Shown piece by piece: positions 1 to 64,000 of a stretch of DNA of 64,000 nucleotides. The position numbers were made by a program, and so were the translations under genes. Location: positions 1-64,000 of the forward strand of contig CAITNF010000017.1 of assembly GCA_903893745.1 (NCBI GenBank), read 5' to 3'. The notes beneath the pieces are model-generated. The model searched no databases. It had not been told where the DNA came from and saw nothing but the letters and a program-made list of their open reading frames with translations. The DNA is from an uncultured Actinomycetes bacterium. Its GTDB lineage: Bacteria > Actinomycetota > Acidimicrobiia > Acidimicrobiales > RAAP-2. Each line of letters starts with the position of its first letter. Within the stretch, counting starts at the first letter, position 1.

Positions 1-909
1 ATCAACCGACAATGAATTTGGTAGTTCTTGGACGGTTACGCCCACGGGCGGCGTGAAGGAAAACAGCGACGAATCAGATGTCCCAAATGACACTGAGTCA
101 AACGAAACTTGGAATGCTGGATTACTCTGTCCCACGGCATTAACCACTACGGCAAGTGGCACTCCAGTTGTACCGTCCACCGAGATCGTGACGGAAGAAA
201 TAAGTGTGGTGTCTGACTTGGGGGTCAACGTCAATTCGTAGGCTCCACGTCCAGCTACTAACGCGTTGCTGCCAATCGTCACCGTGGTGCTTGGGCCTAT
301 TTGGTTCAAAAAGTAGTCAGCCACCGAGGCCGGTGACATCGCATCAAACGGGAGCTTTGACGAGTTCGCATTCCACAAGGACTGCAACTTCGCCTGCTCG
401 TTCGCTGCGTCGGCGGCACTGATGACGTAGTGAAGCGCAGTCTGCTGGGTTGCGTCGTAGAACCAAGCATCCGACCCGTTGACGATGAAGTCACGTTCCG
501 ACAATTGGTCAAGCATCTGTACCCGGATCATTGAGGGGCTGTTGTAGTACACATTCGCCTGTTGAGTACCGGTGAGCAGTCCAAGCGCGGTTGCCAAGTT
601 GCCTGGGGCGGAAGCCTTCGGAATGAAATCTGACATTCCTTTCGGCAAGGTTTTTTTCATCTGGTCAACCGTTGCCTGCGAAATATTAGGTAGAAGATTT
701 ACGGCCGGAAGTCCAAGATTGGCGATTTTCGTGACTGTTCCAGAGAGCGCGATATTTGGGTCTTTGTTAATGAACTGGAGAATCTGTGATGGAGTTTTGA
801 CCGGAAGGGCTACGCCGGCACTAGCCGACACCGAAACTCCAATTACGGATCCGGCCACCAGGAGGGGTGCCACAATTGCTGGAATCCAACGAACGGCGCT
901 GCGCTTCAT
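1..909 (-). CDS. Secreted LolA-like / DUF2092-type protein, C-terminus cut by window edge
   Basis: The reading frame is open on the minus strand from an ATG at 909 to the left edge (303 codons, no stop seen). AGGACAGGG lies just upstream of the ATG. Residues 1-32 form a Sec signal: two basic residues, a hydrophobic stretch, then SASA before the mature GVALP. The body (ILQFINKDPN..., a 'VNGSDAWFYD' segment near residue 145, alternating beta strands) resembles actinobacterial secreted proteins of the LolA / MucB-RseB N-terminal fold, where an equivalent 'RNGRDVWLW' segment occurs. Their function in this phylum is poorly known. There is no lipobox, so it is probably exported rather than lipid-anchored. 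Family assignment is from pattern memory only. Confidence 0.7.
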   Translation of the reverse strand, partial: MKRSAVRWIPAIVAPLLVAGSVIGVSVSASAGVALPVKTPSQILQFINKDPNIALSGTVTKIANLGLPAVNLLPNISQATVDQMKKTLPKGMSDFIPKASAPGNLATALGLLTGTQQANVYYNSPSMIRVQMLDQLSERDFIVNGSDAWFYDATQQTALHYVISAADAANEQAKLQSLWNANSSKLPFDAMSPASVADYFLNQIGPSTTVTIGSNALVAGRGAYELTLTPKSDTTLISSVTISVDGTTGVPLAVVVNAVGQSNPAFQVSFDSVSFGTSDSSLFSFTPPVGVTVQELPNSLSVD

Positions 910-1482
910 AAAACCCTGTCCTGTTTAGTCGATTAGTTTTCTTGAACCTCAGCAATTCTAAATTGCGAACTGCACGGTTAAAGCATAGGGCTCCACTCCG
1001 AAATTGATCCCTAGTGCAGGCGTTCCGACGCGGGCTCGGACTGAACTAAAATTAAAAGGCGAATGCAGTTTTCTCTGGTATGTAAAATCACAAGATTTAC
1101 TTGCGTACCGTCTCGTAATTGGCCTTGCCTCGGACCTCTAAATGGGTTTTGAAAGCCTGAGAAGGCAGTGGGCGACTTGCGTTAAAACGACTAGCCGCCC
1201 GGGACTGAGGCGCCGTCATACTCATCGACGAAAGTAGTGAGATGTCCGATCGGATGCGTCACGACCAGGTCGGCCGATGGGTCGTCCGAAATCGCACTAG
1301 ATCTCTATAACGCCCTCAAGACTTGGCGACTCGAACAGTCGAGAGCGAAGGCCGACCGGTACGGCGGTCAGATTTTGGCGATTATTGGAGATGACGGAAA
1401 ATACCGGAACGAATGAATATGCGCAATCCGCTTGGTCGTACAAAGGGAGTGGGGATTGCTTCAGGCCATTTACACGTGGTGG
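910..1482. other. Non-coding stretch with one short coding-like remnant
   Basis: No convincing gene. The first ~150 bases are AT-richer and probably hold the promoter of the LolA-like gene on the minus strand. A plus-strand frame ending at the TGA at 1414-1416 reads DLYNALKTWRLEQSRAKAD from 1300, which has the look of a helical protein end but has no start codon, no ribosome site and no recognisable partner. It may be a decayed gene end or chance. Confidence 0.35.
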
Positions 1483-2301
1483 TTAGTTGCGCCTACCTCG
1501 AGGGCCGCCTCGATCGTCCGCCACGGAACTCCTGATCGCTGGGAGCGTTGCAACTGGAACGTCAGAAGCACTCAATTCTTTCAATGCTCGGCGTCTCGCG
1601 TCTTCCAGCCCATCGATGTGTAACTGAAAAGAATCTTTTGCCTTCTCCGGATTGCCTTCGGCAATTGCCTCGAAAATTGCCTGATGTTGAGCAGTAATCT
1701 GCTGCCGATCAAGAAGATCAGCAAAGACCGTATTAGTTGCGGGCCGGCTCAGATGTATCGACATCATTGCAAGTTCAAGAATTTGGTTCTTTGCGGCTTT
1801 GGAAATCGCCGTATGAAATTCCAGGTCCAGGTCGAGCCAGTCAGCGATGGTCATAGCTGAATCTCTGGAAAGTTCCACGGCATTCTTAATAGCCGCAAGA
1901 TCTTCTTCCGTACGTCGTCGTGCCGCAAGATCGACGCAGTGCATTTCGAGAACCCATCGGGCCTCGTCTACTTCCAGCAACGAGACATTCCCTGAATGAA
2001 ACCACAATCGAATTGAGTCGCTAAGTTGCTCGGCAATCATGTCAGCGTCAGGCACAGCCACGAAGTTTCCGCCGTTGGTGCCTCTAGAGGAGATCACTAA
2101 ACCGGTCGCTGACAAGAGCTTCAAACCTTCACGCGCCGTCGAGCGTGCTACCTCGAATGTGTCGGCCAATTCCTGTTCCGTGGGTAGTTGTTCACCCGGC
2201 TTCCAGACTCCATTGGCAATTGCGCTTCTGAGTTGTTTGGCAATCTGACCCGATGCGTCCTTGCGTCCGAGTTGTTCAGGCTTGAATAAGGGTTCAATCA
2301 T
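1483..2301 (-). CDS. GntR-family transcriptional regulator, FadR/FCD type
   Basis: 272 residues from the ATG at 2301, chosen because GGGAGG sits 7 bases upstream (2309-2314); a TTG seven codons earlier would put that site inside the gene. An N-terminal winged helix-turn-helix (about 15-80, with PGEQLPTEQELA and the recognition segment VARSTAREGLKLL) is followed by an all-helical FCD ligand domain with D/H metal-type residues (LDLEFHTAI, QHQAIFEAI, LHI). FadR-subfamily GntR proteins are usually repressors released by small carboxylates or sugar acids. It is divergent from the sugar-type ABC importer and amidase genes, so it most likely controls that operon and itself. The C-terminal ~25 residues are low-complexity and charged. 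Confidence 0.85.
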   Translation of the reverse strand: MIEPLFKPEQLGRKDASGQIAKQLRSAIANGVWKPGEQLPTEQELADTFEVARSTAREGLKLLSATGLVISSRGTNGGNFVAVPDADMIAEQLSDSIRLWFHSGNVSLLEVDEARWVLEMHCVDLAARRRTEEDLAAIKNAVELSRDSAMTIADWLDLDLEFHTAISKAAKNQILELAMMSIHLSRPATNTVFADLLDRQQITAQHQAIFEAIAEGNPEKAKDSFQLHIDGLEDARRRALKELSASDVPVATLPAIRSSVADDRGGPRGRRN

Positions 2302-2412
2302 CGAACTGCCTCCCGGCCCCAACTTAACGATTTTCTTTTGCTATCTGAAGACTAGTTCACTTGAAACCCAATGTTCTAAGTTTAAACTCCAAAACTGGAT
2401 GTTCGAAGACTG

Positions 2413-2425
2413 ATGTAGTAGACAT
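2413..2425. promoter_or_regulatory. Possible GntR operator in the divergent intergenic region
   Basis: ATGT-AGTAG-ACAT is a short perfect inverted repeat with a TGTnnnnnACA core, the size and shape of many FadR-subfamily GntR sites. It lies between the regulator gene (start 2301) and the importer gene (start 2492). Only one short site is visible, so the call is weak. Confidence 0.3.
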
Positions 2426-2491
2426 TTCTGCTGTGGCGAACTAGCGCCGCCGAACAGGGGGAAATAAGTGACGAGAATTCTCAGGGAAGTA

Positions 2492-3559
2492 ATGAAGCTT
2501 CGAGCGATCGCGATTGTTGCTGTGGTTGCAACGACGCTATCGACAGGCGCGATGATGACACCATTGTCCGCGGGCGCGGGAGCGGCTACCAAGGCTTCTA
2601 GCCCGATGGCCACGACGCTCGCCTATCTAAACAAGGGGCTGCCAAATCTCCATCGAAAGTCAATTGCCTACCTGGCCGAGTGTGTGACGGAGAACGCCTA
2701 CTGCCAGGCCCGACTGAAGGGTGCGCAGAAAATTGCCCGAAAGGCAAATGCGAAGCTCGCGGTATTTGATGCCGGTTTCACAACAGCAACCCAACTATCA
2801 CAGGTGCAAGATGCCGTCCAAAAGGGATACAGCGGGTACATCTTGTCCCCGGTAGCAAGCGCTACCGGCTGCTCTGACCTCAGGCTCTTGCAAGCAACCG
2901 GGAAGCCAGTGGCGACGATCAACAGTCCGATGTGCGGAAATGCCGACTACACGCAAGGGACTGCCGGCTTCGTTGGAATGCAGACTCAAACTTACTTTAC
3001 GCAGCACGTGGAAAATGCATTTGCATCGTGCACGACCACCTGCGAGGCCGTTGCCGTCGGTGGATATGTCGGAAGTGACTTGTTCACCCGCTGGGAAAGC
3101 GCAATCAAGACTGCCGAAGCCAAGTACCCGAACGTCACAGTCGTTTCGGATCAGCCGGGCAACTTCACCGCGAGTGATGCTTTGACTGTCGTGCAGGATG
3201 CCCTCAGTAGTCACCCGAACGTCAGCATCGTGGTGTCGTCATGGGATGACATGACAAGGGGAGTTGCACAAGCTGTTACTGCAGCGGGCAAACGACCTGG
3301 CACGGACGTCAGAATCTACAGCGTCGGTGGCACTATCTACGGAATTCAGCAAGTTAAGAGCGGTGCTTGGAGTGAGACCAGCGTTCTGCTCCCAGTTGAG
3401 GAATCTGCGTACGGCGTCGTTCAGTTGGTGCGAGCGATTGCTGCGCACAAGAGTACGCCTGGCTTTACCTACCTCGCCAAAGCCCCTGCAGTGACCAAGG
3501 GTCCGGGATCAATTATCATCACTGCTTCGAACGCAGCCAAGTTCAAGCCTGAGTACTAA
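2492..3559 (+). CDS. Sugar-type ABC transporter periplasmic-binding protein (Peripla_BP_4 family)
   Basis: About 355 residues from the ATG at 2492 (AGGGA five to nine bases upstream; a GTG at 2468 with GGGGGA upstream is also possible and would add eight residues). A Sec signal peptide (MKLRAIAIVAVVATTLSTGA) is followed by an RbsB-like fold: repeated alpha/beta units, a Cys-rich segment (ECVTENAYCQARL) and DDMTRGVAQAV in the hinge half. No lipobox cysteine is obvious. This class captures ribose, other pentoses, sugar alcohols or, less often, cyclic or amide compounds outside the membrane. It is the first gene of an apparent operon with the ATPase (3 bases downstream), permease, amidase and pxpA. 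The ligand cannot be read from sequence; the downstream enzymes hint at a nitrogen-containing ligand. Confidence 0.85.
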   Translation: MKLRAIAIVAVVATTLSTGAMMTPLSAGAGAATKASSPMATTLAYLNKGLPNLHRKSIAYLAECVTENAYCQARLKGAQKIARKANAKLAVFDAGFTTATQLSQVQDAVQKGYSGYILSPVASATGCSDLRLLQATGKPVATINSPMCGNADYTQGTAGFVGMQTQTYFTQHVENAFASCTTTCEAVAVGGYVGSDLFTRWESAIKTAEAKYPNVTVVSDQPGNFTASDALTVVQDALSSHPNVSIVVSSWDDMTRGVAQAVTAAGKRPGTDVRIYSVGGTIYGIQQVKSGAWSETSVLLPVEESAYGVVQLVRAIAAHKSTPGFTYLAKAPAVTKGPGSIIITASNAAKFKPEY

Positions 3560-3562
3560 TTC

Positions 3563-5104
3563 ATGACCGTCAGTGCGCGAACGCCGGAATTCGCACTTCG
3601 CATTAGAAGCATGTCGAAGACCTATCCCGGCGTTCGCGCACTTGACGGTGTGACCTTGGACGTCATGGCGTCCCAGGTTCACGGAGTTGTGGGCGAGAAC
3701 GGCGCGGGTAAGTCCACGCTGATGAAGATGGTGTCGGGAGCCATTCGTTATGACTCGGGGAGTCTCGAAGTTTTCGGCACGCCCTTGCCGGGAGGAGAAC
3801 CACATAGAGCGGCCGACGCAGGCGTGGCAATGGTGTACCAGGAACTGACGGTGGTTCCGGAAATGTCGGCATTGGGGAATGTGCTGCTGGGACGCCTTCC
3901 GTCGCGAGCGGGCGTTGTCTGGCGCCAGAAGGCTCACGCCGACTTCGACAACGCTGCAAAGTCCCTAGGGTTTTCCATTGATCCGGACTGCCGTGCGGGC
4001 GACCTTTCGACCGCGGAGCAACAACTTCTTGAAATCATGCGCGCGCTGTCGAGTCAACGCAAATTGATAATTCTTGACGAACCCACTGCATCTCTGGGAC
4101 CGGAAGATGTTCGTCGGCTCCATTCCGTCATCGACAATTTGCGAAGCCGAGGCAGCACCTTCATGTACATCTCCCATGATCTTGGGGCAGTTCTGGAGAT
4201 TTGTGATGTGGTCACGGTGATGCGCGAAGGACGAATTGTCGAGACTCGTCCGGCCAAAGAGTGGAGCCGGAGTGATCTGATTCACGCGATGCTGGGTAGT
4301 CACTCACTCGCTGCAACCACACCGAGGCAAGGTTCAACTGATATCGGTGAGCCGTTGTTCGCGATTGAGGGGCTCCGAGCACCCGGGGTAGATGTGCCGA
4401 GTCTCCTACTTTGGCCTGGGGAAATTGTCGGACTCGCGGGACTGGTTGGGTCGGGGCGAACAAGATTGCTGCGCACAATTGCCGGTCTGAACATGGCATC
4501 GACCGGAACTCTGTTGGTTCGCGGTCAACGGGTGAAGTGGCCTCGAACGGCGCGCCAAGCGGTGAAGTACGGAATTGCGTTGGCTCCGGAAGATCGAAAA
4601 TTGCAAGGTTTGGTGTTGAACCAGTCTGCTGCATGGAATGTCGCGCTGGGACAGTTCAAGAGAGGTGGCGGCGGCTATTTCGTGTCCTCGAAGCGCTTCA
4701 TTTCCTGGGCTACCAGTTTCACCTCGCGGCTGGGATTACGAATTGAAAGGTTGGGGAGGCAAGTCGGCACTCTCTCAGGTGGTAACCAGCAGAAAGTAAT
4801 CCTCAGCCGTTTGCTGGCACGAGGCGTGGACGGCCTCTTGCTTGATGAACCCACACGAGGGATTGACGTTGGTGCCAAATCACAGGTTTTCGAAACACTT
4901 CGAGAATTGGCAAATCGTGGAAGTGCCATTCTCTGGACCAGCAGTGAACTGGACGAAGTGGTAGCTAATAGCGATCGCATCATCGTTATTGCGGGTGGTC
5001 GTGTTGTGGCGGAATTGCCCAAAGGTTCCACGGTCCGTGATGTATTGGAGCACTCTTTTACCGGAGTGGAAGGCGAACGCCAGAAAGTAGAGGCTGGCGC
5101 GTGA
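3563..5104 (+). CDS. Sugar-type ABC transporter ATP-binding protein with two nucleotide-binding domains (RbsA-like)
   Basis: 513 residues, the normal length for tandem-ATPase RbsA/XylG/MglA proteins. The first domain has Walker A GENGAGKST (about residues 45-53), a LSTAEQQ signature and Walker B LIILDEPTASL; the second has a degenerate Walker A (GLVGSGRTR), the signature LSGGNQQK and Walker B GLLLDEPTRGIDVGA, as is usual for this class. It energises uptake through the next gene's permease. It follows the binding protein by 3 bases and overlaps the permease gene by 4 bases. Confidence 0.93.
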   Translation: MTVSARTPEFALRIRSMSKTYPGVRALDGVTLDVMASQVHGVVGENGAGKSTLMKMVSGAIRYDSGSLEVFGTPLPGGEPHRAADAGVAMVYQELTVVPEMSALGNVLLGRLPSRAGVVWRQKAHADFDNAAKSLGFSIDPDCRAGDLSTAEQQLLEIMRALSSQRKLIILDEPTASLGPEDVRRLHSVIDNLRSRGSTFMYISHDLGAVLEICDVVTVMREGRIVETRPAKEWSRSDLIHAMLGSHSLAATTPRQGSTDIGEPLFAIEGLRAPGVDVPSLLLWPGEIVGLAGLVGSGRTRLLRTIAGLNMASTGTLLVRGQRVKWPRTARQAVKYGIALAPEDRKLQGLVLNQSAAWNVALGQFKRGGGGYFVSSKRFISWATSFTSRLGLRIERLGRQVGTLSGGNQQKVILSRLLARGVDGLLLDEPTRGIDVGAKSQVFETLRELANRGSAILWTSSELDEVVANSDRIIVIAGGRVVAELPKGSTVRDVLEHSFTGVEGERQKVEAGA

Positions 5105-6138
5105 ACATTCAGGAATTCCTACTTCGCAATATCAAGATTGCGACCAGAGCTTTCAGTTCAGTTGGTGCCTTCGTTGCCTTGGTACTGCTAATTGTGGGAG
5201 TAACGATTGCTCAGCCACATTTTCTTGTGTACGGCAACATCATGAACATTCTCAGTCAATGGGCCCCAGTTGGTGTCATGGGCATCGGCATGACCTTCGT
5301 GGTCATTATCGGCGGATTTGATCTCTCGGTTGGTTCAATCTATGCACTCTGCGCAGTGACTTCGGCCGCAATTGGTCAGTCCCAATCTCCTGTCATTGCT
5401 TACGTGGTCGCCATAGCGGTGGGTTTTGTGGCAGGAACTCTTAATGGTCTAATTGTCACCTGGTTGCGGGTGAATCCCTTCATCGCAACGCTCGGAAGTT
5501 CGTTAGCGATTTCCGGCGTCACCCTGATCCTTACGGGTAATGCCGCCATTGTGGTCAACAATCCTTCGTTTGGAATCCTTGGCGCCAATCGACTGGGAGG
5601 TTTTCCGTATTCGGGGATGCTCATGATTGCGCTCTTCGTGATTCTCGGCTTGATATTGGCCTTCACTCCCTATGGTCAATCTATTTATGCGGTCGGTGGC
5701 AATGCCGACGCGAGTCGCCTCGCGGGTATTCGGACCTTCTTCGTCACCGGAAGCAGTTATGCAATTTCGGGCCTTTGTGCGGGAATAGCGGGGTGCGTAA
5801 CGGCATCGCAACTCAGTTCCGCCCAGGCCACGATTGACCCCAATCTGGTGTTCAACGTGTTGACCGTAGTGGTGTTGGGGGGCACTGTACTGGGAGGTGG
5901 TCGCGGTGCTGTATGGCGTACGGCAATCGGAGTAGGGATCCTCGCGACACTTCATAATGGTTTCAACCTGCTCAACATCAATGCCTACTACCAGAACATC
6001 ATTCAAGGATTCGTGATTGTTGCGGCGTCGGCGAGTGTTGACTGGAGCCGCTTCTTGATTGTCAGGTCCGCGAATCCGTTGAACGTGCCGGGACCCGAAG
6101 ATCAACTTTTTGGAAATCAAGATAATAAAGGAGAATGA
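5101..6138 (+). CDS. Sugar-type ABC transporter permease (RbsC-like, BPD_transp_2)
   Basis: 345 residues starting at a GTG that overlaps the preceding stop (GTGA). Eight to ten hydrophobic segments are visible, with the family landmarks GGFDLSVGS near residue 80 and VLGGTVLGGGRG near 270. Such proteins form the homodimeric membrane channel of ribose-type importers. The C-terminus is short and polar. Translation is evidently coupled to the ATPase gene. Confidence 0.93.
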   Translation: MNIQEFLLRNIKIATRAFSSVGAFVALVLLIVGVTIAQPHFLVYGNIMNILSQWAPVGVMGIGMTFVVIIGGFDLSVGSIYALCAVTSAAIGQSQSPVIAYVVAIAVGFVAGTLNGLIVTWLRVNPFIATLGSSLAISGVTLILTGNAAIVVNNPSFGILGANRLGGFPYSGMLMIALFVILGLILAFTPYGQSIYAVGGNADASRLAGIRTFFVTGSSYAISGLCAGIAGCVTASQLSSAQATIDPNLVFNVLTVVVLGGTVLGGGRGAVWRTAIGVGILATLHNGFNLLNINAYYQNIIQGFVIVAASASVDWSRFLIVRSANPLNVPGPEDQLFGNQDNKGE

Positions 6139-6139
6139 A

Positions 6140-7633
6140 ATGACTTTACCTACCTCGATTGAGGAACTCACAATTAATGAAGTGCATGCCGGATATCAGT
6201 CGAAGAAGTTCACTGCGCGTGAGTTGGTTCAGGCATATCTGGACCGTATTCAATCAATTGACAAGTCTGGTCCGACACTGAATTCCGTTATTTCCGTTTC
6301 GGCGAAGGCACTCGATGAAGCGGATCGTCTCGACAAGTACCTCGCCGACAACGGACGGCTCGTTGGCCCGCTTCACGGAGTTCCGGTTCTTCTGAAAGAT
6401 CAGATTGAGACCTCTGACGTACCGACTTCATTTGGAAGCAGTGCGTCAGGTGACTACCTACCGAAGAATGATGCCACCGCTGTAGCGCGGCTGAAGGATG
6501 CCGGAGCCATCATTCTTGGAAAGACTACGATGCCGGACTTTGCAACATCGTGGTTCTCGACTTCGTCCAAGAGTGGCACTACCAAGAACCCCTACAATCT
6601 TGATCACGACACGGGCGGGTCGAGCAGTGGCACAGCCGCCGCGATTGCCGCAAATCTCGCGCTCGTTGGCGTAGGCGAAGATACTGGCGGATCAATTCGC
6701 CTTCCGTCGTCATTCTGCAACCTGGTCGGAGTTCGCGTCACCCCGGGTCTCATCAGTCGAACGGGAATGTCGTCATTGGTGACCCCACAAGACACCTCGG
6801 GTCCGATGACCCGAACGGTAACAGACGCTGCGATTCTGCTGGACGCCATGGTCGGCTACGACAGCGCTGACCCCTACACGTCCGCCTTCGTTGTCGGTGG
6901 TCGACAGGCGAGTTACGCCAATGCCCTCGATGGCGCCTCGCTCGCCGGGAGAAGAATTGGCGTATTGCGACAGGTCTTTGGTGAAAAAGATGATGTCGAC
7001 GGTCAGGCGGTCAACAGCGTTCTGGAGCAGACTCTGAAGAGCATGCAGTCCGCAGGTGCGGTCTTGGTTGACGTTGAGATTCCAGACCTAGATGACTTCG
7101 TGGCGTTCACGTCCCTCTACCTAACCCGTTCATTGCAGGACATGAATGCGTTCCTGGCGGCTCGGCCGGGTTTGGGCATTGAATCAATCGAGAAGCTGTA
7201 TGAAACTAAGCAGTACCACGAGAAGCTCGACCTGTTTGAGGCAATCGCCACGGGTCCCAAGGTGGCCGGCGAAGATCCCGAATACGCCAATCGACTGCTC
7301 GCCCAAACCGAATTTCAGCGGCTGGTGATTCGCATCATGGCAGAAAATGATGTTGAAGCGTTCGTGTTCCCCGATACGCGACTTCCCGCACCGTCGAACA
7401 AGGATGTCATGAACGATCGTTGGACGTGTCTTACGTACCCCACCAACACCGTCATCGCCTCACAGCTGTGGTTCCCGGCAGTTACTGTCCCAGTTGGTTT
7501 CACCGATACTGGTTTGCCAGTTGGCCTGGAGATCATGGGGATTCCCTATGGAGAGAAGGAGCTTCTGCGCACCGCTCGCGGGTTGGAGATTGCTACGAGC
7601 GGTCGGAAGGCTCCCTCGCTCGGAGCAAGTTGA
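6140..7633 (+). CDS. Amidase (amidase-signature family)
   Basis: 497 residues from the ATG at 6140, which has AAGGAG six to eleven bases upstream and begins one base after the permease stop; an upstream ATG at 6110 lies inside the permease gene. The signature region GGSSSGTAAA...DTGGSIRLPS (about residues 158-190) and the earlier lysine in LLKDQIET supply the Ser-cisSer-Lys triad, so the enzyme should hydrolyse a carboxamide or cyclic amide in the cytoplasm. The substrate is not predictable from family membership. Its position between a dedicated importer and pxpA suggests it opens or trims the imported compound. Confidence 0.9.
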   Translation: MTLPTSIEELTINEVHAGYQSKKFTARELVQAYLDRIQSIDKSGPTLNSVISVSAKALDEADRLDKYLADNGRLVGPLHGVPVLLKDQIETSDVPTSFGSSASGDYLPKNDATAVARLKDAGAIILGKTTMPDFATSWFSTSSKSGTTKNPYNLDHDTGGSSSGTAAAIAANLALVGVGEDTGGSIRLPSSFCNLVGVRVTPGLISRTGMSSLVTPQDTSGPMTRTVTDAAILLDAMVGYDSADPYTSAFVVGGRQASYANALDGASLAGRRIGVLRQVFGEKDDVDGQAVNSVLEQTLKSMQSAGAVLVDVEIPDLDDFVAFTSLYLTRSLQDMNAFLAARPGLGIESIEKLYETKQYHEKLDLFEAIATGPKVAGEDPEYANRLLAQTEFQRLVIRIMAENDVEAFVFPDTRLPAPSNKDVMNDRWTCLTYPTNTVIASQLWFPAVTVPVGFTDTGLPVGLEIMGIPYGEKELLRTARGLEIATSGRKAPSLGAS

Positions 7634-8367
7634 TGCGTCACGGCTCATTCAGCATCAACTCCGACATGGGAGAATCTATAGGTATTCACTCGTTTGGCAA
7701 TGACAACGAACTGTTGGACATCGTCGATACCGTGAACATCGCCTGTGGCATGCATGCCGGTGATCCGACCGCAATGTGGCAGACGGTCGAGCTGGCCATG
7801 AACGCAGGCGTGACTATTGGCGCCCATCCGGGTCTTCCTGATTTGGTGGGGTTCGGTCGAAGGGCCATGGTTCTGACTGCCGATGAGTTGCGTGACCTTG
7901 TCAGATATCAGGTGGGAGCACTCTGCGGATTCCTTGACGCCGCCGGAGCTGAATTGGACCATATAAAGCCCCATGGGGCGATGTTCGGGATGTTGGCGAC
8001 TGACGCGGAACTGATGAATGCCTTTTGCGACGTGGCAGTGCAATATGAAGTTCCTATCTACGGGTTGGCGAACACAGAGCACGAAGCAATTGCCAAATTA
8101 CGCGGCGTGCCTTTTATCTCCGAGTTCTATGTTGACTTGGATTACGACGACAGCGGAATGATTCGCGTGAACCGGCGAGGAGTAGCACAGGATATGGATC
8201 TGGTACGCACGCGTACGGAAAACGCACTACGGGGAACGACTACCTCGACAATGGGAAAGACCATTAAAGTCCGCGCAGAGTCTTTTTGCGTTCATTCAGA
8301 TCTGCCTCGCGCTCCCGAAGTTGCTCGTGAGGTTGCCAGCGTCTTGCAAGAATTCGTGGATGCATGA
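7633..8367 (+). CDS. pxpA: LamB/YcsF family protein, 5-oxoprolinase subunit A-like
   Basis: 244 residues; the ATG at 7633 shares one base with the amidase stop (TGATG), so the two are translationally coupled. The family hallmark blocks are all present: NSDMGES near the start, VNIACGMHAGDP, GAHPGLPDLVGFGRR and HIKPHGAMF. In well-studied bacteria PxpA works with the carboxyltransferase-like PxpB and PxpC in ATP-dependent opening of 5-oxoproline. Neither partner is present here, and the gene is paired with an amidase instead, so the substrate may be another lactam or the partners may lie elsewhere. A hairpin follows the gene. Confidence 0.88.
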   Translation: MRHGSFSINSDMGESIGIHSFGNDNELLDIVDTVNIACGMHAGDPTAMWQTVELAMNAGVTIGAHPGLPDLVGFGRRAMVLTADELRDLVRYQVGALCGFLDAAGAELDHIKPHGAMFGMLATDAELMNAFCDVAVQYEVPIYGLANTEHEAIAKLRGVPFISEFYVDLDYDDSGMIRVNRRGVAQDMDLVRTRTENALRGTTTSTMGKTIKVRAESFCVHSDLPRAPEVAREVASVLQEFVDA

Positions 8368-8369
8368 TC

Positions 8370-8407
8370 GATCAACTTGGTTTCTTGATCCTTCGCAGTT
8401 GATCAAG
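8370..8407 (+). terminator. Hairpin after the importer-amidase-pxpA operon
   Basis: GATCAACT (8370-8377) pairs with AGTTGATC (8397-8404), and an alternative CTTGATC/GATCAAG pairing overlaps it (8384-8407). It starts three bases after the pxpA stop. There is no T run, so it may be a weak terminator or only an RNA 3' end structure. Confidence 0.35.
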
Positions 8408-8500
8408 ATCGTCCAACTTTGAGTCTTGGGTAGGGCTCGTGGCTTAGGATTGGGGTCGAAATACGCGTGGAGCTTCAAGTGGAGAAAAGCGCGCAAGTCC

Positions 8501-8548
8501 GCCCTCGTAGCTCAGGGGATAGAGCAATGGTTTCTTAAACCGTGAGCG
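8501..8548 (+). pseudogene. 5' half of a tRNA gene, direct repeat of the tRNA-Arg at 22520
   Basis: 48 bases match the first 48 bases of the intact tRNA-Arg(CCT) at 22520-22567 with a single difference, C to T at 8535, which would turn the anticodon CCT into CTT. The match covers acceptor 5' strand, D arm, anticodon arm and variable loop and stops abruptly; the T arm and acceptor 3' strand are missing, so it cannot make a tRNA. From about 8545 the sequence instead reads as the middle of a CoA-transferase gene. This is a recombination junction, comparable to the leftover half of a tRNA attachment site. Confidence 0.85.
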
Positions 8549-8960
8549 TCCTACCCGGCGCCCCGTCCTTTGACTCCGCATCCTCTTTCGCGATGATTCG
8601 TAGAGGTCACGTGGACGTCGCGGTGCTCGGAGCGATGCAGGTATCGGCCATGGGCGATCTTGCTAACTGGATGGTTCCGGGAAAGATGGTCAAGAGAATG
8701 GGGGGAGCGATGGACCTGGTGCACGGAGCGAAGCGGGTGATCGTCTTGATAGAGCACGCGTCGAAGGACGGGAGTTTCAAGATCGTCAAGGAGTGCACTC
8801 TGCCACTCACGGGGAAAGCCTGCCTGTAGCGCATCATCACGGACCTTTGCGTCTTCGACATCGAGAATGGAGAATTCGAACTTTCGGGGTCATATCGTGC
8901 GATCACGCGCGACCCAAGCATCGTTGAATGGTCGTGCACGGCCTCTGACGGGTTATCTGA
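8545..8960 (+). pseudogene. Decayed 3-oxoacid CoA-transferase subunit B (scoB-like) fragment
   Basis: The frame reads [18 protein letters not shown], then [39 protein letters not shown] and [12 protein letters not shown], which is the C-terminal half of subunit B of succinyl-CoA/3-oxoacid CoA-transferases. A TAG stop at 8827 interrupts it, and after the stop the same frame continues with RIITDLCVFDIENGEFEL, again family-like, before drifting into unrelated sequence. The N-terminal half is missing: the gene begins exactly where the tRNA half ends. Subunit A is absent. In intact form the enzyme moves CoA between succinate and a 3-oxoacid in acid catabolism. Confidence 0.85.
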
Positions 8961-9065
8961 TATCCGGATATTCTTCTACAAAGTACGCCATTCACCGTAT
9001 TTGACACTGACCCACTTACCTTCTAACCTGCAAATGATTAGCAAATTGGCAGATTTACAGAATTT

Positions 9066-9365
9066 TAGCCGTAAAGATGTCGAATGCGAATCCTAGGGGG
9101 AGGTGCCAGTGTTGTTAGCGCGATTTCGTGCGGTCGACGTCGGGTCACCGGTATCTCGAACCTCTCAAATGGGTGAGCCGCGGGCAACGAGCGGAACCTC
9201 TGACGACCTCGGTTTTGTAGCGGTGCTCGAGAGAGCGACGAGGCGATACTGCGCCAATTACTTTCGTGCGACGACTTTCGCCAGTGTTGCACCAAACCCG
9301 TCGGAGGTGGAAGGCGATGCCCCGTCTTTGTTGACGATGTCAGCGGCCATAGGGATCACGATTCG
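9066..9365. other. Region before livH with an unrecognised open frame
   Basis: A GTG at 9103, preceded by GGGGGAGG, opens an 88-codon plus-strand frame that runs to 9369 and overlaps the livH ATG. The product has no recognisable motif, no hydrophobic segment and an unusual composition, so it may be a relic or chance. The region probably carries the promoter of the importer operon; no clear -35/-10 pair was found. Confidence 0.3.
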
Positions 9366-10247
9366 ATGAGCACGCTCACCGACGCCATCGGATACGGCTT
9401 AGTCTCCGCGATATTGATAGCCCTATCGGCCAGTGCGTTTTCGCTGCAGTACTCAGTGTCGGGTGTTCCCAACTTCGCGCACGGTGATCTCCTCACCATC
9501 GGCGCCTATGGCGCCCTGGTCGCTCAACGCATGGGACTTAACCTGGCCGCGGGGGCGGCGATCGGGGGGATTTCTGGTGGCATCTTCGGCTGGTTGATGT
9601 ATCGAGTGGTGCTGAGGACGTTCGTGAGACGCGGAGCCCGACTGGTCTTCACCGTGGCGGTGACTGCGGGCATCGCCCTCATCCTGGAGAACTCGATCGG
9701 CCTGATCTTTGGTAACTCGAACGTGAACCTGGTGGTGGCCAATCAGGTGGCGCGCCACATTGGACCCTTCCTGTGGACCAACACGCAACTGGTGATCCTG
9801 ATCGGTGGCGCAGTGTTACTCGGTGCGCTCTACTTCATCTTGTTGCGCACTGACTTCGGGCGTGCCATTCGGGCGATCTCCGACAATCCCGATCTGGCCC
9901 GTGCGAGCGGCGTCCGGGTGGAACGGACGGTGCAGATGACGTGGTTGATGTGTGGGGCACTGGCCGCCTTGGCCGGAGTGGCGCTGGCCATGTCCGAGCC
10001 CAATTTCGGCATCTACCTGGGTTCGGACTTCCTCCTCGTGACCTTCGCCGCGGCCATCATCGGTGGTATCGGCAAGGTCAACGGCGCGGTCATCGGAGCC
10101 CTCATCATTGGTGTGGTCACCGAGGTGAGCGGCTCGTACCTCAGCGCCGGCTTCAAGCAAGTCTGCGCGATCACCATCCTCGTCATCGTCCTCCTGGTCC
10201 GTCCCAACGGACTACTCAACATTCAACGAGCGGGGGCTGAAGCATGA
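9366..10247 (+). CDS. livH: Branched-chain-type ABC transporter permease LivH
   Basis: 293 residues, usual length. Hydrophobic segments throughout, with the family blocks VSGVPNFAHGDLLTIGAY (about 35-53) and FAAAIIGGIGKVNGAVIGAL (about 228-248). LivH pairs with LivM to form the membrane channel of hydrophobic-amino-acid (HAAT) importers, a family that also carries amides, aromatic acids and short-chain acids. It is the first gene of a tight five-gene operon; livM begins 4 bases inside its end. Confidence 0.93.
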   Translation: MSTLTDAIGYGLVSAILIALSASAFSLQYSVSGVPNFAHGDLLTIGAYGALVAQRMGLNLAAGAAIGGISGGIFGWLMYRVVLRTFVRRGARLVFTVAVTAGIALILENSIGLIFGNSNVNLVVANQVARHIGPFLWTNTQLVILIGGAVLLGALYFILLRTDFGRAIRAISDNPDLARASGVRVERTVQMTWLMCGALAALAGVALAMSEPNFGIYLGSDFLLVTFAAAIIGGIGKVNGAVIGALIIGVVTEVSGSYLSAGFKQVCAITILVIVLLVRPNGLLNIQRAGAEA

Positions 10248-11194
10248 TTAATTTCTTCATCTCCGCGTCGACGTTCGTCGCGATCCAAACCATCCTGGCG
10301 CTCGGATTGAATCTGCAATATGGTCTGGCCGGACTGTTGAATTTGGCCTATATCTTCTTCGTGGCCATGGGTGCGTATGTCTTCAGCGTGGTTACGTTGC
10401 CTCACGCCAATCCTCCGGACACGTCCTACGTCCTGGGACTCCACCAGCCCTTTCTCGTCGGGCTTGTGAGCGCGGCCGTCGTCGTCGGGATCCTAGGGTT
10501 CCTCATCGGCGCGGTGGCGTTGCGCAATCTGCGAGCGGACTATTTCGCGATCGTGACGTTGACCATCGCCGCTGGGGCTGTGCAGATCATCAGCCAATTC
10601 ACACCGCTGTTCGGTGGCACTGAGGGCATCTTCAACATCCCCCAACCACTCGGCGGGGTGTTTCAAGGTCAGTCCTACGACGTGTTCTTCTTGGCGATGT
10701 GTGTCGTCATTGGAGCGGTGGTCTTCGTCATCGTCGAATTGCTGCGAAAGTCGCCCTTCGGTCTGGCGCTGCGAGCCGTCCGGGACGACCAGGATGCCGC
10801 CGCCGCCATGGGACGCAACGTGTACAGGTTGAAGATCAAGGCCTTCACAGCGGGGTGCAGTGTCGCCGGATTGGGCGGCGCGCTTCTCGCCTCGTTCGTG
10901 ACCGCCTTCTCGCCCGCCGGTTGGTCACTAAGCGAGACTCTTCTCATCCTCGTGTGCGTCTTCGTCGGTGGCGCCGCTAACAACTACGGCGCCATGCTCG
11001 GGACGTTCTTGGTCATCGGACTGCTCGGCCAGGTGCCCACTCTCATTCCTCTGACGTCGCGGAATCCGGACCTGGTTGCCGATTCGCGCTACATCCTCAT
11101 TGGGCTGTTGATCATCGTGTTCCTTCGCTGGAGGTCACGAGGCATCATCCCCGAGAGAAACGTCCGCCAGTCCGACGTCGAGGTCACTTCATGA
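10244..11194 (+). CDS. livM: Branched-chain-type ABC transporter permease LivM
   Basis: 316 residues, overlapping livH by ATGA. It shows the family blocks LGLNLQYGLAGLLNLAYI (about 21-38), ALRNLRADYFAIVTLT (about 92-107), GGTEGIFNIPQP and VFVGGAANNYGAMLGTF, with about nine membrane segments. It is the second channel subunit of the importer and is overlapped by livG at its stop. Confidence 0.93.
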   Translation: MINFFISASTFVAIQTILALGLNLQYGLAGLLNLAYIFFVAMGAYVFSVVTLPHANPPDTSYVLGLHQPFLVGLVSAAVVVGILGFLIGAVALRNLRADYFAIVTLTIAAGAVQIISQFTPLFGGTEGIFNIPQPLGGVFQGQSYDVFFLAMCVVIGAVVFVIVELLRKSPFGLALRAVRDDQDAAAAMGRNVYRLKIKAFTAGCSVAGLGGALLASFVTAFSPAGWSLSETLLILVCVFVGGAANNYGAMLGTFLVIGLLGQVPTLIPLTSRNPDLVADSRYILIGLLIIVFLRWRSRGIIPERNVRQSDVEVTS

Positions 11195-12000
11195 GCGAGA
11201 CCATGAAGGCGAAGACCAACGGGGACGTCGGCGCTCCCGTGTTTGTCGTCGATGGTTTGCGACGTCACTTCGGGGGCGTGCCGGCGGTGGACGGAGTGTC
11301 GCTGTCGTTGCGCTCGGGCGAGGTTCTCGGTCTCATTGGTCCTAACGGGAGTGGCAAGAGCACTGCTATCAGCATCATCTCGGGGTTCATCAAAGCGGAC
11401 GAGGGTTCAGTCGTTCTGGACGGTCGCGACATTACCAATAGGCGGTCTGATCAGGTGGCTCGTTCTGGCCTCGTGCGAACTTTTCAGATTCCCCGGGTGT
11501 GGGGAGAATTGACGGCATTGGAACACCTGTTGATCTCGGGCGTCGCGGTCGCCGAGGAGTCGTTGCGCACGGCACTCATCCGTCGACGTCATCTGCGCGA
11601 ACTCGAGCGCGCGACCGCCCGGCGAGCGGCGGAGGTGCTCGACTATTTGAATCTGGGCAGTTTGGCGGACACTCGGGCGGGATCGCTGAGCGGTGGGCAG
11701 AAACGACTGCTGGAGTTCGGACGGTTGATGATGCTCAAGCCCAAGGTGATTCTCTTGGATGAACCCTTCGCCGGTGTCAACCCCACCATGGTGCAGCAAC
11801 TGCAAAAAGTGATCGATCAGTTGCGCAGTGAGGGCGTCGCCATTCTGCTGGTCGAGCATAATCTGCAGGCATTGACCGAGAGCGTGGACCGGGTGGCGGT
11901 GTTAGCGCTTGGTCGCTTGATCGCGGAAGGCGACATCGAAACGGTTCGCCAAATCCCCGAGGTCGTGACGGCCTACCTCGGAGAGAGGAAGCGTAAATGA
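11191..12000 (+). CDS. livG: Branched-chain-type ABC transporter ATP-binding protein LivG
   Basis: 269 residues. Walker A GPNGSGKST (about 52-60), the LivG-type segment VRTFQIPRVWGELTALEHL, signature LSGGQKRLLEFGR and Walker B VILLDEPFAGVNP are in order, followed by the H-loop VEHNL. It powers the LivHM channel. It overlaps livM and livF by four bases each. Confidence 0.93.
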   Translation: MSETMKAKTNGDVGAPVFVVDGLRRHFGGVPAVDGVSLSLRSGEVLGLIGPNGSGKSTAISIISGFIKADEGSVVLDGRDITNRRSDQVARSGLVRTFQIPRVWGELTALEHLLISGVAVAEESLRTALIRRRHLRELERATARRAAEVLDYLNLGSLADTRAGSLSGGQKRLLEFGRLMMLKPKVILLDEPFAGVNPTMVQQLQKVIDQLRSEGVAILLVEHNLQALTESVDRVAVLALGRLIAEGDIETVRQIPEVVTAYLGERKRK

Positions 12001-12740
12001 CCGAGACCGGCGTTGAATTGGCGATGCATGCGCGTTCGCTGGTCTTGGGATACGGCGACAGTCGCATCATCCACGAAGTGACATTGCGGGCTGAACCGGC
12101 AAGTATCACGGCGATATTGGGTCCGAACGGCAGCGGCAAGTCGACACTCATGAAGGGCCTCTGTGGTCTGTTACCCCCGGTATCGGGCCGATTGGAGCTG
12201 TTCGGAAAGGATGTCACCGGGTGGGAGACCTCAAAACTGGTCCGCAATAGCCTCGGGTACGTGCCGCAAGTCAAGAATGTCTTCTCGTCATTGACGGTAC
12301 GCGAGAATCTCGACTTGGGCGCGGCGACGTGTCGTCCGCTGTGCCACGAGCGCATGGAGCGTGTCTTCGAACTCTTCCCGGACCTCCACGTCGCTCAGAA
12401 GAAGACCGCGCGAGTCCTCAGCGGAGGACAGCGCAACATGCTCGCCCTGGGACGTGCTCTGATGACTGAACCGAGACTGTTGCTGGTAGATGAGCCGACG
12501 GCGGGACTCTCTCCAAAATATGCCGAAGCGGTATGGGACCACCTCATTCGCATTCGTGAATCCGGTCTCGGCGTCATCGTGGTGGAACAGAACGTCGAAG
12601 CGGCATTGGAAAATGCCGACGCCGTCTATTTGCTCGTGAGCGGCAGTGTCGCATTCGAGGGATCGGGCTCCGATCTCGCATCAGATGTCAACCTCGCCAA
12701 TTCTTTCCTTGGCGGAGTTGATCGAAAAACCAATGGATAA
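11997..12740 (+). CDS. livF: Branched-chain-type ABC transporter ATP-binding protein LivF
   Basis: 247 residues. Walker A GPNGSGKST, the Q-loop segment GYVPQVKNVFSSLTVREN typical of LivF, signature LSGGQRNMLALGRALM, Walker B LLLVDEPTAGLSP and H-loop VEQNVEAAL. It is the second ATPase of the importer. The ATG overlaps the livG stop; the binding-protein gene follows 34 bases later. Confidence 0.93.
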   Translation: MTETGVELAMHARSLVLGYGDSRIIHEVTLRAEPASITAILGPNGSGKSTLMKGLCGLLPPVSGRLELFGKDVTGWETSKLVRNSLGYVPQVKNVFSSLTVRENLDLGAATCRPLCHERMERVFELFPDLHVAQKKTARVLSGGQRNMLALGRALMTEPRLLLVDEPTAGLSPKYAEAVWDHLIRIRESGLGVIVVEQNVEAALENADAVYLLVSGSVAFEGSGSDLASDVNLANSFLGGVDRKTNG

Positions 12741-12774
12741 AAAAAATACTAGTGAATTAAGGGGGAATTGAATC

Positions 12775-14040
12775 ATGAAGATAATGCATCGATCAATGAA
12801 GAGGGGCTTTGCCGTCGTGATGACGTCGGGGTTGATTCTGTCGGGCACCACTCTGCTTTTCGCGGGTGGAGCGTCGGCGGGAAGTAGTCAGATCCCTGTA
12901 GGAGGGCTGACACTACTGACGGGACCATTGGCGACTTTTGGTGCCGGGTGCAACCAGGGCATGCAGGCCGCGACCAAGGAAGTCAACGACGCCGGTGGCG
13001 TAGGTGGTCAGTCACTGAAATTGGTGGTAGCCGATAGCACGTCGGACCCCGTGGACGCCCTGCCCGCCGCGAAGAAGGTCATCAACCTGGATCACGTGGT
13101 CTTCCAGGACGGATTGGCCGGCCCGTTGGCCGACGCCACTTTCAATCTGTTCTCGAAGGCGGGGATTCCGTTCTTCACGCCCGGCGGTGACGTGAACTTC
13201 GACCACAACACGAATCCGCTGGTGTGGCGTTTAACGCCGTCGGACAACCAGTTGGGTGTGGCGATGAGCCTGTACGCGAAGACCAAGGGGTACAAGAAGA
13301 TCGCCCTGTTGTTCGTCAACAACTCGACCTCGATTGGTCTCGGCCAGGTCGTCAGGAGTGCTTTCCTTAAGTTGGGGGGGAAGGTGTCGAGCTCACAGAT
13401 CCTGGAGCCAGGTTTAGCCTCCTATCAGTCCGAGGTCCAGAAAGCGCTGGCGGGTAAGCCCGATGCGATCATGATCGAATTGGACAATGCGACCGCCGCC
13501 ACGGTGTTCAGCGAAATGTACAGCCTCAACGCCTTTAAGATTCCGGTTATCGGAACGGACACGACGGGAACGCTGGACTTCGCCAAGGCAATCGGAGTCA
13601 AGGCGGACTCCAAGGTCCTCGTGTCGGTTGAGGGTGGCACTTTCGCGAGTCCCGCCAGCAACGTGTTCAACACCGCTATCAAGAAGTCAGCACACGCTGC
13701 TCCGCTGGGCAACTCCAATTACTGCTATGACGGCATCATCATCGGGGCCCTAGCAATGGCGGCTGAGAAGGGAACGTCGAGCAACGATGTCCAAAAGGGG
13801 ATCCCCGTGGTGACGTCCGCTGGTGCCCACAAGATGTTGGTGTACAGCTTCGCACAAGGTGTCGCGGCGCTGAAAAAAGGCAAGGCAATCCAGTACATCG
13901 GTGCCAGTGGTCCGTTCACATACAACAAGTACCACAACGTCTTCGGCCCCTTCATCGCCGTACGCCTGGGGACTGATGGCAAGACGTACAAGACGATCTT
14001 GACCATGACGCCCGCGCAACTCAAGGTGGCGACCAAGTAG
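12775..14040 (+). CDS. livK: Branched-chain-type ABC transporter substrate-binding protein
   Basis: 421 residues. AGGGGGAA precedes the ATG at 12775. Residues 1-36 form a signal peptide ending in GGASAGSS, with no lipobox, so it is a free or weakly anchored secreted protein. The type I periplasmic fold is clear: GGLTLLTGPLATFGAGCNQG at the start of the mature chain, then ATKEVNDAGGVGGQSLKLVV. It delivers the ligand to LivHMGF. HAAT binding proteins vary widely in ligand, so the catabolic neighbours are better clues; an organic acid is plausible. It is the last gene of the importer operon and is followed by a strong hairpin. Confidence 0.9.
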   Translation: MKIMHRSMKRGFAVVMTSGLILSGTTLLFAGGASAGSSQIPVGGLTLLTGPLATFGAGCNQGMQAATKEVNDAGGVGGQSLKLVVADSTSDPVDALPAAKKVINLDHVVFQDGLAGPLADATFNLFSKAGIPFFTPGGDVNFDHNTNPLVWRLTPSDNQLGVAMSLYAKTKGYKKIALLFVNNSTSIGLGQVVRSAFLKLGGKVSSSQILEPGLASYQSEVQKALAGKPDAIMIELDNATAATVFSEMYSLNAFKIPVIGTDTTGTLDFAKAIGVKADSKVLVSVEGGTFASPASNVFNTAIKKSAHAAPLGNSNYCYDGIIIGALAMAAEKGTSSNDVQKGIPVVTSAGAHKMLVYSFAQGVAALKKGKAIQYIGASGPFTYNKYHNVFGPFIAVRLGTDGKTYKTILTMTPAQLKVATK

Positions 14041-14062
14041 GAGTCAACAATCGTCGCCATCT

Positions 14063-14107
14063 TCTCCTAGCGAGCCGCGTTCCGATGAACGTCGGCTCGC
14101 TAGGAGA
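14063..14107 (+). terminator. Strong hairpin after the liv operon
   Basis: TCTCCTAGCGAGCCG (14063-14077) pairs perfectly over 15 bases with its complement at 14093-14107; inside the loop CGTTC/GAACG (14078-14082 with 14087-14091) forms a further 5-bp stem. It begins 23 bases after the stop of the binding-protein gene. The downstream run is only TTT, so termination would rest on the stem. It may also work for transcripts in the other direction. Confidence 0.6.
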
Positions 14108-14196
14108 GGTTTGAAGCACAATGTTCAATTTCCGTTTTGTGGCCATTGTCGGCCTGTTTCACGAAGTATTCGCCAACTGAAAGTAGGAAGAAACCG

Positions 14197-15018
14197 ATGA
14201 ATGAACAACCTCTCGTAATGGTGACGTCACCCGACGGCGTGCCACTGGCCCTGTGGGCATCTGGATCGGGTCGACCACTCCTCTTGATTCACGGAACGAC
14301 GTCGGACCACAGCACCTTCGATGAACTAGTGCCGCACCTGGAACCTCATCGCAAGGTCTACCGTTACGACCGGCGCGGTCGTGGTTTGAGCGGCGACGGT
14401 GCCGAGGATGAGACCTACGGAATCGAGCTCGAGTACGACGACGCCGTCGCCATCATCGATCAGATCGTGGAGTTAGAAGGCGTACCGGTCGACATCGTCT
14501 CGCACTCCTTCGGTGCGTACGTCGCTTTGGGCGCCGTGTCGCGTAGTAATTCGGTGAACGGCCTGGTGGCCTATAGTCCGGGGTTCGGCGCCGAATATCC
14601 TGAGGGAGCACTCAAGAGCATTGATGAGGCAATCAGTTCCAGCGACCCCGACACCGCGCTCAGTCTTGTCTTCAAAGAGATCATTGGCATGCCCGAGAAG
14701 GACATCCAGGTCTTAAAGGACACCGACGTCTGGCAGGTCCGTGTCGATGCCGCGTGGTCGGTCGTTCGTGAGTGTGAGGCAGACGAAGCCTTCCTTCGCA
14801 CGAGCGGGGCGATGCTCGCGAGCATCGCCCAACCCGTCATGGTCCTCTCGGGTGAGAAGAACGTTCCGGCGAAGCGCAAGATTGCCGACACCTTGGCGAG
14901 TCAGATCCCCGGTTCGGTGTTGGAGGAGTTGGCGGGCGAAGGCCACGCGGCCCACCACACCGCTCCCGGCGCCCTGGCGAGTAGCTCGTTGGACTACTTC
15001 GACTCGCTGGTCGCTTGA
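14197..15018 (+). CDS. Alpha/beta-fold hydrolase
   Basis: 273 residues from the ATG at 14197, which has AGGAAG seven bases upstream; the longer frame from 14137 has no ribosome site. The fold landmarks are the oxyanion-hole segment LLIHGTTSD, the nucleophile elbow SHSFGA (Ser in place of the first Gly) and the terminal GEGHAAH histidine. The enzyme could cleave an ester, an enol-lactone or a C-C bond. Being first in a run with an aldolase and an oxidoreductase, it probably acts early on the imported compound. No substrate is indicated by sequence. Confidence 0.85.
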   Translation: MNEQPLVMVTSPDGVPLALWASGSGRPLLLIHGTTSDHSTFDELVPHLEPHRKVYRYDRRGRGLSGDGAEDETYGIELEYDDAVAIIDQIVELEGVPVDIVSHSFGAYVALGAVSRSNSVNGLVAYSPGFGAEYPEGALKSIDEAISSSDPDTALSLVFKEIIGMPEKDIQVLKDTDVWQVRVDAAWSVVRECEADEAFLRTSGAMLASIAQPVMVLSGEKNVPAKRKIADTLASQIPGSVLEELAGEGHAAHHTAPGALASSSLDYFDSLVA

Positions 15019-15060
15019 GCCTGGCGGCGACGTCGCTTCGAACAATGAGGAGGGGTGGGC

Positions 15061-15819
15061 ATGGCTAGCACTGAGGATGTGACTGGGGCTGTTACGCCCG
15101 GACGCCAACTGCTTCTGGGATGGTGCACGTCGCTCGATACGCTCAACGCCGAGATCGTCGCGCGTAGCGGGGTCGATATCGTCTGCGTCGATGGACAACA
15201 CGGAGCCAAGGGGTGGACCGACGTGTTGCGTGTCGTGCAGGTACTCAGCGCCGCGGGCGTGACCACGCTGGTGCGGGTACCGGAACTCGACGCGGTGACG
15301 ATCGGTCACGCGCTCGATTGCGGGGCTGACGGCGTCGTCGTACCGTTCGTCGAAACGGCGCAACAGGCGACCTTGGCGGTCAACGCGTGTCGATATCCGC
15401 CGCGGGGCGAGCGCAGTTGGGGCCCTTCGCGCAGTTCGGTGCTGGGAAAGAAGGTCTCCACTGAGGCCCTGTGCGTGGTCATGATCGAAACGCCCGCCGC
15501 TGTTCTGGAAGTGAAGAGTATCGCCGCAGTCGAGGGTGTGTCGGCCGTCATCGTCGGCAGTCGTGACATGTCGCTGTGTGTGGGCCTCGATCCGCTCGAC
15601 GACGATGCCATGTTCGAAAGTGAGGTGATGCTGCCTCTAATCGAGTCGGTTCCCCGCGACTGTAGGGCGCACGGGCTGCCGGTGGGCATCCCCGCTCGTA
15701 CGTCGGATCAGGCGCGTCGCTTTCGCGAACTTGGATACTCGTGGCTCATATTGCCCTCGGACGTCGCTCTCCTGGGCCGAGCCATGCGCGAGTGTGTGCA
15801 GGCGGTGGTCGGCCAATGA
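15061..15819 (+). CDS. HpcH/HpaI-family aldolase
   Basis: 252 residues. GAGGAGGGG at 15047-15055 favours the ATG at 15061 over the GTG at 15055. The class II pyruvate-aldolase pattern is visible: VDIVCVDGQHG, ADGVVVPFVETAQQA, RGERSWGPSRSS, the metal-binding glutamate in VMIETPAAV and VIVGSRDMSLCVGL. Members cleave 4-hydroxy-2-oxoacids to pyruvate or oxaloacetate plus an aldehyde using a divalent metal. The product aldehyde or 2-oxoacid could feed the oxidoreductase and 2-oxoacid dehydrogenase genes nearby. Confidence 0.88.
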   Translation: MASTEDVTGAVTPGRQLLLGWCTSLDTLNAEIVARSGVDIVCVDGQHGAKGWTDVLRVVQVLSAAGVTTLVRVPELDAVTIGHALDCGADGVVVPFVETAQQATLAVNACRYPPRGERSWGPSRSSVLGKKVSTEALCVVMIETPAAVLEVKSIAAVEGVSAVIVGSRDMSLCVGLDPLDDDAMFESEVMLPLIESVPRDCRAHGLPVGIPARTSDQARRFRELGYSWLILPSDVALLGRAMRECVQAVVGQ

Positions 15820-15841
15820 GGTGGAGGGCACATGAACCTGA

Positions 15842-15988
15842 TTGGCTACGGGCAGTAATCGAAGTGAGGCGCTGTTGGATTCACCGACTCCGTTGGGTGT
15901 GGGCGGCGATGCCCCGGTGACGATGGAAAAGTTCGCAGTTGATGCAGTGACGACGACAGTGCCGTTCTCGGCCGATGAGAAGAGGTAG
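15842..15988 (+). CDS. Possible 48-residue small protein or gene relic
   Basis: A TTG-started frame between the aldolase and the oxidoreductase genes encodes LLDSPTPLGVGGDAPVT...VPFSADEKR with protein-like composition. GGTGGAGGG at 15821-15829 precedes a nine-codon frame (ATG 15832 to TAA) in another frame, which suggests a small gene broken by a frameshift. No family is recognised. Confidence 0.3.
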   Translation: MATGSNRSEALLDSPTPLGVGGDAPVTMEKFAVDAVTTTVPFSADEKR

Positions 15989-15995
15989 CCCTCAA

Positions 15996-16991
15996 ATGAG
16001 AGCAATAACAATTGAATTGAGTGGCGACGAGAGTCGTTACGTGGTGAGCGACGTGCCCGAACCGGTCATGGGTCCCGATGACGTGCTCGTGGAGGTCCAC
16101 GGGGCCGCCATCAACCAGGCCGACTTGCGACATGCTCCGTCACACTTCGCGACGTCGGAAGGCACCCCGTTGGCCCCGGTGGGTGGTCTCGAGATGGCCG
16201 GGCAGATCATCGCCCTCGGTCAGAACGTCACGGGTTTCGTCATAGGTGATCGCGTCATGGCCATGGCCGGGCGGGCGTGGGCTGATCGCGTGACGGTCGA
16301 TTATCGCTTGGCCATTCGCGTTCCCGAGAGTTTCAGCTGGGTGGAGGCGGCCGCAACCCCCGTCTCCTACGTCACGGCCCACGATTGTCTGGTCTCGGCG
16401 GCGCATCTAGAACCAGGAGAGACCGTGCTGGTGCAAGGCGCCACCTCCGCGGTCGGTATCGCCGTGGTGCAGATTGCCAAATACTTGGGCGCGGCGAAAG
16501 TCTTTGGGACTACCACCAAGCAAGACAAGGCCGATCGGTTGGCGGATCTTGGTTGCGACGCGCCAATCGTTCGCGGGGTCTCGAACGTCGTTGACGTGGT
16601 GAATGACGCGACTGACAGCGTCGGTGTCGATGTGGTGGTCGATGTTCTGGGGGCCGCCGTGGTGCAAGAGAACATTGACGCCGCCCGGGTCTCGGGTCGA
16701 ATCATTTGCGTGGGTCGCCTCAGCGGGACCGACGGGCGTTTCGACCTCAATGAATTCTCGCGCAAAAGGATTCACATGGTGGGTGTCACCTTTCGGACGC
16801 GGACGATGCAGGAACGTTTCGACGTCACCGCCCGCTTCTGTCGTGAGATGCTCCCGGCGCTCGAGAACCATCAGGTGCAACCCGTGTGGGACCGTTGCTT
16901 CTCACTCGACGACGTGGCGGACGCGGAGGCGTACTTGAAAGCAGGAAGTCAGTTCGGTAAGGTCCTGCTCATGCTCCAGGACGTCAATTGA
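15996..16991 (+). CDS. Quinone-oxidoreductase-like medium-chain dehydrogenase (zinc-independent type)
   Basis: 331 residues from the ATG at 15996, with GAGAAGAGG about ten bases upstream. The MDR fold is clear: GroES-like N-terminus with HGAAINQADLRHAP, a TPVSYVTAHDCL hinge, then the Rossmann motif GATSAVGIAVVQIAKYLGA (about 146-164). The catalytic-zinc cysteine and GHE motif of alcohol dehydrogenases are missing, which points to the NADPH:quinone/enone reductase branch. It may reduce an unsaturated carbonyl intermediate of the pathway encoded around it. Confidence 0.85.
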   Translation: MRAITIELSGDESRYVVSDVPEPVMGPDDVLVEVHGAAINQADLRHAPSHFATSEGTPLAPVGGLEMAGQIIALGQNVTGFVIGDRVMAMAGRAWADRVTVDYRLAIRVPESFSWVEAAATPVSYVTAHDCLVSAAHLEPGETVLVQGATSAVGIAVVQIAKYLGAAKVFGTTTKQDKADRLADLGCDAPIVRGVSNVVDVVNDATDSVGVDVVVDVLGAAVVQENIDAARVSGRIICVGRLSGTDGRFDLNEFSRKRIHMVGVTFRTRTMQERFDVTARFCREMLPALENHQVQPVWDRCFSLDDVADAEAYLKAGSQFGKVLLMLQDVN

Positions 16992-17288
16992 GACTCCTCT
17001 CACCCGCTGGAACCGCAACGAAACACCATGAAGGCCCCCCCATGAAATCCTTCGATGTCGTTGGCGGCAATGATCAGATGTTGTCGGGCGGGCCTTGGCA
17101 CCCGCTAACCGGAGGCCAGAGTGAATTGCCCCTCACCGCGACGAGGGGGGAATCGTTGACGACGTTGTGTTTCCCTGGGGCTCTCCCAAGAGTCAGTATT
17201 GTGGACGTCTGTTGGCAAAAAGGACTCAATGCTTATTCGACTGAGCCGGGTTTTTTCAAACTCTATTCAAAAGGAGTGGCTCAACTCT
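16992..17288. other. Intergenic stretch upstream of the Lrp/AsnC gene
   Basis: About 300 bases without a supportable gene. A 102-codon frame (16988-17296) crosses it but has no ribosome site at its start and no motif. The region ends with AAGGAG at 17271-17276, the likely ribosome site of the regulator, and should hold its promoter. Confidence 0.4.
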
Positions 17289-17741
17289 ATGAATGACGTT
17301 GACTTCACTATCATTGAACACCTGCAGCAAAACGCCCGGATTACGAATCGATCTCTTTCCGAAGCGATTCACCTAGCTCCCTCGACGACGCTGTCGCACG
17401 TCGCTGAACTCGAGAACTCCGGTGTCATCACTGGCTACCACGCGAGGGTCGATCTGCGTTCGTTAGGTCGCAATCTCCAGGCTCTCGTCTTTGTCAAGTT
17501 GAGTCCCAAGACCAGTGAAGCGGTCGCCGAGTTCGTGGAACTGATGTGGAAGATGGACTCGGTCATCGGCATCTTTCTGATCTCAGGAGCGGATGACGCG
17601 TTGATCCATGTCGCGGTGGGCAGCCCCGAGGAGCTTCGCGAGACTGTTCTCGACGACATTTCGAGTCTGCCCAGTGTTGTCGACCAACGAACTTCGATCC
17701 TCTTTGACCACCAGGTCAAGACGGTGGTGGCACGACGATAG
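17289..17741 (+). CDS. Lrp/AsnC-family transcriptional regulator
   Basis: 150 residues from the ATG at 17289, chosen because the product then begins MNDVDFTIIEHLQQNAR, the canonical family start; AAGGAG lies 12 bases upstream. The N-terminal helix-turn-helix (TNRSLSEAIHLAPSTTLSHV) is followed by a RAM-type ligand domain (LQALVFVKLSP, IGIFLISGADDALIHVAV). Lrp-type regulators adjoin branched-chain 2-oxoacid dehydrogenase operons in many bacteria. Here the gene converges with the E2 gene, 93 bases away, and is the best candidate to control that operon or the importer. Confidence 0.88.
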   Translation: MNDVDFTIIEHLQQNARITNRSLSEAIHLAPSTTLSHVAELENSGVITGYHARVDLRSLGRNLQALVFVKLSPKTSEAVAEFVELMWKMDSVIGIFLISGADDALIHVAVGSPEELRETVLDDISSLPSVVDQRTSILFDHQVKTVVARR

Positions 17742-17834
17742 CGAACTCGTCGTTCTCAGTGCGTCATCGCGACAGAGACCACGGGCATTCTCGACTTTTA
17801 ACAAGCCATTGCGATACGTAGACGCGACGTTCGC

Positions 17835-19064
17835 TCAAGCGAGCAGAAGTGCCAATTCCGGTGACTCAACGAGTTCGCGCAACATCGTGAGGAGTTTCGC
17901 CGCATCAGCCCCATCACATACTCGATGGTCGAAGGCCAAGGTGAAGGTGGCTGTCTGGCGAGCGACGATTTCGCCGTCGACGACCTGGGGCCGGGGTTTG
18001 ATTGATCCGATGCCGAGGATCGCGGCTTCGGGGTAGTTGATGACCGGAATCCCCTCGTCGAGTCCGAGCGCGCCGAAGTTGGACACTGTGAAAGTCGAGC
18101 CCTGGAGATCGGTTGGAGGTAACGTGCCGTCACGAGCACCAGCGGCCAGTCGCGCGATCTCTCGGGAGATGTCCAGAGTGGAGCGCCGCTGGGCGTCGTG
18201 AACCACAGTGACGAGGAGACCGCGGTTGGTTGCCGTGCCAATACCCAGATGGACGGCGTCGTGGAGCACTATCTCAGGACCTGCTTCTTGGAAGGTGGCA
18301 TTGAGGAGGGGGAGGTGAGTAAGGGCTTGTGCCAAGAGTCGACATATCAGGGAGAACGGAGTCACAACGGCTGGTTCGCCCCGGCGCTCGGCCGCCAAAT
18401 TCAAGGCGACCCGCACCTCGAGGAGTCGTGAGCAGTCCAGGGTGACGCTGCACGTGGCGTCCGGGATCTTCGTGCGCGACGTCATCATGCGTTCGGCGAT
18501 GACCGCTCGGATGCCGCGCACCGCGACGCTCGTGGGAGGCGCGGGCACGACGCGGTCGCTTCGGGGCGAATCCGCCGCGGCGCGAACATCGTCGCGAGAA
18601 ATCGTCCCGTGGGGTCCCGTGCCCACCGCGATGGCGCTCAGGTCCACCCCGAGTTCCTTGGCCAGTTTACGAATCGGTGGCTTGGTCAGCGCTCGCCCCG
18701 ACACGACGCCGACGCTGGGCGAGGGGGCCGACGGCGTGACGTCGGCGCTCGACGCGCTGCGCCGGCGGCTTCGGTCCAACGAAGCGTCGCCGCCGTGGCC
18801 GACCAGGGTGGAGTGACGGCCTTCGGTTACCTCCACGCGCACGAGCAAAGTGCCGACCTGGAGCCAGTCATCTTCGCCGCCGCCGAGTTCAAGAATCGAA
18901 CCGGCGAAGGGCGAGGGAATTTCGACCGAAGCCTTCTCGGTCTCGACGATGCAGAGCACCTCATTGAGAGCCACCTGTTGCCCCGGTGCGACGAGCCAGC
19001 GGACGATGGTGACGCCGGCGAGACCTTCACCGAGGTCCGGAACCAAGAAATCACGAGTTTCCAT
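17835..19064 (-). CDS. Dihydrolipoamide acyltransferase, E2 of a 2-oxoacid dehydrogenase complex
   Basis: 409 residues. One lipoyl domain (residues 5-80) has the modifiable lysine in ETEKASVEIP; a peripheral-subunit-binding domain follows (KPPIRKLAKELGVDLSAI...GTISRDDV, about 130-165); the catalytic domain ends with FDHRVCDGADAAKLL, in which the usual HRV.DG active site is intact. E2 takes the acyl group from E1 and passes it to CoA. It is last in the E1alpha-E1beta-E2 operon. No E3 (lipoamide dehydrogenase) gene is adjacent, so the cell's general E3 must serve. Substrate could be pyruvate, branched-chain 2-oxoacids or acetoin. Confidence 0.92.
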   Translation of the reverse strand: METRDFLVPDLGEGLAGVTIVRWLVAPGQQVALNEVLCIVETEKASVEIPSPFAGSILELGGGEDDWLQVGTLLVRVEVTEGRHSTLVGHGGDASLDRSRRRSASSADVTPSAPSPSVGVVSGRALTKPPIRKLAKELGVDLSAIAVGTGPHGTISRDDVRAAADSPRSDRVVPAPPTSVAVRGIRAVIAERMMTSRTKIPDATCSVTLDCSRLLEVRVALNLAAERRGEPAVVTPFSLICRLLAQALTHLPLLNATFQEAGPEIVLHDAVHLGIGTATNRGLLVTVVHDAQRRSTLDISREIARLAAGARDGTLPPTDLQGSTFTVSNFGALGLDEGIPVINYPEAAILGIGSIKPRPQVVDGEIVARQTATFTLAFDHRVCDGADAAKLLTMLRELVESPELALLLA

Positions 19065-19077
19065 CGGTGACCTTCCT

Positions 19078-20064
19078 TCAGATCCGGTCGTAGGAAAGTG
19101 ACTGTTTCACCGTGTCGAGGAGGCGGTCGACTCCGGGCAGCCAGAGGTGTTCTAGTCGTCCCGGGGGGTAGGGGGTGTCGAATCCGGTCGCGCGCAGGAC
19201 GGGAGCTTCCATGTTCCAGAACAATTCTTCTTGCGCCCGAGCGGCGATCTCGGCTCCCATGCCCAGCGTTCTCGGTCCTTCGTGGAATACGACGCAGCGG
19301 CCAGTCTTGATGATGGACGTCGCGACCGTGTCGAAGTCCAGGGGCACGAGACTTCGCAGGTCGATCACCTCTAAGTGCCAGCCGTGCTGCTCCTCGGCGA
19401 TGCGGGCCGCTTCGAGTGCCACGGCGACGAGGCCCCCGTAGGTCACGACCGAGACCGTCGTACCGGTACGACGCACGACCGCGCGGCCAATGGGTTCTCG
19501 GCGAGTGCCCCTCACCACCTCCTCGCGGGCCCAGTACCGCCGTTTGGGCTCCAGGAAGATGACGGGATCATCGCACTCGATGGAATCGAGCAGGAGGCTG
19601 TAGGCGTCCGCAGCGCTCGAGGGGACCACCACCTTGAGGCCGGCCGTGTGGACCCACAGTGTCTCGGTCGATTCCGAATGGTGCTCGGGTGAACCTATAC
19701 CGCCGAAGGAGGGGACTCGCACGGTGATCGGCATGGCGAGGAGACCGCGTGAGCGGTTGCGGTACTTCGCCAGATGGCTGGCGATCTGTTCGAAAGCCGG
19801 GAACGTGAAACCATCGAACTGGATCTCGGGCACGGGTCGGAAACCTCTGATTGCCATGCCAATGGCCGAACCGATAATTGCCGATTCCGCCAAGGGCATG
19901 TCGAAGCATCGATTGTCGCCGAATCTTTCCTGCAAGCCCTCGGTGACCCGAAAGACGCCACCCTGGCGGGCGACGTCTTGACCGAAGACGACAACTTGTT
20001 CGTCGGTCTGCATAGCGTCCGAGAGCGCGGCGTTGATCGCTTCGACCATCGTCAGTTGCGCCAT
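19078..20064 (-). CDS. 2-oxoacid dehydrogenase E1 component, beta subunit
   Basis: 328 residues, normal length. It begins MAQLTMVEAINAALSDAM and shows the transketolase pyrimidine-domain blocks GQDVARQGGVFRVTEGL, PLAESAIIGSAIGMA and RVPSFGGIGSPEHHSES, then the C-terminal domain with VVTYGGLV and VIDLRSLVPLD. With E1alpha it decarboxylates a 2-oxoacid on thiamine diphosphate. The start is one base after the E1alpha stop, and E2 follows 13 bases downstream. Confidence 0.93.
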   Translation of the reverse strand: MAQLTMVEAINAALSDAMQTDEQVVVFGQDVARQGGVFRVTEGLQERFGDNRCFDMPLAESAIIGSAIGMAIRGFRPVPEIQFDGFTFPAFEQIASHLAKYRNRSRGLLAMPITVRVPSFGGIGSPEHHSESTETLWVHTAGLKVVVPSSAADAYSLLLDSIECDDPVIFLEPKRRYWAREEVVRGTRREPIGRAVVRRTGTTVSVVTYGGLVAVALEAARIAEEQHGWHLEVIDLRSLVPLDFDTVATSIIKTGRCVVFHEGPRTLGMGAEIAARAQEELFWNMEAPVLRATGFDTPYPPGRLEHLWLPGVDRLLDTVKQSLSYDRI

Positions 20065-20065
20065 G

Positions 20066-21142
20066 TCAACCTTCCAGCTCGAGTTCCGCCGCGAGCAACT
20101 GGCGCTGTGATTCGAGTTCGGCAGTCGGCTGAGTGAAGACGTGGTCGAAGAATTCGAGAGGGGAGGGGTCGGGCGCGTCGACGACGGCTTCGCGAAGGCG
20201 ATGTCGCAATTCAGCGGCGGTCGCTAGCGCGGCGACCTCGAGGTCGTCATGCCAGTGGCCTGACGTCTCGAGGAACTTCTTGACGCGCGCGATGGGGTCA
20301 CGGGCCTCCCAACTCGTCACCTCCGCGTCGTCGCGGTAGCGACTCGGGTCATCAGCCGTCGTGTGCGCGCCCAGCCGATACGTCACCGCTTCAATCAAAG
20401 TGGGCCCCTGTCCGGATCGCGCCCGAGCCGCAGCTTCGCTCACGGCCACGTGGCACGCCACGACGTCATTGCCGTCGACGCGCACGGCGGACATTCCGTA
20501 GCCGACGCCCTTGGATGCGAGAGAGGGCGCGGCCGTCTGATCCGCGAGTGGTGTCGAGATCGCCCACTGATTGTTCTGCACGAAGAAGATGCAGGGTGAC
20601 TTCTTCACGGCCGCCAGGTTCATGGCCTCGTGGACGTCGCCTTCACTGGTGGCACCGTCGCCGATGAACGCGACGGTCACACCTTCATCGGCGAGCCACT
20701 TCGATGCCATTGCCGCTCCCACCGCGTGGAGGGCTTGCGTGCCGATGGGAATCGACATCGGAGCCACGGCCCGCTCCAAGAAGCCGTCGCCTCCGTGCCA
20801 CGTGCCCCGCCACGCCAGCCCAATGCCGCGGACGTCGATGCCGCGATGCAAGAACACGCCAATCTCGCGATACTGGGGAAAGAGCCAATCGGTCTCGCGC
20901 AGAGCAGACGCACATCCCACCTGGGCGCCTTCTTGTCCGCGTGCCGAGGGGTAGAGGGCCAACTGCCCTTGCCGTTGGAGGTTGATCATCTCCTCGTCCA
21001 CCTGACGAGCCGCGACCATGGTTGCGTACATCCCGGGCAGCACGTTCGACAGGGATTTGTCCCTCTCGAGTGCCCTCGTCGCTACGCCGTTCTCGTCGAT
21101 GAATTGCAAAAACTGCAGATTGTTTTCAATCAGAGTATCCAC
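20066..21142 (-). CDS. 2-oxoacid dehydrogenase E1 component, alpha subunit
   Basis: 358 residues from a GTG at 21142 with GGAAG upstream. The thiamine-diphosphate motif GDGATSEGDVHEAMN...VQNNQWA (about 175-205) and the phosphorylation-loop-like YRLGAHTTADDPSRYR (about 265-280) are intact. The sequence is closest in style to the actinobacterial branched-chain/pyruvate E1alpha group. It is the first gene of the dehydrogenase operon; the AT-rich 100 bases upstream, containing TTTGTACGA-like repeats, probably hold the promoter and a regulator site. Confidence 0.93.
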   Translation of the reverse strand: MDTLIENNLQFLQFIDENGVATRALERDKSLSNVLPGMYATMVAARQVDEEMINLQRQGQLALYPSARGQEGAQVGCASALRETDWLFPQYREIGVFLHRGIDVRGIGLAWRGTWHGGDGFLERAVAPMSIPIGTQALHAVGAAMASKWLADEGVTVAFIGDGATSEGDVHEAMNLAAVKKSPCIFFVQNNQWAISTPLADQTAAPSLASKGVGYGMSAVRVDGNDVVACHVAVSEAAARARSGQGPTLIEAVTYRLGAHTTADDPSRYRDDAEVTSWEARDPIARVKKFLETSGHWHDDLEVAALATAAELRHRLREAVVDAPDPSPLEFFDHVFTQPTAELESQRQLLAAELELEG

Positions 21143-21730
21143 CCAACCACTCTTCCATTTATCGCGTCATTTAGCAATTTAGTTGGGACAAATCGTACAA
21201 AATTCGTCATAAATTCGGTATAGGCTGGTTTTTAGATCTATTCATTCGAAATGGGAGCGCAACAGTTGCTCCTATCGCATCTTGTGGAAGTCTCTTCGAC
21301 CCCTGGGCAATTGGGCGCACTGACTCTCGGACTGGAAGGCAAGTGACATCAACAACTTTTACGCGAGAGGGTGCGTCGCAGGTGCACGGAAATATTCAAT
21401 GTGTGACGCAACGGGTGCAGCTGAACGGTCGACAGCGATCGAGGTCCTGACGTATGAGGACAACACTTGTGCTGGCCGACGTGAGGGACGGCGGGGTGTC
21501 GCGCCAACATGGGTCTTGGATCTTAAGTGCAATCGGGACGGACCTGGTTTATCCGAGTGAAGGAGTTCGTCGCCAACGCTTAAAATCACGTGGCCACTAT
21601 CGCTCCCAAAAACAACACCGCGCGAGTGAGGTTTCATGCGCTTCGGTTCGTGTGGACGGGCACTGAAGTCGAGCCTCACGCTGGTGCCGCTTGAACTGCC
21701 CGGCTTCAAGATTGATAAAGAGAGTGACGT
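21143..21730. other. Long stretch without a recognisable gene
   Basis: The left 120 bases are AT-rich and suit a promoter for the E1alpha gene on the minus strand. Between about 21360 and 21710 short frames exist on both strands but none has a ribosome site, a motif or sensible composition. The stretch separates an intact operon from a dead enoyl-CoA hydratase gene and may be decayed coding DNA. Confidence 0.4.
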
Positions 21731-22314
21731 GTGGAACTAATCAGGACGAGCATCACGAGAGTGGTGACTATCACCCTTGATGACGCTCTATGAAGAAACG
21801 CGCTCAGTCGACAAATGGTGGCGGAATTTCTGTCGGTGATCGGTGAAGTAGAACTCGATCTCCGCGTGCGCGTCGTCGTGGTCACCAATGAGGGCACGAA
21901 GTTCTGTGCGGGGGTCGACCTCGCTGAAGATTCGCACGACGCACGCGGTGCTTCGACCAGGCGAACAACTGACCTCGCAGAACTATTGAACCAGATTATG
22001 TCGTCACCCAAACCATTCGTGGGTCGCTTAAACGGCCACTGCGTCGCGGGAGGATTGAGTCTCGCTGCCGCGATGGACATCTCAATCGCTGTTTCGCACG
22101 AGATGTTTGGTTTCACCGAGGTCCGCATCGGTGTGGCGCCGGCAATCATCTCAGTAGTCTGCTTGGTGAAAATACGTCGGGTCGACGCCAAGTTGCTTTC
22201 TTGCGGGGGAATCGATCTCTCGCCGAGGAGGCGGCGAGATTCGGCTTGATCAACATGGCGGTGATGCCCAATCGTTGTCCTGGACCCCAATCACTGGTCC
22301 ACGGAAGAATCTGA
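21731..22314 (+). pseudogene. Decayed enoyl-CoA hydratase/isomerase-family gene
   Basis: From a GTG at 21731 (AAGAGAG upstream) the frame reads RVVTITLDDAL, then a TGA stop at 21791-21793, then RNALSRQMVAEFLSVIGEVE and RVVVVTNEGTKFCAGVDL, a typical crotonase N-terminus with the oxyanion-hole region. It continues with GHCVAGGLSLAAAMDISIA. After the G5 run at 22203-22207 the family match jumps frame and reads LAEEAARFGLINMAV before the TGA at 22312. So there is one stop, one frameshift and a shortened C-terminus. When intact it would have hydrated an enoyl-CoA in acid degradation. Confidence 0.88.
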
Positions 22315-22519
22315 GGTTTGATTTCCATGGGTTACAGATGGCACTTTCCAGATCTAGGGAAATGAGATGAGGCCAATGAATGAGTTATTCGTCGCTAAGC
22401 CATTTCGTGCTTGAATGGTGGGGAGTGGTGGAGCGTGGTGAGGAGTATTTCTCCAAAAGTTGTGGTGAGGTTGTGCTGGAAGCAGCACGACACCAGTTTG
22501 GGATCGAAAACCCAGTAAT

Positions 22520-22591
22520 GCCCTCGTAGCTCAGGGGATAGAGCAATGGTTTCCTAAACCGTGAGCGCAGGTTCGAATCCTGCCGGGGGCA
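22520..22591 (+). tRNA. tRNA-Arg (anticodon CCT)
   Basis: 72 bases fold into a full cloverleaf: acceptor GCCCTCG with CGGGGGC, D arm GCTC/GAGC, anticodon stem ATGGT/ACCGT with loop TTCCTAA (anticodon CCT), T arm GCAGG-TTCGAAT-CCTGC, discriminator A. CCA is not encoded. It decodes AGG. Its first 48 bases are repeated at 8501-8548, which makes it one boundary of the putative island. Confidence 0.96.
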
Positions 22592-22733
22592 CTTAAGTAG
22601 TACGACTCGTCAACGTAGTGGTCGATATCAATACTTTAAAGCGCCAGTAATTGAGTGGTGTGATTTGGCAACGATGGGAATTTGCGAGGTCTACGTATTG
22701 ATCTCATCGACCAAAGTTGCAATGGTCCACAAC

Positions 22734-24377
22734 CTAAATGGATAGTGATGAGTACACGTGCTTACCCCCGACGACGGTTAGTTCGGACACAATGGTCGGG
22801 ATTTCTTCGACTGGAATTGTGAAGTAGTCGGCACTAAGCACGGCGAAATCCGCGAGGGCACCGACGGTGAGGTGTCCTCGTTCGGACTCCTCGAACGAAA
22901 GTCGCGCACTACCGATGGTGTAACACTCGAGGGCCTCAACCCGATTCATTCGTTGATCAGATTGCCGTCGGGTAATCCCGTCTAGTGACTGTCCCGCGAC
23001 GAGCCACCACAGAACTAACCAGGGGTTATACGACGACGCTCGATTTGCGTCGGTGCCACCAGCGACCGCAATTCCCGCATCAAGGAGGTCTCGTAAGGGT
23101 GGCGCACGTCGAATCGCGTCTTCACCCCACGCCTCTTGTGAAAGCGCGGCCTTGAAAACAAGATGATCGTCAACAACCACGCCGACTCCCAATTTTGCGA
23201 GTCGATCGATATTTCGTTTGCTAATGGCGTCAGCATGAATGATGGTGAAGCGCAACGGTGCGAGAGGGAACTCCTGATTGATTTCTTCCCAGCAATCCAC
23301 CACGACGTCGATACTGCTATCGAGAATTGCGTGGATGTGCATTGCCCAGCCGGCCCGCGCCGTTCGACGGCTGATCTCTAGAAGTTCGTTGCGTGATTCG
23401 CTGGAAATCGTGAATGCAGTATCGAGACCCTCGAAGTCGTGACAGCCATAGTGCACGACTTCACCTATACCTATGAGCCGCAGCATGTCATCGTTGAAAC
23501 GCTGCTTGCCATTCATTAACCAGTCACTGAGTTGTAGAACTTCTTGGCCAGAATCGACGGCTGAGGCGAATAACCTCATTCGCATCGTGAGCCCGCCGTG
23601 ACGCCACAGTTCCTGAATTCCTTCATAGCTCTCAGGTGTCATGCCAAATCCACCCGGATCGACGATTCCGGTGAGTCCCTTGGCATGTAAATCGGCCAGC
23701 ATGACGGCAGTACTTCGCCCTTGCTCGGCGACACTTCGAGTACCCATGGCGGCGAGACAGCGCGTAAAGGCACCCATACCCCGCACGACTCCAGTGGGCT
23801 GGCCACTCGAGTCGCGTTCAATTTCCCCGCCAGCTGGATTGTCGCTCTGGGAATCAAAACCGACTGCGCGCAAGGCGGCACTATTCATCACTGCTACTTC
23901 GTAGAGGGCTTGGATGTAGACGGGGGTGTCACGACTCACGGCATCGAGCTCGTCACGGGTCGGACAACGTTGCTCCACGAATTGAGTGGGATGCCAGCCT
24001 CCGACCGCGCGAATCCACTGGTTCGTCGGGGTACGAGTAACGGCGTCTTGGATGGTCGCGAGCGCATCGGTGATCCGAGTTAAACCAGTCCAGTGGAGCT
24101 CCTGGTCCCACTGGGCACCAGCTCGAACGGCGTGCATGTGCCCATCAATCAGGCCCGGAATCACTCGACGACCACCCAAGTCAATGATCGTCGCGTTCGC
24201 GCTGGCGCACGCGGCCATCTGATCAGGAGTTCCAATGCCTACGATCCGGTCCTGCGAAGTGGCGAAGGCGAGTAGGGATGTGCGTTCGCTATCGGCCAAC
24301 GACGATGGTCCGAGGTAAAGAAGGGCGTTGACGTAAATGGCATCAATTTGGGGGGCCAACTCACTCATCAGGGCCAT
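22734..24377 (-). CDS. Amidohydrolase-family protein (YtcJ-like)
   Basis: 547 residues from the ATG at 24377 (a second ATG is at 24368; a longer frame starts at 24434 with only a crowded GAAGG). The metal-dependent hydrolase landmarks are VIPGLIDGHMHAVRAG (HxH near residue 80), WAMHIHAILD, FTIIHADAIS and AGGTDANRASSYNPW. The C-terminal GHLTVGALADFAVLSADYF is the typical return to the small beta domain. YtcJ-like enzymes hydrolyse amide or related bonds of mostly unknown substrates. It stands alone beyond the tRNA gene. Confidence 0.85.
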   Translation of the reverse strand: MALMSELAPQIDAIYVNALLYLGPSSLADSERTSLLAFATSQDRIVGIGTPDQMAACASANATIIDLGGRRVIPGLIDGHMHAVRAGAQWDQELHWTGLTRITDALATIQDAVTRTPTNQWIRAVGGWHPTQFVEQRCPTRDELDAVSRDTPVYIQALYEVAVMNSAALRAVGFDSQSDNPAGGEIERDSSGQPTGVVRGMGAFTRCLAAMGTRSVAEQGRSTAVMLADLHAKGLTGIVDPGGFGMTPESYEGIQELWRHGGLTMRMRLFASAVDSGQEVLQLSDWLMNGKQRFNDDMLRLIGIGEVVHYGCHDFEGLDTAFTISSESRNELLEISRRTARAGWAMHIHAILDSSIDVVVDCWEEINQEFPLAPLRFTIIHADAISKRNIDRLAKLGVGVVVDDHLVFKAALSQEAWGEDAIRRAPPLRDLLDAGIAVAGGTDANRASSYNPWLVLWWLVAGQSLDGITRRQSDQRMNRVEALECYTIGSARLSFEESERGHLTVGALADFAVLSADYFTIPVEEIPTIVSELTVVGGKHVYSSLSI

Positions 24378-24596
24378 GTTACGGCGGTTGGCTGGGCGTA
24401 CCGGTTTTTGTCGCAACCCAGAAACTAGTGCCATGGCCTTCGCGCGGTGCTCAACTTCCGACGTGACGGTTGTGCCGGAAAGAATTTACTGACACTTAGT
24501 GGGATGGTTACCTCACTAGGAGAAACGCGGTGCTGGTGTTTGTGTGAATATTTTTAATGAGTAGTAGCGGCCCTGGGTGATGTCTAGAATGAGTGG

Positions 24597-25409
24597 GTGA
24601 GAAAGCCAGCGTCCAACTACCAAAAAGCAGCCATTGCGTCTGCCCTGGCTATCAGTATCGCCGTGGGCTTCGTGCCGGTAGGAGTCGCATTTGGTGATAC
24701 TTCGACTACGACGACTTCCACGTCAATTTCCTCCACCACCAGCACGACCACGACTACTACTTCCACCATTCCATCGACGACCACCACCACAACTCCTAAG
24801 CGGCCACCCAGGGTTCCATTGATGCGTCTAGGGAGTCACGGTCTCGTGGTCGCTAAATTACAGCGCCAATTAGCCGCCTTGGGCTACTGGGTGGGTGTGC
24901 CCGATGGCGTCTTTGGTGACAGCACACAACAAGCGGTGTATGCGCTGCAAAAAGCGGCGAATCTCCGCCGAGACGGCCAAGTTGGTGCCACAACTGAGGC
25001 CGCTCTCTTTCGAAAAGTACGGCCCAAGGTCAAGAGCAAGAGTGGTTACGTTGTCGAAGTGAATCTTCACACTGACCTCGTGATGCTGGTCCTAAATGGG
25101 AAGCTACTCACCACGCTGAATACTTCAACAGGTGGCGGTTACACGTACACGAGCCAGGGAGTCACTTCAGTCGCGATCACACCGAGTGGGCGATTCCATA
25201 TCGAACGTGAGATAAACAAGCCGGTTAACGCTCCACTGGGGCAGTTGTGGCGCCCTAAGTACTTCACTGGTGGATTCGCCATTCATGGGGACTCCTACGT
25301 GCCTCCAACACCAGTGTCGCACGGGTGTGTTCGAGTGAGCAATGAAGCAATGAACTGGATCTGGTCGGCGGGTAAAATTCCCCTTGGAACAGCAGTTTGG
25401 GTTTACTAA
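24597..25409 (+). CDS. Secreted L,D-transpeptidase with peptidoglycan-binding domain
   Basis: 270 residues from a GTG. Residues 10-33 are a signal or anchor; 35-66 are almost all Thr and Ser; 75-138 form a PG_binding_1 domain (LRLGSHGLVVAKLQRQLA-like repeat, then GVFGDSTQQAVYALQ); 150-270 form the YkuD domain with His230 (FAIHGD) and the catalytic Cys244 in SHGCVRVSN. It would cross-link or edit wall peptides outside the membrane. Thr-rich spacers like this recur in the PASTA protein at 58855 and are common in Acidimicrobiia. Confidence 0.92.
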   Translation: MRKPASNYQKAAIASALAISIAVGFVPVGVAFGDTSTTTTSTSISSTTSTTTTTTSTIPSTTTTTTPKRPPRVPLMRLGSHGLVVAKLQRQLAALGYWVGVPDGVFGDSTQQAVYALQKAANLRRDGQVGATTEAALFRKVRPKVKSKSGYVVEVNLHTDLVMLVLNGKLLTTLNTSTGGGYTYTSQGVTSVAITPSGRFHIEREINKPVNAPLGQLWRPKYFTGGFAIHGDSYVPPTPVSHGCVRVSNEAMNWIWSAGKIPLGTAVWVY

Positions 25410-25430
25410 CCCAAGCAGCGGCACATTGTT

Positions 25431-25919
25431 ATGGAATCAATATCGTCCCGCCCATCAGTCCAGCGGGTACGTGAAGCGCTGGAGAGAGCTGGACTATCTG
25501 CGGAGATTCTCGTACTAGACGAGACCTCACGAACGGCGGCAGAGGCCGCAAGCGCGTTAGGCATTGCGGTCGGTCAGATTGCCGCCTCAATTGTCTTTCG
25601 GCTGCCCGATGATCGGCCACTTCTCGTTATTACCAGCGGTCGACATCGAGTCAACGTTGAAGTCGTCGCTCGCCAGTTAGGTCTGGCGACGTTGCATCGT
25701 GCGGACGCCGACTACGTGAAGACTTGGTCAGGTTTTTCGATTGGGGGCGTAGCCCCCATTGGTTGGGTGACAACTCCAGGAATTACTTTGATTGACGAAG
25801 CACTGAGCGAATACGAAATTGTCTGGGCTGCATCCGGACATCCTCATGCTGTCTATTCGACCACGTACGCAGAACTGATTGCGTGCACTGGTGCATCGCC
25901 AATGATTGTGGGCGACTAA
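25431..25919 (+). CDS. YbaK/ProX-type aminoacyl-tRNA deacylase
   Basis: 162 residues, family-typical size. The pattern TAAEAASALGIAVGQIAASIVF, ITSGRHRVN, then SIGGVAPIGW and the terminal DEAL...WAASGHPHAVY matches YbaK-like editing domains. These hydrolyse mischarged aminoacyl-tRNAs in the cytoplasm. No strong ribosome site precedes the ATG. The VOC gene follows within 3 bases. Confidence 0.85.
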   Translation: MESISSRPSVQRVREALERAGLSAEILVLDETSRTAAEAASALGIAVGQIAASIVFRLPDDRPLLVITSGRHRVNVEVVARQLGLATLHRADADYVKTWSGFSIGGVAPIGWVTTPGITLIDEALSEYEIVWAASGHPHAVYSTTYAELIACTGASPMIVGD

Positions 25920-25921
25920 TA

Positions 25922-26305
25922 GTGAGCACATTAGGAATGATTGCAATAGTTGTGGACGATTATGACTCGGCAATCAAACACTACGTTGAAGATTTAGGTT
26001 TCGCGCTGGTTGAAGACGCCCCACTCACATCTGAGAAGCGCTGGGTTGTCGTTGCCCCCAGCGATCAAGGAGCAAAGATTTTGCTCGCCAAGGCGACCAA
26101 TGATCAGCAGAGTGCCGCCATCGGAAATTCAACCGGAGGGCGTGTCGGATTCTTCTTGTACACCGGCAATTTTCAGGCTACCTACGAACTTTATAGGTCG
26201 CACGGCATCGAATTTCTCGAAACGCCTCGCCACGAAGAATACGGTCAAGTTGTGGTCTTTCAAGATCACTACGGAAACAAGTGGGATTTGATTGAGCAGA
26301 AATAA
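25922..26305 (+). CDS. VOC-superfamily (glyoxalase/dioxygenase-like) protein
   Basis: 127 residues from a GTG at 25922, directly after the deacylase stop; the frame can extend upstream but would overlap that gene. One betaalphabetabetabeta unit pair is visible: MIAIVVDDYDSAIKHYVEDLGF, ...GRVGFFLYTGNFQATYELYRSHGIEF, ...GQVVVFQDHYGNKWDLIEQ. Members bind metal or antibiotics, or act as isomerases and lyases; nothing points to a specific role. Confidence 0.8.
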   Translation: MSTLGMIAIVVDDYDSAIKHYVEDLGFALVEDAPLTSEKRWVVVAPSDQGAKILLAKATNDQQSAAIGNSTGGRVGFFLYTGNFQATYELYRSHGIEFLETPRHEEYGQVVVFQDHYGNKWDLIEQK

Positions 26306-26551
26306 GAAGCAATTCAAATCGCTTCTAGATTTCAGTCTCGTAGGTGCAGCGTGCTCGGTTAGTTGGAAGTAGGCCACCTCACTTGAAAGCTCATCGGCAA
26401 TCTCGCCTGCAGAAGTCAAGGTTTTAGTTGACGAGTCAGTGGGGCCCGTAGGTCACTGACGCGAGCGAACCGATGGTTCAACTCACCAAGCGAAATGCCG
26501 GCGACGCCACGAAATAGAGCCCGGTCACCCGGGTCTTCTATAGTCCGTCCT

Positions 26552-27478
26552 ATGACGAACCAGTCCATTACTGAAAATACAGCCCCCTTCCGTGAATGGT
26601 CGACGTGGTACTCACTACGAGGCGCCCTGTCGTCACCACTAACTCCGCTCGTCGTACTGCACGGGGGGCCCGGAGTTGCGCATGATTACCTCCTCGCACT
26701 CGAGGCGTTGGCGGCCACCGGCCGGCCCGTAATCTTCTACGACCAACTGGGTTGTGGCAACTCAACACATCTTCCAGAGAAGGGTGAAGATTTCTGGACG
26801 GTGGAGCTATTTTTAGACGAACTCGATAATCTCCTCGGTCACTTAGGTATCGCAGAGCGTTATCACTTGCTTGGTCAGTCGTGGGGTGGAATGTTGGCGG
26901 CGGAACACGCGACGAGACAACCGGCTGGTCTTCGGTCGCTCGTGTTGAGTAACTCCCCAGCATCGATGGAGTTGTGGATGAGTGAAGCTCGTCGTCTTCG
27001 CGACGCGTTACCACCCGAACAGGGTGCGGCACTTGACCGTCATGAAGAAGCCGGCACTATTGAGTCAGAGGAGTACCTAGCGGCGACTCAGTACTTCTAT
27101 GACCGGCACGTCTGTCGAGTTATTCCAAATCCGCCTGAACTACTGGCGTCGATGGAGAAAGTAAACCTTGACCCCACCGTGTATCACACGATGAACGGAC
27201 CCAACGAGTTCTTCTGTGTTGGATCACTTCGCGAGTGGAGCATCATTGATCGGCTCCACTTAGTAAGTGCGCCGACATTGCTCGCCTCGGGACGATTTGA
27301 TGAAGCGACACCGGCAACTGTGCAGCCCTACGCCGACCTCATTGGTGACGTCAGATGGGAGATATTCGAGGCCTCCAGTCACATGCCGTTCGTGGAGGAG
27401 AATGAACGCTACATGAAAGTTGTTGGTGATTTCTTGGCGCAATACGATGGCGTGATGTCCACTGCTAGTGCCTCGTAG
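26552..27478 (+). CDS. Prolyl aminopeptidase-like alpha/beta hydrolase (S33 family)
   Basis: 308 residues from the ATG at 26552; the longer frame from 26495 lacks family resemblance. LVVLHGGPGVAHDYL supplies the oxyanion motif HGGPG characteristic of proline iminopeptidases, GQSWGGMLA is the nucleophile elbow and FEASSHMPFVEE carries the late histidine. The family removes N-terminal proline or cleaves related amides in the cytoplasm. It stands between the VOC gene and a PfkB kinase without tight coupling. Confidence 0.85.
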   Translation: MTNQSITENTAPFREWSTWYSLRGALSSPLTPLVVLHGGPGVAHDYLLALEALAATGRPVIFYDQLGCGNSTHLPEKGEDFWTVELFLDELDNLLGHLGIAERYHLLGQSWGGMLAAEHATRQPAGLRSLVLSNSPASMELWMSEARRLRDALPPEQGAALDRHEEAGTIESEEYLAATQYFYDRHVCRVIPNPPELLASMEKVNLDPTVYHTMNGPNEFFCVGSLREWSIIDRLHLVSAPTLLASGRFDEATPATVQPYADLIGDVRWEIFEASSHMPFVEENERYMKVVGDFLAQYDGVMSTASAS

Positions 27479-27505
27479 TTGTTGCTCCACTGAAGGATTT
27501 TGAAG

Positions 27506-28438
27506 TTGAGACCTACGCCACGGCTCGTTAATCTCGATTCAGTCATGATGGACGTGACGCTCGCCGTGCCGCAGTGGCCAAAGCGAGGCGGCGACGTCTT
27601 AGCCAATACCCGACACCTCGCGGCCGGTGGTGGCTTCAATGTCATGAGTTCGGCGGCCCGTCACGGAATGGACGTCGTGTACGGAGGTCAGTTGGGACAA
27701 GGCCCCTTTGCCGACCTCGCTCACGCCTCACTGATCAGTGAAGGAATCATTGAACTGCTGGCGCGAACGAGCAGTCAGGACCTCGGACTTTGTATGGTCA
27801 TTGTTGACGTGGACGGTGAGCGAACATTCATTACGTCCCCTGGCGCTGAATTGGAACTCACCGTTGACCAACTCACCGCGTTAGACATCGTGGCCGGTGA
27901 CTACGTCTATCTCTCTGGCTACAACGTGGTCTACCCCGAGTTGGAGTTGACGCTCCTGGCGTGGCTCGAAGTGATCGACCCCGACGTAATTGTCGTGTTT
28001 GATCCGGGCCCTCGCGTGCTGGATATCCCCGAGTCAACGTTGCGCGCAGTCTTGGGGCGAACTGATTGGCTGCTGTGCAACACCATCGAAGGATTGGCCC
28101 TCACTCAAGTGGCAACAATTGATGAGGTGCCCGATGCGTTACTCGCGCAAACTGGCGTCCGAGGAGTGGTGGTCCACGACGGGGCCGCCGGCTGTCTGGT
28201 GGTAACGAAGGACCAGCCCGTGACTCGAGTCGCGGCATTTCACGCCACGGTGGTTGACACGAACGGTGCTGGTGACACCCATAATGGAGTACTGCTCGCC
28301 GAGTTGGCCAATGGCCGCGACGTTCTTTACGCGGCCCGACGAGCCAACGCTGCTGCCGCCATGGTGGTGAGCCGCTACGGTGCCGCGACCTGTCCGGCAC
28401 GGAGTGAGATTTCCGCGTGGTACGAACTCCTCGATTGA
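27506..28438 (+). CDS. PfkB-family carbohydrate kinase
   Basis: 310 residues from a TTG at 27506, nine bases after GAAGG; a TTG two codons earlier is too close to that site. PfkB signature 1 is GGGFNVMSSAARHGMDVVYGGQLG (about 42-66) and signature 2 DTNGAGDTHNGV near residue 250 carries the catalytic Asp. The enzyme should phosphorylate a sugar or nucleoside with ATP. It is followed 60 bases later by the sulfatase gene. Confidence 0.85.
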   Translation: MRPTPRLVNLDSVMMDVTLAVPQWPKRGGDVLANTRHLAAGGGFNVMSSAARHGMDVVYGGQLGQGPFADLAHASLISEGIIELLARTSSQDLGLCMVIVDVDGERTFITSPGAELELTVDQLTALDIVAGDYVYLSGYNVVYPELELTLLAWLEVIDPDVIVVFDPGPRVLDIPESTLRAVLGRTDWLLCNTIEGLALTQVATIDEVPDALLAQTGVRGVVVHDGAAGCLVVTKDQPVTRVAAFHATVVDTNGAGDTHNGVLLAELANGRDVLYAARRANAAAAMVVSRYGAATCPARSEISAWYELLD

Positions 28439-28498
28439 GGCCTAGGCGGCCACCACTCTGTTCTAGGTTGGCGAGGTGACGAAAGTAATGGCGGCGTG

Positions 28499-30742
28499 AT
28501 GGAACATTTTGAAGGTCAGATTGGGCGCACCCTCGCCGACTCGACTCCGTGGTGGCCAACACCGGCGCACCCGGGACCCGACGCTCCCAACATCATCGTG
28601 ATTTTGATCGATGATTTGGGATTCTCCCACTTCAACTGTTTTGGATCAGAGCTCGAAACACCGACTATTGACTCGTTGGCGAGCGGCGGACTGCGCTACT
28701 CGAACTTTCACGTCACGCCGCTCTGTTCGCCAACTCGCGCCGCTCTCTTGACCGGACGTAATCACCACACGGTAGGCATGCGCGGACTATCCAATTGGAG
28801 TTCCGGATTTCCCAGCATGCGAGGTCAGGTAAGCAAGCACGCAGCCACCATGGGCGAAGTCCTTCGCGAAGGCGGGTACAGCACGTTTGCGGTGGGCAAG
28901 TGGCACCTCGTCTCAATGGAGAACGCTTCGTCGGCGGGACCATTCGATCAGTGGCCGCTCCAGCGGGGTTTCGACCGGTACTACGGATTTCTCGACGGTG
29001 AGACTGACCAGTTCGCCCCAGATCTGATCTACGACAATCATCGGGTTAATCCTCCTCGAAGTGTCGACGATGGCTATCACCTCAGCGAGGACCTGGTCGA
29101 CCACGCCATTGAGTTCATTCACGACACCCATTCAGTCCGTCCCGATCGGCCATTTTTTACCTACCTCGCCTTTGGTGCGATGCACGCCCCGCACCAAGCT
29201 CCAGCGTCGTACCTCGCAAAACATCGGGGTCGCTACGACGAAGGTTGGGACGTCGCTCGAGAACGCTGGTTTGCTCGCCAACGCGCAATGGGTCTGGTGC
29301 CAGAGTCCACCGAGCTCGCACCACCTAATCCCGGAGTTGAACCGTGGGCGTCGCTCAGTGACAATCAAAAAAAGCTCGCGAGTCGTTTGCAAGAAGCCTT
29401 CGCCGCATTCCTCGAACACACCGATGCCCAGATTGGTCGTCTCGTCGCCGATCTGGAGAAACTGGACGTACTCGATAACACGATGATTTTGCTGATGAGT
29501 GATAACGGAGCGAGCCAAGAGGGCGGGCCCTTTGGCATCTTGCACGAAATGAAGTACTTCAATTTTGTGCTGGAAAGCCCGGACGAAGCCGTGCAACGAC
29601 TTGACGAAATTGGCGGACCAAGTAGTCACTCCAACTACCCATGGGGCTGGGCGCAGGCGGGCAACACACCCTTTAAGTGGTACAAACAAAATACGCACGA
29701 AGGTGGAGTGCACGTGCCGCTCATCGTGCACTGGCCCAAGGGAATCAGCGAAGGTGGCGCGATTCGACGCGAGTTCGCCTACGTCACCGATATTGCCCCG
29801 ACGGTCTTTGAAGCTGCGGGCGTGAACCTACCGTCGACGTTGCACGGCGTCGCCCAGATTCCCCTAGCCGGATTTTCGCTGCTCGACACATTCACTAATG
29901 ACGTACCGAGTGTCCACTCGACGCAGTACTTCGAAATGATGGGACATCGAGCTCTGTATCACGAGGGTTGGAAGGCCGTGACTCGTCATCAGCCCAGTAC
30001 TCCGTTTGACGACGATGTCTGGGAGCTGTATCACGTTGCGCTCGATCCCTCCGAGTGTCACGATTTGGCGGGCAGCGAGCCCGAGAAATTGCGCGAACTC
30101 GTTGACCGGTGGTGGCACGAAGCGGAACAATACGGGGTACTGCCGCTGGACGATCGTGGTCTCGAACTCTTTGGCGCGCGCTTTCGAGAGAACTCGCCAC
30201 ATCCGCCCAGCCGGCACTACACCTACTTCCCGCCGGTGAGCCCCATTCCGCCTCAGGCCGCGGCGGCCCTGGGGGGCCGCAGTTGGAACCTCGAAGCTCG
30301 AGTCGACCGCCAGTTGAACGACGAAGGCGTCATCATGGCCTACGGTACCGAGAACTCGGGCTTAAGTTTTTTTGTGCAAAAGAATCGGCTCGTCTTCGAC
30401 TACAACATCTTTAATGATCATCACGTTCTCGAAGCGACGACGGAACTCCCTGCTGGTCCCTGCGTGCTCGGAGTTCGTTTTCGACGCGCCAAGAATGATG
30501 CCGACGTCACGTTGCTAGTGGACGGCGCGGAAGTCGGTTCAATGCACGTACCGTTCTTAATGAGAATCTTGGCGAGCAGCGGGATGAGTGTTGGCTTTGA
30601 CCACGGTTCGCCAGTGTCCTTGCGCTATCGGGGAACCTTCGACTTTGAAGGTCGCCTGGACCGAGTTGATATTCAGCTGGTCTCGTTGGACGGCGTTGAC
30701 GAACAGGCCACCACTGCGCGCGAGGGCATGGCTCGCCAGTAG
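28499..30742 (+). CDS. Arylsulfatase (type I sulfatase)
   Basis: 747 residues from the ATG at 28499, a long form with a beta-rich C-terminal extension from about residue 590. The metal site IIVILIDDLG and the CSPTR motif with Cys76 (converted to formylglycine in active enzymes), then LLTGRNHH and AVGKWHL, identify a type I sulfatase; MSDNGASQEGG supplies the late Asp/Asn pair. It has no signal peptide, so it is probably cytoplasmic. A formylglycine-generating enzyme is not in the window. Substrates are sulfate esters of alcohols or aryl groups. Confidence 0.92.
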   Translation: MEHFEGQIGRTLADSTPWWPTPAHPGPDAPNIIVILIDDLGFSHFNCFGSELETPTIDSLASGGLRYSNFHVTPLCSPTRAALLTGRNHHTVGMRGLSNWSSGFPSMRGQVSKHAATMGEVLREGGYSTFAVGKWHLVSMENASSAGPFDQWPLQRGFDRYYGFLDGETDQFAPDLIYDNHRVNPPRSVDDGYHLSEDLVDHAIEFIHDTHSVRPDRPFFTYLAFGAMHAPHQAPASYLAKHRGRYDEGWDVARERWFARQRAMGLVPESTELAPPNPGVEPWASLSDNQKKLASRLQEAFAAFLEHTDAQIGRLVADLEKLDVLDNTMILLMSDNGASQEGGPFGILHEMKYFNFVLESPDEAVQRLDEIGGPSSHSNYPWGWAQAGNTPFKWYKQNTHEGGVHVPLIVHWPKGISEGGAIRREFAYVTDIAPTVFEAAGVNLPSTLHGVAQIPLAGFSLLDTFTNDVPSVHSTQYFEMMGHRALYHEGWKAVTRHQPSTPFDDDVWELYHVALDPSECHDLAGSEPEKLRELVDRWWHEAEQYGVLPLDDRGLELFGARFRENSPHPPSRHYTYFPPVSPIPPQAAAALGGRSWNLEARVDRQLNDEGVIMAYGTENSGLSFFVQKNRLVFDYNIFNDHHVLEATTELPAGPCVLGVRFRRAKNDADVTLLVDGAEVGSMHVPFLMRILASSGMSVGFDHGSPVSLRYRGTFDFEGRLDRVDIQLVSLDGVDEQATTAREGMARQ

Positions 30743-30769
30743 CGTTTACGTAACTAGTCAAGGAGTCCT

Positions 30770-31681
30770 ATGGAACGAGTACGAACCCCCGACGAACGAT
30801 TTCGTAATCTGCCCGACTTCGACTTTGAACCTCACTACACGCTGGTGCACGACCCCAGTGGGGGAGAACCGTTGCGCATGGCGTATCTCGACGAGGGAGC
30901 CCGTGAAGGTTCAATCGTGCTGCTACTGCATGGTGAGCCCAGCTGGTCGTTTCTCTACCGCTTTATGATTCCCGACCTCGTGAGGGCGGGCCATCGAGTC
31001 GTGGTGCCCGACCTCATCGGTTTTGGGCGGTCGGATAAGCCGTCAGATCGAATCGAGTACACCTTTGCGCGACACGTGGAGTGGGTGCGCGAATTGCTGT
31101 TCGATCACCTCGATCTGCACGACGTCACCCTTTTTGGACAGGACTGGGGGAGTCTCATCGGTCTACGTCTCGTTGGGGAACACCCCACTCGTTTCGCTCG
31201 CGTGGCGATTGGTAACGGAGGACTTCCCACCGGTGAAGAACGCATTAGTGACGCCTTCTTGTCCTGGCAGGAGTTCAGCCAAACTGCTCCGGAACTACCT
31301 GTCGGCGCCATCGTGTCGGGAGGTTGCGTACATCGCCTATCGCCCGAAATCATCGCCGCCTATGACGCACCTTTTCCAGACGAGACCTTTAAAGAAGGTG
31401 CTCGCCAGTTCCCAGTCCTTGTGCCAACGTCACCCGACGATCCGGCGCACGAAGCGAACGTGGCCGCGTGGCGCACGTTGTCCGAATGGACGAAGCCATT
31501 TCTCTGCTGTTACTCCGACGGCGATCCAATCACGCGTGGTGCCGATCGAAAGTTTCTAGAGACTGTTCCGGGCACGAAGGGTCAACATCACGTCACTATC
31601 GAAGGTGGAGGACATTTCCTTCAAGAAGAAACGGGTCAAGTCCTCGCCGGCGTCCTCAATGCTTTTATTGTGACGAATTAG
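30770..31681 (+). CDS. Haloalkane dehalogenase (HLD-I type)
   Basis: 303 residues, AAGGAG before the ATG. LLLHGEPSWSFLYR (about 51-64), the nucleophile Asp125 followed by Trp126 in LFGQDWGSL, and the catalytic His282 in GGGHFLQEE match the dehalogenase branch rather than esterases. The reaction replaces a halide on a carbon with hydroxyl through an Asp ester. It is next to the sulfatase, so both may belong to a scavenging group for substituted organics, though spacing does not prove co-transcription. The 3' end overlaps trmO on the other strand by 4 bases. Confidence 0.88.
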   Translation: MERVRTPDERFRNLPDFDFEPHYTLVHDPSGGEPLRMAYLDEGAREGSIVLLLHGEPSWSFLYRFMIPDLVRAGHRVVVPDLIGFGRSDKPSDRIEYTFARHVEWVRELLFDHLDLHDVTLFGQDWGSLIGLRLVGEHPTRFARVAIGNGGLPTGEERISDAFLSWQEFSQTAPELPVGAIVSGGCVHRLSPEIIAAYDAPFPDETFKEGARQFPVLVPTSPDDPAHEANVAAWRTLSEWTKPFLCCYSDGDPITRGADRKFLETVPGTKGQHHVTIEGGGHFLQEETGQVLAGVLNAFIVTN

Positions 31682-32136
31682 AAATAGTCGTTTCCGAGCG
31701 CTTCACTCCAGGCGGCCGCGCGAAGTGTCCCTGTCGGCACGCTCCAACTGAAGACCGGCTTGATATCGAGGACCGGAGTTCCGTCAATTCCGTCAAGACC
31801 ACGAACCGTGAAGGAACGATCATTTAGTTGCTCAATCGCGACCGTGGTGAGAAGAATGCGATTAGGTCGGTCCTTGTTGCGTTGGGCGAAGACCCCGACA
31901 TCGGGCCACTCTTCGTTACCGCGAGGGTGACGATGCCACGGTCCCGGGGGTACATCTTGGGCCCAGTCGGCGAAGAAGACTATTTCGACGTGTGAAAACT
32001 CGTCGAGGCCCTGAAGGGCCTCACTGGGCACATCTTGGGCGAGTTCGACAGTGCTGACGATTTCACCCCAGTTGTCATCGAGCGCTTCACTGCGTTCATT
32101 TCGGATGTAAGCCACGGGACGCACGGTGTATTCCAT
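31678..32136 (-). CDS. trmO: tRNA (N6-threonylcarbamoyladenosine37-N6)-methyltransferase TrmO
   Basis: 152 residues, MEYTVRPVAYIRNERSEALDD then GLDEFSHVEIVFFADW, HRHPRGNEEWPDVGVFAQRNKDRPNRI and DGTPVLDIKPVF: the whole of the YaeB/TrmO beta-barrel signature. It uses SAM to methylate t6A37 in threonine tRNA. Convergent with the dehalogenase gene. Confidence 0.88.
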   Translation of the reverse strand: MEYTVRPVAYIRNERSEALDDNWGEIVSTVELAQDVPSEALQGLDEFSHVEIVFFADWAQDVPPGPWHRHPRGNEEWPDVGVFAQRNKDRPNRILLTTVAIEQLNDRSFTVRGLDGIDGTPVLDIKPVFSWSVPTGTLRAAAWSEALGNDYF

Positions 32137-32209
32137 ATGCTCAATCTACCGAGATTGAACCCTCGGCTGGGGCTATCGTTAGTCTGCGATTAATCGATGC
32201 GAGAGACGA

Positions 32210-32797
32210 ATGGCTGAACTGACTTTTACCTATGGCACCATGGCGGCGGGCAAGTCAACATTGGCCCTGCAACTTTGCTGGCAGTTGCGCGAAAGTCGCA
32301 GTGACGTGGCGTTGTGGACCTTCGGTGACCGAAGTGCTGACGGTATGGTGACGAGTCGAATTGGGATTGAAGCTGAAGCCGAGGCCGTAAACCCGGGCTC
32401 GTCACTTGCTACCCCTATTGCGAAACTTCTCCAAGGTGGTGTGCGGATCTTGGTGATTGATGAAGTGCAGTTCGCCAGCATCGAACAGATTGATAGTCTC
32501 GCGACGTTGGTTGATGACCACGACATTGAAGTACACGCGTTCGGCCTTTCGGCGGATTTTCTTCTAAATATTTTTCCGGGCTCGGCGCGGCTGTTCGCGA
32601 TTGCTGACTGGGCACACGAGCTTCCACTCACTTCGTCGTGCTGGTGCGGGAAAAAGGGTCGTTGCAATGCTCGAGTGGTGAACGGCGTGGTCGCGCGCGA
32701 AGGCGATCAGTTCTTCTTTGGCGACGTCGCCCAAGGCGAGATCCACTACCAAGTGCTCTGTCGAACTCACTATCGCTTAGGTCAACTGGGCGCCTAA
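32210..32797 (+). CDS. tdk: Thymidine kinase, type II
   Basis: 195 residues. P-loop FTYGTMAAGKSTLAL, then ILVIDEVQF (Walker B) and the lasso region. Zinc ligands are seen in CWCGKKGRCNARV and CRTHY. It phosphorylates thymidine in salvage. It starts 73 bases from trmO, divergently. Confidence 0.92.
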   Translation: MAELTFTYGTMAAGKSTLALQLCWQLRESRSDVALWTFGDRSADGMVTSRIGIEAEAEAVNPGSSLATPIAKLLQGGVRILVIDEVQFASIEQIDSLATLVDDHDIEVHAFGLSADFLLNIFPGSARLFAIADWAHELPLTSSCWCGKKGRCNARVVNGVVAREGDQFFFGDVAQGEIHYQVLCRTHYRLGQLGA

Positions 32798-32953
32798 TTC
32801 CCGAGTCAGTTTTTGTCAGAGTTCGCTTCCGGTTGGCGCTCGAATTTCCAATTCGCTTGAAGCGTCAGTCGCTAGGGTAACCGGGGTCCGGACGGTTAAA
32901 AAAATCTTTTGGGTATCACCTTTGGCGCAGGAATAACAATCCACAATGTAGGA

Positions 32954-33121
32954 GTGGAAAACAGTACTCAACGTTGCTCACCGATTGAGGGTCCAACAAT
33001 TGATCAGCTCAATCGTTTTGGGATCTTCCATGAGTGCCCCCACTGCGGGTCAAATTTGACGCCCGAGCACGCTCATTTCAAATGTCGGTCGTGTGGCTGG
33101 CGAGACAGTTGCTGCGACTAA
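32954..33121 (+). CDS. Small zinc-ribbon protein
   Basis: About 55 residues. Two CxxC knuckles, FHECPHCGSNL and FKCRSCGWRDSCCD, form a zinc ribbon occupying the last 30 residues. The start is uncertain: the GTG at 32954 overlaps a GGAG, and the frame is open back to a TTG at 32909. Actinobacteria commonly carry such small ribbon proteins of unknown role. It lies between tdk and the pst operon. Confidence 0.7.
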   Translation: MENSTQRCSPIEGPTIDQLNRFGIFHECPHCGSNLTPEHAHFKCRSCGWRDSCCD

Positions 33122-33173
33122 TTATCTAGGGCGACCGCCCAATAGATATCCGAGATTTCACTTCAAGAGGACG

Positions 33174-33200
33174 TGTTCGTCACGTTCTGTTCACCTACCG
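33174..33200 (+). promoter_or_regulatory. PHO-box-like repeat upstream of pstS
   Basis: GTTCGTCAC and TGTTCACC sit about one helical turn apart, resembling the direct GTTCACC-type repeats bound by PhoP in actinobacteria. The site is about 100 bases before the pstS ATG, a reasonable place for phosphate-starvation activation. Confidence 0.4.
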
Positions 33201-33297
33201 CCCCTAAGTTTTTACTTGGTAAGTCGAAACCGACCGGCTGGAGCGGGAGGTCGAAGTGAGCCATCCAAGCAGCACTTTTCTAGGAGGAAAGTTAAGA

Positions 33298-34632
33298 ATG
33301 AAAATGACCTTTACGGGCAAGTTTGGTGTGGCACTCACCACACTCGGACTCCTGTCAACTTTGGCAGTAACGGCGGCTGGTGCTTCAGCCACACTGAACG
33401 GTGACCTTACGTTCACCGCCGCTGATGCGGCGAGCAGTATTAATCCCGCTATGGGGGGCTCAAGTTTTGACGAGCCATTTTTTAACCAGGCAATTCCGAC
33501 CTACATGACCGAAGCGAGCAAGGTGTCGGGTTCAAATGCTCCGTCGGCCATGTCGCTTTACTCACCAGTGGGATCTACTAGTGGGAAGAAGGGTGTCGTT
33601 GCGGGTACCTACGCAGTTGGTGCATCCGATGTTCCCTTGGGCACCACGGTGAATGGCACAAGTCTCGATTCATCGATTCTTACCGGTGCCGACGCCGCGC
33701 ACAAACTTGGTAGTTACATTCAAGTGCCCGTGGTGCTTGGTGGCGTTGGCTTGATGTACAACTTGCCGTCACTAAATTCGAAATTCAAGAAATATCCAGT
33801 CACGCTCAACTCTTCAATTCTGGCCAGTGTCTATGACGGAAAAATTACTTCCTGGAACGACAAGGCAATCTGCAAAATCAATCCCAAGATTGTCAACGTG
33901 AAGAAGAACAAGAAGGGCAAGATCACGTCGTCGAAGTGCGCACTGCCAAATATTCCAGTGGTGCCGGTCTACCGAGCTGATGGTTCGGGCACTTCGTTCA
34001 TCTTCATGGACTACCTGCAGAAGACCCAGGGCGCAAACTTTGCCACGTCTTCGGGAACTCAGATCTATCCAAGTACGACCTTCCAGCAGGGACAGGTTCC
34101 GGGTAACGGACTAGGCGCGCAAAAGAACGCCGGGGTTGCCGCAGACGTAGAGCAGACGGTTGGGGCGATTGGGTACGTGGAGTACTCGTACATCTTGCTC
34201 CAGCACACGCTGCCGTCGGCGCTCATCGTGAATGCTCATGGCCAAAAAGTTGCGCTGAACTCTGCGAGTATCGCCGCTGACGCCGCGGCGTTCGCCGCGA
34301 CGCCACCATCGGAGGACGCCAACGGTGTGGTATCAAACTTCTCGATTGTTAATGGAACCGGAGCGGGCGATTACCCCATTGCTGGTTACAGCTGGGCGAT
34401 TGTGCGCCAGGACTGGAACGGCTTGGGAACCGTCGGTGGCGCCACCGCGAATCTGCAGTCAGAGACGCTGGTAGCGAAGTTCCTTGACTGGGTGGTCCAG
34501 GGTGGAAAACTCGGTGGTCAAAATGTAGCGAAGGGCCAGGGCTACGTGCCGCTGCCGGCCTACGTCGTGACGGTTGCCCAGAAGCAAATTGCGTCGATGA
34601 GCTACAACGCAACGAAGTTGGTGTTGAACTAG
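33298..34632 (+). CDS. pstS: Phosphate ABC transporter substrate-binding protein PstS
   Basis: 444 residues from the ATG at 33298, ten bases after TAGGAGG; a GTG at 33256 is upstream of that site. A Sec signal ends near TAAGASA with no lipobox. The phosphate-binding pattern includes SSFDEPFFNQ near the N-terminus, a mid segment ASDVPLG, then VPVYRADGSGTSFIF (the Ser/Thr anion site) and AIGYVEYSY. The chain is longer than E. coli PstS and has a Lys-rich insertion (KIVNVKKNKKGK). It captures inorganic phosphate outside the cell. The pst genes follow in order S-C-A-B; no phoU is present after them. Confidence 0.92.
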   Translation: MKMTFTGKFGVALTTLGLLSTLAVTAAGASATLNGDLTFTAADAASSINPAMGGSSFDEPFFNQAIPTYMTEASKVSGSNAPSAMSLYSPVGSTSGKKGVVAGTYAVGASDVPLGTTVNGTSLDSSILTGADAAHKLGSYIQVPVVLGGVGLMYNLPSLNSKFKKYPVTLNSSILASVYDGKITSWNDKAICKINPKIVNVKKNKKGKITSSKCALPNIPVVPVYRADGSGTSFIFMDYLQKTQGANFATSSGTQIYPSTTFQQGQVPGNGLGAQKNAGVAADVEQTVGAIGYVEYSYILLQHTLPSALIVNAHGQKVALNSASIAADAAAFAATPPSEDANGVVSNFSIVNGTGAGDYPIAGYSWAIVRQDWNGLGTVGGATANLQSETLVAKFLDWVVQGGKLGGQNVAKGQGYVPLPAYVVTVAQKQIASMSYNATKLVLN

Positions 34633-34674
34633 ATGCAATTGGTGCGAACGTGAAAACGTTGGGGCGAGTGAGTT

Positions 34675-35631
34675 TTGAATAAGCTCACTCTGCCTGCGAA
34701 GCGGTCCGACGTGGCTGAGCGAATACATCGCTCAGCCACGTCGGACCGTCCGTACACGTTGCTGTTACGCGGAACCGCATTATTTTTTGGCGCAGTAATT
34801 ATTTTGTTCGTGTGGAGCGTTGTGCACACGGCTTGGCCGGCGGTAACGACGTTTGGCTATCACCTCATCACCGGATCCGCCTGGGTCTCTGGTTCTGGTC
34901 CTTACGGAGCACTACCGCTACTTACCGATACCGTGCTCACCACCGCGATTGCGCTGGTAATTGCCGTGCCAGTTGGGCTCGCCGCGGCACTCACACTGTT
35001 GTTTCTAATCCCACGACGTCTTCGATCGTTCGCGGCGTCGTTAATCGAACTACTCGCCGCCGTTCCTTCGGTGGTCTACGGGTTATGGGGTCTGTGGTAC
35101 CTCACGCCCTGGCTGAGTAAAACTGTGCAACCCTTTCTGGCCCGACTCACGGGTGGTTCGTGGCCGTTCAATGGTGCCCAAGAGGGCTTCAGCGTGCTAC
35201 TCGCCGGTCTCGTACTTTCCATCATGATTTTGCCGACAATCGTTGCCATTTCTCGAGACGTCATTGGCGTGGTACCTCGCGAGCTCATCGAGGGCGGGCT
35301 CTCGCTGGGGGCTACGCAGAGCCAAGTTCTTCTTAAGGTCGTGCTTCCCGCAGCGAGAACGGGAATTTTCGGTGCCATTGCGCTCGGTGCGGGTCGAGCC
35401 CTCGGCGAGACGATTGCCGTGGCCATGGTCATTGGATCGAATCCACAATTGCCCCACTCTCTCTTTTCAACGGGTGCCACGCTGGCGTCCACCATCGCGA
35501 CCCAATTTGGTGAAGCCACTGGCACCACGGGGAGTGCCTTGGCGGCACTGGCGCTCATGCTGATGGTTATTACCGCCAGTGTGAACTTCGGGGCACGAGT
35601 TTTGACCAAGCGAGCAACGGCACCGCTGTGA
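34675..35631 (+). CDS. pstC: Phosphate ABC transporter permease PstC
   Basis: 318 residues if it starts at the TTG at 34675. Membrane segments and the permease loop EAG-type signature PRELIEGGLSLGATQSQVL (about 202-220) are present, with AAVPSVVYGLWGLW. The first ~28 codons lie across a perfect 21-bp inverted repeat (34702-34748) and look unlike PstC, so the true start may be later (GTG at 34711 or TTG at 34759); none has a good ribosome site. It is one half of the phosphate channel. Confidence 0.88.
   Translation: MNKLTLPAKRSDVAERIHRSATSDRPYTLLLRGTALFFGAVIILFVWSVVHTAWPAVTTFGYHLITGSAWVSGSGPYGALPLLTDTVLTTAIALVIAVPVGLAAALTLLFLIPRRLRSFAASLIELLAAVPSVVYGLWGLWYLTPWLSKTVQPFLARLTGGSWPFNGAQEGFSVLLAGLVLSIMILPTIVAISRDVIGVVPRELIEGGLSLGATQSQVLLKVVLPAARTGIFGAIALGAGRALGETIAVAMVIGSNPQLPHSLFSTGATLASTIATQFGEATGTTGSALAALALMLMVITASVNFGARVLTKRATAPL
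34702..34748 (+). repeat. Perfect 21-bp inverted repeat between pstS and the body of pstC
   Basis: CGGTCCGACGTGGCTGAGCG (34702-34721) and its exact complement (34729-34748) are separated by AATACAT, whose outer A and T add a 21st pair, leaving a 5-base loop. The RNA would form a very stable hairpin 70 bases after the pstS stop. Such structures after the binding-protein gene often protect the upstream message or partly end transcription, giving more PstS than channel. It has no T run. Confidence 0.8.
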
Positions 35632-36554
35632 CCAACTTATTGAGTCAACTGCCACCGGACCCGATCCTTGAGCGCCGACGCGCGATTCAATCTCGTGCGG
35701 CTCAGACTATTGGGCGCCGTACGCTGGTTTCAAAAGCCTTTCTCTCGGTACTAGTCGGCGCCTTTCTGCTCTCACTACTACCGCTCGGCTCAGTAATCTT
35801 CGCGCTTTTGGTGAAGGGTATCGCCGCGATTAGTTGGCCCTTCTTGCACACGTTGCCGCATCAACCAAGTTTGATCGACCAGAACGCCATTGGGGGTATT
35901 GGTAACGCGATTGAAGGAACGGTCATCATTGATGGTCTGGCGGCCCTCGTGGCCGTTCCCGTTGCTGTCCTGGTGGGACTGTATTTGGCCGAATCATCGT
36001 CGCGCGTTGCGAACTTTCTTCGAGTCATAACCGAAATTATGACTGGACTGCCGTCAATTTTGCTCGGAGTCTTCGCCTACGCCTACGTCGTACTGCCAAT
36101 GAAGCGGTTTTCTGGCCTGGCGGGCATCGTAGCCCTGGCGGTGCTGATGGTGCCCGTAATCGCCAAGGCCAGTGAGTTGGCATTTCGTGGCGTTCCTCAG
36201 TCACTCAAGGAGGCCGGACTCGCGCTCGGTGCGCGCAACTCGCGAGTCGCGCGTGGCGTCATTATTCCGGCGGCGCTGCCCGGGGTAATCACGGGTGTTC
36301 TTCTTTCGTTAGCTCGGGCCATGGGCGAGACCGCCCCGATCCTGCTCGTCATTGGCGCCTCGGGAACGTGGACGTGGAATCCGATGCACCAAATGTCGTC
36401 GCTGCCACTGCTGACTTACAACTACTCCGGTTCGCAGTACCCAAGTCAACGTGCGGCGGCGTGGGGCGTAGCCCTGGCGTTGGTGGTCATGGTGATGGTA
36501 CTTAGTCTCGGTAGTCGGCTCGTGGCAGCTCGAATGAGAAGGGAAAAGCGATAA
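35628..36554 (+). CDS. pstA: Phosphate ABC transporter permease PstA
   Basis: 308 residues from a GTG overlapping the pstC stop. About six membrane segments; [20 protein letters not shown] and the loop [18 protein letters not shown] are PstA landmarks, followed by [15 protein letters not shown]. It pairs with PstC. pstB begins on its last base. Confidence 0.93.
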
Positions 36555-37390
36555 TGGAATCAATAAATCTTCAAGAACAGGTTGGTAACGTGACGACGTC
36601 AAATGCGGTAACCCCTAACCCAGTGGCGATGAGCCTCACGAACGTCGCCGTGGCCTTTAGCGGGCGAACGGCCGTGCGCGACGTCACCTTTGACGTCGCG
36701 GCCAACAAGGTGACCTCGCTGATTGGACCTTCCGGATCTGGAAAAACGACGTTGCTTCGTGCGCTCAATCGACTGCACGACCTCACCAAAGGTGCCGTCG
36801 TCACCGGTGACATCAAGCTCGGCGACATTGGCGTCTACGACAGCAATCTCCCCACGACGTTGTTGCGCAGCCGTATCGGTATGGTGTTTCAGCGTCCGAA
36901 TCCGTTCCCAACGATGTCGATTTATGACAACGTTGTTTCGGGACTTCGCTTTAACGGTATACGCAAGAAATCACTACTTGACGAGGCGGCGGAGTCAGCT
37001 TTAGTTGCGGCTGCCCTGTGGGACAGTGTGGCGTCACGGATGAAAGCTCACGCGGTTACTTTGTCGGGTGGCGAACAGCAGCGACTTTGCATTGCTCGTG
37101 CGCTCGCGGTCGAACCGGAAATTCTTCTCATGGATGAACCGACTTCGTCACTCGACCCAATCGCGACGCAAGCGATTGAGTCACTGATGAGTGAGCTCAA
37201 GAACCGGGTGACTATCGTCATTGTGACCCACAACATGCAACAGGCACTTCGTGTATCGGATAACTGCGCATTCTTGTTGATGGGTGAAGACCGCGCCGGT
37301 GAAATGATCGAATTTGGTCCCACGAGCAAGATTTTCAGTCAGCCAGATGATCAAAGGACGTTGAACTACATCGAAGGGCGTTTCGGTTGA
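36554..37390 (+). CDS. pstB: Phosphate ABC transporter ATP-binding protein PstB
   Basis: 278 residues; ATG shares a base with the pstA stop (TAATG). Walker [26 protein letters not shown] (the PstB-specific Q-loop), signature [15 protein letters not shown], Walker [13 protein letters not shown] and [13 protein letters not shown] are all present. An N-terminal ~25-residue polar extension precedes the domain. It drives phosphate import through PstCA. Confidence 0.94.
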
Positions 37391-37396
37391 CCTGAC

Positions 37397-37413
37397 CCCC
37401 GAGCCCATCGGGG
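37397..37413 (+). terminator. Short hairpin after pstB
   Basis: CCCCGA pairs with TCGGGG around the loop GCCCA, seven bases after the pstB stop. Short and without a T run, so only a modest candidate for the end of the pst transcript. Confidence 0.35.
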
Positions 37414-37454
37414 AGTGGCAAACTACTCGTGGGAATAGAACTCGGAGGTGGCCC

Positions 37455-38855
37455 ATGGGTCGAGCGTTATGGCAAGAGTCAGCGTTGTCGCTGGCCAAGA
37501 TGATTAAAGATGGTGACGTCTCTTCGCGTGACGTTGTCGAAGCTCATCTTGCGCGAATCGAACAAGTCAATCCGAGTGTGAACGCCATTGTGGAGATTCG
37601 TCCACAAGAGGTCTTGCGCGAAGCCGATGCGGCTGACGCTCGACTGCGGGCTGGAGAAGTACTCGGAACCCTTCACGGGGTCCCCTTTAGCGTCAAGACC
37701 AATATTGATGTGGCGGGTTACGCGACGACACAGGCCAGTGTGGCCCTTAAGGACTGGATGGCGACGACGGACGCAGCGGCCGTGCAACGCATGCGCAGTG
37801 CTGGGGCCGTGGTGCTTGCGCGTACCAACATGCCCGACCTTGGTCTGCGCGTGAACACCGAGTCGTCGCTCTACGGACCAACGCATAATCCCTGGCGTCA
37901 CGGCGTCACGGCCGGGGGATCGTCGGGGGGTGAGGCGTCAGCAATCGCCTCGGGTCAGAGTCCAATCGGACTTGGCAATGACATCGGTGGCTCGCTACGC
38001 AACCCGGCGTACGCCTGTGGCATTGCTTCAATCAAGCCGTCGAGGGGTCGGGTGCCACAAGGAAATCGCTCGGACAAGATTGAAATGGCCCTCAACGCTC
38101 AGATCATGTTGGCAGAAGGAGTGCTGGCTCGTCACGTCGCCGACGTGCGTGCGGGCCTCGAAGTAATTATGGGCGCGCACCCGTTTGACCCACAGTCCAT
38201 CGACGCGCCACTTCGGGGTCGACCGGTGTCACGACGAGTAGCGCTCGTGCCCGAGCCCGATGGTGGCACGACCAGTCCCGAGATCAGTGACGCAGTTCGT
38301 TTGGCTGGTCGAGCACTCGAAGCGGCTGGTTACGAAGTTGAAGAAGTGCAGCCACCAATGCTGTTTGAAGCGTATTTTGCGTGGACCGAGCTCATGGCCA
38401 CGACCCTCGCAGTCGAAGCACCGCTGTTCGTTGATCTCATTGGGGAGGGGGGACAGCGATTCCTTCAACTCACGGACGTGGGCTTTGCGCCCGCTACGCC
38501 CGAGAGTCAGCACCTGATGCACCAAAATCGCTACAAAGTGGCTCGAGCGTGGCGCGAGTTTATGACGACGTATCCGCTCATCGTTGGTCCGACGTGGGCG
38601 CATGCCCCCTTCGAGCTGGGCTTTGACATTATTGACACGGAGTCGGCACTCAAGGTCGCCGAGTCGTTCCGATTTGTTCTTCCCGCGAATCTGTTGGGTC
38701 TCCCGGCCGCCTGTGTGCCTACGGGTGTCGCGAATGGACTACCCACGGGGGTGCAGGTCATTGGCGAGTTACTGCGTGAGGACCTGTGTCTGGACGCCGC
38801 CGAGACTATCGAAGGTGCAGTAGGGGTGCTCACTCCAATTGACCCACGGTCGTAA
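37455..38855 (+). CDS. Amidase (amidase-signature family)
   Basis: 466 residues; CGGAGG lies eight bases before the ATG. The Lys of VPFSVKTNIDVAGY and the Ser-cisSer pair in GGSSGGEASAIASG and NDIGGSLRNP complete the catalytic triad. The sequence differs from the amidase at 6140, so the two are not recent copies. It hydrolyses an unknown amide; the GNAT gene starts just after it (4 bases), so a shared transcript is likely. Confidence 0.9.
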   Translation: MGRALWQESALSLAKMIKDGDVSSRDVVEAHLARIEQVNPSVNAIVEIRPQEVLREADAADARLRAGEVLGTLHGVPFSVKTNIDVAGYATTQASVALKDWMATTDAAAVQRMRSAGAVVLARTNMPDLGLRVNTESSLYGPTHNPWRHGVTAGGSSGGEASAIASGQSPIGLGNDIGGSLRNPAYACGIASIKPSRGRVPQGNRSDKIEMALNAQIMLAEGVLARHVADVRAGLEVIMGAHPFDPQSIDAPLRGRPVSRRVALVPEPDGGTTSPEISDAVRLAGRALEAAGYEVEEVQPPMLFEAYFAWTELMATTLAVEAPLFVDLIGEGGQRFLQLTDVGFAPATPESQHLMHQNRYKVARAWREFMTTYPLIVGPTWAHAPFELGFDIIDTESALKVAESFRFVLPANLLGLPAACVPTGVANGLPTGVQVIGELLREDLCLDAAETIEGAVGVLTPIDPRS

Positions 38856-38859
38856 CGAG

Positions 38860-39312
38860 GTGCACGTCACTATTCGCCCCATCGAACTTGGCGACATTGC
38901 GGTAGCGGTCACGATCATTCGAGAAGGTTCCTTCGCCCCGGAAACGGAAAACATCGACGCCGCTGATGCCTACTGGGCGGCCGTCTTGGAAACACGCGTT
39001 CGTCGCGGTGACGTGCTGGTAGCCGAACTGGAGGGCGAGGTGGTCGGGGTCGTGCAGGTCATGATCTTTCCCCACTTCCAACACACTGGTGGCTGGTGCT
39101 GCGAACTTGAAACCTTCTACGTACGCGAAGACTTGCGCAGTCAAGGGATCGGCGCGCAACTATTGGTCGCGGCCGAATCGTTCGCTCGCGAACGAGGCTG
39201 TTATCGCGTGCAGTTAACGAGTCGAAACTACCGAGTGGACGCGCATCGCTTCTATCAAACACACGGTTACGACCAGGGAAGTCAAGGCTTTAAAAAACTT
39301 TTAGAGGGGTAA
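38860..39312 (+). CDS. GNAT-family N-acetyltransferase
   Basis: 150 residues from a GTG at 38860, four bases after the amidase stop. Acetyl-CoA motif A is seen in LETFYVREDLRSQGIGAQLLVAA (RxxGxG/A), with a C-terminal YQTHGYDQGSQGF typical of the family. Acetylates an unidentified amine or peptide. Its 3' end overlaps the carbonic anhydrase gene on the other strand by 12 bases. Confidence 0.87.
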   Translation: MHVTIRPIELGDIAVAVTIIREGSFAPETENIDAADAYWAAVLETRVRRGDVLVAELEGEVVGVVQVMIFPHFQHTGGWCCELETFYVREDLRSQGIGAQLLVAAESFARERGCYRVQLTSRNYRVDAHRFYQTHGYDQGSQGFKKLLEG

Positions 39313-39795
39313 AACCTCACGAAGAGAACCTTCGTCAACGTCAAAGACGAAGCCCCGGATTTCTGTGGCGAGTACGAAGGGGCTGGCTTCGAGCGTGGCG
39401 ACGGTGGCACGCACGTCGTGGTCCACGTCGTTGTAGGCCCCCAACCGAAATGGCGGTCGCACGCCAACCGATTTTTCCAACTCGTCTTGTAGAACCTCTT
39501 CGACGAAGGTCTCGAGACCACAGCGGGTGTGATGAATCACCATGACGGCATTGGTGCGAAGAAGCTTTTGACTTAGGAGTAGCGAACGTATGGCGTCGTC
39601 GGTGGCCAGACCTCCCGCGTTGCGCACGAGGTGGGCTTCACCGAGGTCCAGACCGAGGGCGCCAAAGAGATCGAGCCGTGAGTCCATGCACGTGAGCACG
39701 GCCAGGTGTAATTGCGGTTCCGTCGGTAGTTCACGATGACCGTGGTCGGCAACGTAGCGGCGATTATGCGCTAGAAGGTTATCGATCACACTCAT
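39301..39795 (-). CDS. Beta-class carbonic anhydrase
   Basis: 164 residues, small-form beta enzyme. Zinc ligands Cys36, His89 and Cys92 (TCMDSR and HHTRCG) and the catalytic Asp38-Arg40 dyad are intact. It interconverts CO2 and bicarbonate in the cytoplasm. Convergent with the acetyltransferase gene. Confidence 0.92.
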   Translation of the reverse strand: MSVIDNLLAHNRRYVADHGHRELPTEPQLHLAVLTCMDSRLDLFGALGLDLGEAHLVRNAGGLATDDAIRSLLLSQKLLRTNAVMVIHHTRCGLETFVEEVLQDELEKSVGVRPPFRLGAYNDVDHDVRATVATLEASPFVLATEIRGFVFDVDEGSLREVLPL

Positions 39796-39868
39796 GGGAG
39801 CATTCTAGAGAAAATCAGCCCGGATCTAGGGTGGGTCCGAGTGAGTACGCTCACTCGTGGAGGTCACT

Positions 39869-40219
39869 ATGGAAAGCAGTGCAACGATTCGTGAAGAGCT
39901 TCGTCAACCGGCGCTCGATTTACGCTCAATGATTCCCGACGTATTGAAGGGCTATTCAGAACTCTCTCGAGCGGCGATGTCGGATGGAGCAATTCCTGAA
40001 GCGATGAAGGAGCTACTGGCTCTCGTGATTGCGGTCACGCGCGAGTGTGACGGCTGTGTGGTGGCGCACGCTCGCGGCGCCGCACGCTTAGCCGTGACTC
40101 GTGAGCAGATCGCCGAGGCCATGGGCGTCGCCATCATGATGAATGGGGGGCCCGGTACGGTGTGGGGTCCTCGAGCCCTCCACGCGTATGACGAAGCGGT
40201 GGCGGCTCGGTCGGCCTGA
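39869..40219 (+). CDS. Carboxymuconolactone decarboxylase / AhpD-family protein
   Basis: 116 residues from the ATG at 39869, six bases after GGAGGT. The redox motif CDGCVVAHARGA (CxxC with the following His) lies in the helical core typical of AhpD-like proteins. Such proteins reduce peroxides or act as small decarboxylases. Convergent with the P450 gene, one base away. Confidence 0.85.
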   Translation: MESSATIREELRQPALDLRSMIPDVLKGYSELSRAAMSDGAIPEAMKELLALVIAVTRECDGCVVAHARGAARLAVTREQIAEAMGVAIMMNGGPGTVWGPRALHAYDEAVAARSA

Positions 40220-40220
40220 A

Positions 40221-41486
40221 CTAAAAGCTGTAGGGCAGGCTCTTAATTCCGTTGACGAAACTCGAAACGAGTTGCGCCGGCTCTCCCGTGGCACGCACCT
40301 GAGGCGCGCGCTTTAGTAGTTCGCGCCACATCACCGTAATCTCACGTCGAGCGAGGTGCGCCCCGAGACAGAAGTGGGGGCCCGGTGCTCCAAATCCGAA
40401 GTGGTCGTTCGGGCTGCGGGTTATATCGAAGCGATCGGGATTATTGAAAGCCTCCTCGTCGCGATTCGCGGAGCTGTAGAACAAAAGCACTTTGTCACCG
40501 GCGTGTAGTTCTTGACCCGAAAGGGTGTAATCAGTGGCGAGGGTTCGGCGCATCCAGATGACCGGTGAGGCCCACCGCACGATCTCGTCGACCGCGGTTT
40601 TGGCGTGGACGTCAAAGTTCGCCGCGAGTAGCGCCTTTTGATCGGGGTGTTCGGTGAGCGCGTGCAGACCGTGGGCAATAGCCGTTCGAGTCGTTTCGTT
40701 GCCCGCAGTGACCAACAAGACAAAGAATGACGCGAGTTCTTGCTTCGTCAATTTTTCCGATTCGATTTCGGCGTTGACCAGATCACTCGTGATGTCGTCA
40801 ACTGGGTGTGCCATGCGGTGGGCTCCGAGCTCTTCCATGATGCCCGTCAGCGTGGCGCCCGCTTCCAGCGTGGCGAGAACGGGGTCGGTACCGACGGGAA
40901 TTATGTCCGGATCGCCCATCGCGAGAATTATGTTGGAGCAACGCAGTACGGTGGCGTATTCACTTGGCGGCACTCCCATCATCGTGCAGATGATTTCGAG
41001 TGGAAATGGTGCGGCAATGTCCGGAATGAAATCGCCCGTGCCACTGGCTAACGATCGGGTCACGATTTCGTCGGCGAGTCGTTCAATCGAATCTTCCACT
41101 GCGCGAACGTTGCGCGGATTAAACGCGTTCGAAACGATACGTCGCAGGCGAGCGTGCTTTGGATTATCCGTCGAGATCATGCCGGAAAAGTATTCGACCA
41201 TTTCCGTGGGCAGATCCATAATGGAGACTGCGCCAGGACCCGACAAGAAAATATCGGGGTGCCGAGAGGCGGTACTCACGTCGCGGTGACGAGTCAGCGC
41301 GTAGTAGCCCGCGCCGGGTGGGAACTCAATAGAGGTGCCTTCAATCACTGCTTCATCGAAAAATGGAATTGGACGTTCACGGCGAAGAGTGGCAAAGGCT
41401 GCTTCTCGCTCGCTCCAGGGACGGCGCCAGAAGTCCATATCGGAAAGGTCAATGGTGTCCACATTGAGTGGTGAGGAATGCTCCAT
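40221..41486 (-). CDS. Cytochrome P450
   Basis: 421 residues from the ATG at 41486. The I-helix reads LVTAGNETTRTAI, and the heme loop FGFGAPGPHFCLGAHLARRE carries the ligand Cys near residue 373. The end VNGIKSLPYSF and overall pattern resemble actinobacterial CYP125/CYP124/CYP142-type enzymes, which oxidise terpenoid or steroid side chains, but the subfamily is not certain. A [3Fe-4S] ferredoxin, the usual partner type, is encoded far away at 61522. Confidence 0.9.
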   Translation of the reverse strand: MEHSSPLNVDTIDLSDMDFWRRPWSEREAAFATLRRERPIPFFDEAVIEGTSIEFPPGAGYYALTRHRDVSTASRHPDIFLSGPGAVSIMDLPTEMVEYFSGMISTDNPKHARLRRIVSNAFNPRNVRAVEDSIERLADEIVTRSLASGTGDFIPDIAAPFPLEIICTMMGVPPSEYATVLRCSNIILAMGDPDIIPVGTDPVLATLEAGATLTGIMEELGAHRMAHPVDDITSDLVNAEIESEKLTKQELASFFVLLVTAGNETTRTAIAHGLHALTEHPDQKALLAANFDVHAKTAVDEIVRWASPVIWMRRTLATDYTLSGQELHAGDKVLLFYSSANRDEEAFNNPDRFDITRSPNDHFGFGAPGPHFCLGAHLARREITVMWRELLKRAPQVRATGEPAQLVSSFVNGIKSLPYSF

Positions 41487-41552
41487 GGGCCATATCGTAG
41501 TAATTAGTCCCAAAGAGGGCACAACCTCACGGTTTCACGGCAGACTAGGACT

Positions 41553-41885
41553 GTGGAGACTTTGACCAACGAGGAACGGGCCAGCCGATTGAAGGCCCTT
41601 CAGGCGCTCTTGGACCTGATGCGCCCTTCGGTACAGGCAGACGGTGGCGACCTCGTCCTGGTGCGCGCGGACGTGGAGACCGGGGTGGTTGAGGTGCAGC
41701 TCCAAGGGGCGTGTTCGAGTTGTGCAATCTCGTCGGACACCCTGCAAGGAGGGGTGACGAGAATTTTGACGAGTCGCCTCGAGTGGGTGACTGAGGTTAT
41801 TGGTGGCGTGGATGACGCTATCGACCCCGAGGCGTCAATGTCGATGGGGACCGGCGGCTACGTGCCGCGTTACCGATCGCTTTAG
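41553..41885 (+). CDS. NifU-like C-terminal-domain iron-sulfur protein
   Basis: 110 residues from a GTG. The NifU C-terminal fold has LMRPSVQADGGDLVLV and the cluster-binding CSSC in LQGACSSCAISSDTLQGGV. It probably carries or scaffolds an iron-sulfur cluster. Divergent from the P450 gene with 66 bases between them. Confidence 0.88.
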   Translation: METLTNEERASRLKALQALLDLMRPSVQADGGDLVLVRADVETGVVEVQLQGACSSCAISSDTLQGGVTRILTSRLEWVTEVIGGVDDAIDPEASMSMGTGGYVPRYRSL

Positions 41886-41928
41886 CAATTTAGAGAAATG
41901 TCACGGTTTTGTGCTGAGCGGTTATTAT

Positions 41929-41945
41929 TTAGTTAGGTGAACTAA
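41929..41945. promoter_or_regulatory. Inverted repeat over the marR start, possible MarR autoregulatory site
   Basis: TTAGTT-AGGTG-AACTAA straddles the ribosome site and ends at the A of the marR ATG. Short palindromes at this place are common binding sites of MarR repressors that control themselves and a downstream exporter. Confidence 0.45.
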
Positions 41946-42370
41946 TGGATAATGACACATACGAAATTGCGGCTCGGCTCCGCCAAGCAGTGACGAGAGT
42001 GCATCGCCGGCTGCGCGCTAGCGCCCTGGGTGACGTCACCCCCTCGCAGGCCTCCATGCTGGCGTCCATCGAAAAGCTGGGGAACCCTTCACTCGGCGAC
42101 TTGGCCTTAGCGGAGCAGATTCAACCGCCGTCGGTCACCCGAATGGCGCAAGGACTCGAAACGGCGGGTCTCATTACCCTCGTGGCCGATACGCACGATC
42201 GGCGGTGCACTCGCGCGCAGCTGACGGCGACTGGACGTCGAGAGATAGCCGGAATTCGTAAACGCAAGACGGAGTTTCTCGAGAACCGTCTCAGTGAGTT
42301 ATCGCGCGAGGATCGGCGCACTGCAGAGATTGTTGCTTCATTCCTCGAGCAGTTGTTGGACGAATCATGA
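41945..42370 (+). CDS. MarR-family transcriptional regulator
   Basis: 141 residues; AGGTGA precedes the ATG closely. Winged helix with LGNPSLGDLALAEQIQPPSVTRMAQGLETAGLI and the wing DTHDRRCTRAQLT, flanked by dimerisation helices. Overlaps the MFS gene by ATGA, so it is probably the repressor of that exporter. Confidence 0.9.
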   Translation: MDNDTYEIAARLRQAVTRVHRRLRASALGDVTPSQASMLASIEKLGNPSLGDLALAEQIQPPSVTRMAQGLETAGLITLVADTHDRRCTRAQLTATGRREIAGIRKRKTEFLENRLSELSREDRRTAEIVASFLEQLLDES

Positions 42371-43620
42371 GCGCCGCCCAGCGATTTTCAAGTCGTACCT
42401 TCGCGGCGCTGGGCGTCCGTAATTTTCGCCTTTACTTTTTTGGCCAGCTGGTCTCACTGTCGGGCACGTGGATGCAGTCAGTGGCCCAGGGTTGGCTTGT
42501 CTTGCAACTCACCGGGTCGTCACTCGACTTAGGTATTGCGATTGCGCTGCAGTATCTGCCAATGCTCATATTTGGTTCCTACGGTGGATTGGTCGCCGAC
42601 CGTAGTGATAAGCGCCGCATCCTCTATATCACGCAGTCTGGAGCAGGTTTGGTCGCGGTGGCGCTCGGTGTCATGGTCTCTACGCACCACGTCACGCTCT
42701 GGCTCGTCTACGTCCTCGGATTGGCGCTGGGGGTGGCCAACATGTTCGACGTGCCAGCCCGTCAGGCGTTCATGCAGCAGATGGTGGGCCGTGACTTAAT
42801 TACTAATGCCGTGAGTTTGAATGGCGTCTTGATGAATGCGGGGCGAATGATCGGGCCGGCCATTGCGGCTGGCGTGATTGCGTTGGTCGGCGACGCGGCC
42901 TGTTTCTACGTGAACGCCGTAACGTTCCTGGCGGTATTAGTGGCGTTGAAGGCAATGAAGGGCAGCGAGTTTCTTCCCATGGCGACCGTCGCTCGCGAAC
43001 CGGGTCAACTTCGTCTGGGTCTTCGCTACGTACGTGACAACCCGCTGCTGCGGAACGTGCTCGTTGCGGTAGCGCTCGTGGGGACGTTCGCGTTCAACTT
43101 CACGACGACGCTACCCATGTTGGCGCACACGACTTTCCATCAAAAAACTGCCGGACATTACGGTCTCTTAATGGGAGCGATGGGCCTCGGGGCGGTAATC
43201 GGGGGACTGTACGTAGCGCACCGTTCTCGCCCCACTTCGCGACTACTTATCGTCTTGGCCGTGGGCTTTGGATTCTTTATGACGCTCGTGGCGTTCGCGC
43301 CATCGTTGCTGTGGGCAGAAATTGCACTCATTCCCACTGGGGCATTCTCAATTGCGTTTGTGTCGACGGCGAACGCGACCTTGCAATTGAACTCGAGCCA
43401 GCAGATGCGCGGACGAGTCATGAGTCTGCACGCCACCGCGTTTTTGGGCTCCACACCGATCGGTGCACCGATTGTTGGCCTGGTGATTGAAGCGACCAAC
43501 CCGAGAGTTGGAATCTTCTTGGGCGCCGCAGTAACGCTGGCCACCGCCGTGATGCTGGTCTGGGTACTTCGGGCGAGCCGCCACAGTGTGGCAACGGCGC
43601 AGCACTTTTTGCTGCCTTAA
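42367..43620 (+). CDS. MFS transporter (EntS-like MFS_3 exporter)
   Basis: 417 residues, about 12 membrane segments. NFRLYFFGQLVSLSGTWMQSVAQGWLV, the loop GGLVADRSDKRR and DVPARQAFMQQMVG are typical of the EntS/MFS_3 branch, which exports siderophores and drugs. Coupled to marR; convergent with the acyl-CoA dehydrogenase gene (4-base overlap). Confidence 0.9.
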   Translation: MSAAQRFSSRTFAALGVRNFRLYFFGQLVSLSGTWMQSVAQGWLVLQLTGSSLDLGIAIALQYLPMLIFGSYGGLVADRSDKRRILYITQSGAGLVAVALGVMVSTHHVTLWLVYVLGLALGVANMFDVPARQAFMQQMVGRDLITNAVSLNGVLMNAGRMIGPAIAAGVIALVGDAACFYVNAVTFLAVLVALKAMKGSEFLPMATVAREPGQLRLGLRYVRDNPLLRNVLVAVALVGTFAFNFTTTLPMLAHTTFHQKTAGHYGLLMGAMGLGAVIGGLYVAHRSRPTSRLLIVLAVGFGFFMTLVAFAPSLLWAEIALIPTGAFSIAFVSTANATLQLNSSQQMRGRVMSLHATAFLGSTPIGAPIVGLVIEATNPRVGIFLGAAVTLATAVMLVWVLRASRHSVATAQHFLLP

Positions 43621-44840
43621 ACTTTTGGCTCTTTCGGGAGTCCGAGTGCTCGTTCGCCAATGATGTTGCGCTGGATTTCGGCCGTACCGCCCCAAATGGT
43701 CTCCGAGCGTGAGAAGAAGAATGCCGCTTGGAGATCAGAGACGGGATAGTCCGCTCGACCTCGACGAATGCCGGGCAGTAATCCTTGCGCATCCCCCTTG
43801 CCAGTGAGCAGCTGGGCCTCCATACCTAAAATATTGAGGGCTAGCTCCATTGTTGAACGATGCGTCTCGGACCAGAACATTTTGTTGCACGCCCCGAGCA
43901 GCGCGGCGTTGTGCGTTCCATGGAGAGCGTCAGTAAGTGAGCGGTAGCCATTAATTTCCATGATCTTGACCTTCTGCCAGGCCTTGACTAAATCGTCGCG
44001 GACTCGTAGATCTTCGTTGCGACCTACGCGCTTGGCCTCACCAACGATCTGCTCCCACTCTTTTAAAAATCGTCGGTAGCCCGTGGTCGACGAAGAGCCT
44101 CGTTCGAAGCCCAAAGTGGTCATGGCCACTTTCCAGCCATTGTTGACGCCACCGACAACGTTGCCCGCGTTACAACGCGCGTTGGTAAAGAAGACCTCGT
44201 TGAACTCCGCCGACCCATCGACCTGCGTAATTGGTCGGACCTCAACCCCCTCTTGATGCATTGGTACGAGTAAGTAGCTAATACCAGCGTGTTGCGGAGC
44301 GTCAGGGTTGGTGCGGGCCATTAGGAAGACGTAGTCCGCGTGCTGCGCTTGGGTCGTCCAGACCTTTTGGCCATTAATCACCCATTCGTCGCCGTCAAGT
44401 ACGGCACTCGTCTTTAGACTCGCAAGGTCTGAACCAGAATCGGGTTCGGAGAAACCTTGGCACCACGCGATTCGACCTTGCAAAATTCCGGGGATGAACT
44501 CTTGCTTTTGCTCTTCGGTTCCCCATTGAAGAATTGTTGGACCAACGAGCGTGTCGCCAAAGAAGTCCGCGCGCATTGGTGCACCGGCCTTGGCGAACTC
44601 TTCACTTAGGACAACTTGTTGCAGGAGCGAAAGACCTTTGCCGCCGTATTCAGTCGGCCAACCAGCGCAGATCCATCCTCCCGCAAAGAGTTTTTCGGTC
44701 CACGTTTGATTAAAGAGTTTTCGCTCTTCGTCACTTAATGAAAAGCCGTCATCAAACCAGCCCGAAGGGAGATTGGCCTCAAGCCACGTTCGAATCTCCG
44801 CTCGAAAGGCCTCTGCTTCTGGTGGGTAGGTCAAGTCCAT
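43617..44840 (-). CDS. Acyl-CoA dehydrogenase
   Basis: 407 residues from the ATG at 44840 (an ATG three codons earlier is equal in merit; a frame back to 44987 is not family-like). N-terminal MDLTYPPEAEAFRAEIRTWL, the FAD-binding GFSEPDSGSDLASLKT, VWTTQAQHADY and the C-terminal SRSETIWGGTAEIQRNIIGE are standard. It oxidises an acyl-CoA to the 2,3-enoyl-CoA, passing electrons to ETF. It is not adjacent to other beta-oxidation genes. Confidence 0.92.
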   Translation of the reverse strand: MDLTYPPEAEAFRAEIRTWLEANLPSGWFDDGFSLSDEERKLFNQTWTEKLFAGGWICAGWPTEYGGKGLSLLQQVVLSEEFAKAGAPMRADFFGDTLVGPTILQWGTEEQKQEFIPGILQGRIAWCQGFSEPDSGSDLASLKTSAVLDGDEWVINGQKVWTTQAQHADYVFLMARTNPDAPQHAGISYLLVPMHQEGVEVRPITQVDGSAEFNEVFFTNARCNAGNVVGGVNNGWKVAMTTLGFERGSSSTTGYRRFLKEWEQIVGEAKRVGRNEDLRVRDDLVKAWQKVKIMEINGYRSLTDALHGTHNAALLGACNKMFWSETHRSTMELALNILGMEAQLLTGKGDAQGLLPGIRRGRADYPVSDLQAAFFFSRSETIWGGTAEIQRNIIGERALGLPKEPKV

Positions 44841-44944
44841 AGGTGGCATCGTAGCCAGCCGAGAGCCGACCTCCGGCGGGCTATTTGTGTCATCAGGAGA
44901 TTTGGGGGAGACTGGAGAACTCCGCCTTACTGGAAAGTAGCCCC

Positions 44945-46315
44945 GTGCCCCGCTCGATCCGCCAGACCATGCTTGATACCCGGGCATCTTGGGACCGCTC
45001 TCGGGCCATTGTGACGCCCCCTCGCGTCCCCGCTCGCCCCGCCAGCCCTGGAAAAAGCCGTGTCGCCTTCTTGATTTACCGTGGAAATCCGCGATGCGGT
45101 GGTCAGGGCGTCTACACCCGCCACCTCACTCGTGAACTCGTGCGCCTGGGCCACAGCGTCGAGGTCTTCGCCGGAGGGCCCTGGCCCGAGCTCGACGACG
45201 GGGTCGGCTTTACCCCGGTGCCAGGCCTCGATCTCTATCGAGACCCCGATCCTTTTCGAATTCCCGCTCGGCGTGAGTTCAAGTCATTCGCGGACATTGT
45301 GGAGTTCGCCATCATGTTGACCGGAGGGTTTGGTGAACCCTTGGCGTACTCGATGCGCCTCAAGAAGTTTCTGCGTCATCGTCGCGACGACTTTGACATC
45401 GTGCACGATAACCAGTGCATGGGTTCGGGCGTCCTCGCCCTGCATCGCGCGGGTTGGCCGCTGCTCGAGACATTGCATCATCCGATTACCGTCGATCGAT
45501 CGATTGCCCTCGATCACGCGGAGACGATGTGGAAGCGTTACACCACTCGACGGTGGTTTGGCTTTTTGCGAATGCAAGTTCGTGTGGTAAAAAAACTACC
45601 CGCGGTATTGACGGTCTCGCACAACTCGCGCATTGACATTAACGCTCAGATGGCCGTGCCCCTTGATCGGCTGACCGTCGTGCCGGTGGGTGTTGACCAC
45701 ACCGTGTTCAAACCCTACGACGACGTGGTTAAGAAAAAGGGTCGCTTGATGGTGACCTCGAGTAGTGACGTCCCGATGAAGGGCCTCGTGCCACTGCTCG
45801 AGGCGATTGCCAAACTCCGAGTCGAGCGCGATGTTGATCTGATCGTGATTGGTCAACCACGAGCTCACGGTCGTGTCGCGTCCACCATGGAACGTCTAGG
45901 TCTCAACGATATTGTCACGACCATCTCGGGGGTCAGCGACGAAGAACTAGCTCGCCTCTATGGTGAGGCCGAAGTGGCAATTGTGCCGAGCCTCTACGAA
46001 GGATTCTCTCTACCGGCGATTGAGGCCATGAGTTGTGGTGTTGCCGTCGTGGCCACGACGGGTGGGGCACTGCCCGAGGTAGTGGGCACTAGTGGCGAGA
46101 CGGGTCTTCTCGTGGAGCCCAACGACCCTGACGCGCTCGTCGCTGCCATACGAGAGCTCCTGGATAATCCCGAACTACGTGAGCGCCTGGGTGCCAATGG
46201 CCGTGAGCGCGTCATGCAACGCTTTACTTGGGAGGTGACGGCGAGAGGAACCGCCGCCTGTTACGACGCGATCCTTTCTGGTTCCGCGCTACCCGAGTCG
46301 ATGACGTTCGACTGA
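44945..46315 (+). CDS. Glycosyltransferase family 4 protein
   Basis: 456 residues from a GTG at 44945 with GGAAAG seven bases before (an ATG at 44969 is the alternative). N-terminal half RVAFLIYRGNPRCGGQGVYTRHLTRELVRLGH is a GT-B acceptor domain; the C-terminal half has the nucleotide-sugar site SLYEGFSLPAIEAMSCGVAVVATTGGALPEVVG. A retaining sugar transfer is expected. It is first of three tightly coupled genes with a methyltransferase and a barrel protein. Confidence 0.9.
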   Translation: MPRSIRQTMLDTRASWDRSRAIVTPPRVPARPASPGKSRVAFLIYRGNPRCGGQGVYTRHLTRELVRLGHSVEVFAGGPWPELDDGVGFTPVPGLDLYRDPDPFRIPARREFKSFADIVEFAIMLTGGFGEPLAYSMRLKKFLRHRRDDFDIVHDNQCMGSGVLALHRAGWPLLETLHHPITVDRSIALDHAETMWKRYTTRRWFGFLRMQVRVVKKLPAVLTVSHNSRIDINAQMAVPLDRLTVVPVGVDHTVFKPYDDVVKKKGRLMVTSSSDVPMKGLVPLLEAIAKLRVERDVDLIVIGQPRAHGRVASTMERLGLNDIVTTISGVSDEELARLYGEAEVAIVPSLYEGFSLPAIEAMSCGVAVVATTGGALPEVVGTSGETGLLVEPNDPDALVAAIRELLDNPELRERLGANGRERVMQRFTWEVTARGTAACYDAILSGSALPESMTFD

Positions 46316-47037
46316 TGCTCACGGCTGACTACGACCGACTGGGACTGCAGCCCGGGGACGCGATCTTGGACCTGGGCTGTGGATTTGGTCGCCACGCCTT
46401 TGAGGCCGCTCGACGTGGGGCGAACGTGGTCGCTCTCGATGCCGGGCGTGATGAAGTCGTGGGTGTCGCGGCGACCTTTGCGGCCATGGACGAAGCCGGT
46501 GAATTAGCCGCCCACGAGGTGCACACCGCAGCGGTCCAGGGTGACGCACTACAGCTCCCGTTTGCCAACGAGACCTTTGACCGGGTTATCTGTTCCGAAG
46601 TGCTCGAACACATCCCTAACGATCTCGAAGCGATGGGCGAATTGGCGAGAGTGTTAAAGGCTGGGGGAACCATGGCCATCACGGTGCCGCGCTTTGGACC
46701 CGAAGTTATTAACTGGGCCCTGTCGGACGCGTATCACAATGTTCCAGGTGGACATATTCGGATCTATCGACGGTCGGTACTCACCGCTCGACTGACCTCA
46801 GTGGGTCTTCGAGTCACTGGTCACCACTACGCGCACGGACTGCACAGTCCGTACTGGTGGTTGAAGTGTCTGGTGGGTACAACGAATGAGGCCAATCCAT
46901 TGGTGCGCGCCTATCACCGACTGCTCGTGTGGGACATTATGCACCGCCCTCGCACGACTCGATGGGCGGAGCGCGTGCTGTCGCCGCTGATGGGCAAATC
47001 CATCGTGGTCTATCTCATCAAGCCGGCGACCTCATGA
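46315..47037 (+). CDS. SAM-dependent methyltransferase (class I)
   Basis: 240 residues from the ATG at 46315, which shares a base with the glycosyltransferase stop. Motif I ILDLGCGFGRHAF (about 20-32), an acidic VVALDAG, then ICSEVLEHIPNDLEAMGELARVLKAGG match the UbiE/Methyltransf_11 type. The following gene overlaps by ATGA, so all three should be made together. It may methylate the sugar or lipid acceptor of the neighbouring glycosyltransferase. Confidence 0.9.
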   Translation: MLTADYDRLGLQPGDAILDLGCGFGRHAFEAARRGANVVALDAGRDEVVGVAATFAAMDEAGELAAHEVHTAAVQGDALQLPFANETFDRVICSEVLEHIPNDLEAMGELARVLKAGGTMAITVPRFGPEVINWALSDAYHNVPGGHIRIYRRSVLTARLTSVGLRVTGHHYAHGLHSPYWWLKCLVGTTNEANPLVRAYHRLLVWDIMHRPRTTRWAERVLSPLMGKSIVVYLIKPATS

Positions 47038-48110
47038 CTGTATCGACGAATCAACTTGCGGGCGTGCCGGGGATCGTCAGCGCCGACGAACTAGCCGTGA
47101 GCGCCGCGTATCTCGCAAACCTTCAGACCAGCAACGGACAGATCCCATGGTTTGAAGGTGGTCACTGTGACCCGTGGAATCACGTGGAAGCAGCCATGGC
47201 CCTCACGGTCAGCGGTCACGAGGCTGGGGCTCGAGCTGCGTATCGCTGGCTGGAATCGGCCCAATTAGGCAACGGCGCCTGGTTTAACTACTACCGCTCT
47301 GAGCGAGTACAAGATGCCCGACTCGATACCAACGTCTGTGCGTATCTGGCGACTGGTCTCTACCACTACCTGCTGGCCACTGATGACGTCGATTTTGTCG
47401 CTGCAATGTGGCCGGTCGTCGAGCGCGCCATCGAATTCGTATTGCGCTGGCAGATGGCCGACGGCACCATTCGCTGGTCGCTCGACTCGGTCGGTCGCCC
47501 CGAGAGTTACGCACTCCTGACGGGGTCGTCTTCGATTTTTCACTCGTTACGGTGCGCGGTGGCCTTGGGCGAACGGCTCGATGTCACGCGACCAAGTTGG
47601 GAACTCGCTAGTGGACAGCTCGGACACGTAGTCGCGCATCACCCCGGGGCCTTCGCGCCGAAGAACGAGTTTGCGATGGACTGGTACTACCCGATGTTTA
47701 GCGGTGCCCTCGTGGGTGAACTGGCGGAGCAGCGAATGATGGACGGGTGGGAGCGACACGTTATGGATGGCTACGGGGTGCGGTGTGTTTCGACCAATGA
47801 CTGGGTCACGGCCGCCGAGACGGCCGAATTTGTTCTGACCCTCGACGCCATGGGGCTGACGAGTCGCGCGCTCGACCTTTTTGCGGTGACCACTCGTCAT
47901 CGTCGTGACGACGGCGCCTACTGGACGGGTATTGCCTATCCCGAGAAAGTCACGTTCCCAGATCGTGAGACGACGTCGTACACGGTGGCCGCAATTATTC
48001 TGGCGGCCGATGCGCTGACGTCCTCATCAGCGGCGTCCGGACTCTTTCGACATGGCGTACTCGACCGACCGTTAGACCTGCCAGAGCGAGACTGTCCACT
48101 AACTCGCTAG
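47034..48110 (+). CDS. (Alpha/alpha) barrel protein related to prenyltransferase/squalene-cyclase or glycosidase folds
   Basis: 358 residues from the ATG at 47034 (ATGA overlap). The chain is helical with repeated blocks: LANLQTSNGQIPWFEGGHCDPWNHVEA, WLESAQLGNGAWFNYY, FVLRWQMADGTIRWSL, EFAMDWYYPMFSGAL, RHRRDDGAYWTGIAYPEK. QxxDGxxxW-like repeats recall prenyltransferase/squalene-oxidase repeats, but conserved Asp/Trp and the WNHVEA and DWYYP segments could equally suit a glycosidase-like barrel. It does not look membrane-bound and has no signal peptide. Its job should link to the coupled glycosyltransferase and methyltransferase. Confidence 0.7.
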   Translation: MTVSTNQLAGVPGIVSADELAVSAAYLANLQTSNGQIPWFEGGHCDPWNHVEAAMALTVSGHEAGARAAYRWLESAQLGNGAWFNYYRSERVQDARLDTNVCAYLATGLYHYLLATDDVDFVAAMWPVVERAIEFVLRWQMADGTIRWSLDSVGRPESYALLTGSSSIFHSLRCAVALGERLDVTRPSWELASGQLGHVVAHHPGAFAPKNEFAMDWYYPMFSGALVGELAEQRMMDGWERHVMDGYGVRCVSTNDWVTAAETAEFVLTLDAMGLTSRALDLFAVTTRHRRDDGAYWTGIAYPEKVTFPDRETTSYTVAAIILAADALTSSSAASGLFRHGVLDRPLDLPERDCPLTR

Positions 48111-48742
48111 CGAACAGCGCGTAAGACGCGCAACGAACCTTCCGCCCCAATAGCTTCGAAGCGTCCGCTCGACAGAGCCGCAAGGAAGATCTCGTAGGGC
48201 GGGCGGCCTCCATCGGCGGGGTCGGCAAAGACGTCGTGAATCATTAAGAGTCCACCGCGGACAACCTTTGGTGTCCACTGTTCGTAGTCGGCCCACGCGA
48301 CGTCGTGGCCGTGACCTCCGTCAATAAACAGCAGTCCGAGCGGTTGGTCAAAGTGACGGGCCACCACGCTCGAGTGACCGACCAGACCCACCACGGTGGC
48401 TTCAAGTTGGGCCTCGCCAATCGTTCGCTGCCACGAGGGCAAGGTGTTGAGACGTCCATCGTTCGGGTCCACGAGCTCGGGGTCGAAGTGCTCCCAGCCC
48501 TCTTGATTCTCCTCGCTACCGTGGTGGTGATCGAGTGAGTACAGCACGGCTCCGACGGTCTCGGCGGCCGCGCCCAGATAGATCGTTGACTTTCCGCACC
48601 ACGAACCAATTTCGAGCCACGTTTTGGTCAAGTCTTGATCGGTTTCGAGCTCACCAAAACTCGTGAGCGCGAGACCCTCATTTCGCGGCATAAAGCCCTT
48701 CACCTCGTCAGCGAAGGTCAGGAGTTCGTCGCGTCGCGTCAA
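48107..48742 (-). CDS. Class I methyltransferase-like protein (Methyltransf_24 / hydroxylase-associated type)
   Basis: 211 residues if it starts at the TTG at 48742, whose TTGA overlaps the stop of the UPF0016 gene; an ATG at 48769 would overlap more. Motif I is TWLEIGSWCGKSTIYLGAAA, followed by LYSLDHHHG, LGLLFIDGGHGHD and GGLLMIHDVF, all typical of SAM-binding proteins in sugar-modifying and cephalosporin-hydroxylase-like families. It converges with the barrel gene (4-base overlap), so it faces the glycosyltransferase operon and may share its pathway. Confidence 0.83.
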   Translation of the reverse strand: MTRRDELLTFADEVKGFMPRNEGLALTSFGELETDQDLTKTWLEIGSWCGKSTIYLGAAAETVGAVLYSLDHHHGSEENQEGWEHFDPELVDPNDGRLNTLPSWQRTIGEAQLEATVVGLVGHSSVVARHFDQPLGLLFIDGGHGHDVAWADYEQWTPKVVRGGLLMIHDVFADPADGGRPPYEIFLAALSSGRFEAIGAEGSLRVLRAVR

Positions 48743-49332
48743 CGTAGCGCCAATGACACAAACGTCCATACGCCCAACCCCGCAAATATGATCCCACCGG
48801 CCATGCGAATCTTGGCGAGGGGAATCCAACGCTGCAAGAATTTTCCACCGTAAGCGCCCAGTGTCGCGACAGCAATCATGGCCAGGGAACAGGCCGCAAA
48901 AACGCTCCAGGGTTGATGGAACTTCGCCGAGAGGTTGGCCGCCTGAATCTGGGTCAGGTCGCCAAATTCACCAATGAAGATAACGCTAAATGCTGTCGTC
49001 ATCTCTCGCAGACGAGTGCCGCGGTGCTCAGGCTCCGCCTCGCGCTCACCTTCACGCTCCTCGCTCTCTTCGGAAACGAAAAAGAGGTAGGCCGCCCCCG
49101 CGAGAAACAGGACTCCGACAATGACCTCCTTCAAAGTGTGGGGCAGCAACGTAAGGAGCGATCCAGCCGCTACCGCCAGACCCATCTGCACAACAAAGCC
49201 GGCCGACGCTCCAATGGCGATTGAGAGTGGCCGCGCCCGTGTTGACATGATGATCGTGGCAATCATGGTCTTGTCGGGTAGTTCCAGGACGAACATAAGT
49301 GCGATGATGCCAAGAAATGTTCCGATGCTCAT
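48739..49332 (-). CDS. UPF0016/GDT1 (TMEM165)-family cation transporter
   Basis: 197 residues, six membrane segments in two inverted halves. The paired ion-binding motifs ELPDKT (about 17-22) and EFGDLT (near residue 127) are present; the Lys of the second is replaced by Leu. A charged central loop (SEESEEREGEREAEPEHRG) divides the halves. Family members move Mn2+ or Ca2+ out of the cytoplasm. Translation is coupled to the following methyltransferase-like gene. Confidence 0.9.
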   Translation of the reverse strand: MSIGTFLGIIALMFVLELPDKTMIATIIMSTRARPLSIAIGASAGFVVQMGLAVAAGSLLTLLPHTLKEVIVGVLFLAGAAYLFFVSEESEEREGEREAEPEHRGTRLREMTTAFSVIFIGEFGDLTQIQAANLSAKFHQPWSVFAACSLAMIAVATLGAYGGKFLQRWIPLAKIRMAGGIIFAGLGVWTFVSLALR

Positions 49333-49341
49333 GACAACGAC

Positions 49342-51846
49342 TTAGAACTGGCTACGGATGGCTTTGGTAAAAGCCACGCCCACCCACATTCGCTCGATGC
49401 CCTGGTCAATGGTCTTTTGACGGCCCGCAAGTTCGTGTGCGGCGTGGAACTGCTCGACCTGGTGGGCAAAGTCTTCGTCGGTAATAAACGTCGAAATTCC
49501 GCCCGCCACGCGTACGTGCATGTTGTGTGGGAACTGCTTCAGCGCGTCGTCCCAACGTGACGTGGCGTACTTCCACACTGCGGGTCCGGCGACGCGATTG
49601 CGCTCGAAGAAACCGAGCATGAGTCCTCCATCTTGGCTGCGAAAGGTTGAGAAGCACATTTCAGCCGCCCGAAGCACTTCGGTCTCGTCGAGAATGAATC
49701 CGAGCGCCAAACGATAACGCTCTTCATCTTGAGGTGTCGCGGCCTCTTGACTCCGTTTCCAAAGTTCATCGAAGGTTCCGGGTCGGTTAGCTTCGGCGGC
49801 AATTCGCATAATGCTCAGCGCCTGGTCGCCATTAAGCACCCCGGAATCAAAACGTCGCAGTGCTTCGCCAATGACCGCTTCGTCCCGAGCGATCGTTCCG
49901 AGAACCGAAATGCACACCCCGCGCAGTTTCCCGGCAAAGGTATCGTCGCCCGGCAGTTCGTCCCAGGTCAGCGAGTCCAGCGCGGGGGCAAAGAACTCTC
50001 GCGCGAGCGCAGCAATCTTGGGACGCTGTTGATCAGTTAGCGCACGGTAGACCGAATCAAAGGCTGAGGCAATGGTCTCGAGCGTCCCGATCTCTTGGAA
50101 TGCGGCGGCATTTCGCGCCAGCGTCTCGAACGTGTCCCACGAGATCTGACCGGCAAAGAGTGCGGCCCAGGCATCAAGAATTACGTTGGCCCGCTCAATT
50201 TCAGAGAGGTCACTAAATCGTTGCGCGATGACGGCAGCTTCGTTGGCCCCGTATCGAGTACGAAAAACACCCGAGGCGCCGGCGTTTACTAAGACTGGTG
50301 GCGCGTCGGTAATCGCGAGCGGCGCCGCCCCCAGTAGTTGACGCGACGAAGGGCCGCCGTCGAGAGATCGAGTGAGGATCGGCACGAGCCACTCTTTACC
50401 TATCGAGCTCGCACCCTTGGCGGGCCCGTACTGGAATGGCTGTTGGGAGAGTTGGCCGTCAGCGAAGGTGATCATGGGGTGACCACCTTGGAGGATGAAC
50501 GAATTCATAATGTCGCGAACCGGTTCGCCGGACTCTTCTTCCAGCGCGTCCCAAAGATCGGTTGTGATGGTGTTGGCGTAGCTGTGCTTTTTCAGGTAGC
50601 GACGGATGCCATCTCGATAGGTGTCTTCGCCTAGATACTGCTGGAGCATGCGTAAGACCGAGCCACCTTTTTCGTAGGTCAGGACGTCGAACATTCCCTG
50701 GGTGTCATCGGGAGAGATGACTTCGTATTCAATGGGGCGCGTTGAGTGCAGACCATCGACTTGCATGGCGAACTCTCGATCGACCACGGTAAACGATTTC
50801 CAGACGTCCCACTCGGGGCGGAAGGAGTCCATAGCCAGGGCGGCGCAGAAGGTGGCAAAGGCTTCGTTGAGCCAGATCCCCTCCCACCACTCCATCGTCA
50901 CCAGGTCGCCAAACCACATGTGCGCGATTTCGTGCATGACCACTTCGGCTACTCGCTGGGCCGCGACGATGCCACTCGACTCCTCGTCGACCAGCAGCGC
51001 GGTTTCGCGATACGTGACGAGTCCAAGGTTTTCCATCGCTCCATTCGCAAAGTCGGGAATAGCGACCATGTCGAGCTTGTCGCCCGGGTAGGGGATATCG
51101 AAATAGTTCGAGAAGAATCGAAGCGAGTGGATACCCGTTTCGAGGGCCAACCCAGTGAGGTGCCCTTTTCCGATGGGGTAGATAATTCGCAGCGGTACGC
51201 CGTCAACGTCAACTGGATCGGTCGCTTCGAATGGTCCCACGATGAAGGCCACGAGGTAGGTCGACATTTTCATGGTGGGTGAAAAACTGACGTCACGCAG
51301 TCCGTTTCCGAGGTCAACGTTTGACGTCTCGGGAGAGTTTGAGTACACGGCCAAATGAGTCGGAACCGTCATATTGATTTGGTACGTTGCCTTAAATGAT
51401 GGTTCGTCCCAGCAGGGGAAGGCCTGGCGGGCATCGGAGTGCTCAAACTGCGTCGTCGCGATGGCGTGAGTGACACCGTCAGCATCCGTGAAGGTGGAAC
51501 GGTAGAAACCGGCCAATTGGTCATTCAAGATTCCAGTGAAATCAATCTCAATCGTGGCGAGCCCCTCAGGCAGGGCCGAATCGAAGCCAAAGGTGACGGT
51601 CTCGTAAGTGTCGTCGTGTGTTGGTGCACTCGAGATCAACGTGGTCGTTGAGGTCGTTATGGTGGCCGCGCCGAGCTTGAGGGCCTTGGCGTGCATGGTC
51701 ACGTGATCAACCGGTGAGGTCACGTCAACATCAATCTCGATGTGCCCAGCAAAGGTGGATGCCTCGAGGTCGGGCCGCAGAAAAATGCGATAAGCCGACG
51801 GTACGACGGTCCGGTCTAGGCGATAGGGATTCTTGGAATTAGTCAT
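49342..51846 (-). CDS. pepN: Aminopeptidase N (M1 family)
   Basis: 834 residues, typical of actinobacterial M1 enzymes. The exopeptidase motif GAMEN and the zinc site HEIAHMWFGDLVTMEWW...NEAFATF (HExxH-x18-E) are intact, followed by the long ERAP1-like C-terminal helical domain. It removes N-terminal residues from peptides in the cytoplasm. The ATG at 51846 is 37 bases from the divergent kinase start. Confidence 0.95.
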   Translation of the reverse strand: MTNSKNPYRLDRTVVPSAYRIFLRPDLEASTFAGHIEIDVDVTSPVDHVTMHAKALKLGAATITTSTTTLISSAPTHDDTYETVTFGFDSALPEGLATIEIDFTGILNDQLAGFYRSTFTDADGVTHAIATTQFEHSDARQAFPCWDEPSFKATYQINMTVPTHLAVYSNSPETSNVDLGNGLRDVSFSPTMKMSTYLVAFIVGPFEATDPVDVDGVPLRIIYPIGKGHLTGLALETGIHSLRFFSNYFDIPYPGDKLDMVAIPDFANGAMENLGLVTYRETALLVDEESSGIVAAQRVAEVVMHEIAHMWFGDLVTMEWWEGIWLNEAFATFCAALAMDSFRPEWDVWKSFTVVDREFAMQVDGLHSTRPIEYEVISPDDTQGMFDVLTYEKGGSVLRMLQQYLGEDTYRDGIRRYLKKHSYANTITTDLWDALEEESGEPVRDIMNSFILQGGHPMITFADGQLSQQPFQYGPAKGASSIGKEWLVPILTRSLDGGPSSRQLLGAAPLAITDAPPVLVNAGASGVFRTRYGANEAAVIAQRFSDLSEIERANVILDAWAALFAGQISWDTFETLARNAAAFQEIGTLETIASAFDSVYRALTDQQRPKIAALAREFFAPALDSLTWDELPGDDTFAGKLRGVCISVLGTIARDEAVIGEALRRFDSGVLNGDQALSIMRIAAEANRPGTFDELWKRSQEAATPQDEERYRLALGFILDETEVLRAAEMCFSTFRSQDGGLMLGFFERNRVAGPAVWKYATSRWDDALKQFPHNMHVRVAGGISTFITDEDFAHQVEQFHAAHELAGRQKTIDQGIERMWVGVAFTKAIRSQF

Positions 51847-51883
51847 AGCCCAACCTTACGTGGAAATCTTCTACGCTCGCAGG

Positions 51884-52921
51884 GTGACAACTCCGCCCAC
51901 CCCGGTCTCGCTTCGCCAAAAACCCGGCCCCAACCAACTGGCCGTTACTGGTATTGGTAACGCGATGCTGGATGTTATTTCCCAAGATCACCACGAAGTT
52001 TTCCGCCAACTTGGTCTGACAAAAGCCGCCATGACGTTGATTGGTGAGGAGCGTCTTGACGAGTTTTACCAGGCAATGGGTCCGACCATGCAGATGTCGG
52101 GAGGCTCGGTGGCGAACTCCATTGCCGGCATCGCGGCACTCGGCGGAACGTGTGGGTACATCGGCAAAGTTGCTGACGACGAGTTCGGCGAGCGATTCAC
52201 GCACGATTTACGAACTATGGGTGTCGAACTCGATATCGCCATTGCGAAACCCCACGAAGGCGCTACGGGCCGCTGCCACGTCTTTATCAGTGACGACGCG
52301 CAGCGGACGATGGCGACGTATCTCGGTGCGTCGAATCAACTTCAGGTCGATGACATTCGTGAAGATCTCATCGCGCGATCAGAAATTACGTACATCGAGG
52401 GCTACCTCTACGACCTACCACCAGCCAAAATTGCGATACAAAAGGTTGCAAATTTTGCGCACGAACACGACTCAATGGTGGCGCTCTCGTTATCGGACAT
52501 GTTTTGCGTTGATCGTCACCGTCGCGATTTTCTCTCTCTCGTCACTCACGACGTCGACGTATTGTTGGCCAACGAGAGTGAGATTCTCTCACTGTTTCAA
52601 ACGAACAATCTGGAACACGCCTATTCGTCGCTGAACGAAATTGGTGTGCTCGCGGTTATTACTCGTGGAGCCCAGGGGGCTGACGTCGCAACATTTGATG
52701 GCGTGGTGTCGGTACCCGCCAGTGAAGTGGCGCACGTGGTTGATCAGAACGGTGCGGGCGATCTCTTCGCGTCAGGTTTTCTCTACGGCTTAGCGTTGGG
52801 CGCCGATCCAGTTGAGGCAGCAGCGCTGGGCTCACTGTGCGCGGGCGAGATCATTCAACATCTAGGAGCACGACCCGAAAGTGACCTCGAAGCAATGGCC
52901 GCTGAGGCGGGTTTTCTTTAA
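51884..52921 (+). CDS. PfkB-family kinase (adenosine-kinase-like)
   Basis: 345 residues from a GTG at 51884; the frame extends upstream but would overlap pepN. VTGIGNAMLDVI at the start, SGGSVANSIAGIAALGGTCGYIGKV and the catalytic QNGAGDLFASGF (Asp as base) follow the adenosine/ribokinase pattern. Adenosine kinases and similar proteins phosphorylate nucleosides or sugars with ATP. Stop is four bases from the convergent ctaG-like gene. Confidence 0.88.
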   Translation: MTTPPTPVSLRQKPGPNQLAVTGIGNAMLDVISQDHHEVFRQLGLTKAAMTLIGEERLDEFYQAMGPTMQMSGGSVANSIAGIAALGGTCGYIGKVADDEFGERFTHDLRTMGVELDIAIAKPHEGATGRCHVFISDDAQRTMATYLGASNQLQVDDIREDLIARSEITYIEGYLYDLPPAKIAIQKVANFAHEHDSMVALSLSDMFCVDRHRRDFLSLVTHDVDVLLANESEILSLFQTNNLEHAYSSLNEIGVLAVITRGAQGADVATFDGVVSVPASEVAHVVDQNGAGDLFASGFLYGLALGADPVEAAALGSLCAGEIIQHLGARPESDLEAMAAEAGFL

Positions 52922-52924
52922 GCC

Positions 52925-53764
52925 TTAGAGTCCTTGGGCGTCGAGCTCGGCGTCGAGCTCTTTCGTACGGATCGTTTCGAAGCGCACCCAGGCCACGGCA
53001 ATCGGGATGCACGCGAGCAACATTAAGACGTCACCACCAATCCACATGATTGCGCCGCCTAAGTGAATGTTCGACAGTATCGACGTTGAGGTTGAACCCA
53101 GTGGCGCCGTGTGTCGATAGCCCGGAAAGGGATTTTTTGACGACATGGCGAGGGCTAACCCGGTGAAGGTATCAACGGGCACCGCGGCCATGACGAAGAC
53201 GAGTCGTAGACCGGGGTGCAACGTACGCCCTCGTTCCAGTCCGAAGGCCACGCGAAAGAAAAGGTAGCCAACGACGAGGAATCCAATTTGCTCAATGTGG
53301 TGGATCCACTCGTGCAACAGCATGGCGTTGAAGAGTGAGGTCAGGTGCGTGATCGGGATGAAGACAAAGTAGAGAATGAAGCCCACCAAGGGTTGGGTGA
53401 GAAATCGAATCGGTGCGCTGTCGAGAATATTTCGCAACCACGGCGTCCCCGCCTGGTAGGCGAGATCAAGTGGTGCACTCAGTGCGAAGAGTGGAGCCGC
53501 GACCATGATGAGCAAGAGATGTTGAATCATGTGGTCGCTGAAGTACGCCATGTCAAAGACGCCAACGACTGACTGGGTCGCGAGAAACGTGATGAGAAGA
53601 CCTAGGAAAAACCACACACTGCGGACGCGGGGCCACGTGCCGACTCGGCCGGTGGCGACCACGTAGGTGAGAAGGGCGGTCCCCAGAAGAATGAGCGGGA
53701 AGATCCCGAGGTGCCAACTATTTACGTCGTGCCACGTAAAGGACGTCATGGGCATTGCGGACAC
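52925..53764 (-). CDS. Cytochrome c oxidase assembly protein (Caa3_CtaG family)
   Basis: 279 residues from a GTG with AGGA seven bases upstream (ATG at 53755 is possible). About seven membrane segments and the family's His-rich pattern: FSDHMIQHLLLIMVAAPLF, LHEWIHHIEQ, LSNIHLGGAIMWIGGD. This family assists copper delivery to the oxidase in Gram-positives. A pair of small membrane genes lies divergent to it. Confidence 0.9.
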   Translation of the reverse strand: MSAMPMTSFTWHDVNSWHLGIFPLILLGTALLTYVVATGRVGTWPRVRSVWFFLGLLITFLATQSVVGVFDMAYFSDHMIQHLLLIMVAAPLFALSAPLDLAYQAGTPWLRNILDSAPIRFLTQPLVGFILYFVFIPITHLTSLFNAMLLHEWIHHIEQIGFLVVGYLFFRVAFGLERGRTLHPGLRLVFVMAAVPVDTFTGLALAMSSKNPFPGYRHTAPLGSTSTSILSNIHLGGAIMWIGGDVLMLLACIPIAVAWVRFETIRTKELDAELDAQGL

Positions 53765-53819
53765 CCAGGCATCCTAAGGCGAAGCACTCGATTACCACCT
53801 CGCTCGGTAGGATGAGCAG

Positions 53820-54194
53820 GTGAGGTCGAAGTGGTTTAGCACGCGCGCGATGTTGCTTCATCTCTCATTAGTCGCTTGGCTGGCAATGTGTTTTTCGGCG
53901 GCGTGGTGGCAAGTTGGTCGCGCGGTGCAAGGAAATTCGCTCAGTTTTATGTACTCAATCGAATGGCCAGTCTTTGGCATCCTGGGCGTTCTTGGTTGGT
54001 GGGCCTTACTGAATATGGACCGCGTCACTGCCGGACAAGAGAAGGCTCGACAAGAGTACGAAGAGAAAATGCGCCAAGAAGCTCATCTCGCTAGATCGCG
54101 AACGACTGACTCGGAGGATCCCAGTCTCGCCGCGTATAACGATCACCTGGCCCAACTCGCCACGAAGCCAAAAAAGAAACTATGGGGTCACTAA
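53820..54194 (+). CDS. Small membrane protein of an actinobacterial family
   Basis: 124 residues from a GTG, two membrane segments (about 12-30 and 48-66), a WWQ...GNSLSFMYSIEWPVFGILG pattern and a charged coiled tail (QEKARQEYEEKMRQEA) facing the cytoplasm. Similar proteins in actinobacteria are often mislabelled as glucitol-operon regulators; they have no DNA-binding fold. Next gene begins on its last base. Position next to ctaG suggests a respiratory or membrane role, which is only inference. Confidence 0.75.
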   Translation: MRSKWFSTRAMLLHLSLVAWLAMCFSAAWWQVGRAVQGNSLSFMYSIEWPVFGILGVLGWWALLNMDRVTAGQEKARQEYEEKMRQEAHLARSRTTDSEDPSLAAYNDHLAQLATKPKKKLWGH

Positions 54195-54520
54195 TGGAAA
54201 AAGTCTTTTACCGCTACCGGATCATGTCGTTCGTCACTGGAACGACGTTGCTCATCCTCTGCGTCTTTCTATTTCTGCACTTGGTGGATTTGACGCTGTG
54301 GCAGCATTTGAAGATAGTGGTTGACATCGTGGGAATTGGTCACGGTGTGGTGCTGTACCCCATCTATTTGATCTTGTGTTTTCACGTTGCGCTGAAGTAC
54401 CGACTCAACCTGGGCTACCTGCTCTTGATGTTGCTATCGGGCTTCGTGCCAGGTTTGGCTTTCTATATGGAGCGCTGGATGCGTCAGAAGCTCTTTTCGA
54501 AGAGTGACGCCGGCGAGTGA
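54194..54520 (+). CDS. DUF3817-family membrane protein
   Basis: 108 residues from the ATG at 54194 (TAATG coupling). Three membrane segments with the family pattern RYRIMSFVTGTTLLILCVF and VVDIVGIGHGVVLYPIYLI. Function unknown. It is coupled to the GDPD gene by a GTGA overlap. Confidence 0.85.
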   Translation: MEKVFYRYRIMSFVTGTTLLILCVFLFLHLVDLTLWQHLKIVVDIVGIGHGVVLYPIYLILCFHVALKYRLNLGYLLLMLLSGFVPGLAFYMERWMRQKLFSKSDAGE

Positions 54521-55374
54521 ATAGTTCCTGGCTCGAACGCCGGGTGATTGCCTTTGCGCATCAGGGGGGTTCTTTTGAAGGACCCTCGTCGACACTGCAC
54601 GCAATTGAGCACGCACTGGCCCAAGGAGCAACCGCTATCGAGCTCGACGTGCACGCCACGCTCGATCGTCAGATTGTCGTCTGTCACGATGAGACTGTTG
54701 ACCGAACTACCAACCATCAAGGCGCTATTGCCCAAAAGACGTTGCGCGAATTACAAGAAATGGATAACGCGTATTGGTGGATTACGGGTGACGCCGTGAC
54801 GCTTGATCGCCCCGAGCACGAGTACGTCTATCGAGGGCGTGCCCCGCGCGATCGCCGATTTGGTATTGCGACGTTGGAAGAAGTGGTCCGGACCTTTCCG
54901 GGAGTGTTGCTCAATATGGATTTGAAGCAGACCGCTCCGGATGTTGAGCCCTATGAAGAACTTCTGGCCGAAGAGTTGCGTCACCTGGAGCGAACTGACT
55001 CGGTGATTGTGGCTTCGTTTCACGACGAGGCCATTGCCGCCTTTCGTCGGGTGGCTCCCGAGGTCGCGACGTCGGGTGCCACCAACGAAACCGCCGCCTT
55101 TTATTTTTCGCTTCGCGACGACTCGCCAGTCCTGGCACCCGAAGTCTGTGCGTTGCAGGTGCCCGCTACCTTTGGCGACGTCGTGGTGGTCGATGAACGC
55201 TTTGTGGTAGCCGCCCACGAGCTCGGCGCTGCCGTGCACGTCTGGACGATTAACGACGTCGACGAGATGGTCCGACTGCTGGACCTAGGGGTGGACGGGA
55301 TTATCAGCGACACACCGACGACACTCTGCAATCTTTTGGCAGAACGAGGTTGTGGGTGGGACGCGAAACTCTGA
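54517..55374 (+). CDS. Glycerophosphodiester phosphodiesterase
   Basis: 285 residues from a GTG. AHQGGSFEGPSSTLHAIEHAL, AIELDVHATLD, VVCHDETVDRTTN (HR/HD catalytic set) and LLNMDLKQ, then GVDGIISDTP near the end, define the GDPD TIM barrel. The usual HRG is HQG here (Arg to Gln), an unusual change next to the first catalytic His. There is no signal peptide, so it should act on glycerophosphodiesters inside the cell. Confidence 0.88.
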   Translation: MNSSWLERRVIAFAHQGGSFEGPSSTLHAIEHALAQGATAIELDVHATLDRQIVVCHDETVDRTTNHQGAIAQKTLRELQEMDNAYWWITGDAVTLDRPEHEYVYRGRAPRDRRFGIATLEEVVRTFPGVLLNMDLKQTAPDVEPYEELLAEELRHLERTDSVIVASFHDEAIAAFRRVAPEVATSGATNETAAFYFSLRDDSPVLAPEVCALQVPATFGDVVVVDERFVVAAHELGAAVHVWTINDVDEMVRLLDLGVDGIISDTPTTLCNLLAERGCGWDAKL

Positions 55375-55384
55375 GACCGAGGAC

Positions 55385-55468
55385 TTAGCCGCGGCCGCAG
55401 TTCGGCTTTTTGCCGTGGTTGGCCTTCTTCTTGGCCCGCAGCTTGCGCTTCACAGTTCGCTTCGACAT
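55385..55468 (-). CDS. Ribosomal protein bL37
   Basis: 27 residues, MSKRTVKRKLRAKKKANHGK then KPNCGRG. The basic run and the KANHGKxPN core match the tiny large-subunit protein bL37 first seen in mycobacterial ribosomes and common in actinobacteria. It is read on the minus strand between the GDPD gene and rsmI. No clear ribosome site lies upstream. Confidence 0.85.
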   Translation of the reverse strand: MSKRTVKRKLRAKKKANHGKKPNCGRG

Positions 55469-55521
55469 AGGTGACAATGTTAGTAGGTGGAAGGCTCTAC
55501 GAGCCAAACGAGGGGATTCGC

Positions 55522-56394
55522 GTGAACGCTAAGGCCAATGACGAGGTTCGTCAGGGAGAACTCGTCCTCGTGGCGACGCCCCTGGGCAATCTTGGCGATA
55601 TTTCGCGGCGCGCGCTCGAGATACTCGAGACCGCCGATGTTATTTACTGCGAGGACACCCGCCATTCACGAGTGCTCTTTAGCGCCTACGAACTCGCCGT
55701 TCGCGGTCGACTTCAGGCGCTGCACGAACATAATGAAGCGTCGCTCTGCGAAGAAGTAGTGGAGCGAGTCCGAGGTGGGGCAGTGGTGGCGCTCGTGACT
55801 GATGCGGGCACGCCCGGCATTAGTGATCCGGGGTCGCGGGTCGTCGCCGCGTTGGCGCAGGCCAACCTGCGCGTCACGACGGTACCGGGCCCGTCGGCAG
55901 TCATTGGGGCGCTCTCAATCAGTGGTCTCGACACCGAACGCTTCACGATGGAAGGTTTCGCGCCACGCAAGGCCGGCGAACGAGCCCGACTCTTTGCAGA
56001 GTGGGTTCGAGAGTCGCGGACCATCATATTTTTTGAGTCACCTCGAAGGTTGGCAACGACCCTGGGCGAACTGGCCGAACACGTTGGGACTCGGCAAGTA
56101 GCGGTGGTGCGCGAGTTGACCAAACTGCACGAAGAAGTCGTTCGCGGAACCGTGAGTGAGGTTGCGGCAGTGTTTGCTGCTCGAGAGCCCCTAGGTGAGA
56201 TTGTGGTGGTACTCGCCGGCGCTGCGCCGGAAGCGGCGCCCGATGAGACGACCCTGCGGGCTGCATTGATTGAAGAGTTGCGTGGCGACGTCAGCGTTCG
56301 TGATGCCGCCGCCTCAGTCGCCTCGACTTTTGGCGTGGCGCACCGAGTCGTCTATCAACTCGCCCTGGAACTTCGAGCTAACGGTGGTTTCTAA
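55522..56394 (+). CDS. rsmI: 16S rRNA (cytidine1402-2'-O)-methyltransferase RsmI
   Basis: 290 residues from a GTG at 55522, six bases after GAGGGG; the frame opens earlier but without a ribosome site. ELVLVATPLGNLGDISRRALEIL, CEDTRHSRVLF, LVTDAGTPGISDPGSRVV and GPSAVIGALSISG are the RsmI signatures. It 2'-O-methylates C1402 using SAM. Confidence 0.94.
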   Translation: MNAKANDEVRQGELVLVATPLGNLGDISRRALEILETADVIYCEDTRHSRVLFSAYELAVRGRLQALHEHNEASLCEEVVERVRGGAVVALVTDAGTPGISDPGSRVVAALAQANLRVTTVPGPSAVIGALSISGLDTERFTMEGFAPRKAGERARLFAEWVRESRTIIFFESPRRLATTLGELAEHVGTRQVAVVRELTKLHEEVVRGTVSEVAAVFAAREPLGEIVVVLAGAAPEAAPDETTLRAALIEELRGDVSVRDAAASVASTFGVAHRVVYQLALELRANGGF

Positions 56395-56407
56395 GTAACC
56401 TTGACCA

Positions 56408-57940
56408 ATGGGTCGCTTCTACATCACCACTCCCATTTACTACGTCAATGATGCGCCCCACGTGGGTCACGCGTACTGCACGGTGAACGCCGATGCCCTC
56501 GCTCGGTGGCACCGGCTCATCGGCGACGAGACCAAGTTCTTAACCGGAACTGACGAGCACGGTCAGAAGGTTGCTGACGCCGCTGAGCAGCACGGTCTCA
56601 GTGCGCAGGACTGGACCAATCAGACTTCAGCTCGATTCCGCGAAGCGTGGGATGCGCTCGACATTAGTTACGACGACTTCATTCGCACGACGGAGCCCCG
56701 TCACTACGAGAGTGTGCAGAAGTTCCTCACGGCGATCTACGACAACGGTTACATCTATAAAGACGTGTACAAGGGCCTCTACTGCGTGAGCTGTGAGGAC
56801 TACTTCACCCTCGAATCGAGTGACGAAGGTCGCTGCCCAATTCACGGACGAGCCTTAACGGAGATGGAAGAAGAGAACTGGTTCTTCCGTTTGAGCGCTT
56901 TCCAGGATCGACTGCTCGAGTACTACGAACGTCACCCAGAGTTTGTGACGCCCGAAACCAAGCGCAACGAGGCCCTGTCTTTTATAAAAGGGGGACTACA
57001 CGACATCTCGATTACTCGCACATCAATCTCGTGGGGAGTGCCAGTACCTTGGGATGATCGGCACGTCTTTTACGTCTGGTACGACGCGCTGATTAACTAT
57101 TTGACCGCAATTGGTTATGGCCGTGACGATGACGAAGTCGACACGTGGTGGCCATCGTCGCATCACTTGATTGGCAAAGAGATAATTAGATTCCACTGTG
57201 TCTGGTGGCCAGCTATGTGCATGGCGGCGGGACTCGAGCCACCTTCGCACGTGCAGGTCCACGGCTGGCTGCTCGTGGGTGGTCAAAAGCTTTCTAAAAC
57301 CATGGCCGCCGAAGGTGGCGTCCGTCTGAGCGATATTGCCCCGGTGCAGTTGACGAACGAGTTTGGGATCGACCCAATTCGATACTACCTCTTGCGCGAG
57401 ACAATTTTGGGCAATGACGGTGACTTCTCGCACGAGGGCATCACTCTGCGGTACAACTCGGACTTGGCCAACAACTTGGGCAACTTGGTGGCTCGAGTAA
57501 CGACGGTGGTGGGCTCGAAGTGTGGAGGAAGGGGCCCGGCGCCACAGATGCAGTCACCCCTGCGCACGGAAGCCGAAATGGCAATCAGTGAGACGAAGGC
57601 GGCCTGGGGTCGCTTTGCTCCCCAGGGTGCGCTCGAAGCGACCTGGCGACTCATCGGCGCCACCAACGCTTACTTGGAAGAGCACGCCCCGTGGAAGATG
57701 GAGCCGGGACCAGAACTGGACGCCGTGATGGGTGACGCGCTCGAGGCAATTCGTCTGGTGGCGATTCTTTGCTCACCAGCAATGCCGGGCGTTGCCGTAG
57801 AGATCTGGCGACGAATTGGTCTCAGCGGTTCGCCGACTGATCGCGTGGTTGACGAGAGCGCACAGTGGGGTCAGTACTCGGCCGGTGCCCCAGTCGAGAA
57901 GGGTGAACCGCTCTTTCCGCGAATGAAGAGTGACGAATGA
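56408..57940 (+). CDS. metG: Methionyl-tRNA synthetase
   Basis: 510 residues, the short form without a C-terminal tRNA-binding domain. HIGH motif PHVGHAY, the zinc/CP insert with CVSCEDYF and CPIHGRAL, and KMSKS as KLSKT; then WKMEPGPE at the helical anticodon domain. It charges methionine to tRNA. tatD overlaps its stop by ATGA. Confidence 0.95.
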   Translation: MGRFYITTPIYYVNDAPHVGHAYCTVNADALARWHRLIGDETKFLTGTDEHGQKVADAAEQHGLSAQDWTNQTSARFREAWDALDISYDDFIRTTEPRHYESVQKFLTAIYDNGYIYKDVYKGLYCVSCEDYFTLESSDEGRCPIHGRALTEMEEENWFFRLSAFQDRLLEYYERHPEFVTPETKRNEALSFIKGGLHDISITRTSISWGVPVPWDDRHVFYVWYDALINYLTAIGYGRDDDEVDTWWPSSHHLIGKEIIRFHCVWWPAMCMAAGLEPPSHVQVHGWLLVGGQKLSKTMAAEGGVRLSDIAPVQLTNEFGIDPIRYYLLRETILGNDGDFSHEGITLRYNSDLANNLGNLVARVTTVVGSKCGGRGPAPQMQSPLRTEAEMAISETKAAWGRFAPQGALEATWRLIGATNAYLEEHAPWKMEPGPELDAVMGDALEAIRLVAILCSPAMPGVAVEIWRRIGLSGSPTDRVVDESAQWGQYSAGAPVEKGEPLFPRMKSDE

Positions 57941-58731
57941 GTCGCTGGACGGACGCGCACTGCCACCTGCAGGACCGCTACCTGGGCGATGATCCGGCAG
58001 TCGCTCGCGACGCGGCCGCGACGTTAGCGCGGGCCTTCGAGGCGGGCGTGGACCGCGCAATTGTTATTGGTACCGACGCCCAAAGTTCCGCTGAAGCACT
58101 GGCGATAACTGATCTGGTGAGTGCCGTTGCGCTCTACGCGACCGTCGGACTGCACCCGCATGACGCCCTATCGGACCTGGGACCAGTGGCTGCGTTAGCC
58201 CGCCAGGGCCACCCGCGCCTCGTCGGTATTGGTGAGTGTGGGCTCGACTACTACTACGAGCACTCGCCGCGCACCGCGCAGCGCGAGGCCTTCGCCGGCC
58301 AGATTGGTCTCGCTCACGAGCTCGACCTGGCTCTGGTGATCCACGCCCGCGACGCCTTCGATGATCTCTTTGACGTGCTCGACAGCGAGGGCGTGCCCCC
58401 TCGAACAGTCATTCACTGCTTTACCGGCACTCCTGATGAAGCGACGGCGTGCCTGGCTCGAGGTTGCGATATCTCGATTTCGGGCGTCGTGACCTTTAAG
58501 AATGCCGAGCAACTGCGTGAGGCCGTGCGTCTGGTGCCGCTCGATCGACTGCACGTTGAGACCGATAGCCCCTTTCTTGCCCCCGTGCCGTACCGCGGAC
58601 GGCCCAATGAACCGGCCTGGGTCAGTGTGGTGGGCGAGTACGTGGCCGCACTACGAGGTGAGCCCCTGGACGTCGTACGCGACGCCACCGCGGCCAATAC
58701 CGCCCGACTCTTCGCCCTGCCGGCAATATAA
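57937..58731 (+). CDS. tatD: TatD-family metal-dependent hydrolase
   Basis: 264 residues. DAHCHLQD at the start, IGECGLDYYYEHSP, FAGQIGLAHELDLALVIHARDA, VIHCFTGT and LHVETDSPFLAPVPYRG are the family blocks. TatD proteins are exonuclease or deoxyribonuclease-like. Coupled to metG, as in most actinobacteria. Confidence 0.93.
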   Translation: MSRWTDAHCHLQDRYLGDDPAVARDAAATLARAFEAGVDRAIVIGTDAQSSAEALAITDLVSAVALYATVGLHPHDALSDLGPVAALARQGHPRLVGIGECGLDYYYEHSPRTAQREAFAGQIGLAHELDLALVIHARDAFDDLFDVLDSEGVPPRTVIHCFTGTPDEATACLARGCDISISGVVTFKNAEQLREAVRLVPLDRLHVETDSPFLAPVPYRGRPNEPAWVSVVGEYVAALRGEPLDVVRDATAANTARLFALPAI

Positions 58732-58854
58732 ATTGCATTTGATCAGGATTTATAAATTTTTGGTCTTTGACTCGCGCTCACCCAAGTCTGGTGTCTAGCG
58801 TAGAGGGGCAGGAAAGTACTTCAACTTCACGTTGTCCTGGCGGAGGGTAGAGAT

Positions 58855-59757
58855 CTGAGAGTACTTAGTGCGCGGGCGGTTCGCCGTCCGCGGTGCCAAA
58901 TGGCGGTGGTTGCGTTGCTCGCGGCCGCGCTGGTCTGTACCACGCCCACCCTCGGTGGCGCCGCGACCAGCCACGCCCCGGTGAAGGTTCCCAACGTCAT
59001 CGGGCTGACCCGGCTACAGACCTACGCGGCCTTAGGCAAAAAAGGGATTACTTTCCAGGCCACGGGGCCCGGCAGTCACGACGGAAGTTGGCTGAGCGTG
59101 ATTCGCCAAACCCCTCGCCCCGGACGGCTCCTGCGTTGGCACGGTCTCGTGCACCTCACGGTCGCCATTGTGGACCCTCACGGCTCGCGTCCCGTCCCGT
59201 CCATGCTGGGAATGTCCCCGGCCCGGGTGACTCAGGTGCTTAATGCGTTCGAGCTTCGTTATACGGTCGTTGGACCGGGAGCGTCGACCCACAGTTGGGT
59301 TCGTGTTACTGGCCAATTTCCCTATAAATCGACCATGGTCCGCTGGCATTCGACGCTTTTGTTGCGAGTTACCAACCAACCCGATGTCTCGCTCATGGCC
59401 AGCGAGCCCACCACGACCACCACGCTGACCCCCGTTACTGATCCCGCGCTGCCCGGTAGCACCACAACATCGACCACGACAACGACCATAAAGAAGGCGG
59501 CAGCTGCGAAGCCGAAGCGATATCGAATTGGAGTCGCCACGTGGTACTCGTATATTCCTGGATTCTGTGCGACGTCGTACCTGCCGGTTGGCACCAAAGT
59601 CACGGTGCGAAATCTGGCCACCGGTGTGGCGATTCGATGCTTAGTGACCGACTTTGAAGCGGCCAAGGGAAACCGTGTGGTCGACCTCTCCGAGACCCAG
59701 TTCGCCAAGCTCGCCCCGTTGCGGCGTGGAGTGGTTGCCGTCAAAGTCTCCTGGTGA
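58855..59757 (+). CDS. Secreted PASTA-domain protein with RlpA-like double-psi beta-barrel
   Basis: 300 residues if translation starts at the CTG at 58855, seven bases after GGAGGG (58842-58847); the ATG at 58900 has no ribosome site and would give a signal peptide without basic residues, whereas the CTG start adds MRVLSARAVRRPRCQ before AVVALLAAALVC. Two PASTA units (VPNVIGLTRLQTYAALGKKG and VPSMLGMSPARVTQVLNAF) bind wall or beta-lactam-like ligands; a Thr-rich spacer follows; the last 80 residues (GVATWYSYIPGFCATSYLP...VTDF...VDLSETQFAKL) form a DPBB domain related to RlpA and resuscitation-promoting proteins. It sits where many actinobacteria carry rpfB, between tatD and rsmA. The start codon is uncertain. 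Confidence 0.82.
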   Translation: MRVLSARAVRRPRCQMAVVALLAAALVCTTPTLGGAATSHAPVKVPNVIGLTRLQTYAALGKKGITFQATGPGSHDGSWLSVIRQTPRPGRLLRWHGLVHLTVAIVDPHGSRPVPSMLGMSPARVTQVLNAFELRYTVVGPGASTHSWVRVTGQFPYKSTMVRWHSTLLLRVTNQPDVSLMASEPTTTTTLTPVTDPALPGSTTTSTTTTTIKKAAAAKPKRYRIGVATWYSYIPGFCATSYLPVGTKVTVRNLATGVAIRCLVTDFEAAKGNRVVDLSETQFAKLAPLRRGVVAVKVSW

Positions 59758-60569
59758 CGCACACCCGCACGGAACTCACTGCCTTGTTACAGCAGTATGA
59801 CCTGAAGCCCTCACGCGCGTTGGGTCAGAATTTTGTTGTTGACCCCAATACCGTCCGACGAATTGCTCGTCTCGCGGCGGTCGGGCCGGGTGACCTCGTC
59901 GTGGAAATCGGTGCGGGACTGGGCTCGCTGACGTTGGCCCTTCTCGAAACGGGAGCGACGGTGCTGGCTCTGGAAGTCGATCGCTATCTGCTTGACGCCC
60001 TGCGCTCCGTCGTCGAACCTCGTGGGGCAATTGTGCACCACGTCGATGCGTTGCACGCGAACTACGACGAGATAGTGCAAGGTCGCCCGGCGGTGGTCGT
60101 GGCTAATCTCCCTTACAACGTCGCTACACCCCTGGTCTTACACCTGCTCGAAACCCAACCACTTCTTAAGCGCATGCTGGTCATGGTGCAGCGCGAGGTG
60201 GGCGAGCGTTTGGCTGCTCAGGCCGGGGATGAGGCCTTTGGTGCGGCCTCGCTGCGAGTTCAGTACTTCGCCGATGCTCGGGTGGTGGGCAAAGTTGGTC
60301 CGTCGGTCTTTGTCCCACGGCCCAACGTGGAGTCGGCTTTGGTCGAATTAGTTCGTCGCGAGCACGTGCGCATTGACCCCTCGCTGGTCAGCGAGCAAGA
60401 CCTCTTTTCGGTTATTCGCACTGCCTTTGGTCAGCGGCGAAAGATGTTGCGACGTTCGCTCGCCGAGTGGGCCACCGAAGAGGTATTCGAACGAGCCGAC
60501 ATTGCGTCAACTCGCCGCCCCGAAGAGTTGACGCTCGAGGAGTTCGCTCGTTTGGCGGCTGCGCGATGA
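59754..60569 (+). CDS. rsmA: 16S rRNA (adenine1518/1519-N6)-dimethyltransferase KsgA
   Basis: 271 residues from a GTG overlapping the PASTA gene stop (GTGA). LGQNFVVDPNTVRRI, VVEIGAGLGSLTLALLETG, VVANLPYNVATPLVLHLLE (NLPY catalytic) and FFGQRRKMLRRSL-like FGQRRKML are the KsgA motifs. It dimethylates two adenines of 16S rRNA late in assembly. ispE follows with an ATGA overlap. Confidence 0.95.
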   Translation: MTHTRTELTALLQQYDLKPSRALGQNFVVDPNTVRRIARLAAVGPGDLVVEIGAGLGSLTLALLETGATVLALEVDRYLLDALRSVVEPRGAIVHHVDALHANYDEIVQGRPAVVVANLPYNVATPLVLHLLETQPLLKRMLVMVQREVGERLAAQAGDEAFGAASLRVQYFADARVVGKVGPSVFVPRPNVESALVELVRREHVRIDPSLVSEQDLFSVIRTAFGQRRKMLRRSLAEWATEEVFERADIASTRRPEELTLEEFARLAAAR

Positions 60570-61309
60570 TTGAGCTGTTCGCCCCCGCCAAATTGACGTG
60601 GTCGCTCGAAATCACGGGTACGAGACCCGACGGTTTTCACGACATTCGAAGTGAAATGGTGACCTTGGCCTTTGGCGACCGCTTGGTGATTGATGAGGGC
60701 GACTACTTGCGTGTGACACCGGGCTCGCTGCCCGTCGCCTTGGACCGAACCAATCTCATTACTCGCGCTTTAGAGCTGGTGGGTCGAACCGCGGGGGTCA
60801 CACTCGACAAAGTAATTCCGAGCGGTGGCGGACTAGGCGGTGGCAGCGCGGACGCTGGTGCCATTTTGCGATGGGCGGGCGCGGTGAGTACGCAGCAGGC
60901 ATTGACGTTGGGTGCGGACGTGCCATTTTGTCAACAGGGAGGTCGCGCACTCGTCGAAGGAGTAGGCGAGAAGTTGACGCCGCTGACCTACGAGGCGCGC
61001 TCCGTTACGTTGCTCCTTGCGCCCTATCGCGTCGACACGGCCGCGTGTTATCGCGCCTTTGACGCGCTGCTTGCTAAGGGGTGGGTTCCCGAGGGGCGTA
61101 ATCACCTCGAGGCGCCGGCGGGGGTGGTGGAGCCCAAAGTACTTCGCGCGCTCGAATGGGCGCGTTCCCTGTACGGCAATGGAGTGACGCTCGCCGGTTC
61201 GGGCTCATCGATGTTTCTCGAAGGTCACCTGCGAGACGATCTGCAGCAGTGGGACGCGGAGAGTCCCGTGGGCTCGTTTCGTTTCTGCCAGACCACCACA
61301 ACGCCCTAG
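60566..61309 (+). CDS. ispE: 4-diphosphocytidyl-2-C-methyl-D-erythritol kinase IspE
   Basis: 247 residues from the ATG at 60566, a little short for the family (about 280-300). FAPAKLTWSLEITGTRPDGFHDI and the GHMP loop IPSGGGLGGGSADAGA (about 80-95), then VTLAGSGSSMFLEG. It phosphorylates CDP-methylerythritol in the non-mevalonate isoprenoid pathway. The rsmA-ispE pair is typical of actinobacteria. Confidence 0.93.
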   Translation: MIELFAPAKLTWSLEITGTRPDGFHDIRSEMVTLAFGDRLVIDEGDYLRVTPGSLPVALDRTNLITRALELVGRTAGVTLDKVIPSGGGLGGGSADAGAILRWAGAVSTQQALTLGADVPFCQQGGRALVEGVGEKLTPLTYEARSVTLLLAPYRVDTAACYRAFDALLAKGWVPEGRNHLEAPAGVVEPKVLRALEWARSLYGNGVTLAGSGSSMFLEGHLRDDLQQWDAESPVGSFRFCQTTTTP

Positions 61310-61324
61310 GGGCGCTGTTCAGAG

Positions 61325-61426
61325 CTATTTGCCGGCAGCGCGACGCTGGAAGCGGGTCCGCTTCAGCATCTTCTTGTGCTTCTTCTTGCGCATGCGCTTA
61401 CGGCGCTTCTTAATTAAGGATCCCAT
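61325..61426 (-). CDS. Ribosomal protein bS22
   Basis: 33 residues: MGSLIKKRRKRMRKKKHKKM then LKRTRFQRRAAGK. This matches the mycobacterial small-subunit protein bS22 (MGSVIKKRRKRM...KKHRKLLRRTR) and the AURKAIP1/COX24-like domain. It lies on the minus strand just after ispE. No strong ribosome site is seen. Confidence 0.88.
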   Translation of the reverse strand: MGSLIKKRRKRMRKKKHKKMLKRTRFQRRAAGK

Positions 61427-61521
61427 GGCCTGTTGAACACTACTACGTTAGGCCACACCCTTGTTTCGTCGTATCGAACCGAAGATTTTGGGCGTCCCGG
61501 GCCGCGGCTCTTGAGGGAAAA

Positions 61522-61764
61522 TTAGCTCTCGTCAGCGACGCGCTCAATGTGCATTGCTTTACGGGGGCAGCCGCGAACGGCGTAACGGGCCGAAGCCAGC
61601 GCGCCGAGATTGGAGAGTGGCACGGGGACCGCAACCACGATGGGGTAACCCCATTCATCGGTCCGCACGAGGTCGGGTGCCAATTCGGCACAGTGGCCGT
61701 ACCCATCGCACAGAATGGGATTCACCTTCAGCACGAAGCCGCCGCTTTTGCGTCTCACTCCCAC
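61522..61764 (-). CDS. [3Fe-4S]-type ferredoxin
   Basis: 80 residues. CDGYGHC (Cx5C) and the later CPRKAM give three cysteine ligands, the single-cluster [3Fe-4S] pattern common in actinobacteria. The ATG at 61764 overlaps the NuoF-like gene stop by ten bases; a GTG at 61734 would remove the overlap. It should take electrons from the NuoF-like or flavin protein upstream. Confidence 0.88.
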   Translation of the reverse strand: MGVRRKSGGFVLKVNPILCDGYGHCAELAPDLVRTDEWGYPIVVAVPVPLSNLGALASARYAVRGCPRKAMHIERVADES

Positions 61765-63032
61765 ATCTGCTCCTCTTCGTGTTCCAGCGTTGGCACTTTG
61801 ACGACGTGCTGATTGCTGCGGCTGGGGGCACAGGGTGCGCCACTCATGTGCTGGCGTAGATCATCGGCAAAGACCTTCAGGGCGCTTCGGACCAGCTGAA
61901 CTACCCCGTCGGGGTGGTGGCAGGCGCCGCGGCCCTCAATCAGTCCACAACGTTCGTGCAGCCGGCGCAGCACTGCTTCGGCGTCGCGCGTAGTACGCAC
62001 GAGGTGAGTGAGATCTTCAGCGAGCGAGGGAAGACCAAATGCGCACGGCCCGCACTGACGAGCACTCTCGTTGGCCATCCACTGCACAATGCGTTGCGTC
62101 TCTACCAACCCACAGGCCGATCGAGGCAGCACGACCATGATGCCCGCGCCTACGGTTGCCCCTAACGGACGTAGGAACTCATTGGCGTAGGGGGTATCAA
62201 CGTGTTGACCCGAAATCCAACTGCCGCCGTAACCGCCGAGCAACAGCGCCTGAGGGCGCGGGTCGGCGTTGGCTCGAGCGAGAATGGTGCTGATTGGCGT
62301 TCCCAGAGGAACTTCCACGACGGCTTGGTTCGCGACGGCGCCAGTGAGCGAGACCAATGCCGTGCCCGGACTTTCGGCGGTGCCCAATTTGCGGAACCAG
62401 TCAGCGCCAAAACGTGCGATGAGGCCGACGTTGGCGCAGGTTTCCGTGTTGTCCACCATGGCCGGATTGTGACTAATGCGCAGAACGTGGGGACGGTGCG
62501 CGCGGTACTGGGGTAGCGATTCGTTGTCATCGAGCCAGTGAACGAGTGCCGACTCCTCGCCAGCAACGTAACGCCACGGGGGAGTATGCAGTTCCAGCTT
62601 TGGTCCACGCAGACTTCGCCGCTCACGTTCGTGGACTGCGCGCTTGAGGTGATTGACAACGGTCGGATTATCGCGAGCCACGCAGATCGCAATATGTTTG
62701 GCCCCGATCAGGGACGCCAAGATTTCGGCGCCGTCGAGTACCAGGTGGGGATTGGCGCTCAGTAGTGTTCGGTCCTTATGTGAACCGGGCTCGCCCTCCA
62801 TGGCGTTTACCACCATGAACTTGTTGTGACCGCGCTGACCGGCAATGAACTCCGCTTTTCGCCAGGTAGGAAAGGCGGCACCACCGCGACCGGTAAGTCC
62901 CGACGCCTGGAGCTCTGCGGCTATTGATTGCGCCGGCGTCTGTGAAACAAACAGAGCTTCGTGCTGCTCGAGGGTGAGGGGACGACCGCTGGGTCCGTGT
63001 AACAGACGCGGTAGTGCCGTGGCGTCAATCAT
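61755..63032 (-). CDS. NuoF-like flavin/iron-sulfur protein (NADH-dehydrogenase 51 kDa-like)
   Basis: 425 residues from the ATG at 63032, which overlaps the preceding stop by ATGA. FMN/NADH site GLTGRGGAAFPTWRKAEF, NAMEGEPGSHKDRTLL and GYGGSWISGQ, then the cluster region ESARQCGPCAFGLPSLAED...RGACHHPDG. Complex I NuoF has ESCGxCxPC; here the first Cys is Ala, and the later Cys of GAC may take part. This is a separate family of NuoF-like proteins that sits next to ferric-reductase-type membrane genes, not a complex I subunit. It probably passes electrons between NAD(P)H, flavin and the ferredoxin. Confidence 0.85.
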   Translation of the reverse strand: MIDATALPRLLHGPSGRPLTLEQHEALFVSQTPAQSIAAELQASGLTGRGGAAFPTWRKAEFIAGQRGHNKFMVVNAMEGEPGSHKDRTLLSANPHLVLDGAEILASLIGAKHIAICVARDNPTVVNHLKRAVHERERRSLRGPKLELHTPPWRYVAGEESALVHWLDDNESLPQYRAHRPHVLRISHNPAMVDNTETCANVGLIARFGADWFRKLGTAESPGTALVSLTGAVANQAVVEVPLGTPISTILARANADPRPQALLLGGYGGSWISGQHVDTPYANEFLRPLGATVGAGIMVVLPRSACGLVETQRIVQWMANESARQCGPCAFGLPSLAEDLTHLVRTTRDAEAVLRRLHERCGLIEGRGACHHPDGVVQLVRSALKVFADDLRQHMSGAPCAPSRSNQHVVKVPTLEHEEEQMWE

Positions 63033-63724
63033 CGACGAGCTTTGGACTGTGGTGGGCGAGGGTTTCGGGGGAATGGACCAGACGACGTTGGAACGCCGGG
63101 ACGTCGAGGGCCGCTGGGCGTGAGTTTGGGGTTGAGCCGAGGGGCCGGAGCAGCGGCGAGTGGTGAGAGCGCCGTACGTCCGGCGGCTCGCGCCGGACGA
63201 CCAAGAAACCGCCACAGCGCAGCGCTTACGACGGCCAACGTGCAGAGTCCTACCAGGATGAGGCCAAATCCGTGACGCGCGTCAGAGCCGGTGAGGAATC
63301 CATGCACGAGTGACGTCGTCACCCCGAGCCAACTAAACCAGTGAATAAATCGCCAAGTCTGATTCTTGATTCGAAGTTTAAGCAGGCTCGACACCCAGAC
63401 CGCCAAAATTAGGTCGAACGCCACTGCGCCCAGGGCGACTGGCACGCGCTTATAACTCGACGTCATTGGAATGAAGGCGGAGATGAGCCCGGTTGAGACG
63501 TAACTGTCGACGACTGTAGTGAGGATGTGCAGTCCTAAAAAGACGATGGCCACGATCGAGAGCGATCGGTGCAGTTCGTTAATTTCAAAACGCCCCACGA
63601 TGGTGCCCCCAATACGATTGGCGACGAAAGTTCCCAAGGTGACGACCAAGGTGAAGAGAATCATGGCGACCATACCCGTCGCTCGCGACGTGTACCAGAG
63701 GTAAGGGGTCGTAATGGCTAACAC
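63029..63724 (-). CDS. Ferric-reductase-like transmembrane protein
   Basis: 231 residues from a GTG. Six membrane segments in the first 180 residues with paired histidines (NELHRSLSIV, FLGLHILTTV, FIHWFSWLGV, SLVHGFLTG) that could bind two hemes. The C-terminal tail is Pro/Arg-rich. It is likely the membrane electron carrier of the operon. Overlaps the ApbE gene at its start and the NuoF-like gene at its stop. Confidence 0.85.
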   Translation of the reverse strand: MLAITTPYLWYTSRATGMVAMILFTLVVTLGTFVANRIGGTIVGRFEINELHRSLSIVAIVFLGLHILTTVVDSYVSTGLISAFIPMTSSYKRVPVALGAVAFDLILAVWVSSLLKLRIKNQTWRFIHWFSWLGVTTSLVHGFLTGSDARHGFGLILVGLCTLAVVSAALWRFLGRPARAAGRTALSPLAAAPAPRLNPKLTPSGPRRPGVPTSSGPFPRNPRPPQSKARR

Positions 63725-64000
63725 GGTGCAACACCTTCTTCAGTGGGCCAGCCGCCGACGAATTCAATAGTGCCGTCGTGACGAACGAGACGTGCTGACC
63801 ATCCGGCTTGGGCAATGTGATAGCCCGCCGGTTCGCCCCAAAGCAGGGCCGCGGTGGCAAAGGCGTTCGCGGTGGCGCAACTATCGGCGGCCACGGTGGC
63901 CGTGGCGTACGGGCCCTGAGCAAACGTGCCACTGCGGGGGTCAATGATGTGATTGACCGTCTGGTGACCAACTTGCCACACCCTCGTGGTGCACGACGAG
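63718..64000 (-). CDS. ApbE-family FAD:protein FMN transferase, N-terminus outside window
   Basis: The last ~93 codons are visible: TSSCTTRVWQVGHQTVNHII (ending in HIIDPRSG), then VAADSCATANAFATAALLWG and the end VGGWPTEEGVAPC. HIIDPxxG is the ApbE hallmark. The enzyme covalently attaches FMN to a partner flavoprotein, often a membrane reductase. It heads the visible operon and overlaps the ferric-reductase-like gene by seven bases. Frame is open to the right edge. Confidence 0.88.
   Translation of the reverse strand, partial: SSCTTRVWQVGHQTVNHIIDPRSGTFAQGPYATATVAADSCATANAFATAALLWGEPAGYHIAQAGWSARLVRHDGTIEFVGGWPTEEGVAPC

Follow-up and report, generated by a model that had tools for sequence, protein, structure and literature searches.

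Gene Content and Organization of the Cluster

What a glycosyltransferase, two methyltransferases and an (alpha/alpha)-barrel protein make together is the question raised by a compact gene cluster in the window, meaning here the whole 64,000-nucleotide stretch of DNA that was analyzed. The four genes match the methylmannose polysaccharide (MMP) cluster known from mycobacteria and very probably build and recycle a polymer of the MMP type inside the cell, a chain of alpha-(1->4)-linked, 3-O-methylated mannose with a 1-O-methyl cap. Sequence orthology, the arrangement of the genes and their conservation across the order, the fold of the MmpH model and most catalytic residues are established here, and the clade would make the same product as mycobacterial MMP or a closely related one. 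The type of system is already known, and this environmental actinobacterial cluster is a new member of it. The genes and their neighbors are as follows.

43617..44840, minus strand: acyl-CoA dehydrogenase-like gene, a neighbor and a lead only (NCBIfam TIGR03204, under cut-off)
44969..46315, plus strand: ManT, GT4 alpha-(1->4)-mannosyltransferase (phmmer to 7qsg; Pfam GT1/GT4)
46315..47037, plus strand: pMeT3, putative 3-O-methyltransferase, class I SAM (Pfam Methyltransf_11; place in cluster)
47034..48110, plus strand: MmpH, MMP alpha-(1->4)-endomannosidase, (alpha/alpha)6 barrel (phmmer, AlphaFold2, Foldseek)
48107..48742, minus strand: MeT1, MMP 1-O-methyltransferase, convergent (phmmer; Pfam Methyltransf_24)
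48739..49332, minus strand: GDT1-like membrane protein, a neighbor outside the core (Pfam GDT1, E 2e-34)

The stop codon of manT (TGA, 46313-46315) shares one base with the ATG of pmeT3 at 46315, the end of pmeT3 (47037) overlaps the start of mmpH (47034) by 4 bp in an ATGA, and the mmpH stop (TAG, 48108-48110) overlaps the end of the convergent meT1 (48107) by 4 bp in a CTAG. These coordinates bear out the sequence-only reading of three coupled genes with 1-bp and 4-bp overlaps, facing a fourth, SAM-binding gene across another 4-bp overlap (48107-48110). Two starts are uncertain. ManT may begin at GTG 44945, as first read, or at ATG 44969, and the match starts at residue 1-3 of the latter version in no fewer than 59 of the 80 named loci. 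The TTG start of meT1 at 48742 overlaps the stop (48739-48741) of the upstream GDT1-like gene by 4 bp on the same strand, and ATG 48769 is also possible. A scan of the gap on the manT side found neither promoter nor terminator.

The same four gene families occur in the same order in the MMP cluster of Mycolicibacterium hassiacum (M. hassiacum; MHAS_04402-04405: manT, pmeT3, mmpH, meT1). In four mycobacterium-like loci (L091-L094) the order is likewise that of the window, with meT1 convergent where seen. The window order also agrees with the MHAS and MAV gene numbers in PMC9883506, and the M. smegmatis (MSMEG) numbers as printed there imply a different order of mmpH and meT1. The window differs in some residues of MmpH (see below), its own genome lacks the FAS-I marker, and the GDT1 and PepN neighbors were not found in the four mycobacterium-like loci.

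Assignment of the Four Proteins

The best solved match of ManT was PDB 7qsg (phmmer E 2.2e-128, 432 bits), followed by a chain at 103 bits, and Pfam GT1/GT4 families were matched. Equivalents of His142, Lys240, Asp293, Glu313 and Glu321 are kept in the window, and the Leu291 position is Val, as in PimA. MeT1 matched Pfam Methyltransf_24 and the PDB entries 6g7d, 6g80 and 6h40 (E 1.8e-58), 6g7d being by far the best solved match (residues 13-217); we take 6g7d to be MeT1, its PDB title reading methyltransferase domain protein. No solved structure close to pMeT3 was found. It matched Pfam Methyltransf_11 (E 2.5e-20), its DxGxGxGRH motif was invariant in 36 rows, and it shares 52-56% identity with its positional counterpart in five f78 (mycobacterium-like) genomes, one of which has an MmpH close to 7qsj. 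We infer that pMeT3 is the 3-O-methyltransferase, a role that is likewise only proposed in mycobacteria.

MmpH had one solved match, PDB 7qsj (phmmer E 4.6e-100, 46-47% identity). Its AlphaFold2 model (pLDDT 95.2) superposed on 7qsj in Foldseek with a TM of 0.92-0.97 and an rmsd of 1.1-1.2 A, so that structure prediction of the 47034 product, a check proposed with the sequence-only reading, ranked MmpH first. GH15 glucodextranase and the GH125 mannosidases (clan GH-L) have the same (alpha/alpha)6 barrel type at 8-13% identity to MmpH (PMC9883506). Neither family was among the three Pfam matches of the window protein up to E 1, and among NCBIfam models it scored best against one for an oligosaccharide amylase (38 bits, cut-off 821).

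In mycobacteria, ManT lengthens the MMP chain, MeT1 and presumably pMeT3 add its methyl groups, and MmpH cleaves it, the activities of ManT, MmpH and MeT1 having been demonstrated by others (PMC9883506). By analogy, mature chains would be cut by MmpH into short primers, which ManT would extend from GDP-mannose; pMeT3 would then methylate the new O3 positions and MeT1 would cap free reducing ends. The initial proposal, that a methylated glycoconjugate is synthesized or trimmed, is thus supported, as the characterized matching cluster does both. Calling the structure unknown was too cautious, the product of the mycobacterial cluster being known, and a glycolipid found no support in this analysis.

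Conservation of the Cluster

The complete set of four genes was present in 44 of 50 genus and order loci (own locus counted), ManT or MeT1 being absent from the other six. It was also present in 33 of the 40 wider loci (L091-L130) and in 70 of the 80 named ones, all 70 having the same order and strands. This conservation of the neighborhood, which had been suggested as a check, shows that the grouping is not due to chance. Six of the 80 named loci extend about 4 kb past MmpH with no MeT1 within that distance. The host genome resembles a MAG of the Acidimicrobiales. MmpH itself was found in 56 of 61 genomes of the own order (own counted) and in 70 of the 148 sampled from the class, and its tree mostly follows taxonomy. 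A plasmid search returned a single record, 11.85 Mb long and classed as non-mobilizable.

ORFs of at least 90 aa from about 6 kb on each side (less at contig ends) were clustered all against all over 60 loci. In the 40 families with the widest spread, no fifth conserved gene that might make the first primer was found. The families besides the core four that span order, class and phylum were core-overlapping ORFs, mostly antisense, and the others were confined to one clade or nearly so.

Active Site of MmpH and Alternative Products

Three codons are central to the comparison with the M. hassiacum enzyme.

47169..47171, plus strand: Asp46 codon, equivalent to M. hassiacum Asp47, candidate catalytic acid (kept in 93/93 own-class loci)
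47178..47180, plus strand: Asn49 codon, at the M. hassiacum Asp50 position, substituted (Asn in 92/93 own-class loci)
47817..47819, plus strand: Glu262 codon, equivalent to M. hassiacum Glu262, catalytic base (alignment with 7qsj)

In M. hassiacum numbering, the window enzyme shares with 7qsj Asp47, Trp49, Asn101, Glu262 and Glu265 as well as the fold, and Thr163, Met215 and Tyr219 are also kept. Glu262 was Glu in all loci read (93/93 own-class) and in each of the 44 rows of alignment A1. For these residue counts, 13 short loci were dropped, their genomes being already represented by longer loci. In contrast, the window enzyme and most of the clade depart from the M. hassiacum enzyme at three active-site positions: Asp50 is Asn, Phe102 is Val and Trp315 is Tyr. 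These subsite residues vary within the family and were not used as defining. Position 50 is Asp in all five f78 and all eight f73 loci, and Asn outside the class in six of seven f56 loci and the single f61 locus. Of 77 genus, family and order loci read at position 315, 76 had Tyr; Trp was kept in six of seven readable 'class2' rows, and the seventh row fits L127, an own-order locus.

The Asp50Ala change drastically lowered the activity of M. hassiacum MmpH, and the text labels Asp47 the putative acid while leaving both aspartates possible (PMC9883506). Because Asn stands at position 50 almost throughout the class, the comparison favors Asp47 as the acid, or else cleavage may be altered in this clade; natural Asn50 enzymes therefore bear on which MmpH aspartate is the catalytic acid. 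As sole acid, Asp47 has exceptions, since two of the seven f56 loci (L111 and L115, both outside the 44 rows of A1) carry Asn at both 47 and 50, thus having no aspartate at either; the MmpH match of L115 is split over two frames.

The substitutions raise the alternative that the same machinery makes a different polymer, its length, methylation or cleavage pattern tuned by Asn50, Val102 and Tyr315. That the Asn50 and Tyr315 changes are clade-wide rather than sporadic speaks for it, and the acetylated MMP of Streptomyces griseus is a precedent for a variant product (PMC9883506, Figure 1 legend). However, Asn50 also occurs beyond the class, and the subsite is known from a bound glycerol only (PMC9883506). 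We regard such a variant as doubtful, though worth keeping in mind; it lies inside the MMP reading, so that the odds of the two overlap.

Clusters for surface glycans and glycolipids often contain GT4 enzymes and small methyltransferases, and the family scan of ManT was headed by an exopolysaccharide GT4 model (115 bits, cut-off 400). A methylated cell-surface product (O-antigen, PIM-like) whose genes merely resemble those for MMP is nevertheless unlikely, with a very slim chance of being correct: MmpH, with just one solved relative, co-occurs with its partners; of the 40 most widespread ORF families, only the core four and ORFs overlapping them span order, class and phylum; and the ManT score for 7qsg far exceeds that of the next solved chain. 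A terpene or squalene cyclase as the barrel, within a set that modifies a glycosylated terpenoid, was ruled out by sequence and fold comparison: the DG-W repeats gave only sub-threshold squalene-cyclase matches (SQHop_cyclase, 17.5 bits, cut-off 26.2; another at 10.0 bits, cut-off 26.1; also TIGR01507, 15.6 bits, cut-off 431), 7qsj came first in both comparisons with a squalene-hopene cyclase at rank 47 (TM 0.36), and DxDD, the motif of squalene/terpene cyclases, was not seen by eye in the protein. Of the squalene-cyclase or glycosidase barrel first suggested, the glycosidase part therefore stands.

Fatty Acid Synthase I and the Role of the Polymer

Polymethylated polysaccharides have been proposed to bind acyl chains and regulate fatty acid synthase I (FAS-I), and a 2009 mutant study doubted FAS-I regulation for the glucose polymer (PMC2674218). 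The association between the MMP cluster and FAS-I was sampled in draws of 296 genomes from the phylum and 148 from the class, using PF08354 as the FAS-I marker; the Corynebacterium glutamicum positive control was detected in each run, and PF17951 was dropped, no control being detected with it. The marker was found in 0 of the 148 class genomes, and 41 of the 47 MmpH-bearing genomes in the phylum-wide draw were without it. FabF gave one stand-alone match in genome G000 (423 bits, under the cut-off of 494; 0 of 4 genomes asked passed), which we take as support for FAS-II, not proof.

With MmpH in nearly half of the class genomes and the marker in none, FAS-I regulation cannot be the general role of MMP, if it is made here. 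The polymer may act on acyl chains or in cold tolerance independently of FAS-I. Should MMP be made by these genomes, comparison alone separates the polymer from FAS-I, and they offer environmental hosts for testing its role: the mycobacterial kit to make, cut and regrow a methylated mannose chain appears here in an environmental actinobacterium seemingly without FAS-I. The absence of the FAS-I marker from the class genomes sampled and the Asn at MmpH position 50 go beyond what the portions of PMC9883506 used here contain. More tentatively, we suggest as a possibility that MMP is an ancient actinobacterial polymer, near-universal in one seemingly FAS-I-free order, whose role was never FAS-I, the mycobacterial link being secondary, and that a re-tuned MmpH (Asn50/Val102/Tyr315) makes primers of other sizes, which would change how chain lengths are distributed.

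Besides MMP, mycobacteria have one other intracellular polymethylated polysaccharide, MGLP (6-O-methylglucose lipopolysaccharide), which has a similar proposed role but differs from MMP in its sugar and genes. The GpgS model NF010496 was passed by 10 of 10 genomes (G000 273 bits, cut-off 262), and GpgS alone does not show MGLP.

Two neighbors accompany the core genes. Among the named loci, the GDT1-like gene was present in 49 of the 52 classed as close, 12 of the 17 middle ones and 2 of the 11 distant ones. The acyl-CoA dehydrogenase-like gene (TIGR03204, 259 bits, cut-off 624) was divergent from manT, across a gap of 101-154 bp, in all 55 named loci showing both.

Identity and arrangement of the cluster

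The four genes at 44945-48742 are a known kind of system, a methylmannose polysaccharide (MMP) cluster, in a clade for which no report was found within the literature searched. Two twists are open to testing: the FAS-I marker is missing, and MmpH is altered clade-wide at a position next to its putative catalytic acid. The genes and their overlaps, as described by the sequence-only reading, were confirmed in the window sequence:

44969-46315 (or from a GTG start at 44945): GT4 glycosyltransferase (ManT), by Pfam and structure match
46315-47037: SAM methyltransferase (pMeT3), 1-bp overlap with the ManT gene
47034-48110: barrel protein (MmpH), 4-bp overlap with the pMeT3 gene
48107-48742, on the strand opposite to the other three: second methyltransferase (MeT1)

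The MmpH and convergent MeT1 genes finish in one common CTAG, and the TTG start of the MeT1 gene overlaps the stop of a same-strand GDT1-like gene (48739-49332).

Among all solved structures the barrel protein had a single match up to E 5, 7qsj (E 4.6e-100), the methylmannose polysaccharide hydrolase MmpH, from M. hassiacum according to the structure title. An AlphaFold2 model (alignment of 44 sequences, mean pLDDT 95.2) was compared with the PDB by Foldseek, and both 7qsj chains ranked first (TM 0.92-0.97, rmsd 1.1-1.2 A, 46-47% identity), with the next match at E 2.9e-08. The sequence-only reading had taken the barrel for a squalene-cyclase or glycosidase type and had proposed structure prediction with a terpene cyclase comparison; the glycosidase half of that assignment held, and the cyclase half fell away, squalene-hopene cyclase being found at rank 47 (TM 0.36).

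The convergent methyltransferase matched 6g7d, 6g80 and 6h40 (E 1.8e-58), labelled methyltransferase domain protein in the PDB, which we take to be MeT1; its position in the cluster fits this identity. ManT matched 7qsg (E 2.2e-128; next chain E 1.9e-28), whose molecule is labelled D-inositol 3-phosphate glycosyltransferase in the PDB; a ManT structure is described in PMC9883506, and the residue numbering in section 14 of that paper fits the 7qsg chain. For pMeT3 the solved chains gave general matches only. It is 52-56% identical to the same-position gene of five genomes of family f78, here called mycobacterium-like because the MmpH of one f78 genome lies near 7qsj (603 bits over 327 residues). 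The pMeT3 model has a class I methyltransferase fold (pLDDT 93.7), and its nearest solved folds include the small-molecule methyltransferases RebM and AtmM (TM about 0.6), a predicted likeness that does not fix the substrate. The gene is named pMeT3, a putative 3-O-methyltransferase, in PMC9883506. The gene numbers that the paper prints follow the window's order (manT, pmeT3, mmpH, meT1) for M. hassiacum and M. avium and depart from it for M. smegmatis.

Occurrence and descent

The survey in PMC9883506 covered 162 mycobacterial and related genomes, and its text names homologues in Corynebacterium, Rhodococcus, Streptomyces and Nocardia. No mention of methylmannose polysaccharides in the Acidimicrobiia was found in the literature searched, which mostly excludes subscription journals. 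The window's own genome (1.66 Mb, 96.4% completeness) has one MmpH. MmpH was present in 56 of the 61 genomes of the genus and order (own included) and, at E 1e-30, in 70/148 genomes drawn from the class and 47/296 drawn from the phylum. The neighbourhood, whose conservation had been proposed as a check, is kept widely: all four genes occur together in 44/50 (L001-L050), 33/40 (L091-L130) and 70/80 (L135-L214) loci, and part of the loci missing a gene lie at contig ends. MeT1 was absent within the fetched stretch of L033, L043, L096, L098, L102 and L104, and was not found in about 4 kb beyond MmpH at L187, L188, L193, L207, L210 and L211. It is convergent in most loci and on the same strand as MmpH in L046 and L109.

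The scan for loci with record titles found 107 relatives, of which 80 were retained. Most of these are titled Acidimicrobiaceae, Acidimicrobiales, Actinomycetes or actinobacterium, and numerous names of isolates (palsa, bog, fen) point to peat and permafrost. The window's own genome is probably an Acidimicrobiales MAG. Four records titled Saccharibacteria or Acidobacteria (L155, L170, L177, L200) have an MmpH 57-76% identical to the window's, and their titles are probably wrong or their bins mixed.

A quick MmpH tree, with 29 of 85 inner branches open, groups by taxonomy (11 changes against a minimum of 9 and a shuffled mean of 46.9), a pattern that suits mainly vertical descent. The own order does not form a single split of the tree (4 changes). 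One locus of the same order, L047 (family f25, genome G060), groups with family f56 (support 84) and may reflect transfer or a misbinned contig; its MmpH carries the Asp50/Phe102/Trp315 type. In family f26 of the own order (L114, L127) the complete set of four genes is highly diverged, with MmpH at 33-36% identity and on long tree branches. Some f7 genomes of the own order (L061, L065, L068, L077) have a single stop codon within the MmpH match, from end-of-gene overrun, assembly error or decay.

Proposed cycle and the active site of MmpH

Mycobacterial MmpH is described in PMC9883506 as an internal cutter of MMP, whose fragments prime ManT, with MeT1 methylating free 1-OH ends. The window MmpH (M. 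hassiacum numbering) retains Glu262 (the catalytic base), Asp47, Trp49, Asn101, Thr163, Met215, Tyr219 and Glu265, and ManT retains His142, Lys240, Glu313 and Glu321. Because these key residues are retained, we infer that the cluster would run the same cycle as in mycobacteria: cutting by MmpH, extension by ManT, methylation, putatively by pMeT3, and capping by MeT1. This agrees with the synthesis or trimming of a methylated glycoconjugate first proposed from the sequence. For the first primer no candidate gene emerged: of the 40 commonest ORF families in 60 loci, those shared between order, class and phylum were the four core genes and ORFs overlapping them.

In M. hassiacum MmpH, Asp50Ala and Asp47Ala each cut activity drastically, and a figure of the same paper already labels Asp47 the putative acid (PMC9883506). 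Asp47 and Glu262 are invariant in our 44-row alignment. Of the own-class loci, 92/93 have Asn at position 50, all but L047; every f78 (5/5), f73 (8/8), f93 (2/2) and f105 (1/1) locus has Asp there. Asn50 is no mark of the own class alone, since 6/7 f56 loci and the single f61 locus have it too. Because Asn is incapable of acting as a general acid, the own clade favours Asp47 as the catalytic acid, unless the clade's enzyme has altered chemistry. Further changes are Phe102 to Val (76/93 own-class loci) and Trp315 to Tyr (76 of the 77 genus, family and order loci readable there). Two f56 loci, L111 and L115, have Asn at both positions 47 and 50, the L115 match being divided over two frames; these homologues are possibly inactive or changed enzymes.

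Absence of the FAS-I marker

A role for MMP in acyl-chain binding and FAS-I regulation has been proposed, and the same role is called in doubt for MGLP (both in PMC2674218). FAS-I was scored by one domain, PF08354, with C. glutamicum as positive control in every run. The domain was absent from 24 of 30 hand-chosen MmpH-bearing genomes, the window's own included, and present in five f78 genomes and one f105 genome. It occurred in 0/148 genomes of the class draw and 10/296 of the phylum draw (6 with MmpH, 4 without), so that 41/47 MmpH genomes of the latter were without it; the MmpH and PF08354 draws were taken as identical because their sizes and the genomes named in both agree. The window's genome has one stand-alone FabF-like match.

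Neighbouring genes

An acyl-CoA dehydrogenase-like gene, divergent from manT, occupies 43617-44968 together with the gap between them. This gap measures 101-154 bp in 55/55 named loci showing both genes, and is a possible shared control region. Where manT has 1.5 kb or more of sequence upstream, the gene was present in 42/42 loci with MmpH identity of at least 65%, 5/17 at 57-65% and 0/7 below. At most this suggests a connection with acyl-CoA metabolism inside the genus. On the other side, the GDT1-like transporter gene is at the locus in 49/52 close named relatives, compared with 2/11 distant ones.
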